Source of the DNA: a virus
Direction: 5' to 3' (one strand)
IMG/VR virus record: IMGVR_UViG_3300037674_000462
Coordinates: 1 to 32,165 of that record
Length of the DNA stretch: 32,165 bases
The position numbers and the translations under genes were made by a program. Below, piece by piece: positions 1 through 32,165 of this stretch (position 1 is its first letter; each line of letters begins with the position of its first letter). The notes below the pieces were generated by a model that searched no databases, was not told the DNA's origin, and was given only the letters and a program-made list of their open reading frames with translations.

Positions 1-357
1 GAGGCTTATGAAATTCCCGACATAGCACCCTTACATGAAAAGGTAGAATTAATTACGAAAGAACTTGAAGATCAAGATATTACAAGTCTTCAAGGAAAGC
101 TAGCCGAGTTAGGAGTGAATCTAAAGACTATTATTGAACAACAAAGAGATTTATTAGCTATTAAGGAACGAGTAATACAAGCCGAAAAAGATGTAGAAGC
201 TATGAAAACAACTGTTACCGAAGCAAAATTAATAGTGGGCAAAGTAGAAGGATTTGAAAGTTATTTAAAGCAGTTCGAAGCTAAAATAGAAAAAGTCGAT
301 AAAGAGATCGATGATATCTGGCTAGGTATGGATGAACTATCTAACCCACTAAATTAA
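1..357 (+). CDS. Coiled-coil protein, 5'-truncated by window edge
   Basis: The reading frame is open from the first base of the window to the TAA at 355-357, so the gene starts outside. The visible part is 118 residues. A GTG at 115 could be read as a start, but the frame continues upstream with similar composition, so I treat it as internal. The protein is almost wholly charged and helical, with heptad-like spacing of Leu, Ile and Val and many Glu and Lys (for example around LLAIKERVIQAEKDVEAM), which predicts a long coiled coil. It has no membrane segment or cysteine. Family and function are not recognised. It lies just upstream of a promoter and of small lysis/packaging-side genes, so a structural or assembly role is possible but unsupported. 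Confidence 0.6.
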   Translation, partial: EAYEIPDIAPLHEKVELITKELEDQDITSLQGKLAELGVNLKTIIEQQRDLLAIKERVIQAEKDVEAMKTTVTEAKLIVGKVEGFESYLKQFEAKIEKVDKEIDDIWLGMDELSNPLN

Positions 358-374
358 CTTCAAAAAAATAATCC

Positions 375-403
375 TTGACTTGTATTGTACATTTTGATAT
401 AAT
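375..403 (+). promoter_or_regulatory. Sigma-70-type promoter with extended -10
   Basis: TTGACT (375-380), a 17-bp spacer, then a perfect TATAAT (398-403) preceded by TGA, the extended -10 element. It sits in the 92-bp gap after the first gene and about 45 bp before the ATG at 450, so it should drive the small genes, the lipase and probably the terminase. The match to consensus is close enough to be read by eye. Its strength is not measured. Confidence 0.8.
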
Positions 404-449
404 ACATGCTAATTTTGTACTTTAAAGTGCTAGTAGAACAGGAAATAAA

Positions 450-689
450 ATGACCCCACGAATGGATAAAATTCAGTTGAGCACCATAATAGCACTAATA
501 GTACAGTTTGCAGGAATTATATGGTGGGCCTCCGGTGTACAGGCTTCAGTAGATAAACTAGAAGGATTACATCAAGCAGTTGATCATGATCGAGTAGAGT
601 TCTATCAAAGAATGTCTGTTGTAGAAACAAAAGTTGAAGCAAACAAACAAATTTTAGAACGGCTCGAAGATAAAATCGACCAAATATAG
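450..689 (+). CDS. Small membrane-anchored coiled-coil protein (possible holin or inner-membrane spanin)
   Basis: The protein has 79 residues. A single hydrophobic segment lies at about residues 10-29 (STIIALIVQFAGIIWWASGV), followed by a charged helical tail with heptad-like spacing up to the C-terminus (VVETKVEANKQILERLEDKI). The N-terminus carries Arg and Lys, which suggests N-in topology with the tail in the periplasm. This shape fits a one-segment holin or a short inner-membrane spanin. A tail or virion membrane-contact protein is also possible. No partner with a lipobox is visible nearby, which weakens the spanin reading. The start is supported by AGGAAA upstream, and the gene is the first one after the promoter at 375-403. 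The function is inferred only from topology and from the lipase nearby. Confidence 0.65.
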   Translation: MTPRMDKIQLSTIIALIVQFAGIIWWASGVQASVDKLEGLHQAVDHDRVEFYQRMSVVETKVEANKQILERLEDKIDQI

Positions 690-702
690 ACAGGAGAAAC
701 TT

Positions 703-891
703 ATGGAATACGAAACTAAAGATGCACAAGCAAGTAGCACAACAGAAGAAAAACAAAAATCAGTAGCAGAAAAATTTGTACAACCAGGACCGGGAGGTGA
801 ATTTTTCACTATTATGGATGTTGATGGTAATAAGTACGAACAGTTTGAAACAATGGCAGCAGCCCAGGCATCTCTGGCTGGCAATCAATGA
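703..891 (+). CDS. Small protein of unknown function
   Basis: This is a 62-residue acidic protein with no recognised family. The first 25 residues are polar and probably disordered (rich in Ser, Thr, Glu and Lys). The rest, from PGPGGEFFTIMDVDGNKYEQ onward, looks like a small beta hairpin followed by an Ala-rich helix. The start at 703 is backed by AGGAGA about 6 bases upstream, a good Shine-Dalgarno site. Its TGA overlaps the ATG of the next reading frame as ATGA, so the two are probably translated in a coupled way. No membrane segment or cysteine is present. Confidence 0.6.
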   Translation: MEYETKDAQASSTTEEKQKSVAEKFVQPGPGGEFFTIMDVDGNKYEQFETMAAAQASLAGNQ

Positions 892-953
892 GTTGTTCTT
901 GTAAAAATTGTAAATGTGAAGACTGCAAATGTGATGAAGGAGGCTGTGAATGA
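888..953 (+). CDS. 21-aa cysteine-rich, metallothionein-like micropeptide
   Basis: This short frame begins at an ATG that shares ATGA with the stop of the gene before it. It ends in a TGA that shares ATGA with the lipase start at 950, so it fits exactly between the two. The 21 residues contain seven cysteines in the pattern CxCxxCxCxxCxCxxxxC, with Lys, Asp and Glu between them. Repeated CxC pairs are the hallmark of metallothioneins and other zinc- or copper-binding peptides; metal binding here is inferred. Its Gly-Gly codons (GGAGGC) also form the strong Shine-Dalgarno site of the lipase gene, so translating it may mainly open the lipase start. It has no Shine-Dalgarno site of its own and would depend on coupling. 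Confidence 0.55.
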   Translation: MSCSCKNCKCEDCKCDEGGCE

Positions 954-1693
954 ATTTAGCCGAGTATTTATCTGAAATGTCTAGACTTTCCTATTTAACT
1001 CCTACACAATTTGATGAGGAGTTTATTCCTGATGATGGGTATATCAATAAAACTTTTATCCAAGCAGATAATGCTGAAGGGTATATTATTGAATTCCAGG
1101 AGACTATAGTTTTAGCTTTCAGAGGTACTCAGCCCTCTCAACTAAAAGATGTTACTGCCGATTTAAAGTTTTGGAGAATTGACGCAGAGACTAATGGTGA
1201 AAAAGTTCATTCTGGTTTTTGGAAGGAAGCGTTCTCTTTATTCCCTGCAGTATTAAAAAATACTGCAGATTCAGATCATAAAAACTTCATAATAACAGGG
1301 CACAGTTTGGGAGGAGCCATGGCTGTTGTTATGGCAGGCTTCTTATTACGAATAGGATACAATGTCAGTGACTTATATACTTTCGGACAGCCCAGAGTAG
1401 GAAATCAGCAATTTTGTAGAAGAATAGAACGAGATTGTAATTGGCAAAGATTTGTAAACAATAACGATATAGTTCCTCGAGTCCCATTAAAGATGGGAGG
1501 AGTTTTTTACGATGGAGGCAATTTAAACTATATTAATTGTTACGGACAGATACGCCAATTAAGTTGGTGGCAGAGTGTCAAAGACTCTTTTAGAGGAAGA
1601 TGGTTTGCTTGGAAAAAGAAGCAATGGTTTGATTCATTTTATGACCATGCTATATGGTTATATAGAGACTTAATAATAGAGGCAAAAAAATGA
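950..1693 (+). CDS. Class 3 lipase (alpha/beta hydrolase)
   Basis: The 247-residue protein has the features of the Lipase_3 family, which hydrolyses triglycerides or phospholipid esters. The nucleophile elbow is GHSLGG with Ser119. The oxyanion-hole strand VLAFRGT lies at about residues 54-60. The acid is probably Asp173 in NNDIVPRVP, and the base His233 in YDHAIWLY. No signal peptide is visible, so release would need lysis, a holin, or a place in the virion. The length matches a minimal Lipase_3 domain with no extra modules. AAGGAGG lies about 7 bases before the ATG. The gene overlaps the 21-aa peptide upstream and the 81-aa gene downstream by ATGA. The position next to a small membrane protein suggests a role in lysis or host-membrane breakdown; this is inference. 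Confidence 0.85.
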   Translation: MNLAEYLSEMSRLSYLTPTQFDEEFIPDDGYINKTFIQADNAEGYIIEFQETIVLAFRGTQPSQLKDVTADLKFWRIDAETNGEKVHSGFWKEAFSLFPAVLKNTADSDHKNFIITGHSLGGAMAVVMAGFLLRIGYNVSDLYTFGQPRVGNQQFCRRIERDCNWQRFVNNNDIVPRVPLKMGGVFYDGGNLNYINCYGQIRQLSWWQSVKDSFRGRWFAWKKKQWFDSFYDHAIWLYRDLIIEAKK

Positions 1694-1935
1694 CTCCACA
1701 AACTAAATGGTATGCTACAGTAGCTGCAACTTGTCATAACACAGTTATGCAAATTCTGGCAGAAACTAAAGGTAATATTGAACCTGATAATTGTACTGTC
1801 GATCAGTTGAGTGCAATTAATGTCGCTAGTGCGTATTTAGAAATATACAATTTAGCAATTAAAAACCAAATAATAGAAGAACCGGGAGAACCAGTTCTTG
1901 GATACAATGACGAAAAACCTAAGATAGTACATTAA
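1690..1935 (+). CDS. Small protein directly upstream of terL (unknown; positional small-terminase candidate)
   Basis: The protein has 81 residues and is mainly alpha-helical in composition (about residues 8-27 and 36-62), with an acidic, Pro/Gly-containing tail. No motif is recognised. It overlaps the lipase by ATGA, and its TAA overlaps the terminase start as TAATG, so it is translated as part of the same unit. Small terminase subunits usually sit here, but they are generally longer than 100 residues with an N-terminal helix-turn-helix, and I cannot see one. The small-terminase reading therefore rests on position alone. Confidence 0.6.
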   Translation: MTPQTKWYATVAATCHNTVMQILAETKGNIEPDNCTVDQLSAINVASAYLEIYNLAIKNQIIEEPGEPVLGYNDEKPKIVH

Positions 1936-3236
1936 TGTTAGATATAAGCCGTGCCGATATAAGCGGACAAGTTTTAATGGATTATTCTCCAGAGGAGAGA
2001 TTTATAAAACTTCCCGTAATCCCTTACCTAGAACTCTTAGGTATAGAAGCTATTCCTTCTCAAATAGCTGTTATTAACTCAATAAATAATTCTAAATATC
2101 GTTTTGTTTGTGCGGCATTGTCACGTCGTCAAGGCAAAACTTATATAGCTAATATAATAGGACAACTAACAGTATTAGTACCAGGAAGTCATGTTTTACT
2201 TATGTCTCCTAATTACTCGCTTTCTCAAATTTCTTTTGATCTACAGAGAAATTTAATAAAGCATTTTGATTTAGAAGTCATTAGAGATAACGCAAAGGAT
2301 AGAGTTATAGAACTCTCTAATAATTCTACTATACGAATGGGTTCTATTAATCAAGTAGATTCAGTTGTTGGTAGAAGCTATGATCTTATTATCTTTGACG
2401 AAGCAGCCTTGACTGATGGAAGAGAAGCTTTCAATATAGCTCTAAGACCTACACTAGATAAACAAAATAGTAAGGCATTATTTATTTCTACTCCTAGAGG
2501 ACGAAATAATTGGTTCGCTGATTTTTTCCACAGAGGTTCTAATGATGAGTTTCCAGAATGGATATCTATTAAAGCAACTTACCATGAAAATCCTCGACTT
2601 AGTGAAAGTGATATATTTGAAGCAAAAAAATCTATGTCTACCGCTGAATTTGCTCAAGAATATTTGGCAGACTTTAATACTTATGAAGGACAAGTATGGA
2701 ATTTTGATTATGAAAAGTGCACTACAAATGTAGACCAGTTTAAACCAGACGGTATGGATATATTTGCAGGGCTTGATGTAGGATATAAAGACCCCACTGC
2801 GTTTTGCGTTATTGCTTACGATTGGGACAGTGAAAATTATTATGTAGTGGATGAATATATTGACGCGGAAAGAACAACTGAGCAGCATGCTATTGAAATT
2901 CAAAAACTCATTGAAAAGTGGGACATTGACTTTATTTATATCGACTCGGCAGCACAACAGACTAGATTCGACTTTGCCCAGAACTACGATATATCCACCA
3001 TTAACGCCAAGAAATCAGTTTTGGATGGCATTGCACACGTTGCAAATATAGTAGACAATGATAAACTATTCGTAAGTCAAAAATGTGAAAATACTTTAGA
3101 ATGCCTAGATCAATATCAGTGGGACCCAAACCCTAATTTACTTAGAGAGAAACCAAAACATGATAGATTCTCTCATATGTCAGATGCATTACGATATGCT
3201 TTATATAGCTTTGAAGTTTCCGCAGGTACTTTTTAG
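1935..3236 (+). CDS. terL: Terminase large subunit
   Basis: This is the DNA-packaging motor: an ATPase that drives DNA into the prohead and a nuclease that cuts the concatemer. The 433 residues show the expected order. A Walker A-type loop SRRQGKT (63-69) is followed by Walker B LIIFDE (151-156; Asp155, Glu156) and the coupling motif STPRG (185-189). The RNase H-like nuclease then shows Asp281 in GLDVGYKDP, Asp337 in YIDSAA and Asp417 in HMSDALRY. The length is typical of the family. The start at 1935 is coupled to the gene before it by TAATG. All key residues are present, so the enzyme looks intact. An HNH endonuclease and the portal follow, as expected for a packaging module. Confidence 0.95.
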   Translation: MLDISRADISGQVLMDYSPEERFIKLPVIPYLELLGIEAIPSQIAVINSINNSKYRFVCAALSRRQGKTYIANIIGQLTVLVPGSHVLLMSPNYSLSQISFDLQRNLIKHFDLEVIRDNAKDRVIELSNNSTIRMGSINQVDSVVGRSYDLIIFDEAALTDGREAFNIALRPTLDKQNSKALFISTPRGRNNWFADFFHRGSNDEFPEWISIKATYHENPRLSESDIFEAKKSMSTAEFAQEYLADFNTYEGQVWNFDYEKCTTNVDQFKPDGMDIFAGLDVGYKDPTAFCVIAYDWDSENYYVVDEYIDAERTTEQHAIEIQKLIEKWDIDFIYIDSAAQQTRFDFAQNYDISTINAKKSVLDGIAHVANIVDNDKLFVSQKCENTLECLDQYQWDPNPNLLREKPKHDRFSHMSDALRYALYSFEVSAGTF

Positions 3237-3260
3237 TTGGTACCAAGTAAAAAATAACTC

Positions 3261-3290
3261 TTGACATTTTGTATGATTATTTGGTATAAT
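3261..3290 (+). promoter_or_regulatory. Sigma-70-type promoter with extended -10
   Basis: A perfect TTGACA (3261-3266), an 18-bp spacer, and a perfect TATAAT (3285-3290) with TGG just upstream. The block around the -10 box, TTGGTATAATTTTTGA, is repeated in the promoter at 25197-25226. It lies between terL and the HNH gene, so the HNH-portal-capsid block has its own strong start. The predicted transcript start is only about 15 bases before the ATG at 3313, leaving a very short leader without a clear Shine-Dalgarno site. Confidence 0.85.
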
Positions 3291-3312
3291 TTTTGAAAGT
3301 GAAAAACTGTAA

Positions 3313-3684
3313 ATGGACCTAAAGCGAGACCTAGTAAAGTACGTTAGAGATAAAGCAAAGGCGAAGTACCAGAAGAGTACGGAATGCTTTATTTGTGGTA
3401 CTAAGGATATTCTAGATTTTCATCATTTCTATGGATTAACAGAACTGCTTGATATTTGGTTACGTAAAAATAAGATTGTAATATCTACAGCTGAAGAAAT
3501 CATGAATGTACGGGATACTTTTATAGAAGAGCATAAAATAGAACTGTACGATGAGGCAGTAACCCTTTGTCATACTCATCATTTGAAGTTACATTCAATA
3601 TATGGTAAAAGACCTAAACTAGTAACAAGCCCTAAACAAAAACGTTGGGTAGAGAAACAAAGAGATAAGTATGGCATGGTATAA
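3313..3684 (+). CDS. HNH endonuclease
   Basis: The 123-residue protein carries the marks of a zinc-supported HNH nuclease: a CFIC knuckle (Cys25, Cys28), the HH pair in DFHHFYGL (His37, His38), and a second cluster LCHTHHLKLH (Cys86, His89, His90, His94). Known from other cos-type phages: HNH proteins encoded beside the terminase assist terminase in cutting DNA during packaging, and the position between terL and portal fits that role. A free-standing homing endonuclease is the alternative. It has its own promoter and a short leader, and no clear Shine-Dalgarno site precedes the ATG. Its 3' end overlaps the portal gene by 14 bases. Confidence 0.85.
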   Translation: MDLKRDLVKYVRDKAKAKYQKSTECFICGTKDILDFHHFYGLTELLDIWLRKNKIVISTAEEIMNVRDTFIEEHKIELYDEAVTLCHTHHLKLHSIYGKRPKLVTSPKQKRWVEKQRDKYGMV

Positions 3685-4888
3685 TAGATTTTTTAGGACA
3701 GGTTCAGATTTTATCGACGAAGAAGAGAAAAATAACCCTGCTCAAGTTTATATTTCTAGAGAAGAAGGGTTCAGTATAGGAAGTACAGAAAACTTTACAA
3801 ACTATACTAAAGCCTATGAACAATTTGAAGTAGTTAATAGAGCTGTAAATTTAATTGTCGATGATGTTGCAGAGATACAAGTTGATGTAGGAGATAAACT
3901 AGGTTTAACACCGATATATAAAAATGTACGAAAATCTCGGGTTGATCTCTTACTGAATTTAGAGCCTAATCCTTTTCAGGATATTAATACTTTTAAAAGA
4001 AATTTAATAATTGATTTATTAATGGATGGAAATATATTTATATATTTCGATGGTGTACACATGTATCAATTACCAGCTAAAAATGTTGAAATTGAAACAG
4101 ATGAAGACACTTATATAAAATCTTTTATTTATGATGGAAAGATTATGTATAGTCCAGAAGAAATTATACATATTAAGGAAAACTCTTTTGAATCTATGTA
4201 TCGAGGAGTACCTAGGCTAAAGCCTGCTTGGACACGAATGCAACTATTAGGCTCTATGAGAAAGTTTCAAGAAAACTTTTTTAAGAATGGAGCAGTTCCT
4301 GGGTTGGTACTTAAAAGCCCTAATACTCTTAGTGAAAAGATTAAAGAACGAATGCTTGCAGCATGGAGATCACGATATAATCCTACTGCTGGCGGACACA
4401 GACCACTCATTTTAGATGGTGGTTTAGAAGTATCTAATTTAAACGAAGTTAATTTTAAAGAGTTAGACTTCCAAGAGTCTATTAAAGAAAACGAAAAGAT
4501 TATTTTAGAAGCAATTGGAGTTCCTCCAATTCTTCTTGATAGTGGTAATAATGCTAACATTCGTCCAAATCATAGACTTTATTACTTGGAAACTATACTT
4601 CCTATTGTAAAAAAGATTAACTTTGCGTTTGAAAGATATTTTGGTTTTGATTTGAAGGAAGATATTAGTAATATTCCTGCTCTTCAACCAGAATTGCAAG
4701 ATCAGGCATCTTTTTACGCTACTCTAGTTAATGGAGGCATAATGACTCCAAACGAAGCTAGAGAAGCATTAAGAATGCCTGCTATTGAAGGGCATGACGA
4801 TATTAGAGTTCCCGCAAATATAGCAGGAAGAGGCTCCGCCGCAGACCCTTCGCAGGGCGGAAGACCAGAAGAGGAAACAGATGAATAA
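3671..4888 (+). CDS. Portal protein, HK97 family
   Basis: The portal is the ring at one capsid vertex through which DNA enters and leaves. It also binds terminase and the neck proteins. The 405 residues follow the HK97-portal pattern: AYEQFEVVNRAVNLIVDDVA early on, then LLNLEPNPFQ, a MDGNIFIYFDG strand, the helical stem region with FFKNGAVPGLVL, and EAIGVPPILLDSGNNANIRP, a highly typical block of this family. The C-terminal tail (SAADPSQGGRPEEETDE) is low-complexity and sits in an unusually GC-rich DNA stretch. The start overlaps the HNH gene, and the stop overlaps the protease-capsid start. Length and motifs are complete. Confidence 0.93.
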   Translation: MAWYNRFFRTGSDFIDEEEKNNPAQVYISREEGFSIGSTENFTNYTKAYEQFEVVNRAVNLIVDDVAEIQVDVGDKLGLTPIYKNVRKSRVDLLLNLEPNPFQDINTFKRNLIIDLLMDGNIFIYFDGVHMYQLPAKNVEIETDEDTYIKSFIYDGKIMYSPEEIIHIKENSFESMYRGVPRLKPAWTRMQLLGSMRKFQENFFKNGAVPGLVLKSPNTLSEKIKERMLAAWRSRYNPTAGGHRPLILDGGLEVSNLNEVNFKELDFQESIKENEKIILEAIGVPPILLDSGNNANIRPNHRLYYLETILPIVKKINFAFERYFGFDLKEDISNIPALQPELQDQASFYATLVNGGIMTPNEAREALRMPAIEGHDDIRVPANIAGRGSAADPSQGGRPEEETDE

Positions 4889-6917
4889 AATTATTAATTT
4901 AACATCAATTCTAAAAGTAGCTGGAGAAAAAGATGATAATCTTAAAATTGAAGGCTATGCAAGTACAAATGATCAAGATAGAGTTGGAGACGTAATTGAA
5001 CCTACTGCCTGGACTAAAGGTGGCTTAGACAATTATCAAAACAATCCTATCTTATTATTTAACCACGATTATAATGAACCTATTGGTAAAGCAACTCACG
5101 TTGAAGTAACCAAATCAGGACTTAAAATCGAGGGAATGATTTCTAAGTCTGCGGGTAAAATTCGCGATTTAGTAAAAGAGGGCATCCTCGGCGCTTTTAG
5201 CGTCGGTTTCCGAGTCAAGGATGCTGACTATATAAAGGAAACCGATGGTTTAAGGATCAAGGATGCGGAACTGTTTGAGGTGTCAGTTGTTTCTGTCCCC
5301 GCAAATCAATCCGCTGTCTTCTCTGTCGCGAAATCGTTCGACACGGATGAAGAATATGCGGACTGGAAAAAGCAGTTTGTTAAAGATCCTCATGTTGAAA
5401 TCGATCAGTCCGGTAAGGACTCATCAAAAGAAACAGCAAATGCTGTCTTCGGAGACAATATTATGTCTGATAAAGACTTTGATCTCGAAGAGTTTGCCAA
5501 AGAAGTAGCACGTAAGACGGCTGCCGAAATTCAGATGAAACAAGCTGAAGAGAAAGCAGTTGCCGATGCAGAGGTTCAAAAAGCCGCTGCTGATGCAGAA
5601 GTCGAAAAAGCTACTCAGGAAGCACAACTCGAAGAGAAGAAAGCTGAGGTCCAAGCTGTAGTACAGGGCGTAACGTCTGGCGCGGAACGTCTCGTCTCAG
5701 ATTTGGAAGAAAGGGTTCTAAAAGGTCAGCAAGACCTTGGAACTGTAGTAGACGAGTTGCGAAATGAAATCAAGGAGAAATCTGAAGAGATCAATTCTAT
5801 GCGCGAGTCTAAGAGAGTTTTCGGTGAGCGTCGTGATAGCGGCGACTGGAAACAGAAGATGTCGTCTGACGTAGAAGATGCTTATATGCTTGGTCGAATT
5901 ACTGGCAAAGGATATGATACTTCTTTTGCTAAGAACGTTATGGAGAAGGCGAACGCCATGTCAGGTGTTGCCGTTTCTTCAGCGGATTTTGAGCAAGTCG
6001 TTTCTTCTAATGTTGAACGCGACATTCAGTTGGAGCTCAAGCTAGCTCCTTTGTTCCGTGAGATTCAGATGGCCTCAGCCACTCAGATTCTCCCAGTAAT
6101 GCCTGATTCTGGTTATGCCGAATTTGTTGCAACCCAGATGACGGATGGAGTTTCCCCTCATGGTAACTTAGCCACTAGAGGAGATACTTACAAGACTACA
6201 GGACAAGGTGATAGGGGTGGAATCGATATGACTGAAACTACTCTTAGTACTAAGAAGCTTATTTCTCGTACCTACCTTGGTAACGAGACTGAAGAGGATG
6301 CAATTATTCCTATTCTTCCTCTTATCCGTGAAGCTGTCGTTAGGTCTCAAGCACGTTCCGTCGAGAACATGGTTCTTGTTGGTAATACTGCAGATAGTCC
6401 TTTCGGAGCAGGCGGAGCTTCCCCTGCGGGTGTAGTCGCGTATGCGGGTTCTAATAAAACTCAGCATGCCACAGCTTATGCCTCACACCCTGTTATGCTA
6501 GCTACCGAACTATTGGCAGCTCGTAAAAATATGGGTAAATATGGCGCTCGTCCTGAAGATGTAGTTTACATCGTTAGCTTAAGTAAGTATCACGAACTTA
6601 TTGCTGATGCTAATTTTGCGGACGTCAGTCAGGTTGATAATGCAAATTCAACCAAACTTACTGGTCAAGTAGGCCAGATTTACGGATCTCCAGTTATTGT
6701 ATCGGACGAGTTTGCAGCAGCAGCTGTAAGCAAGTTTTATGCAGTAGCAGTGAATCCGCGTAACTTTGTAATTCCGCGTCTTCGTGGTGTTACGGTTGAA
6801 AGCGATTATGAAGTCGCTGAGCAGCGCAGAGTTCTTGTCGCGTCACAACGACTTGGATTCGCAGGCATCATCGCAGGTACAACTGCGGCGTGGCCTTTGC
6901 AGTTCAAGGGCTCTTAA
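4881..6917 (+). CDS. Prohead protease - scaffold - major capsid protein fusion (HK97 type)
   Basis: One 678-residue chain holds three parts. Residues 1-190 match the HK97 prohead protease family (U35): FNHD with His62, GAFSVGF with Ser107, and the following acidic strand FEVSVVSVPAN. Residues about 195-325 form an Ala/Glu/Lys-rich coiled coil like the HK97 delta (scaffold) domain. Residues about 330-678 are the HK97-fold capsid protein, with the typical PVMPDSG, ARSVENMVLVGN, SLSKYHELI and YGSPVIVSDEF blocks. The protease presumably cleaves itself and the delta domain away during maturation. A Shine-Dalgarno site and ATG at 5451-5465 may also yield a delta-capsid protein without the protease. 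The start overlaps the portal stop. Codons are more GC-ending than in neighbouring genes, especially around 5160-5420 and 5680-5850. Confidence 0.93.
   Translation: MNKIINLTSILKVAGEKDDNLKIEGYASTNDQDRVGDVIEPTAWTKGGLDNYQNNPILLFNHDYNEPIGKATHVEVTKSGLKIEGMISKSAGKIRDLVKEGILGAFSVGFRVKDADYIKETDGLRIKDAELFEVSVVSVPANQSAVFSVAKSFDTDEEYADWKKQFVKDPHVEIDQSGKDSSKETANAVFGDNIMSDKDFDLEEFAKEVARKTAAEIQMKQAEEKAVADAEVQKAAADAEVEKATQEAQLEEKKAEVQAVVQGVTSGAERLVSDLEERVLKGQQDLGTVVDELRNEIKEKSEEINSMRESKRVFGERRDSGDWKQKMSSDVEDAYMLGRITGKGYDTSFAKNVMEKANAMSGVAVSSADFEQVVSSNVERDIQLELKLAPLFREIQMASATQILPVMPDSGYAEFVATQMTDGVSPHGNLATRGDTYKTTGQGDRGGIDMTETTLSTKKLISRTYLGNETEEDAIIPILPLIREAVVRSQARSVENMVLVGNTADSPFGAGGASPAGVVAYAGSNKTQHATAYASHPVMLATELLAARKNMGKYGARPEDVVYIVSLSKYHELIADANFADVSQVDNANSTKLTGQVGQIYGSPVIVSDEFAAAAVSKFYAVAVNPRNFVIPRLRGVTVESDYEVAEQRRVLVASQRLGFAGIIAGTTAAWPLQFKGS
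5451..5465 (+). promoter_or_regulatory. Internal ribosome binding site and ATG inside the protease-capsid gene
   Basis: GGAG at 5451-5454 is followed 8 bases later by an in-frame ATG (5463-5465, Met195). It lies exactly at the junction between the protease part and the delta/scaffold part. Initiation here would give a 484-residue delta-capsid protein and so raise the capsid-to-protease ratio. The spacing is ideal, but use in the cell is inferred. Confidence 0.45.
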
Positions 6918-6925
6918 TCCTACTG

Positions 6926-6968
6926 GGTAAATGTAATCAGGGGGAGGGTCACCTCCCCTTTGGTTACC
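6926..6968 (+). terminator. GC-rich hairpin after the capsid gene (terminator or attenuator)
   Basis: A perfect 7-bp stem, GGGGAGG (6941-6947) with CCTCCCC (6952-6958), closes a GTCA loop, and GGTAA (6926-6930) can pair with TTACC (6964-6968) as an outer stem. The run after the inner stem is only CTTTGGTT, a weak U-tract, so partial termination or mRNA-end protection is as likely as full termination. It separates the abundant capsid message from the connector genes. Confidence 0.55.
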
Positions 6969-6981
6969 ATAAGGAAAATCT

Positions 6982-7581
6982 ATGGCAAATTTAGTTACTA
7001 AAGATAATTATAAGCTCTATCGAGGAATCGATCATTATAAAGATGATAATAAAATTGATCAGCTAGTTGGACCTGTCAGCGACCTTGTGAAAAGCTATTG
7101 CGGAAATAGCATAATAGATTTTTATAGTTCTGCGAAGACTGAAAACTTCGATATTAGAGACGCGGTAACTTCAGAACTTTTTCTTACAGAATCTCCACTA
7201 AATAGTGTTACCTCTGTTAAAGAAAGAGGGAGCATTGCTGATGCGTACACTACTCTTGTAAATAATACAGATTATTTTATAGATTCAGAACACGATAGGA
7301 TATATAGAATTGACGGAGAAACTAGCGAAAAGGCCTGGTCTAAAGGTTTCGCTGCCGTTGAAGTTATTTACACCGCAGGATATTCTACAACTCCTCAAGA
7401 CCTCACATTAGCTATATACGACTTAATTACCTATTACCTTAAAGAAGAGTACAAAGGTAGAAAATCATTGGCTGGTGCGACACTTCAAAATGAAACGTCC
7501 ACAAGTATTCGAGAAAATATTGGATTTCCTGATCACATAAAAAGGATTTTAGATATGTATCGAGTAATTGATGTGATATAA
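6982..7581 (+). CDS. Head-tail connector protein (HK97 gp6-like)
   Basis: The 199-residue protein resembles the gp6-like head-tail connectors that form a ring under the portal. The supporting block is AAVEVIYTAGYSTTPQDLTL (about residues 124-143), followed by a helix AIYDLITYYLKEEYKGRK, which matches the family's usual ending with GY..P.DL..A...L. The N-terminal half has a short helical bundle (LVGPVSDLVKSYC) and the strand FLTESPLNSVTSV, also common in this group. AAGGAAAA precedes the ATG, and the next gene starts directly after the stop. It is the first gene after the capsid hairpin, the normal place for this protein. Confidence 0.75.
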   Translation: MANLVTKDNYKLYRGIDHYKDDNKIDQLVGPVSDLVKSYCGNSIIDFYSSAKTENFDIRDAVTSELFLTESPLNSVTSVKERGSIADAYTTLVNNTDYFIDSEHDRIYRIDGETSEKAWSKGFAAVEVIYTAGYSTTPQDLTLAIYDLITYYLKEEYKGRKSLAGATLQNETSTSIRENIGFPDHIKRILDMYRVIDVI

Positions 7582-9144
7582 ATGTCAAAAACAATTGTAA
7601 ATGCCCTCATTAGGGAAATAGTAACTAACGTTTCGAAAAGTAATGATATCGTACGTGACTTCGTTGATAAGTACAATCCATTGCTTATAACTATAACTCC
7701 CGAAAATTTTGAACAAACTATAGTATCTAACTCCATAATTATTCTACAAAAGAATAATGTGGCAGCGGAGCAAAAGAAACAAGAAGAAGCCTACGAAGCA
7801 ACGCATGGAGCTCCCTCTCAGGGAGGTCTACGATTTGAAGCAGCAATGGCTGTTGCAGCTAGAGACAAAAATCTTATGAAAGCAATGGAACAGGTTACAG
7901 ATTATGTCGTAGCTAATTTTGAAGCAAAATATAATAAAACTAAAACTGCAAAGATGGAACCGGCAAAGACTGGAGCAGATGGTTCGATTCAGTTATATTT
8001 TTCAAAGTGGAACAAAGGTACTAATGAGACATATTTTAAAGCACCGTATCTCGCTTTAGTAAGTGAAGCTATAGATAAGAATTCATTATTAAAGGGTGTT
8101 AAAGATAATTGGGAGACTTTTAAAAGACAAACTCAAATGCTTCACACAGAAAGAACTGTTGGTTCAGAATATTTAACTCAATTCGATAGAGTATTATCAG
8201 GTCAATCATTGCCAGGAGACAAGCAAGGCGTTAAAGGCATGAAGCCTTCAGGAGGAGACCAAGCTTCTTTTGATAAAGCTCTTAGCGATGAATTAAAAGA
8301 TAGTGTTGAAGACTCTATAGATGATTTCAAGATTGATTTTAAGGTAGCCAGAAACGCTGCTCAAAGTGTTATAAGAAACATGATATTAGATACTAGTTGG
8401 ATTTGGGTAAGTGATCAAAATGCTACCTCAGAAAATTTTTGGAAAACAATTACAATTCAAGGAAAATTAGGTCCCAATGCTTTAAATAGACCTGGAGAAG
8501 AGTCTACAGATTGGAAAGGGCTTCGGCCTATGTTAGAGAAGAGAATTGAAGATGAAATAAAAAAGAAATATAAAAAAGATTTTGTTACTAGCGGAGCTAG
8601 TCCTTCTCCTAAAAAGATAATATCTTCTATGCTTGTAAATAGGATTCTTAATTCTTTTTTAGGAATGGCAGGTCCTTCAGTAAGTGTCAAAACTAAAAAG
8701 AAAACACGAGTAAAAAAGAAAGATCCTAAACGGGGTAAAATAGGCAAAGTAGGAAAATCTAAAAAACTTTCTACAACCTCTAGTATTATACAGTCCAAGA
8801 CTAAAGCCCATACAGAAGAACAACGAACAATTGATAAAAAACAAACGAAATTTAGTCCTATTAGTTTATTAACTCTTTTAAATAATAAACTACCAGAAAC
8901 GTTAACGGCTAATATGAAAGAACCCAGATTAGTTAATAGAACGGGAAGATTCCGACAAAGTGTTAAAGTACAAAATATGATGGGAAATTCAAAGTTTCCT
9001 ACAATACAATATACGTATCAAAGAGATCCTTATGAAGTTTTTGAAAAAGATTCCGATAGAGATCCTAGAAAACTAATTGATGCAAGTATAAGAGAAATCG
9101 CTGCTAAAGTAATGAAAGGCAGATTCTATACACAAAGAGTATAA
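7582..9144 (+). CDS. Putative neck or virion structural protein, 520 aa
   Basis: I do not recognise the family of the whole protein. It starts at the ATG right after the connector stop and sits between the connector and the likely tail terminator, where head-closure or neck proteins lie. That slot usually holds proteins of 100-200 residues, so 520 is unusually long. The N-terminal two thirds are helical and mixed-charge. A strongly basic stretch lies at about residues 371-400 (many Lys, e.g. KTKKKTRVKKKDPKRGK). The last 75 residues are distinct: LVNRTGRFRQSVKV, then IQYTYQRDPYEVFE and RDPRKLIDASIREIAA, reminiscent of the RTGR-containing gp10-like neck/tail-completion proteins. The basic stretch could contact DNA. 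Function is inferred from place and tail motif only. Confidence 0.6.
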   Translation: MSKTIVNALIREIVTNVSKSNDIVRDFVDKYNPLLITITPENFEQTIVSNSIIILQKNNVAAEQKKQEEAYEATHGAPSQGGLRFEAAMAVAARDKNLMKAMEQVTDYVVANFEAKYNKTKTAKMEPAKTGADGSIQLYFSKWNKGTNETYFKAPYLALVSEAIDKNSLLKGVKDNWETFKRQTQMLHTERTVGSEYLTQFDRVLSGQSLPGDKQGVKGMKPSGGDQASFDKALSDELKDSVEDSIDDFKIDFKVARNAAQSVIRNMILDTSWIWVSDQNATSENFWKTITIQGKLGPNALNRPGEESTDWKGLRPMLEKRIEDEIKKKYKKDFVTSGASPSPKKIISSMLVNRILNSFLGMAGPSVSVKTKKKTRVKKKDPKRGKIGKVGKSKKLSTTSSIIQSKTKAHTEEQRTIDKKQTKFSPISLLTLLNNKLPETLTANMKEPRLVNRTGRFRQSVKVQNMMGNSKFPTIQYTYQRDPYEVFEKDSDRDPRKLIDASIREIAAKVMKGRFYTQRV

Positions 9145-9146
9145 TA

Positions 9147-9596
9147 ATGGCAAGAGACGATACTACTAGACGATCAAAAATACTTTCTTCTCTTGTTGAA
9201 AAGTTTGAGGTTATTGATGGTACTGGTTCCTATAAGACGGATCTTACAGGCAGTATCTCTCCACGAATGATGTTTTGGGATGAGGTTTCTCAATTTCCTG
9301 CAGTACATATGTCAGCAGGAATGGAAACACGTCAATATTATGGTGGAGGAAACAAATGGAGATTTTTAAATGTTACCATACGAGTATATGTAAATGGTGA
9401 CGATCCTATTGAAGAATTAGAAGAAGTCCTTGAGGACTTAGAAACGGTTTTGGACGCGAATTCAACTCTGGGGTACGAAGAGACCTCTGGGTTGGATAAA
9501 AACGTGGTCCAAATCACCCTTATTAGTATTGATACCGATGAGGGTGCTTTAGCGCCACTCGGTGTCGGTGAAATGGTACTTGAGTTGCGATATTAA
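9147..9596 (+). CDS. Probable tail terminator (tail completion) protein
   Basis: The 149-residue protein has the size and pattern of proteins that cap the tail tube and join it to the head (lambda gpU-type role). It shows an N-terminal helix (RRSKILSSLVEKFEVIDGTG), SPRMMFWDEVSQFPAVHM, the strand WRFLNVTIRVYV, the helix EELEEVLEDLETVLD, and a final strand VGEMVLELRY. The alternation of strands and helices and the position directly before the tail tube gene support the call. No single diagnostic residue is visible. The ATG overlaps no gene but follows the preceding stop by two bases. A related minor head-tail joining protein remains possible. Confidence 0.65.
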   Translation: MARDDTTRRSKILSSLVEKFEVIDGTGSYKTDLTGSISPRMMFWDEVSQFPAVHMSAGMETRQYYGGGNKWRFLNVTIRVYVNGDDPIEELEEVLEDLETVLDANSTLGYEETSGLDKNVVQITLISIDTDEGALAPLGVGEMVLELRY

Positions 9597-9641
9597 GAGT
9601 CTTTTATCTACTACAGCGAACGCACGGATAGATAACGACTC
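9597..9641 (+). promoter_or_regulatory. Long stem-loop in the leader of the tail tube gene
   Basis: GAGTC (9597-9601) pairs with GACTC (9637-9641), and TTATCTA (9604-9610) pairs with TAGATAA (9629-9635), with a small internal loop and an 18-base apical loop. It starts at the first base after the stop of the tail terminator gene and lacks a U-run, so it looks more like an mRNA processing or stabilising element than a terminator. Confidence 0.5.
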
Positions 9642-9643
9642 AA

Positions 9644-9657
9644 GTTAGGAGACTAAC
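9644..9657 (+). promoter_or_regulatory. Shine-Dalgarno site inside a GNRA-capped hairpin before the tail tube gene
   Basis: GTTAG (9644-9648) and CTAAC (9653-9657) form a perfect 5-bp stem closed by the tetraloop GAGA, which fits GNRA. The AGGAG Shine-Dalgarno sequence spans the 5' stem and loop, and the stem ends at the base just before the ATG at 9658. The hairpin could modulate initiation, though the stem is short and A/T-containing. Confidence 0.4.
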
Positions 9658-11022
9658 ATGGCAGTATTTTTACAAAGAGACGTGGTACTGCATATAACCC
9701 CCAATGTTGCGGCGGGTACTGCAGATTCTGTCACGTATAAAATGCCTATCCAAGAAGGTTTTAGTTTTAGTCAGGCGACTAATGCTAGCGAAGTAACTCT
9801 CTCGGAAATGGAAAGTTCGGCGGGTACTTCCCGTCGTGGTCGACGAATGTTTAATGACTCTCTTGCTCCGGCAGAGTGGTCTTTTACTACATATATTCGA
9901 CCGTTTAAGTCTAACGGTACTGGAACTAAAAATCATTCTAATGCTCATATTCATGCAGTTGAAGAATGTCTTTGGAACGCGCTGTTAGCGCAAGGCGCAC
10001 TTACTGAAGCTTCTACTACAGCTAGAACTACTTCAGCTACTGGTAGTGTTGTGTATGATTCTACTCGCTCTAATAAAGCGGCTTTGAATACTATCACAAT
10101 GGAATTTCAATTTGCTACTGGTTTTGTATACAAACTAAATAAGTGTGTTGTTAATACCGCAAACATCTCTTTTGATGTTGATGGTATTGCTCAGGTTGAG
10201 TGGAGTGGCTTCGCAGAAACTATTGAAGAGAAAGTAACTACTTTAACTAGTGTTACTTGTCAAAATAGTGGAGATACTATTACTAAGTCTAGTCATGGTA
10301 TTGCTAACGGTACTTTGATATCCTTAGCGGATTTCAGTGGTGGAATCGCAGAAGGTGAGTACTATGTTATTTCAACTGCTACTAATACCTTCCAAGTTTC
10401 ATTAACTTCAGGTGGAAGTGCTGTTGCAGTTACTGCAGACGGTACTGGTGGTACAGTTACTACTAATGGTACTATTGTAGCATCTACTATTGAAGAAGGA
10501 CAGAGAACATCTGATACATCTAATTACTTACGTAATCGATTGACTCAACTGGTACTGGACGGTGATAATGCTACCAACCATAGTAGCGCTAGAAAGTCTT
10601 ATTCATTAACTCTAACTGGTGGAAACATTAGTATTGATAATGGAATTAACTATCTAACTCCTGATACACTTGGATCAGTAAATACTCCTTTGGAGCACAT
10701 AACTGGACCTAGAAATGTTTCTGGAGCTTTTACTTGCTATCTTGCAGGTGGAAAGGATACTTCACAGGATTTTTGGCAGGATATGGCTGGATCAGGACAG
10801 AGAAACATTGTTACTAACAATTTTGATATAACATTTAAGATTGGTGGTACTACTTCTCCTTACTGTAATATTCAGTTACCCAAAGCTCACGTAGAAATTC
10901 CTACTCATTCTATTGAGGACGTGATTTCTCTTGAGACTTCATTTAACGCATTGCCCACAGATTTGGACAGCGCAGATGATGTAACTATTACGATGGTTGG
11001 ACCTTTAGCGGCCGCTTCGTAA
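9658..11022 (+). CDS. Major tail tube protein with inserted beta-rich domain
   Basis: The 454-residue protein is placed between the tail terminator and the chaperone/tape-measure genes, where the tail tube protein belongs. Features typical of tube proteins are the N-terminal VLHITPNVAAG strand, SLAPAEWSFTTYIRPF, and the conserved-looking QVEWSGFAETIE. At about residues 198-275 a separate Thr/Gly/Ser-rich beta domain is inserted (ITKSSHGIANG ... YYVISTATNTFQVSLTSGG). This is a module I know from other phage surface proteins, probably displayed on the outside of the tail. The sequence then returns to a tube-like part. The length is well above the 150-250 residues of minimal tube proteins. An intrinsic terminator follows directly, consistent with a high-copy product. 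Confidence 0.75.
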   Translation: MAVFLQRDVVLHITPNVAAGTADSVTYKMPIQEGFSFSQATNASEVTLSEMESSAGTSRRGRRMFNDSLAPAEWSFTTYIRPFKSNGTGTKNHSNAHIHAVEECLWNALLAQGALTEASTTARTTSATGSVVYDSTRSNKAALNTITMEFQFATGFVYKLNKCVVNTANISFDVDGIAQVEWSGFAETIEEKVTTLTSVTCQNSGDTITKSSHGIANGTLISLADFSGGIAEGEYYVISTATNTFQVSLTSGGSAVAVTADGTGGTVTTNGTIVASTIEEGQRTSDTSNYLRNRLTQLVLDGDNATNHSSARKSYSLTLTGGNISIDNGINYLTPDTLGSVNTPLEHITGPRNVSGAFTCYLAGGKDTSQDFWQDMAGSGQRNIVTNNFDITFKIGGTTSPYCNIQLPKAHVEIPTHSIEDVISLETSFNALPTDLDSADDVTITMVGPLAAAS

Positions 11023-11030
11023 TTTAATTA

Positions 11031-11068
11031 GAAGAGGGTGGGACTTTCTCACCCTCTTCTTACTTTTT
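11031..11068 (+). terminator. Intrinsic terminator after the tail tube gene
   Basis: A perfect 10-bp stem, GAAGAGGGTG (11031-11040) with CACCCTCTTC (11050-11059), closes a 9-base loop and is followed by TTACTTTTT (11060-11068). It begins 8 bases after the tail tube stop codon. With a strong stem and a U-rich run this is the clearest terminator in the window. Downstream chaperone and tape-measure genes would depend on read-through, which fits their lower copy number. Confidence 0.85.
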
Positions 11069-11090
11069 AATTAATAAACAGGATAATAAA

Positions 11091-11534
11091 ATGACCGAAA
11101 CAACAACAGAAAAGAAAAGACCGGCAATATCTTTAGCAAGTTTGCTTACTCCTAGTAAGACGGTAACTTTAGAGTTTCCCGGACATGAAGAGTTCGAGAT
11201 AGACTTAACACATCTATCCCGTGAAGAACTATTAAAAGTTCGAAATAAATGTGTTAGTAACAAATTCAATAAAAAGACTAGGGCTTTTGAAGAGCAACTA
11301 GATGAAGATAAGTTTCTAGTACATTATGTATCTGCCGTAATAAAAGGGTGGAAAGGTTTAACTTATGCAATACTTCAAGAGTTATTATTAGTAGATGTAA
11401 GTAAGCAAAAATTAGACGATGAATTAGAATACACGCAAGAAAATGCAGAAATTTTAATGAAAAATTCTCCGGATTTTGATACTTGGGTTACTGAAGCAGT
11501 AGGTGACTTGGAAAATTTTATGGAGAGCAAGTAG
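11091..11534 (+). CDS. Tail assembly chaperone, short form (lambda gpG-like)
   Basis: The 147-residue product is the G part of a G/GT chaperone pair that coats the tape measure protein and recruits tail tube subunits. It is absent from the finished virion in lambda. The identification rests on position (between tail tube and tape measure), size, acidic helical C-terminus, and above all the frameshift signal near its end. The N-terminal part (ISLASLLTPSKTVTLEFPGH) has the short hydrophobic strand pattern common to these proteins. The stop TAG at 11532-11534 lies inside the stem of the frameshift-stimulating hairpin. Most ribosomes should end here. Confidence 0.8.
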   Translation: MTETTTEKKRPAISLASLLTPSKTVTLEFPGHEEFEIDLTHLSREELLKVRNKCVSNKFNKKTRAFEEQLDEDKFLVHYVSAVIKGWKGLTYAILQELLLVDVSKQKLDDELEYTQENAEILMKNSPDFDTWVTEAVGDLENFMESK

Positions 11535-11938
11535 TTCAGATAACAAAACTACTTGAAAGAAAATACTCACAGAATAATGAAATAAGTTTAGAAACTTATT
11601 TAAGAATGTGTGAACAACTTGGGGAAGAGCCTGATCCAGAGAAGATGCCCATACAGGATAATGTCTTCCCTTACGAAGTACAGTTATCTATTTCTTTATT
11701 TGAACTGATGCCCGATAACTGGGATGGAATGAGTGGCAGCTATATGGGCAAGGATTGGAGTGTATTATCTGAACTATTTGACGCTTATAAAGTTGAAAAT
11801 AGACAAATAATAATATTCTTTCTTAAAAATATAGAAGTTATTAAAGTAAACATTATAAATGAAGAGGTTAAAAAGAAACAGAAAGCTACATCTAAATCAA
11901 CAAGTTCAGATGAGGTATACCCTGTTAATAAGAGATAA
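11091..11938 (+). CDS. Tail assembly chaperone, frameshifted long form (lambda gpGT-like)
   Basis: Ribosomes that slip -1 at AAATTTT (11513-11519) continue in the frame that is open from 11519 to the TAA at 11936-11938. This adds 139 residues to the first 143 and gives a fusion of about 282 residues. The extension begins YGEQVVQITKLLERKYSQNN and contains no stop. In lambda the T domain binds the tube protein while G binds the tape measure. The ATG at 11606 lies within this frame but has no convincing Shine-Dalgarno site, so I read the extension as T domain rather than as a separate gene. The final Lys/Ser/Thr-rich tail (KKKQKATSKSTSS) looks disordered. Confidence 0.8.
11513..11555 (+). other. 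Programmed -1 ribosomal frameshift signal
   Basis: The heptamer A AAT TTT (11513-11519) is correctly phased with the zero frame (X XXY YYZ). An 8-base spacer follows. A perfect 9-bp stem comes next, CAAGTAGTT (11528-11536) with AACTACTTG (11547-11555), closing a 10-base loop. The zero-frame stop falls within the stem, and the -1 frame is open for the next 420 bases. These are all the parts of a classic frameshift cassette. Confidence 0.85.
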
Positions 11939-11940
11939 AA

Positions 11941-14900
11941 ATGGCTGATGTAAATGTTGACGTAAGAGTAAGTGATAATGGTAGTTTACAAGAGGTTGGT
12001 AAGAATGCTCGTACTGCTGACCGTAATCTTAAAGGCGCCGCTAGAACTTCTGCGAACAGTACTAAAAACTTTTCTAAAATGGCTCAAGGTATTACTGGAG
12101 GGCTTGTTCCTGCGTATGCCACTTTAGCTGCAAATATATTTGCTATTACTGCAGCTTTTAACTTCTTAAAGAATGCAGCAGATTTCGAAATTCTTAAAAA
12201 AGGGCAACTAGAGTTTGCGGCTAAAACAGGTATGGCTCTAAGTAGTATGACTAGTAAAATACAAAAAGCTAGTGGTGGTATGTTAGGTTTTAGAGAAGCT
12301 GCTCAAGCAGCAGCTATTGGAAGTGCTAAAGGCTTTTCTACTAGTCAAATAGAAAAACTAACTGTAGGAGCAAGAAAAGCAGCAGCAGCTTTAGGCAGAG
12401 ATTTTGAAGAGTCCTTTGACAGACTAGTCAGAGGTGTCTCCAAAGCAGAGCCGGAATTATTGGACGAATTAGGAATAACTCTTAGGTTAGAAGATGCTAC
12501 TTCAAAATATGCAGCAGCCATAGGCAAATCAGCAAATGCATTAACAACAGCCGAAAGAAGCCAAGCTGTTCTATTAGAAACTCAACGTCAATTAGACGAG
12601 CAATATGGTCAAATGCCCGTTGCTGTCAATGCTTTTGTAAAACTGGAAAAAACATTTGATAAATTAGTAAAAACAGTTACCGGATTTTTATTACCTGCTT
12701 TTGAAGGCTTGGCTAATTTTATTGCAGCCAATGCCACCGTCGCAGCTTTAGCTTTTGGAGCTCTCGGCTTTAGTGTATTAAAAACTCTTCCTGGAATAGA
12801 TAAATTAAGAGAAAAAATTAATAATATTGGAAGTGGTCCTGGGCTTAAAGACGCTTGGGATGATTTACAAAAATTTCGCAAAGGAATAGACGACACAAGA
12901 ATAAGTTTAGAGCAGATGAAAGCTGTTGGTAGTAAGAAATTTAAAGGAGTAGCAGGTCAATTAGCTAAAGGATCTGATAGTAAATTACTTAAAAAAGCAA
13001 ACGAACAAGGATTTGAAGGACTCCACGGAGGAGATAAAGCTAATCTAAAGAAAGCCTTAAAATCTGCTGAAGCTCAATATAAAAAGCATGGAAAAATTAC
13101 TACTGGAATATTTAAAGATGCTGATATTAAAACAGTACGTCACTTTAAAGACGCTATGAACACTATGGAAAAATCCGGTTTAGGAATGAGGAAAAGTATA
13201 GGTAATGGATGGAAATGGATGAGGAAAACAGCAACAGTAGCTGCTCGTGCTACAAGAGCTGTATGGGTTGGAGCTTTTAGAGGAATAAAGAAAGCTGCAG
13301 GTTTTGCTACTAAAGCTATCGGTAAATTAATGAAAGCTACTATTATTTTAGGAGTACTTTCAAGTATAATTGATGCTTTTGATACATTAATAAATGCGCC
13401 CTTCACTCTAGCTAAAAATCTAGCTAGTGCTGTTGCTGGAATTGGTAAAACGATACAATTTATTGCTAATTTAGCTGTAGATGTATTGAATAAAGTAATA
13501 GAGCAAATACCAGAGTCAGCGTTCTCATTTTTTGGTATGGACAAGAAAGATTGGAAAATGTCTAACTTTACTTTTGCAGATAATATTGAAGCAGATACTA
13601 TGGATTTGATAAATAAGGGTCTTAAAATGATGGGAACTAATTTAAACGAACTAGCAGATCAAGAAGCAAAGAATATGAAGAACAAACGGTATAACGAACA
13701 TTTGCAGGAATTATCGGATGGTTATAAAGAAATGGTTAAAGATATAGATGCAGCAATTTTAGGCGTAGCAAGATTAGAACAAGCAGGTACTGACCCTTCA
13801 AAAACAGGTAGAATTAAAGCAAATATCCTGGCTGGATTAGATTTAGGTTCAGAATTTAGAAAAGCACTGGCTCTCGACACTGGACGCATAATAGATATGA
13901 CTACGGCGTCCGCGGAGGAAATTATTGAGGCGCAGAATAAAGTACTTGAGGGCAATAGGACTGGTAAGACACCGAGTATGGCACTAACGCAATTTAAGTC
14001 CCAACTAAAAGGTATTGTAAAGTTAGTACCGGGTCTAGGGAAGGCATTTAAGGATTTGGATATAACGCAATTTGATAAGCTAGGAATAGCAGCTCAAAAT
14101 ACTGTGTCGGGAATATCAGACTTAAAGACGGGTATTGGCGAAATGGCAAAGCAAATGCTGACAGGAGGCATAGAAGCAGAGCAATGGGTTGATAAGTTAA
14201 TTAAAGGAGCAGAGGCAACGGATAGAAGTGCAGAAGCTGCTGGATTACAGGTTGACGCTCTGAAAGAATTAGAAGACGCATTTAAAGGCACAGGTTATAC
14301 AGCACAACAATACTTAGAATTACTCAGAGGAATTAGACAAGAGACCGAAGCGATAGAAATTGCCAGAGCAAGACTAGCACAAGCAAGATTTGACTCACAA
14401 GCAAGAGGCATGTCAGTAATAGATAAATGGGAGCAAAGAAAGCTTGATGTAACGGAAAAACAGCTAGATATGCGGACGGCTTTAAATGAGCAACTTAAGA
14501 TGGAAGAAAGATGGAAGCAGGCCGAAACTGATCAAAAACCTGCTGCAGAACAGGCTTTAAATGTAGCAAAGGAATCTTATAAAATGGCAGTAAAACAAAG
14601 GGACTTTGCTCTAAAAGCCTCCACAGGAGTCGGACAGATACTATTAAAAACATCAGAAGGTTTTGCTAGTGGTATGGCAGATGCTTTTCATGGTATTATT
14701 ACGGGAACTATGTCAGTAAAAGAAGCTTTTAAATCAATGGCTATGGGAATTCTTGATGCCCTAGCTCGTATTATTGCAGAAATGATGGTAGTGGCTATGG
14801 TTAAAAGCTTTATGGGATTTGGTATGTCAACTAGGGGAATGCAGCAGGGTGCCCCAATTCATGGTGGTGGTGGCGGCCAGACTTGGAGCTATTCCAATCA

Positions 14901-15255
14901 AGGTGGAACACTAACGAGTAGATATGGTGGTATCATGGAACCTCCTGGTTACGCAACAGGAGGCATAGCAAGAGGGTCTAATGCTGGATACCCAGTAACG
15001 ATGCATGGAACAGAAGCAGTAGTTCCTCTTCCAAATAACAAAAGTATTCCTGTAGATTTAAAAGGGGCTGTATCCTCTCAAAACGTTGTAGTTAATGTTA
15101 ATTTAGATAGTAATGGACAGGGCAGCACTTCAATTGCACAACAAGACAGTCAACAACATGCTCAATTAGGAAAACTAATAGCTCTTGCAGTTCAAGAAGA
15201 ATTACAGAATCAAAAACGACCAGGTGGAATATTAAGTCCTTACGGAGCAACATAA
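11941..15255 (+). CDS. Tape measure protein
   Basis: The 1104-residue protein sets tail length and is extruded during infection. At about 1.5 angstroms per residue it predicts a tail near 165 nm. The N-terminus is Ala/Lys/Ser-rich and helical. Hydrophobic segments lie at about residues 57-76 (PAYATLAANIFAITAAFNFL), 260-285 and 463-484 (MKATIILGVLSSIIDAF), as expected for a protein that enters the host membrane. The C-terminus carries the familiar tape-measure ending: a Gly-rich stretch, YATGGIARGSNAGYP, then HGTEAVVPLPNNKSIPV. It begins two bases after the GT stop and overlaps the next gene by TAATG. No lysozyme or peptidase domain was recognised. A patch near 13860-14060 has more CpG-containing codons than its surroundings. 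Confidence 0.92.
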   Translation: MADVNVDVRVSDNGSLQEVGKNARTADRNLKGAARTSANSTKNFSKMAQGITGGLVPAYATLAANIFAITAAFNFLKNAADFEILKKGQLEFAAKTGMALSSMTSKIQKASGGMLGFREAAQAAAIGSAKGFSTSQIEKLTVGARKAAAALGRDFEESFDRLVRGVSKAEPELLDELGITLRLEDATSKYAAAIGKSANALTTAERSQAVLLETQRQLDEQYGQMPVAVNAFVKLEKTFDKLVKTVTGFLLPAFEGLANFIAANATVAALAFGALGFSVLKTLPGIDKLREKINNIGSGPGLKDAWDDLQKFRKGIDDTRISLEQMKAVGSKKFKGVAGQLAKGSDSKLLKKANEQGFEGLHGGDKANLKKALKSAEAQYKKHGKITTGIFKDADIKTVRHFKDAMNTMEKSGLGMRKSIGNGWKWMRKTATVAARATRAVWVGAFRGIKKAAGFATKAIGKLMKATIILGVLSSIIDAFDTLINAPFTLAKNLASAVAGIGKTIQFIANLAVDVLNKVIEQIPESAFSFFGMDKKDWKMSNFTFADNIEADTMDLINKGLKMMGTNLNELADQEAKNMKNKRYNEHLQELSDGYKEMVKDIDAAILGVARLEQAGTDPSKTGRIKANILAGLDLGSEFRKALALDTGRIIDMTTASAEEIIEAQNKVLEGNRTGKTPSMALTQFKSQLKGIVKLVPGLGKAFKDLDITQFDKLGIAAQNTVSGISDLKTGIGEMAKQMLTGGIEAEQWVDKLIKGAEATDRSAEAAGLQVDALKELEDAFKGTGYTAQQYLELLRGIRQETEAIEIARARLAQARFDSQARGMSVIDKWEQRKLDVTEKQLDMRTALNEQLKMEERWKQAETDQKPAAEQALNVAKESYKMAVKQRDFALKASTGVGQILLKTSEGFASGMADAFHGIITGTMSVKEAFKSMAMGILDALARIIAEMMVVAMVKSFMGFGMSTRGMQQGAPIHGGGGGQTWSYSNQGGTLTSRYGGIMEPPGYATGGIARGSNAGYPVTMHGTEAVVPLPNNKSIPVDLKGAVSSQNVVVNVNLDSNGQGSTSIAQQDSQQHAQLGKLIALAVQEELQNQKRPGGILSPYGAT

Positions 15256-15629
15256 TGGCTATAGGTTTTACAGATTTAACTAGTACAGTACGAACTCCAG
15301 ATAAAGGAATGACTAAAAGTTCCTCTCCAACTGTTCATAAAATACAGTTTGGAGATGGATATATGCAAAGAGTGACTGAAGGAATTAATCCTATAAAAGA
15401 AAGTTATCAAGTATCTTTTTCTAATAGAACAAGAACTGATATAGATGATATTGTAGCTTTTTTAGACAACAAAAAAGGGGTAACTGCTTTTAATTTTACT
15501 GTTCCTGATACAAATTCTTCAGGAAATGAGAAGACTATTAAAGTTATATGTGAAAGTTATAACTTAAATTGGATCAATGGTATTGCGTCCACAGTTTCAG
15601 CAACTTTTTTAAGGGTATATGAACCATGA
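15255..15629 (+). CDS. Minor tail protein, lambda gpM-like
   Basis: The 124-residue protein matches the small minor tail protein family that joins the tube to the tip complex. The key block is VHKIQFGDGYMQRVTEGINP (about residues 27-46), followed by YQVSFSNRTRTDIDDIVAFL and the AFNFTVPD strand. It is located directly after the tape measure and before the gpL-like gene, the same order as lambda M-L. It shares TAATG with the tape measure and overlaps the next gene by 4 bases. The length is normal for the family. Confidence 0.85.
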   Translation: MAIGFTDLTSTVRTPDKGMTKSSSPTVHKIQFGDGYMQRVTEGINPIKESYQVSFSNRTRTDIDDIVAFLDNKKGVTAFNFTVPDTNSSGNEKTIKVICESYNLNWINGIASTVSATFLRVYEP

Positions 15630-16825
15630 CAGATATAATAGCGTCAAGTCAAAAACTAGACACAGATGCTTCGGAGTTTATAGAATTATTTTCTATAGAA
15701 TACGCTGCAGGTAGCCATGCTTATTTTTATAATGGAGGATTCGAAGCAACAGATTCCTCGACTAAAGTTCGTTTTAGAGATGCTGTAGGAGGGACTGTAC
15801 GAGAATATACTCCTATTCCTATTGATATAGAAGGAATGAAATTTGAAATGGAAGGAGCCTCTGTTCGACCTACTTTAACTATAGCAAATATATCAACGAT
15901 TTTTTCAACATCTATAGGAGATATGAACTTTGAAGAGTTAATTGGACAAAGAGTAACTAAACGAACTACATTAAGAAAATATTTATACGATCAAAATACA
16001 ACGAATCCTCCTATTGAATATCCTGTTCAGTCTTATGTTATAGATAGAATAGTTAGTAAGAATATTTTACAAGTTGTTTTTGAATTAGCAAGTCCTTTTG
16101 ATTTGCAGGGTACTTCATTACCTAGTAGACAAATAATTGGAGGTGGTTGTCCTTGGAAATATCAAGGAGCTGCACTTTCTTTAGCTGAAAATGCAAAAAA
16201 AGGTGGTTGCAGTTGGGAACCTGATGGTAAAATCACTACATATGTGGGTACAGCTACTGATTATAATATTTATGTAAATAAAGCAGATGAATTTATAGTG
16301 CCTAATGCCATAGTTCAAGCATCTACATCCTCTCCTTCGATTTCAAGTTTTTATAGTTATAATGCAGGTAATTCTCTAACACGAGTAAACTCAAATGGCA
16401 GTAAAACAGCTTCCCAGGCAAAAATCTATCAGGTGATGACACCTATAACAGGTTTAGGAGCAACTCCTACAAATACTAATTCGGAAGTAGTTCGTAGGTT
16501 CAGACCATACAGTGCTTCAGATACTTACTATGCTTATACAGACACTGATTTTAATGAGTATGTTTTATATAATAATGTTATATGGCAAGTTAAAAATGTG
16601 ACTCAAACAGGAGGGTCTCATATAACAACTCCTGAATCAGGAAGTTACTGGCAACGAGGAGATAGTTGTGGAAAAAAACTTACTTCTTGTGCAAAACGTT
16701 TTCATTCTACAGGTACTTCCAGCACTATAAGTGGAGTTACAACAAAGCACGTTAAAGCTAATGCCCTTCGAGATTACATTACCTTACCTTTTGGTGGGTT
16801 CCCTGGTTCCAGAAGGTTTAAATGA
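15626..16825 (+). CDS. Minor tail protein, lambda gpL-like, with four conserved-type cysteines
   Basis: The 399-residue protein follows gpM and precedes gpK, as in lambda. The N-terminal domain (EFIELFSIEY ... TPIPIDIEGMKFEMEG ... RPTLTIANI) and the block VFELASPFDLQG are typical of gpL. It contains exactly four cysteines: Cys175 (GGCPWKYQG), Cys195 (GGCSWEPDG), Cys348 and Cys355 (SCGKKLTSCAKRF). In lambda, gpL binds an iron-sulphur cluster through four cysteines in this region, so a [4Fe-4S] site is likely here. Between Cys195 and Cys348 lies an insert of about 150 residues, rich in Tyr, Ser and Thr, that lambda gpL lacks as far as I recall; it may be a surface domain. The final LPFGGFPGSRRF is also typical. 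Confidence 0.87.
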   Translation: MTDIIASSQKLDTDASEFIELFSIEYAAGSHAYFYNGGFEATDSSTKVRFRDAVGGTVREYTPIPIDIEGMKFEMEGASVRPTLTIANISTIFSTSIGDMNFEELIGQRVTKRTTLRKYLYDQNTTNPPIEYPVQSYVIDRIVSKNILQVVFELASPFDLQGTSLPSRQIIGGGCPWKYQGAALSLAENAKKGGCSWEPDGKITTYVGTATDYNIYVNKADEFIVPNAIVQASTSSPSISSFYSYNAGNSLTRVNSNGSKTASQAKIYQVMTPITGLGATPTNTNSEVVRRFRPYSASDTYYAYTDTDFNEYVLYNNVIWQVKNVTQTGGSHITTPESGSYWQRGDSCGKKLTSCAKRFHSTGTSSTISGVTTKHVKANALRDYITLPFGGFPGSRRFK

Positions 16826-17529
16826 TAGATAATAAATTATTATTACAAATAGTTACAGATTTACAAAAAGATTACCCAAGAGAAGGTTGTGGAATATTAC
16901 TTAATAAAAGAGGCTCTTTACATTGGATCTATTGTACAAATATTGCGGAAGGAGACGAAGAATTCAAATTAGATTCTAAAGAGTATGTAAAAGCTAGTTT
17001 ATCTGGGGATATTTATGCCATTGTTCACAGTCATCCAGACTATAGTTGTGAGCCTAGTGAAGCAGATAAAGAAAATTCCAATATTTTAGGAATTCCTTAT
17101 TTTATAATATCTATACCTTCTTTAGATCATACTTTATATGAACCAGAGTATAAAGAGGTCCCTTTATTAGGTAGAATGTATGATTTTAAAACAGCAAACT
17201 GTTGGACTCTGGTTAGAGATTATTACAATCAAAAATTAAAAATAAGTCTTCCTACCATTGATTGGGAAGACGATTGGTGGAATAAGGAATTAGATTATTT
17301 TTCTGATATGGTTGATCCTTTTCAATTTTATGAGGTAAGTACTCCTCAGAAACATGATGTAGTTCTTTTCAGAATTAGAGCACCTGTAGAAAGTCATTGT
17401 GGAGTGTATCTTGAAGAAGATATTTTTATCCACCATTCAGAGAATAGACTTTCTTGTAGGGAAAATTTACAAAGTCGGTACTTTGCACCGCACGTAACGA
17501 GGTATATGAGATGCAAACAGTTAGGTTAG
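16822..17529 (+). CDS. Tail tip peptidase, lambda gpK-like (JAB/MPN + NlpC/P60)
   Basis: Two peptidase domains are fused in 235 residues. The N-terminal JAB/MPN metalloprotease has Glu21, the HSHP motif (His69, His71), Ser79 and Asp82, a complete JAMM-type site. The C-terminal NlpC/P60 domain has the nucleophile Cys127 in ANCWTLVRDYY, His192 in SHCGVYL and a third polar residue at the IFIHHS strand. NlpC/P60 enzymes cut peptidoglycan cross-link peptides, so this protein probably opens a local hole during DNA entry, while the JAB part may process a tail-tip partner. The gene overlaps gpL by 4 bases and the next gene by 19. Both active sites look intact. Confidence 0.9.
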   Translation: MIDNKLLLQIVTDLQKDYPREGCGILLNKRGSLHWIYCTNIAEGDEEFKLDSKEYVKASLSGDIYAIVHSHPDYSCEPSEADKENSNILGIPYFIISIPSLDHTLYEPEYKEVPLLGRMYDFKTANCWTLVRDYYNQKLKISLPTIDWEDDWWNKELDYFSDMVDPFQFYEVSTPQKHDVVLFRIRAPVESHCGVYLEEDIFIHHSENRLSCRENLQSRYFAPHVTRYMRCKQLG

Positions 17530-18383
17530 AAGGAAAATTAGGGGAAAAATTTGGAGAGGTATGGGAAATGAACATAACTTCTCTTTCTGAAATTTTTAGA
17601 TTAATAGGATGTCAAACTCGAGGATTTCAACAGCATATGATTCATGCTGCAGAGAATGATATCGAGTTTGCTATTCAACAAGGATCTGATTTTTATGGAG
17701 AAGAAGATTTACTACTTTCTAATAATCTAAAAGAGGATGATATTATAATTACTCAAATTCCCGCAGGGCAGAAAAGTGGTTTTGCAAAAATAATAGCAGC
17801 AGTATTAATAGTATGGCTAATGGTTATCTCAGCAGGTGGCGCTGCGGGGCTAGGTAGTATGCTTGGTGGTCAAGGAGCTACTGGTGGCATCCTGGCAGGG
17901 ATTGGGAGTCAGGGTATAGCACAATTTGTGGCGTGGTCCGCCATGGGAATAGCATTAAACCTAGCAATGAGTGGAATAAGTCAGCTTCTTGCTCCAGGCC
18001 CTGAAACTGATTCTAGAGAAACGAACGAAGCTTATTTATTCGATGGTCCTGTCAACCAACTTAAACAAGGTGTTCCAGTTCCAATTGCTTATGGAGAATT
18101 GGTGGTAGGAGGCTCTCCTATGAATGTATCTTATAGGTCTTCAAAATTTCCGTCTGGAGGTTATAATTTTGGAGCTTGGAACCACGGACAAAATTATAAT
18201 GGACCCGATACTACTTCAGATGCAGGAAAGACCCAAACTCCAACACCTACAGATACGGACGGAGATACTTGGCCAGATCCTACAGACGAGACTGTTTATC
18301 CTCATATAGGACACACAAATGATTGGGGCTTGGGTACCTGGGAAGCCGATGACTATATCGAAACCCACGTAGCAAACGTATAA
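17511..18383 (+). CDS. Tail assembly protein, lambda gpI-like, with Asp-rich C-terminal tail
   Basis: The 290-residue protein fits the gpI position and pattern: a ubiquitin-like N-terminal part (MQTVRLEGKLGEKFGEVWEM ... DIIITQIPAG), then a long hydrophobic Ala/Gly-rich stretch at about residues 92-160, then the conserved-type block ETNEAYLFDGPVNQLKQGVP followed by VPIAYGELVVGG. The last 70 residues are unusual: Gly/Asn-rich, then TDTDGDTWPDPTDE (Asp248, 250, 252, 256). This resembles thrombospondin type-3 or dockerin-like calcium-binding loops. The ATG lies inside the gpK gene with a 19-base overlap. In lambda, gpI helps assemble the J-containing tip and may not remain in the virion. Confidence 0.8.
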   Translation: MQTVRLEGKLGEKFGEVWEMNITSLSEIFRLIGCQTRGFQQHMIHAAENDIEFAIQQGSDFYGEEDLLLSNNLKEDDIIITQIPAGQKSGFAKIIAAVLIVWLMVISAGGAAGLGSMLGGQGATGGILAGIGSQGIAQFVAWSAMGIALNLAMSGISQLLAPGPETDSRETNEAYLFDGPVNQLKQGVPVPIAYGELVVGGSPMNVSYRSSKFPSGGYNFGAWNHGQNYNGPDTTSDAGKTQTPTPTDTDGDTWPDPTDETVYPHIGHTNDWGLGTWEADDYIETHVANV

Positions 18384-18393
18384 GGAGAATAAC

Positions 18394-21300
18394 ATGGTAG
18401 GAGGAGTATCAGATTTACACCCCATAAATGTAGAGACACGCGGCCCAGTAGATTCTCGTCTGGAGAATTGGCCGTATCCGTCTGAACATCAATATGGCAT
18501 GATTTATGATTTAATAAGCGAAGGAGAGATTCAAGGTTTAGTAAATGGTATATCTAGTATCTACTTAAATAATGTTCCTATACAAAATACAGCAACTAAA
18601 GCAGAAGCAGGCGGAAGAGTAGGAAGTAGTACTACTACAGCTAATAGTATTAATGTTACTGTTCCTTCTTCTTTTATTTCTGGAATGAGCACAGCTCAGG
18701 GGTCCAGATTTGTAAATATTATGAATGCTGCAGCTACAGGTTCTGTTAATGGAAATTATAGTCAAGGATCTACTACAATAACTACTACTACAAACATGTT
18801 TACTTCTACAATGGACGATGACATAGTAGCAGGTCTTTATGCTACTAGTACTGTTAAACAAAGTAAAGTTTCAATTCTACCTAGGTATGTTACTATTCCG
18901 GGTTCGATGGCCGACGGGTCTGATGGCAGATATCTTTTATTGGCCTACGTTGCTCCTAATCAGATTGAAATCTATCCCGGACTTCAGAAAGCGGTAAGTA
19001 GTGGAACTAAAATTCATGTAGATTATATTGGAAAAATAGTTTCTTATGCTACTAGCACTGTTTTTACAGTGACTCCTGCTGTCCCTAGAGCCGTTACTCA
19101 TTCTCCTACTCAGTTTTCTATTCGTTTGAGTAGCTATGGCACAGCGGGAGACAGTAATTTTGAAGGTGTTAGAGGCGACTTCAGAACAGGTACTAGATAT
19201 CAAATGTTAACCGCAACAGGTTCTGCAGATGGGGTGCCAAATGCTAGTTTTACAGCAGCACCTGGAAATAAGTTAGAATGGACTACAGGTTTTAATACTC
19301 ATAATTTTGATGGAACAGATACTGGCGATAGCGGCTCTCAATCTCCGCAAGTAATAAATCCAACTGCAGCGCCTTTTAACTTAACAGCAGATCAAGCGAA
19401 GCAAATAGATTCAGCTAGATTAATAATAGAGTTTCCTGCAGGATTAAGTGCTCAAACAGACGAAGGAAATGAAGTAGCTGGAATTTGTGAGTTTCAAATA
19501 TTTGTTCATTATAAAAGTAATTCTTCTGACAGTTCGTATAAGAAAGTTTTAAAAGTAGGAAGGCATAATCCTGATTCTTTTGTTGCATATGGAGCTGCAG
19601 GAAGTTTAATTGGTGTAGGTTTTGCTGCTGATACGAGTATTATTCGAGCTAAAACTCAAACTGCTTTTGTTGTAGAATTTACAGCAAATCTTACAGATAT
19701 TAAACCTTTTACAGATTGGTATCTTGAAATTAAAAGAACAACTCCTTCTACTCAGAAAGACTATACACAACCAAGTAAATATCCAAATCATTCTTTTCAG
19801 GGAATGGCTCAACTTAAATTTGTTGAACTTATGGTTCATGATAAATTAAATTACCCTAATAGTGCGTATGGACAAGTTGTTTTTTCTGCCCGAGATTTCC
19901 CCACTGTTCCTCACAGAGCCTATCATATACGAGGTAAGAAAATAAAAGTCCCTAGTAATTATATTACTCGCGAAGAACAAAATTATAATTCTCCTTTAAC
20001 TCAAGAAGCTAGTTATAATAGACATGTAACTACTGGAGTAAAAGCAAGTTCTTATCAAGTTTGGGACGGTAATTTTCGAGGAGACGATAGTCTTAACGGT
20101 AGTCATGTAAATAGACATAAAGTTTATTGTAATAATCCAGCTTGGGTATTTTATGATATCTTGACTAATAAAGAATACGGATTAGGTATGCACTTAGAAG
20201 ATACAGATATTGATAAATATTCTTTATATCAAATTGGTAGATACTGTGATGAAATGGTACCAGATGGAAAAGGAGGCTTAGAACCTAGATTTACTGCAAA
20301 TCTTTATATTGCTAAATTAACAGAAGCATATAAAGTACTAAAAGATATGGCTAGTATTTTTAGAGGTATGATTATATGGATGGATGGACAGGTAACTGCA
20401 GTTCAAGATCGTCCTAAAGAACCAGTATATACGTTTACAACTGGAAACGTTGAAAATGGACTATTTGAGTATGAATACACAGGTTCAAAAGCTCGAGCAA
20501 ACCAAATAAATGTTACATATAACGATCCAGAGCAGCTATTCAAACAAACTGTACTAGTTATTGATGATGTAGATAATATAGTCGAGACAGGAAAAATAGT
20601 AAAAAATGATACTTTAGCTTTTGGTTGTACTTCACCTGGACAAGCTACTAGATGGGCTAATTGGATGTTAAAAACAAACCTTCTAGAAACAGAACTAGTA
20701 AAATTTACGACTTCTATAGCAGGAGGATTTCTACGTCCCGGTGATATAATTATAGTACAAGATAAAAAACTTTCTTCTATAGAATTTAGTGGAAGACTTG
20801 GAGCAGGAAGTACTACTACTTCCATAGCATTAGATCGTAATGTGGTACTACAGAGTGGACAGACTTATGAATTATTTATATTCTTTCCTGAGCCAGGCGC
20901 TTATTTACAACAAGATTCTGCAACTATTAATTCTGTAGTTTATTCACGAGGAGATTTAATTAGTACAGATGCTTCTGGAGCGGCCATTGATACAGCATTA
21001 GAAGCAGCTAATTTAAAGGATGATTCCGGAAACGATGTATTTACATATTATTCACAGGAAGGAAGATTAGAGAAAAAAACCATAACTACTTCGGCAGGAA
21101 CAGTTAGTACTTTGGCTGTTTCTTCTGCCTTCTCTTCAGCAGCTCCTTCAGATACAGTCTGGGCTATTAGTAACGTCAATGATTTACGGACAGATGCTCC
21201 TATTAAGTATCGTGTTTTAGCACTAGAAGAAGATGACTCCCATAAATTTAGTATTTTGGCAGGGAAATATTCAGAAGAGAAATATGATGAAATAGAAAAG

Positions 21301-24300
21301 AAATTTTTAATTCCGACAGAGCAATATAAAGATACACCTAGCAAAGACGCTGTTGTACCTGCTCCTACAGGAGTACGTATGACTATGACTCCTTCTTCCG
21401 GAATTTCGGGTCAATCTTCGGGTAATGAGTATATACTTAATTTATCTTGGAATGCACCGGAACCTTCTGGTTCTTATCCTTTCTATAAATTTTTAGAGTC
21501 TTATGAAATACGACATCCTTTTAATCCTAATTTTGATGGATCTACTACTTCTTTAATTATTCCTGGATCTCGAACTAGTACAACATTTACAAATGTACAA
21601 GATGGAGTATATACCATAAAAGTCAGAACTAGAAATACTCAAGGACAAGTTTCTAGCTGGGCCAGAGTAACACAAACTGTAAAACCTAGTGAGGTAACAT
21701 CATCGAACTTTGGTAGAGCAGGAAGATTAGCTTTTGGAGGAACTGCTAGTTCTAATACTACAATATCTGGGAATGGTGGTTTTAAGTTTGCGAAAGCAGA
21801 TTTTAGATATGTTGCTCCTGGAGGCTCAAGTTTTGATCAAAATGGATCTATGTCTGAAGTAGCTTTTTCTTCTATGTCAAATGGAGATGTTGCGTATGCT
21901 TATTATGATCATAGTGCTATTGGTTTTATAGCTGCACAACTTCATGCAGATAATGTAGTTGTTGATACAGGTGGAGAAGTATTAGGAGTAAATTACTGGA
22001 AAACCTTAGGAGCTAGTAATAATGGATTATCTACTTTAACAAGCGGTACTGTTGTAACTACTGTAGGCAGTAATGTAGTTACAGGTAGTGGAACTGTATT
22101 TAACACAGATTTTGATGCTGGAGATTTAATTAAGATAACTACTTCTAATGCAGCGGGCACTCAATTATCTACAGCAGAATATGCAGAAGTTACACGAATA
22201 GAAAGTAATACTATATTACACTGTACTTCTAATTTTACTAAGGCGCAAAGTGGCTATGCTTATAAACAAAGTTTTAAGCCTGATTTTGCCACAGATGCAG
22301 TAGTGACTAAAATCTCTAAGAGCGGTGGTAATTATAGTTTAGTTAATTATGTTATTGGAGACGGTAGTGAAGGATCTGATGGAAGACAAACAGTAAATGG
22401 AATAATATATAGAACTGCCGCCTCAAGTTCAACACCAGCAGTACCTAGTATGACGTCGTATACTTTCAGCACTAGAGCATTCACTGGAGGAAATACTAGT
22501 GCTTGGAGTTTAAGTCCTCCTGCTATAACTGCTGCTAATGCTAATAATTTTTGGCAAGCTGATTATAAGGTAACAGAAACAGTAGCTCTAGGTAATGCAG
22601 GCGTTCCTTCTTATGGACCTCTTTCTAGAAGATTAGACGGTACAGGAAATACTATAGGCAAAGATGAAGGAGACCTAGATGTTGATAATTTAGCTGATTC
22701 AGGAAACACTAAGACCGGCGCTGTGAGGGCCTGGGCAAAAATTAATGAAGACTTGCAATGGACAGGCGATTTTAAAAATAACGGTAGTGTGTATAGTCAA
22801 TTAAATGTTACCAATGAAATTGGAGCAAAAAGCCAAGAATCAACTAATAGATTTACTTTAGATACTGATAGTACTGAAGGTAGATTTGGATATAAAATTG
22901 GTGGAGGAGCTACTGCATATAATAACGTTTTTTCTTCGGCAGAAAGAACAAAACTAGATCGATTACGTTTAGGACAAGATCCTGCAGATGCTGCTAAGAG
23001 TATTCTAAATAATGGCATCACAATAGACGGGTCCGGAGTACTTACAGGAATTGGTACAGGAAGTATAGTAGTAAATTCAGCTAAAACAACATGGGACCAT
23101 GTTAGAGGTAATTCTTCTACTAATACAAGACCTGCAGATGGAGCCACTATAGGAGCTGTATTTGGTACTAATCTTTATAGTTCAGGAACAACTAATTTTA
23201 CAGCCGCAGAACTCAAGAATGCTAATCAAGATTGGCAAGATGTATCGGGAACAGGTATACCAGCAGATGGAGCAACAGTAGGAGCAATTGCAGGAACAAA
23301 TTTATGGAGAGCTGGTGGAACACAAGTACTCACAGATAATCAGATTATTACTTCTGCTGGAACTTCAGCAGATACAGCAAAAGTTAATAATGTTACTGCG
23401 GCAACAGTTAGTGGAGGAGCAGTAAGAGCTAATGCAGGACTTGATTCCAGTGGTAATGTAAATAGAACTGTACCTACAAGCTTTTATACAGATACAAATA
23501 CTCATCCTGCTGCAGCCGAAGTTAGAGGTCACTTCTCAGGAACTGGAATTAATACCGGTTCAGGAGTTATAACAAATACCACTTATGCAAACTTAGCAGC
23601 TTTGGATTCGACTGCTTCAGCTCAGTTAGCTGCGGCAACAGTACAAGGCCAATGGAATGTATATTCTAGCAGAACTTTCGTTCCTTATCAAAAGTTTCTA
23701 GGGACAGGTACTGGAGCAACTGCTTCTTCTTCTCCTGCTGGCAACACCTCGGTGACAGTTTATGCTCTCCATACTTCTGAAACTGATCGTAATGTTGTAG
23801 TAACTATATCAATAAATTCAGGTAAAACATCAGTTACTGCTAGTATGGCTTCATCAAGTTATTTTACTGCTAGCGGCGGTGGCGGTGCTAGTCTTGGGGG
23901 TAATAATTTTATAACAATAACTCATTCTGCTTCAGGGCAGAGCGCTGTGATTTCGTATGCATTAATTGATTCTACTGAAGGATCTACTGTTATATGTTGT
24001 TTTACTGAAGAAACTTTAGTAACTATGTCTGATTATACTTCAAAGAGCATAAAAGATATACAAATAGGAGACTCAGTAAAAACAGAAACAGGAATAGCAG
24101 AAGTAATAGATCTACATCCAACAATATTAGGCGACAGAAAATTATATTCTATAAATGGTGCTAAAGCTTTTGTAACCTCTGAACATCCTTTTAAAACAGA
24201 ACAAGGATGGAAATCTATTGACCCAGAAAGAACAAAGTTAGAAAGAGAAGAACTATTTGAAGAGCTAAATGGAGATTTACAAATAGGAGATAAAATTTTA

Positions 24301-24438
24301 AAATTAAACAATGAATATGAAGAGGTATCTAGTATTATTTCAGTAGAAGAACCTTCAGATACTTATCTTTATAATTTCACAGTAAATGGTAGTGATCATT
24401 CTTATTATGCGAATGGTTACTGTGTTCATAATAAGTAA
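18394..24438 (+). CDS. Central tail-tip / host-specificity protein, lambda gpJ-like, with C-terminal Hint domain
   Basis: The 2014-residue protein is the hub of the tail tip and probably recognises the host. The N-terminal half is J-like: MIYDLISEGEIQGLVNG near the start, KEYGLGMHLEDTDIDKYSLY, MIIWMDGQVTAVQDRP, and the ATRWANWML and FLRPGDIIIVQD blocks. A fibronectin type III-like domain follows at about residues 988-1096 (LNLSWNAPEP ... YTIKVRTRNTQGQVSSW). A beta domain lies at about 1217-1296 and a repeat pair ending in PADGAT-GA--GTNL near 1567-1640. From Cys1869 to the end is a Hint domain (CFTEETLV, TSEHPF with His1931, terminal VHNK with His2012 and Asn2013). AAGGAG lies 6 bases before the ATG. 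A GNAT-like gene follows 14 bases later. Confidence 0.93.
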   Translation: MVGGVSDLHPINVETRGPVDSRLENWPYPSEHQYGMIYDLISEGEIQGLVNGISSIYLNNVPIQNTATKAEAGGRVGSSTTTANSINVTVPSSFISGMSTAQGSRFVNIMNAAATGSVNGNYSQGSTTITTTTNMFTSTMDDDIVAGLYATSTVKQSKVSILPRYVTIPGSMADGSDGRYLLLAYVAPNQIEIYPGLQKAVSSGTKIHVDYIGKIVSYATSTVFTVTPAVPRAVTHSPTQFSIRLSSYGTAGDSNFEGVRGDFRTGTRYQMLTATGSADGVPNASFTAAPGNKLEWTTGFNTHNFDGTDTGDSGSQSPQVINPTAAPFNLTADQAKQIDSARLIIEFPAGLSAQTDEGNEVAGICEFQIFVHYKSNSSDSSYKKVLKVGRHNPDSFVAYGAAGSLIGVGFAADTSIIRAKTQTAFVVEFTANLTDIKPFTDWYLEIKRTTPSTQKDYTQPSKYPNHSFQGMAQLKFVELMVHDKLNYPNSAYGQVVFSARDFPTVPHRAYHIRGKKIKVPSNYITREEQNYNSPLTQEASYNRHVTTGVKASSYQVWDGNFRGDDSLNGSHVNRHKVYCNNPAWVFYDILTNKEYGLGMHLEDTDIDKYSLYQIGRYCDEMVPDGKGGLEPRFTANLYIAKLTEAYKVLKDMASIFRGMIIWMDGQVTAVQDRPKEPVYTFTTGNVENGLFEYEYTGSKARANQINVTYNDPEQLFKQTVLVIDDVDNIVETGKIVKNDTLAFGCTSPGQATRWANWMLKTNLLETELVKFTTSIAGGFLRPGDIIIVQDKKLSSIEFSGRLGAGSTTTSIALDRNVVLQSGQTYELFIFFPEPGAYLQQDSATINSVVYSRGDLISTDASGAAIDTALEAANLKDDSGNDVFTYYSQEGRLEKKTITTSAGTVSTLAVSSAFSSAAPSDTVWAISNVNDLRTDAPIKYRVLALEEDDSHKFSILAGKYSEEKYDEIEKKFLIPTEQYKDTPSKDAVVPAPTGVRMTMTPSSGISGQSSGNEYILNLSWNAPEPSGSYPFYKFLESYEIRHPFNPNFDGSTTSLIIPGSRTSTTFTNVQDGVYTIKVRTRNTQGQVSSWARVTQTVKPSEVTSSNFGRAGRLAFGGTASSNTTISGNGGFKFAKADFRYVAPGGSSFDQNGSMSEVAFSSMSNGDVAYAYYDHSAIGFIAAQLHADNVVVDTGGEVLGVNYWKTLGASNNGLSTLTSGTVVTTVGSNVVTGSGTVFNTDFDAGDLIKITTSNAAGTQLSTAEYAEVTRIESNTILHCTSNFTKAQSGYAYKQSFKPDFATDAVVTKISKSGGNYSLVNYVIGDGSEGSDGRQTVNGIIYRTAASSSTPAVPSMTSYTFSTRAFTGGNTSAWSLSPPAITAANANNFWQADYKVTETVALGNAGVPSYGPLSRRLDGTGNTIGKDEGDLDVDNLADSGNTKTGAVRAWAKINEDLQWTGDFKNNGSVYSQLNVTNEIGAKSQESTNRFTLDTDSTEGRFGYKIGGGATAYNNVFSSAERTKLDRLRLGQDPADAAKSILNNGITIDGSGVLTGIGTGSIVVNSAKTTWDHVRGNSSTNTRPADGATIGAVFGTNLYSSGTTNFTAAELKNANQDWQDVSGTGIPADGATVGAIAGTNLWRAGGTQVLTDNQIITSAGTSADTAKVNNVTAATVSGGAVRANAGLDSSGNVNRTVPTSFYTDTNTHPAAAEVRGHFSGTGINTGSGVITNTTYANLAALDSTASAQLAAATVQGQWNVYSSRTFVPYQKFLGTGTGATASSSPAGNTSVTVYALHTSETDRNVVVTISINSGKTSVTASMASSSYFTASGGGGASLGGNNFITITHSASGQSAVISYALIDSTEGSTVICCFTEETLVTMSDYTSKSIKDIQIGDSVKTETGIAEVIDLHPTILGDRKLYSINGAKAFVTSEHPFKTEQGWKSIDPERTKLEREELFEELNGDLQIGDKILKLNNEYEEVSSIISVEEPSDTYLYNFTVNGSDHSYYANGYCVHNK
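23091..23315 (+). repeat. Two-copy internal protein repeat in the J-like gene
   Basis: Two diverged copies (about 23091-23190 and 23232-23315) encode W..V followed by PADGAT(I/V)GA..GTNL. The first reads ADGATIGAVFGTNLYSSG and the second ADGATVGAIAGTNLWRAG. The copies differ at many silent sites, so this is an old protein-level duplication. Confidence 0.6.
23998..24435 (+). other. Hint (hedgehog/intein) autoprocessing domain at the C-terminus of the J-like protein
   Basis: This is a 146-residue domain. The N-terminal block CFTEETLVTM ... IKDIQIGDSVKTETG matches intein block A. TSEHPFKTEQGW matches block B, with His1931. The end TYLYNFTVNG ... YYANGYCVHNK matches blocks F/G, with His2012-Asn2013. 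Only one Lys follows Asn2013, so there is no C-extein and normal splicing is impossible. N-terminal thioester chemistry at Cys1869 remains possible, as in hedgehog proteins and bacterial intein-like domains. No homing-endonuclease insert is present. Confidence 0.88.
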
Positions 24439-24452
24439 CAAAGGAGAAATCA

Positions 24453-25178
24453 ATGCATATAACGTTTCCGGATACTATTAGTGATGATATTATATCGCTG
24501 GCCGTAGGTAGTGATGTTTATACGTTAGCAAAAGGAACGGTATCAGAAAGAGATATATACGTTACTTGTACAGAGGATATTCCCAATGCTCCAAACATGC
24601 ACAATGAGTGCAATGAGCTAGTAGATTGGAATATATTACAACCCGAAAACGATGAGCGTACCGTGGGAATAAGGAAAAGCTGGTGTGTTTACAGTAAAAA
24701 CGGTACTATTTTTGGTTCTGTTGTTTATACTTGTGAAGAGCTTGAAAATTATACTGGAGTTCATAAATGTATAGATATACAAACAAGTATACTCCCGGAC
24801 TTTAGAGGCCAAGGATTACTAAAGTATATAGGTTACTTAGGAGATTATGTTGCACATCATGATGGAAATAGTTGTGTTAATACAGAGTTTTCAGTCATTG
24901 ATTCCTCAAATAAAGTATTGAAAGATTCTAAGAATAGAAACAATAAATGGCTTTACTTAGACGATAGTAAATACACTGAAGTCTCTCATCGTTTTCAATC
25001 AACTCCTACTATAGTAACAGAATATTGGGCCAAGCAAGGTATTACAAAAAGTATGTTTTCTGTAACCAAAAGAAAAACTGCTTTAACAGATGCTAAATGG
25101 CAAACTCCTTTAGTAAAAAAACATATAGCAAGACAGAACTTAAAGAACTGGGACGACAGTTCCAGATTTCCAAGCTAA
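24453..25178 (+). CDS. GNAT-like acyltransferase candidate
   Basis: The 241-residue protein shows a pattern suggesting the GCN5-related N-acetyltransferase fold: a strand TIFGSVVYTCEE (about residues 85-96), then IDIQTSILPDFRGQGLLKYI (107-126), in which RGQG resembles the motif A loop that binds the acyl-CoA pyrophosphate, and later EFSVIDSSNKVLKDS (145-159), similar to motif B. The substrate cannot be told. The gene starts 14 bases after the Hint-ended J-like gene with a strong AAGGAG site at 24441-24446, so it is probably made with it, and it might modify a tail protein. Six cysteines are scattered with no clear metal motif. The C-terminal 80 residues are unrecognised. The promoter at 25197 follows its stop. 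Confidence 0.6.
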   Translation: MHITFPDTISDDIISLAVGSDVYTLAKGTVSERDIYVTCTEDIPNAPNMHNECNELVDWNILQPENDERTVGIRKSWCVYSKNGTIFGSVVYTCEELENYTGVHKCIDIQTSILPDFRGQGLLKYIGYLGDYVAHHDGNSCVNTEFSVIDSSNKVLKDSKNRNNKWLYLDDSKYTEVSHRFQSTPTIVTEYWAKQGITKSMFSVTKRKTALTDAKWQTPLVKKHIARQNLKNWDDSSRFPS

Positions 25179-25196
25179 CCAAGAAAAAAATATACC

Positions 25197-25226
25197 TTGA
25201 CAAATATACTGTTATTTTGGTATAAT
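25197..25226 (+). promoter_or_regulatory. Sigma-70-type promoter with extended -10, upstream of fibre genes
   Basis: TTGACA (25197-25202), an 18-bp spacer and TATAAT (25221-25226) preceded by TGG. The sequence from TTTGG through TATAATTTTTGA matches the promoter at 3261-3290 almost exactly. The first fibre gene starts at 25251 with GGAG at 25237-25240. It gives the fibre cassette its own transcription. Confidence 0.85.
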
Positions 25227-25250
25227 TTTTGAGAATGGAGAAATATTACT

Positions 25251-25583
25251 ATGTCAGCAGGCAAATATAACATTACGATGGATCAAGGCAGCGACTTCTC
25301 TCTGCAACTTACAGTAAAAGAAAGCGGTTCCGCTAAGAATCTAAGCGGCTACTCTGCGCGCGGGCAGATACGTACAAGTGCGTCCGCAGCAAGTGCTTCG
25401 GCGTCTTTTGTATGTACTATTACTAATGCAGCTGCAGGGACTCTAACTATTGCACTAGCGGCAGCTACTACCACAAGTTTGACCGCGGGCCAATATGTCT
25501 ATGATGTGGAAATCTATACAGGTTCAACTGTACAAAAACTTATTCAAGGAACAGTTAAGATCAGTGCAGAAGTAACTAAATGA
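25251..25583 (+). CDS. Small tail-fibre-associated beta protein (BppU N-domain-like)
   Basis: The 110-residue protein resembles the small phage beta-sandwich modules that anchor fibres or baseplate adhesins. It shows TMDQGSDFSLQLTVKE, LSGYSARGQIRTS, a Thr/Ala-rich middle (AGTLTIALAAATTTSL), then TAGQYVYDVEIYTG and a closing strand ending in EVTK. The family call rests on overall pattern, not on catalytic residues. It is the first gene behind the promoter at 25197-25226, and its end overlaps the next start by 4 bases (ATGA). It has no membrane segment, and its codons are more GC-rich than those of the following genes. It likely links the fibre genes downstream to the tail tip. Confidence 0.65.
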   Translation: MSAGKYNITMDQGSDFSLQLTVKESGSAKNLSGYSARGQIRTSASAASASASFVCTITNAAAGTLTIALAAATTTSLTAGQYVYDVEIYTGSTVQKLIQGTVKISAEVTK

Positions 25584-25966
25584 GTGAGTATTTAGGTAAT
25601 ACAATCATTCATGCTACGGTTACTGAAAGAACAATCGTAGAGAATAATATAAATGATGTAACAGTAAATTTAGATCCTGTTACAACAGAAGTTCCAACTA
25701 ATTTCGTTTTGTTACAGTTAGGTGCTTCTGGTATTCCTATAACTACGCCTTCTTCTATGACGGCAACCAATGTACAAACAGCATTAGAAGAACTAGCAGA
25801 TGAATATTATCATAAACAAGCGGGGCCTCCCTCTTCTCCTAATGAAGGAGATATTTGGTATGATACCGATGATAACGTTTTACAGTTATATAGAAATAGC
25901 GCATGGGTAACCATGGCAGGAGCAACAGGTACTGATATGAGTACTTTTTCTGGCGGAACTTACTAA
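25580..25966 (+). CDS. Tail-fibre-related protein, paralogue A
   Basis: The 128-residue protein has a beta-rich N-terminal half, then VQTALEELADEYYHKQ, then GDIWYDTDDNVLQLYRNSAW and a C-terminal end FSGGTY. The next gene repeats the same architecture, so the two are tandem paralogues. The block P(S)SP.EGD.WYDT...L..Y...W is common in phage fibre and neck-appendage proteins. It overlaps the genes on both sides (ATGA upstream, TAATG downstream). The exact role is unknown; a short adhesin or fibre linker is the likely class. Confidence 0.6.
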   Translation: MSEYLGNTIIHATVTERTIVENNINDVTVNLDPVTTEVPTNFVLLQLGASGIPITTPSSMTATNVQTALEELADEYYHKQAGPPSSPNEGDIWYDTDDNVLQLYRNSAWVTMAGATGTDMSTFSGGTY

Positions 25967-26361
25967 TGACTACAGAAGTATATATTACAGAAAATGTAAC
26001 AGATATAGCTATTGGCGATGATCAAGCCGCTACAGAAATTACTGTACAAGAAAATAAAACAGAAGTTACTGTTAGTGCTGCATTGTCAGCAACAGCAGGA
26101 GCAAATGCAATTGTTTATGAAGCTGGGGGCTCTATAGAAAGTACTACGGTACAAGCAGCTATAGAAGAATTAGCAAATGATTTTTATAGGGGTACGACAG
26201 TGCCCACAAGCGGAATAGAAGAAGGAGACTTGTTCTATGATACAGATGACAATATCTTAAGAGTTTATGCAGAAACCAGTTCGAATAATTTGGAGTGGGT
26301 TACGCTAATGGAAGCGACAGACTCTACCAATATGCTTAGATTGGACGGTGGATCTTATTAG
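25966..26361 (+). CDS. Tail-fibre-related protein, paralogue B
   Basis: The 131-residue protein is built like the gene before it: N-terminal strands (TEVYITENVTDIAIG), then VQAAIEELANDFYRG, GDLFYDTDDNILRVYAETSS and the ending LRLDGGSY. Shared features with paralogue A are the EELA helix, the GD..YDTDDN.L..Y strand pair and the GG(T/S)Y terminus; most other positions differ. The TAATG overlap with paralogue A supports coupled translation in comparable amounts. A spacer of 26 bases with GGAGA precedes the next fibre gene. Confidence 0.6.
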   Translation: MTTEVYITENVTDIAIGDDQAATEITVQENKTEVTVSAALSATAGANAIVYEAGGSIESTTVQAAIEELANDFYRGTTVPTSGIEEGDLFYDTDDNILRVYAETSSNNLEWVTLMEATDSTNMLRLDGGSY

Positions 26362-26387
26362 AATCCCAAGTAACGACGGAGACTTAA

Positions 26388-27863
26388 ATGGCAAATACAA
26401 TTCAAATTAGACGAAGTACTAGTAGTAATGCACCTACTAGTCCAGGCCTAGCGGCAGGAGAATTAGCGTATTCAGGAGGTGCGGGTGCTCAAAATGATTA
26501 TGGTCAACGATTAATGATCGGAGATCCAGCAACTAGTAATACAAAAGTAATAGGCGGAGAATATTTTACCGCAATGATGGATCACGTTACTGGCACGCTA
26601 ACTGCTAGTAGTGCGTTACTAGTTGATTCCAATAGTAAAATTGATAAACTACTGAGTGGTAATATTAGAATTAATAATACTGCAGGTCAAATCGATACTG
26701 CTTCTGGTAACTTAATAATGGCACCGGCCGGTGATTTAATACTCACTATGGGCGGCGGCACTTTAGATATGTCTAATACCAATGCTAATGAGATTAAAAT
26801 TGCAGATAATCAAGCTACCTCTCTTATACTAAAAACAGCAGATCACAATTATATTACATTAAATACTACTAATGGATCAGAAAAAGTTCTGTTTGGTCGT
26901 AACGCTGAGTTTGATGGAACTATTCAAGCAGATGCTACTGTAACTGTAGGTGTAGATGATACTGGACATGATGTTAAATTTTTCGGAGCAACTACTGGTA
27001 AGTCATGGTTATGGGATGAATCTGATAATAAAATGATAGTTACAGGGGACGCTTCTATAAGCGGAACAACTACTTTATCAGGAGGAATGACAATTCCTAG
27101 TTCTCAAACTATTAATATGGGAGCTAATCGAGTACAAGGTGTTGCTGATCCTTCTTCTGCGCAAGATGCTGCAACAAAAGCATATGTAGACGCAGTAAAA
27201 CAAGCTTTAGATATTAAAGACTCTGTAAGAGTAGCAACTACGGCAAATGTTACTATTGCTACCGGTCTTAATGTTGGAGATGCTATCGATGGTGTAACTT
27301 TAGCAGATGGAGACAGGGTACTAGTAAAAAATCAGAGTACTGGAACAGAAAATGGTATATATGTAGCAGGAGCAAGTCCCGCACGTGCAGCAGACGCAAA
27401 TGTTTCTGCAGAAGTTACTGCAGGTATGTTTTGTTTTGTTGAAGAAGGTACCACTAACGGAGATAATGGCTATGTATTAACCACAAACGGTACTATTACA
27501 TTAGGCTCGACAGCTTTAACCTTCGTACAGTTCTCAGGAGCTGGTCAGATTATAGATGGAAATGGATTAGTAAAATCCGGTAATACTTTAAACCTAGACT
27601 TGGCTACTAACGGAGGTTTAGTATTCTCTGGTGCTAAACTAAAAGTTGACCTTTCATTGGGTTCTATTGATGGAACACTAGATGAAACAGGTGGTGGTAC
27701 TGGAAATAGTAGTTATGCAACTGGTGATCTATTATATGCCAATGGTACTAATCAACTTACAAAACTCACAAAGCCCGCAAATTCAGCCTTAGGAGTCTTT
27801 TTATCTATGACTTCAGCAGGAGTTCCTACTTGGGAATCGATTGATGGCGGCACATATTCTTAA
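26388..27863 (+). CDS. Tail fibre protein, 491 aa
   Basis: A modular fibre. The N-terminus TIQIRRSTSSNAPTSPGLAA followed by GELAYS is an attachment-type module also seen, diverged, in the next gene. The middle has short beta repeats (LIMAPAGDLILTMGGGTLDM; GKSWLWDESDNKMIVTGDAS). At about residues 230-270 comes IPSSQTINMGANRVQGVADP followed by SSAQDAATKAYVDAV, a typical shaft-to-head junction. The rest holds DIKDSVRVATTANVTIATG, DGVTLADGDRVLVKNQ and NGIYVAG, a block frequent in fibres of aquatic phages. It ends in SIDGGTYS, close to the ends of the two preceding genes. Receptor binding is inferred from architecture; no enzyme motif is visible. Confidence 0.8.
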   Translation: MANTIQIRRSTSSNAPTSPGLAAGELAYSGGAGAQNDYGQRLMIGDPATSNTKVIGGEYFTAMMDHVTGTLTASSALLVDSNSKIDKLLSGNIRINNTAGQIDTASGNLIMAPAGDLILTMGGGTLDMSNTNANEIKIADNQATSLILKTADHNYITLNTTNGSEKVLFGRNAEFDGTIQADATVTVGVDDTGHDVKFFGATTGKSWLWDESDNKMIVTGDASISGTTTLSGGMTIPSSQTINMGANRVQGVADPSSAQDAATKAYVDAVKQALDIKDSVRVATTANVTIATGLNVGDAIDGVTLADGDRVLVKNQSTGTENGIYVAGASPARAADANVSAEVTAGMFCFVEEGTTNGDNGYVLTTNGTITLGSTALTFVQFSGAGQIIDGNGLVKSGNTLNLDLATNGGLVFSGAKLKVDLSLGSIDGTLDETGGGTGNSSYATGDLLYANGTNQLTKLTKPANSALGVFLSMTSAGVPTWESIDGGTYS

Positions 27864-27865
27864 TA

Positions 27866-27894
27866 TGTTATAATAATACTCCGCGTATATACGC
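27866..27894 (+). promoter_or_regulatory. Possible extended -10 promoter followed by a 12-bp perfect palindrome
   Basis: TGT-TATAAT (27866-27874) forms an extended -10 element, but no good -35 box lies at the right distance. Nine bases on, GCGTATATACGC (27883-27894) is a perfect palindrome near where transcription would begin. It could be a short 5' hairpin or an operator. The evidence is weak. Confidence 0.3.
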
Positions 27895-27912
27895 AAGAAT
27901 TGGAGAAGCCAA

Positions 27913-28215
27913 ATGGCACAGACGATTAAATTAAGACGTTCTGCAACTACAGGAAATGTACCCACGACTTCCCAGCTAGAGCTGGGTGAAATGGCTATTA
28001 ATACTACTGACGGAAAACTTTTTATTAAGAAAGATGTATCAGGAACTCAATCTATTGTAGAAATAAACGAAGTTCGTCCTGGTGCTATAAACTTTACTGT
28101 ATCTGAGGATGCTCCTTCCAGCCCCAGCGTAGGAGATATGTGGAAAGACTCCACTAACTTACGAACTTTTGTAAGATACTCTAATGGAGGAAGCCCTCTT
28201 TGGATCGAGATTTAG
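27913..28215 (+). CDS. Small tail-fibre-related protein, 100 aa
   Basis: The 100-residue protein opens with TIKLRRSATTGNVPTTSQLE and GEMAINTTDGKLFIKKD, the same attachment-type start as the 491-residue fibre. It ends with APSSPSVGDMWKDSTNLRTF and SPLWIEI, the PSSP..GD.W.D module also found in paralogues A and B. It looks like a minimal protein made of just a fibre base and a terminal beta module. It may be a fibre chaperone, a short side fibre or an adaptor. TTGGAG lies about 6 bases upstream of the ATG. Confidence 0.65.
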   Translation: MAQTIKLRRSATTGNVPTTSQLELGEMAINTTDGKLFIKKDVSGTQSIVEINEVRPGAINFTVSEDAPSSPSVGDMWKDSTNLRTFVRYSNGGSPLWIEI

Positions 28216-28256
28216 TGTCTATTTATAGAATAGCTTAATAAAAAGGAAATAATACA

Positions 28257-31200
28257 ATGACAGAATACGTATTTCCAACCAACCCCAATAATGGGGACAC
28301 AGTAGTTGTATCTGATATTACCTATACTTGGGTATCGGATCCTGGGTATTGGACAAATAATGTTATCGGTATGGCCGCTTCCGCTATAACAGTAGCGGCA
28401 GATTCTGGGTCAGCGGATGCTGTATCAATAGGTACAGATACATTAACTTTTGCAGGAGATACAGGTATCTCCACTACTGTATCTAATAATCAAATTTCTA
28501 TTGATTTGGACAATACTGCCGCAACTGCAGGTACTTATGGTACTGCTTCTCAAATTCCTGCTATTACTGTTGATGCTCAAGGACGAATAACTAATGTCGC
28601 TAATGTAGCTTCTGTTCCTGCAGGCAATATCACAGTAACTAACGATGATACCACAAATTCTACTCATTATATTACCTTTTCAGCAGGTACTTCAGGTGCT
28701 GTAGGTATAAAGACTGCAGATGCACTTACTTTTAATCCTAGCACTGGAAAAATAACTGCCACAAATTTACAAGGAACTTTTATAGGTAATGTTGAAGGTA
28801 ATCTTCAAGGTAATGTTGTAGGTAATGTAACAGGAAATATTACAGGTAGTGTAACAGGAGGAGCAGACAAAGCAGAAAAGGTAGTTATAACTACTAACAC
28901 TACTGAAAATGCAGAATTATATTTAACATTTGTAGACGCACTTACAAATGAAGAGTCGCTTGAAGCAAGTTCAACTTTATCATTTAATCCTAGTACTGAT
29001 ACTTTAACAGTTGGTAATATTAATACTACTGGAGGACTACTTGGATTATCTACTACTAATTTATCTTCTGATGCTATAGATATAGGTCTTTATGGATCAT
29101 ATGACACTTCAGTTTTTGCCAGTAGTTCAGTATTTTCTACTACTATAACTAATGGAGGTTCAGGATATACTTCTGCACCTACTCCCGTATTTTCAGCGCC
29201 TAGCTCAGGAACTACTGCTACAGGTACTGCAAATGTAGCTAGTGGAGTAGTAACGGGTATCGTATTTACAAATGTGGGTTCAGGATATACTTCTGCACCC
29301 ACGATAACTTTTAGTGGTGGTGGAGGCAACAATGCTGCTGCAACATCTACTTTGGGAACAGATAAAGAAGAAGTAAAATCAATAGCAATAAATGTCGCAG
29401 GTACTGGGTATACTTCTGCACCCACTGTATTAATAGGTACTATTTGGGCTAATTCAACTACTTTTACTGCAGGAACTTTATTACACCATGGAGGAAATTT
29501 ATATAGAGTTTTAAATACAGCAACTTCAGCAGCTTCAGGTGCACCTTCTCATACTTCGTCAACAGCAACAGTTGCAGGTGTGCAATTACTTTATGTAGGA
29601 ACTGCTGCCGCAGCATCAACATCAATATCTGGTGGAAAAGTTACAGCAATTACTGTTACAGGACAAGGATCTGGATACAATACTACCACACCTACAATAA
29701 CTATAGATGCTCCTCCTCCGATTAATTTTGTTTCGGGCGATGTTAGTACTGCAAATAATACAATCACACTATCAGGTGCAGAATTAGCTATTGTTGCAGA
29801 AGATGACACCCTGACTTATGCCCCTCCTAGTGGCGTAGCTGTAGTTGGAGGATTAAACAACGGTACTACATATCATATTGTCAATAGAAGTTCAAGTAAT
29901 TCTACAATACAATTAGCTGCTACAAATAATGGTTCCCCTATAAATCTTACTAGTACAGGAGGAACTGGAAACCATACTTTACAAGGTGCTACAGCTACAG
30001 GTACAGCCTCTTTAGTCGGACATGTCTATGGCGGAATGTTTAGAGATGCTTCAGATGATAAGTGGAAATTATTTAAAGGACTACAAACTAAACCTACTAC
30101 TTCTGTTGATATTACATCGACAGGGTACTCAGTAGATACATTAGTAGCAAATATTGAAGGAAATGTAACAGGTAATACCGATACATTTACTGCAACTGCT
30201 AATAATAGTACGAATGAAACTGTCTACCCAATATTTGTAGATGGTGTTAGTGGTAATCAAGGGGCAGAAACGGATTCAGGATTTACATACAATCCTAGTA
30301 CAGGAAATTTAGTAATTGGTGGCGAATTATCAGCAGCCACGCTCGATATATCAGGAAATGTCGATATAGACGGAACTTTAGAAGCAGATGCAATTACTAT
30401 AGAAGGAACATCAATAAATACCGTTATAGCAGGTACTACAGTTACTGATGCAACTAACGCAGCAAATGTTAATATCGGCAGCACTAGTAATGATGCTGGG
30501 CCTTGGTACTTCCTTTCTTCTAAAGGTACCGGAAATCAACAAGCCTGGAGAGACACAACTATATCTTTTAATGGAAATACTAATACTCTTTCCACAGCTA
30601 ATTTAGATATATCAGGTGATGTAGATATAGATGGAACTTTAGAAGCAGATGCAATTACCGTAAACGGGTCAACATTAGCTTCCGTTATAGCAGGTACCAC
30701 AGTTACTAATGCAACTAATGCGGCGAATATAGCTACAATTACAGGCGCTACTAATGCAGATCATTTCCTTCCTTTTGTTAATAGTAATAATTCTAGCTCT
30801 GCCAATGAATTACTTTATACTGCTGCAGGTGCAAAATTTAACCCTAGTACTGGTAATTTAACTATTACTGGTACTTTAACTGCTAATGCTTTTTCCGGAA
30901 ATGTAGTAGCAGATTCTATAGCTATTACTGCCGCAGCGGCCGGAGATACTACTGTTGTTTTGTATGACGGTACAGGAACGGGCAATAAAGCTTTAAAAAA
31001 CGATGCGGAATTAACATATAATTCTACTACTAACGTATTGAGTACTACAGCTAATTTAGCAAAAGGATTAACAGGAGCCCCTGATATTACCGTAGGGACT
31101 CTTACTCCTACAAATATCTCATTAACAGGAGGTGCTTTTACAGTAGCTTCTTCTTCCGGAAACACTGTTGTAGGAGGAACTTTACAGGTTAATGGTGATG

Positions 31201-32165
31201 TTACTTTAGGGAATGCAACTACAGATAATGTTATTATTGCAGGTAATCTTGAAATAAGAGGAAACACAACTACTGTAAATACTGCAACATTAGATGTTGA
31301 AGATTTAAACATTACCGTAGGAAAAGCTGCCACAACCTCTTCTGCAACTAACGGAGCAGGATTAACTTTTGGTGCATGGTCTTCTGGAACAATTCCTACT
31401 CTTACTTGGGATCATTCAAATTCTAGATTATCATCAAATAAACCTTTTTATTCTTCTAGTTTAATAGGAGCTTTAACCGGTAATGCTACTACAGCTACTA
31501 CGGCTACTAACGTAGTAATAACAGACAATGAAAGTACTAATGAAAATAATGCGATTGTTTTTGTTGCAGGAGGAGATCTCGATGGAAGTACTTCTGCAGG
31601 ACTAGAATCGGACGGAAATTTATATTATAATCCGTCTACAGGAACATTGTATGCTTCAGCATTCTCTGGTAATACTTCTGGTAATACTTCTGGATCTGCC
31701 GCTAGTTGGGCAAATGAGATGACCCTTGATTTAGATGATAGTAGTGCTAGTGCGATAACTGGAACTGCTATTTTTGATGGTGCAGATACTACAGAAGCAT
31801 TTTCGAATGTTAGAGTTCATAAAATTAAAATGTCAGAAGATACCACTACTAGTAGTGCTATGTTTATTCCTTTTGTGGGAGCCAATGACACAGATCAAGC
31901 TCCTAAAGCATCTCCGGGTTTAAAATACACGCCTTCTTCAACTACTTTAGCCGCTACAAATATTTCTGGTACTCTAACTGGTAATGTTACTGGTAATTTA
32001 ACTGGTAATGTTACAGGTAATGTTACAGGTAATGTTACGGGTAATACATCAGGTAGTGCGGGAACGGTCACAAGTATTTCAGCACATTTACTTGACGAAG
32101 ATAACATGTCATCAAATAGTGCTACTAAAGTAGCATCACAACAATCAATTAAAGCATATGTTGAT
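28257..32165 (+). CDS. Giant tail fibre protein, 3'-truncated by window edge
   Basis: From the ATG at 28257 (AAGGAAAT upstream) the frame stays open to the last base. I read all 1303 codons without a stop. The chain is made of beta modules. At least seven copies of an (F/Y)NPSTG-type strand turn occur. GN-rich tetrapeptide runs occur near each end. Three GSGYTSAP-type repeats and a looser fourth lie at 29151-29700, a 41-residue direct repeat lies at 30345-30467 and 30606-30728, and a domain at about 29805-29990 resembles the one inserted in the tail tube protein. The visible end, TKVASQQSIKAYVD, is a common shaft-to-tip junction, so a receptor-binding tip or chaperone domain probably follows outside the window. 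It has no enzymatic motif. Confidence 0.88.
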   Translation, partial: MTEYVFPTNPNNGDTVVVSDITYTWVSDPGYWTNNVIGMAASAITVAADSGSADAVSIGTDTLTFAGDTGISTTVSNNQISIDLDNTAATAGTYGTASQIPAITVDAQGRITNVANVASVPAGNITVTNDDTTNSTHYITFSAGTSGAVGIKTADALTFNPSTGKITATNLQGTFIGNVEGNLQGNVVGNVTGNITGSVTGGADKAEKVVITTNTTENAELYLTFVDALTNEESLEASSTLSFNPSTDTLTVGNINTTGGLLGLSTTNLSSDAIDIGLYGSYDTSVFASSSVFSTTITNGGSGYTSAPTPVFSAPSSGTTATGTANVASGVVTGIVFTNVGSGYTSAPTITFSGGGGNNAAATSTLGTDKEEVKSIAINVAGTGYTSAPTVLIGTIWANSTTFTAGTLLHHGGNLYRVLNTATSAASGAPSHTSSTATVAGVQLLYVGTAAAASTSISGGKVTAITVTGQGSGYNTTTPTITIDAPPPINFVSGDVSTANNTITLSGAELAIVAEDDTLTYAPPSGVAVVGGLNNGTTYHIVNRSSSNSTIQLAATNNGSPINLTSTGGTGNHTLQGATATGTASLVGHVYGGMFRDASDDKWKLFKGLQTKPTTSVDITSTGYSVDTLVANIEGNVTGNTDTFTATANNSTNETVYPIFVDGVSGNQGAETDSGFTYNPSTGNLVIGGELSAATLDISGNVDIDGTLEADAITIEGTSINTVIAGTTVTDATNAANVNIGSTSNDAGPWYFLSSKGTGNQQAWRDTTISFNGNTNTLSTANLDISGDVDIDGTLEADAITVNGSTLASVIAGTTVTNATNAANIATITGATNADHFLPFVNSNNSSSANELLYTAAGAKFNPSTGNLTITGTLTANAFSGNVVADSIAITAAAAGDTTVVLYDGTGTGNKALKNDAELTYNSTTNVLSTTANLAKGLTGAPDITVGTLTPTNISLTGGAFTVASSSGNTVVGGTLQVNGDVTLGNATTDNVIIAGNLEIRGNTTTVNTATLDVEDLNITVGKAATTSSATNGAGLTFGAWSSGTIPTLTWDHSNSRLSSNKPFYSSSLIGALTGNATTATTATNVVITDNESTNENNAIVFVAGGDLDGSTSAGLESDGNLYYNPSTGTLYASAFSGNTSGNTSGSAASWANEMTLDLDDSSASAITGTAIFDGADTTEAFSNVRVHKIKMSEDTTTSSAMFIPFVGANDTDQAPKASPGLKYTPSSTTLAATNISGTLTGNVTGNLTGNVTGNVTGNVTGNTSGSAGTVTSISAHLLDEDNMSSNSATKVASQQSIKAYVD
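28785..28859 (+). repeat. GN-x-x tetrapeptide repeat run in the giant fibre
   Basis: Six consecutive 12-base units encode GN.. or GS.. tetrapeptides (GNVEGNLQGNVVGNVTGNIT, then GSVT). The DNA copies are diverged at silent and some coding sites. Confidence 0.75.
29157..29299 (+). repeat. Exact 23-base repeat 120 bases apart (GSGYTSAP module)
   Basis: The stretches 29157-29179 and 29277-29299 are identical over 23 bases and encode GSGYTSAP. A third, protein-level copy (GTGYTSAP) lies near 29402-29425 and a looser fourth (GSGYNTTTPT) near 29670-29695. Confidence 0.75.
30345..30728 (+). repeat. 123-base direct repeat, 261 bases apart
   Basis: Copies at 30345-30467 and 30606-30728 have equal length and encode nearly the same 41 residues. 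Both contain VDIDGTLEADAIT and VIAGTTVT(D/N)ATNAAN. Differences are mostly silent, apart from a variable five- or six-residue patch in the middle, so this duplication is younger than the other fibre modules. Confidence 0.8.
31980..32051 (+). repeat. 12-base tandem repeat (GGTAATGTTACN)
   Basis: Five units of GGT AAT GTT ACN (the second has TTA in place of GTT) and a sixth degenerate unit encode a GNVTGNLTGNVTGNVTGNVT run. Units three to five are nearly identical in DNA, so copy number could change by slippage without breaking the frame. Confidence 0.85.

Follow-up and report, generated by a model that had tools for sequence, protein, structure and literature searches.

A BIL-like Hint domain with intact catalytic residues ends a phage tail-tip protein and may act in its self-processing

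What might an intein-type domain do at the end of a phage host-recognition protein, where a single residue follows its terminal asparagine? The question is raised by a 32,165-base IMG/VR fragment from an uncultured phage (IMGVR_UViG_3300037674_000462), analysed at its full length and referred to here as the window. The original prediction described a 2014-residue J-like protein ending in an orphan Hint domain of intein or hedgehog type. Translation of the open reading frame placed Cys1869, His1931, His2012 and Asn2013, and the coordinates of the domain, exactly where they had been claimed (Table 1). The J assignment also held. The protein matched phrog_31 with E = 4.5e-135 as well as Pfam Phage-tail_3; its match to lambda_TipJ (E = 6e-66) lies under the curated whole-protein cut-off of that model. 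The J core domain and the gene order K-I-J, with K and I homologues upstream, place the protein in the lambda J/tail-tip family.

Table 1. Features of the tail-tip locus, in window coordinates.
Feature	Position	Strand	Evidence or remark
K homologue (JAB plus NlpC/P60)	16822..17529	+	Pfam Prok-JAB and NLPC_P60
Tail assembly protein I (gpI/TAPI), Hint-free in the window, Hint-bearing in related loci	17511..18383	+	phrog_32, E = 2.9e-33
Tail-tip/central fibre protein J homologue, Hint host, 2014 aa	18394..24438	+	ORF; phrog_31; Phage-tail_3
J residues 1824-1868, predicted N-extein side of the cleavage site	23863..23997	+	Shared with L060 along with the Hint
Hint domain, type-A BIL-like, J residues 1869-2014 (146 aa)	23998..24435	+	Pfam Vint; BIL profile match; AlphaFold, Foldseek
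Cys1869, predicted N-S acyl shift nucleophile; scissile bond Cys1868-Cys1869	23998..24000	+	Cys1 in 114/118 non-redundant relatives
Block B T-x-x-H, Thr1928 to His1931 (His1931, 24184-24186)	24175..24186	+	Thr 66/67 and His 66/67 aligned sequences
His2012-Asn2013, predicted C-terminal cleavage pair (His2012, 24427-24429; Asn2013, 24430-24432)	24427..24432	+	HN in 112/118 non-redundant relatives, partly HN-selected
Lys2014, +1 residue and last residue of J	24433..24435	+	Lys +1 in 29/63 relatives not Lys-selected
J stop codon	24436..24438	+	
GNAT-like protein, 241 aa, next cassette gene after J	24453..25178	+	26% identity to L060 neighbour
Downstream tail cassette: 110-, 128-, 131- and 491-aa genes	25251..27863	+	Common to L060 and other J loci

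The last 146 residues of J are a Hint domain with intact catalytic residues. The search against Hint and intein profiles that the original prediction had called for returned Pfam Vint above its cut-off (35 bits versus 27) in the N-terminal half of the domain, with only profile positions 2-71 of 166 covered. Using phmmer, the solved inteins gp41-1 and DnaB were matched with E = 6e-6 and 9e-5. A family profile ranked both solved bacterial intein-like (BIL) domains first (6e-29 and 2e-26), followed by a 1368-aa PDB chain named "intein C-terminal splicing domain-containing protein" (4e-20) and then by the named inteins (3e-16 and worse). Structure prediction had been set beforehand as a test of the domain. 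The AlphaFold model, built from 67 window and locus sequences, had a pLDDT of about 97 over the domain, with low confidence in the 69 residues N-terminal to it. The Hint fold was indeed present: Foldseek placed BIL2 of Tetrahymena BUBL1 at the top (E = 4e-10; TM 0.82 by target), followed by the gp41-1 intein and the C. thermocellum BIL 2lwy. A second cysteine, Cys1868, immediately precedes Cys1869. The C-terminal end of J reads ..YYANGYCVHNK-stop, such that, as predicted, a single lysine and no Cys, Ser or Thr follows Asn2013.

Based on sequence and model, the domain is best filed as a type-A BIL domain. It combines a Hint fold containing intein blocks A, B, F and G with Cys1869, the terminal His2012-Asn2013 and a lysine at +1, where Cys, Ser or Thr is not needed. 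The HN end is absent from hedgehog and type-B domains. The hedgehog likeness originally proposed thus gave way to a type-A BIL-like assignment, as the terminal His-Asn is kept and the structural neighbours point to BIL domains. Vint and hedgehog Hog domains have the Hint fold, the C-terminal position and the N-terminal thioester in common with the window Hint, but Hog domains lack His-Asn, carry a sterol-recognition region and gave weaker profile and structure scores. A Hog filing was rejected on the presence of HN and the end of J one residue later, with no sterol-recognition region after the Hint. Filing as a class 1 intein was likewise rejected: gp41-1 and DnaB share the fold and splicing blocks, but inteins of this class require a +1 Cys, Ser or Thr and a C-extein, and the window Hint has neither.

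According to two reviews, type-A BIL domains end in His-Asn, do not need Cys, Ser or Thr at +1, are cleaved at both ends and splice in low yield via the amine freed on the C-terminal piece (PMC4031507, PMC7765530). The C. thermocellum BIL resembles the window Hint in its fold, Cys1, block-B T-x-x-H, terminal His-Asn and lack of an obligatory +1 Cys, Ser or Thr. Two things set the window Hint apart from type-A BIL domains: it closes a phage J protein, with a single residue beyond Asn, and its family strongly prefers lysine at +1. BIL2 (6y75, 6tmm), the best structural and profile match, has ubiquitin-like flanking domains, as in the gpI-Hint fusions of loci L029 and L246, and a reported lysine isopeptide chemistry. 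Its locus is eukaryotic and polyubiquitin-like, whereas a search of the window J for a ubiquitin-like domain beside the Hint, the BUBL-type arrangement, detected none.

The nearest Hint, at 68% identity, forms the C-terminal end of a 2599-aa protein of another locus, L060. J residues 1824-2014 are 60% identical to this protein, the common part starting 45 residues before the Hint; BLAST of the rest of the 2599-aa protein against the window J found no similarity further upstream. The genes after the Hint protein are homologous and in the same order in the two loci. The Hint module has been kept on a different upstream protein within the same cassette. The dN/dS of the two Hints is 0.16 (NG86, 0.254/1.605), a value from one pair with high dS, and on this one-pair basis indicates purifying selection. 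The L060 neighbour of the GNAT-like protein gave a weak Acetyltransf_7 match (E = 0.0016), and a Pfam search with the 241-aa window protein gave no match; by its sequence and place, the latter is possibly an accessory protein.

Recurrence on J was evaluated using a J-core scan blind to Hints, of which the best 80 loci were kept, 35 with a complete J C-terminus. Among these 35, a C-terminal Hint was present on two (L412 and L427), both ending in HN plus 7 residues, and absent from 33; the Hint is therefore optional. In a FastTree tree of 109 Hints with many weak forks, the L412 Hint and the L291 copy of the L427 type lay apart from the pair formed by the window and L060, which was nested among internal Hints. 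This separation points to two or more probable gains of a C-terminal Hint by J. The clade of the window's C-terminal Hint comprised two sequences. In further J homologues (L187, L250, L277, L315 and others), a Hint occurs around residue 20-30. An extra gene between J and the 112-aa gene was far commoner in Hint-bearing than in Hint-less loci.

A single-protein scan of viral sequences with the window Hint returned no match, and tblastn against named phages found it in Achromobacter phage 2-1 alone, in a different gene close to the tail genes of that phage. Viral contigs were therefore searched with DNA patterns for blocks F/G and A, which revealed 40 stretches ending in HN-K-stop and many internal Hint relatives, the totals of the latter being lower bounds. 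Among the matches listed, 146 host proteins fell into 49 groups when clustered by their parts outside the Hint. The domain is thus an orphan in having no C-extein past Lys2014, but it is part of a large family. PHROG scans of 30 Hint host proteins identified tail families for some and, for many, nothing beyond the Hint. With other family Hints, tblastn against named phages returned mostly inteins, in helicase, terminase and reductase genes, together with hypothetical proteins.

The catalytic residues are conserved across this family. In Hints made non-redundant at 60% identity, Cys1 was kept in 114 of 118 and HN in 112 of 118, counts that apply among the matches listed and to a set partly selected for HN; the block-B Thr and His, which were not selected for, were each present in 66 of 67 aligned sequences. 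Leaving out loci from Lys-requiring scans, the +1 residue was Lys in 29 of 63 non-redundant Hints and Cys, Ser or Thr in 8 of 63 (among the matches listed), the others including Arg, Ala, Val and Ile. Against a lysine background of 4.9% in the host proteins, the binomial P for 29/63 is about 1e-21. At 40% non-redundancy, which removes relatedness only partly, the count was 15/40 (P = 2e-10). Mini-Hints found by block A had +1 Lys in 46/54, prior to redundancy removal and with some loci from Lys-selected scans. Given the clear predominance of lysine at +1 in the family, Lys2014 is probably not incidental.

Bacterial genomes yielded 21 stretches with the HNK-stop pattern, 15 of which were confirmed as C-terminal Hints; the C-terminal form thus extends beyond the phage group of the window. 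Some of these genes may be prophage genes. Several of the hosts look, from their sequences, surface-exposed or secreted, such as those in Bacteroidales bins in which the Hint follows fibronectin-like repeats.

Related Hints also occur in gpI. Proteins of the gpI/TAPI family have a ubiquitin-like domain at the N-terminus. In locus L174, a Hint lies at the C-terminal end of gpI, right before J. In L029, L089, L246 and L227, whose gpI N-domain is gpI-like by HMM, the Hint lies inside gpI, between the ubiquitin-like region and a native lysine; the insertion point is between '..VVPVLQGAG' and 'KGLLGIILGAAL'. Of the 92 gpI-family ORFs that a simple pattern could read, 58 have a lysine directly after the P-x-G-A/S stretch. 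Removal of the Hint would therefore leave a normal-looking gpI in which the +1 Lys is a native residue. The structure model of a gpI-Hint protein had a good Hint and a low-confidence N-domain and thus leaves the ubiquitin-like fold there unproven. The N-domain of gpI has been described as ubiquitin-like in fold and as ending in a conserved glycine, and its processing by the JAB peptidase of K has been predicted (PMC1779556).

The fold, the catalytic residues, the lack of Cys, Ser or Thr after Asn2013, the purifying selection and the recurrence on tail-tip proteins all fit, and partly support, self-processing of J. From sequence and model, we consider it probable, with appreciable doubt, that the Hint acts once, on its own polypeptide, and removes itself by the N-terminal thioester route; J would most likely be severed at 1868|1869. 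In the proposed mechanism, Cys1869 would attack the preceding peptide bond, aided by the Thr1928-His1931 pair, converting J 1-1868 to a thioester. Water, a small amine or a protein lysine, the latter as in BIL2, would then resolve the thioester, and the Hint would leave J as a trimmed fibre or as J joined to the amine. Cyclisation of Asn2013 might release Lys2014, or Lys2014 itself might take part. The likeliest use would be maturation of J while the tail is assembled, with the Hint as a detachable C-terminal module. That the nearest solved relatives are BIL domains and that the catalytic residues are all present and conserved supports self-removal, and C-terminal self-removing domains are a proven design in phage tailspikes, though of unrelated chemistry (PMC3742443). 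Against it, the terminal HN is kept although it would be superfluous for a pure N-terminal cleaver, the C-terminal clade of the window numbers two sequences and most J relatives are Hint-free. The kept HN is the least explained feature; it hints at a continuing role for chemistry at the C-terminus, although just one residue could be released.

The prevalence of lysine at +1 bears on a second, possible but unlikely reading, in which the thioester of J is resolved by a lysine ε-amine to give an isopeptide bond. The fibre would thereby be attached or crosslinked by the Hint, and not just trimmed. Lys2014 could provide this lysine, either within one J subunit or from its neighbour, as could another tail protein. 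BIL2, the closest solved relative, is reported to splice via a lysine ε-amine (PMC8616854). The family counts (29/63 over background and 46/54 by the N-terminal block) and the position of the gpI Hint, directly followed by a lysine shared with most gpI proteins that lack a Hint, point the same way. However, Arg, Ala, Val, Ile and others also occupy +1, shared ancestry inflates the lysine count, and the nucleophilic lysine of BIL2, placed in ubl5 by its description, may not be the +1 residue.

The reading can be extended to gpI, in which a ubiquitin-like region, a Hint and a lysine parallel BIL2, for which isopeptide linkage of a ubiquitin-like domain to a lysine is reported (PMC8616854). By this analogy, the +1-lysine Hints of tail-tip proteins might be ATP-independent ligases that, as the tail assembles, join J or the ubiquitin-like part of gpI through isopeptide bonds, making them a phage equivalent of the ubiquitin-like/BIL2 system of ciliates; we regard this as a quite unlikely proposal.

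Alternatively, and here too we are doubtful, the Hint could help J to fold or trimerise and then remove itself, an idea that overlaps with self-removal. The intramolecular chaperone domain of endosialidase tailspikes is likewise a C-terminal self-removing module on a phage receptor-binding protein but is unrelated in fold and chemistry. Such chaperone domains likewise occupy the very end of a fibre protein and have the same expected outcome (PMC3742443), and the extra gene enriched in Hint-bearing loci is what a helper might look like. Nevertheless, a C-terminal cap role is inapplicable to the Hints at J N-termini and inside gpI, and J has no recognisable trimerisation element.

Nesting of the window/L060 pair among internal Hints would fit an inert remnant of an intein whose C-extein has been lost. 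We consider such a relic very unlikely, as all catalytic residues are kept, the dN/dS of the one pair is 0.16 and HN-terminal forms recur on many unrelated host proteins. An ordinary intein splicing in trans with a separate C-extein, to which the intein-type blocks and HN end would be suited, is extremely improbable given that J stops one residue past Asn, with no Cys, Ser or Thr, and that the whole 32,165-base contig, itself a fragment, contains one Hint only.

Databases already carry annotations of Hint domains on phage proteins; the literature searched, with subscription journals mostly outside its scope, yielded no paper describing such domains on J or gpI. Related Hints recur on environmental phage tail-tip proteins, often with a +1 lysine, and some might stitch tail proteins together. 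The wider family, with N-terminal, internal and C-terminal Hints in gpI and J, poses a concrete question: is the ubiquitin-like domain of gpI, the processing of which was predicted in 2006 (PMC1779556), cut or conjugated? If the Hint of J is active, the host-recognition protein of some phages would be remade after translation, either trimmed or covalently joined, and J sequences would have to be read and modelled differently.

L-numbers denote loci recovered from the viral and bacterial scans. In L029, L089, L246 and L227, a Hint domain was inserted within tail assembly protein I. The boundaries of these insertions were exact: a ubiquitin-like region (..GAG) precedes the Hint and a native lysine (KGLLG..) follows it. 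This arrangement of ubiquitin-like region, Hint and lysine resembles that of the ciliate BUBL loci.

Coordinates of the Hint-associated features
Feature	Position	Strand
L029 tail assembly protein I-Hint ORF	3706-4846 (reverse-complement coordinates)	-
Hint stretch of J	window 23998-24438	
Extra gene after J	window 24453-25178	

Tandem Hint domains, two to four per protein, occurred in the proteins of L153, L280, L363, L155, L154 and others, many of these proteins being about 600-900 aa long. The residues after the inner Hints were R, K, FK, YK or IP, and the final Hint often ended in HNK-stop. In L030, L034, L207, L300 and L359, a short, often glycine-rich linker joined an HNK Hint to a second, shorter Hint-like domain (about 100-140 aa) without the terminal His-Asn. 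Bacterial proteins with C-terminal HNK-stop Hints (L453, L457, L463, L471, L454, L456, L462 and L470) originated from Bacteroidales, Prolixibacteraceae, Bdellovibrionales and Oligoflexia bins and look surface-exposed or secreted. Among solved structures, the family profile matched at 4e-20 a chain of 1368 aa named 'Intein C-terminal splicing domain-containing protein' (PDB 8w20/8w22).

In the window, L412, L427, L313 and L358, an extra gene, encoding a GNAT-like or a DUF7936-like 150-aa protein, separated the Hint-bearing J from the 110-112-aa cassette gene. Hint-less J genes with the same cassette mostly lacked it, L421 being the exception (Fisher P about 1e-4 for the association, the loci not being independent). 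Finally, the window Hint is AT-richer than the remaining J (29% versus 37% G+C), a possible sign of later acquisition.
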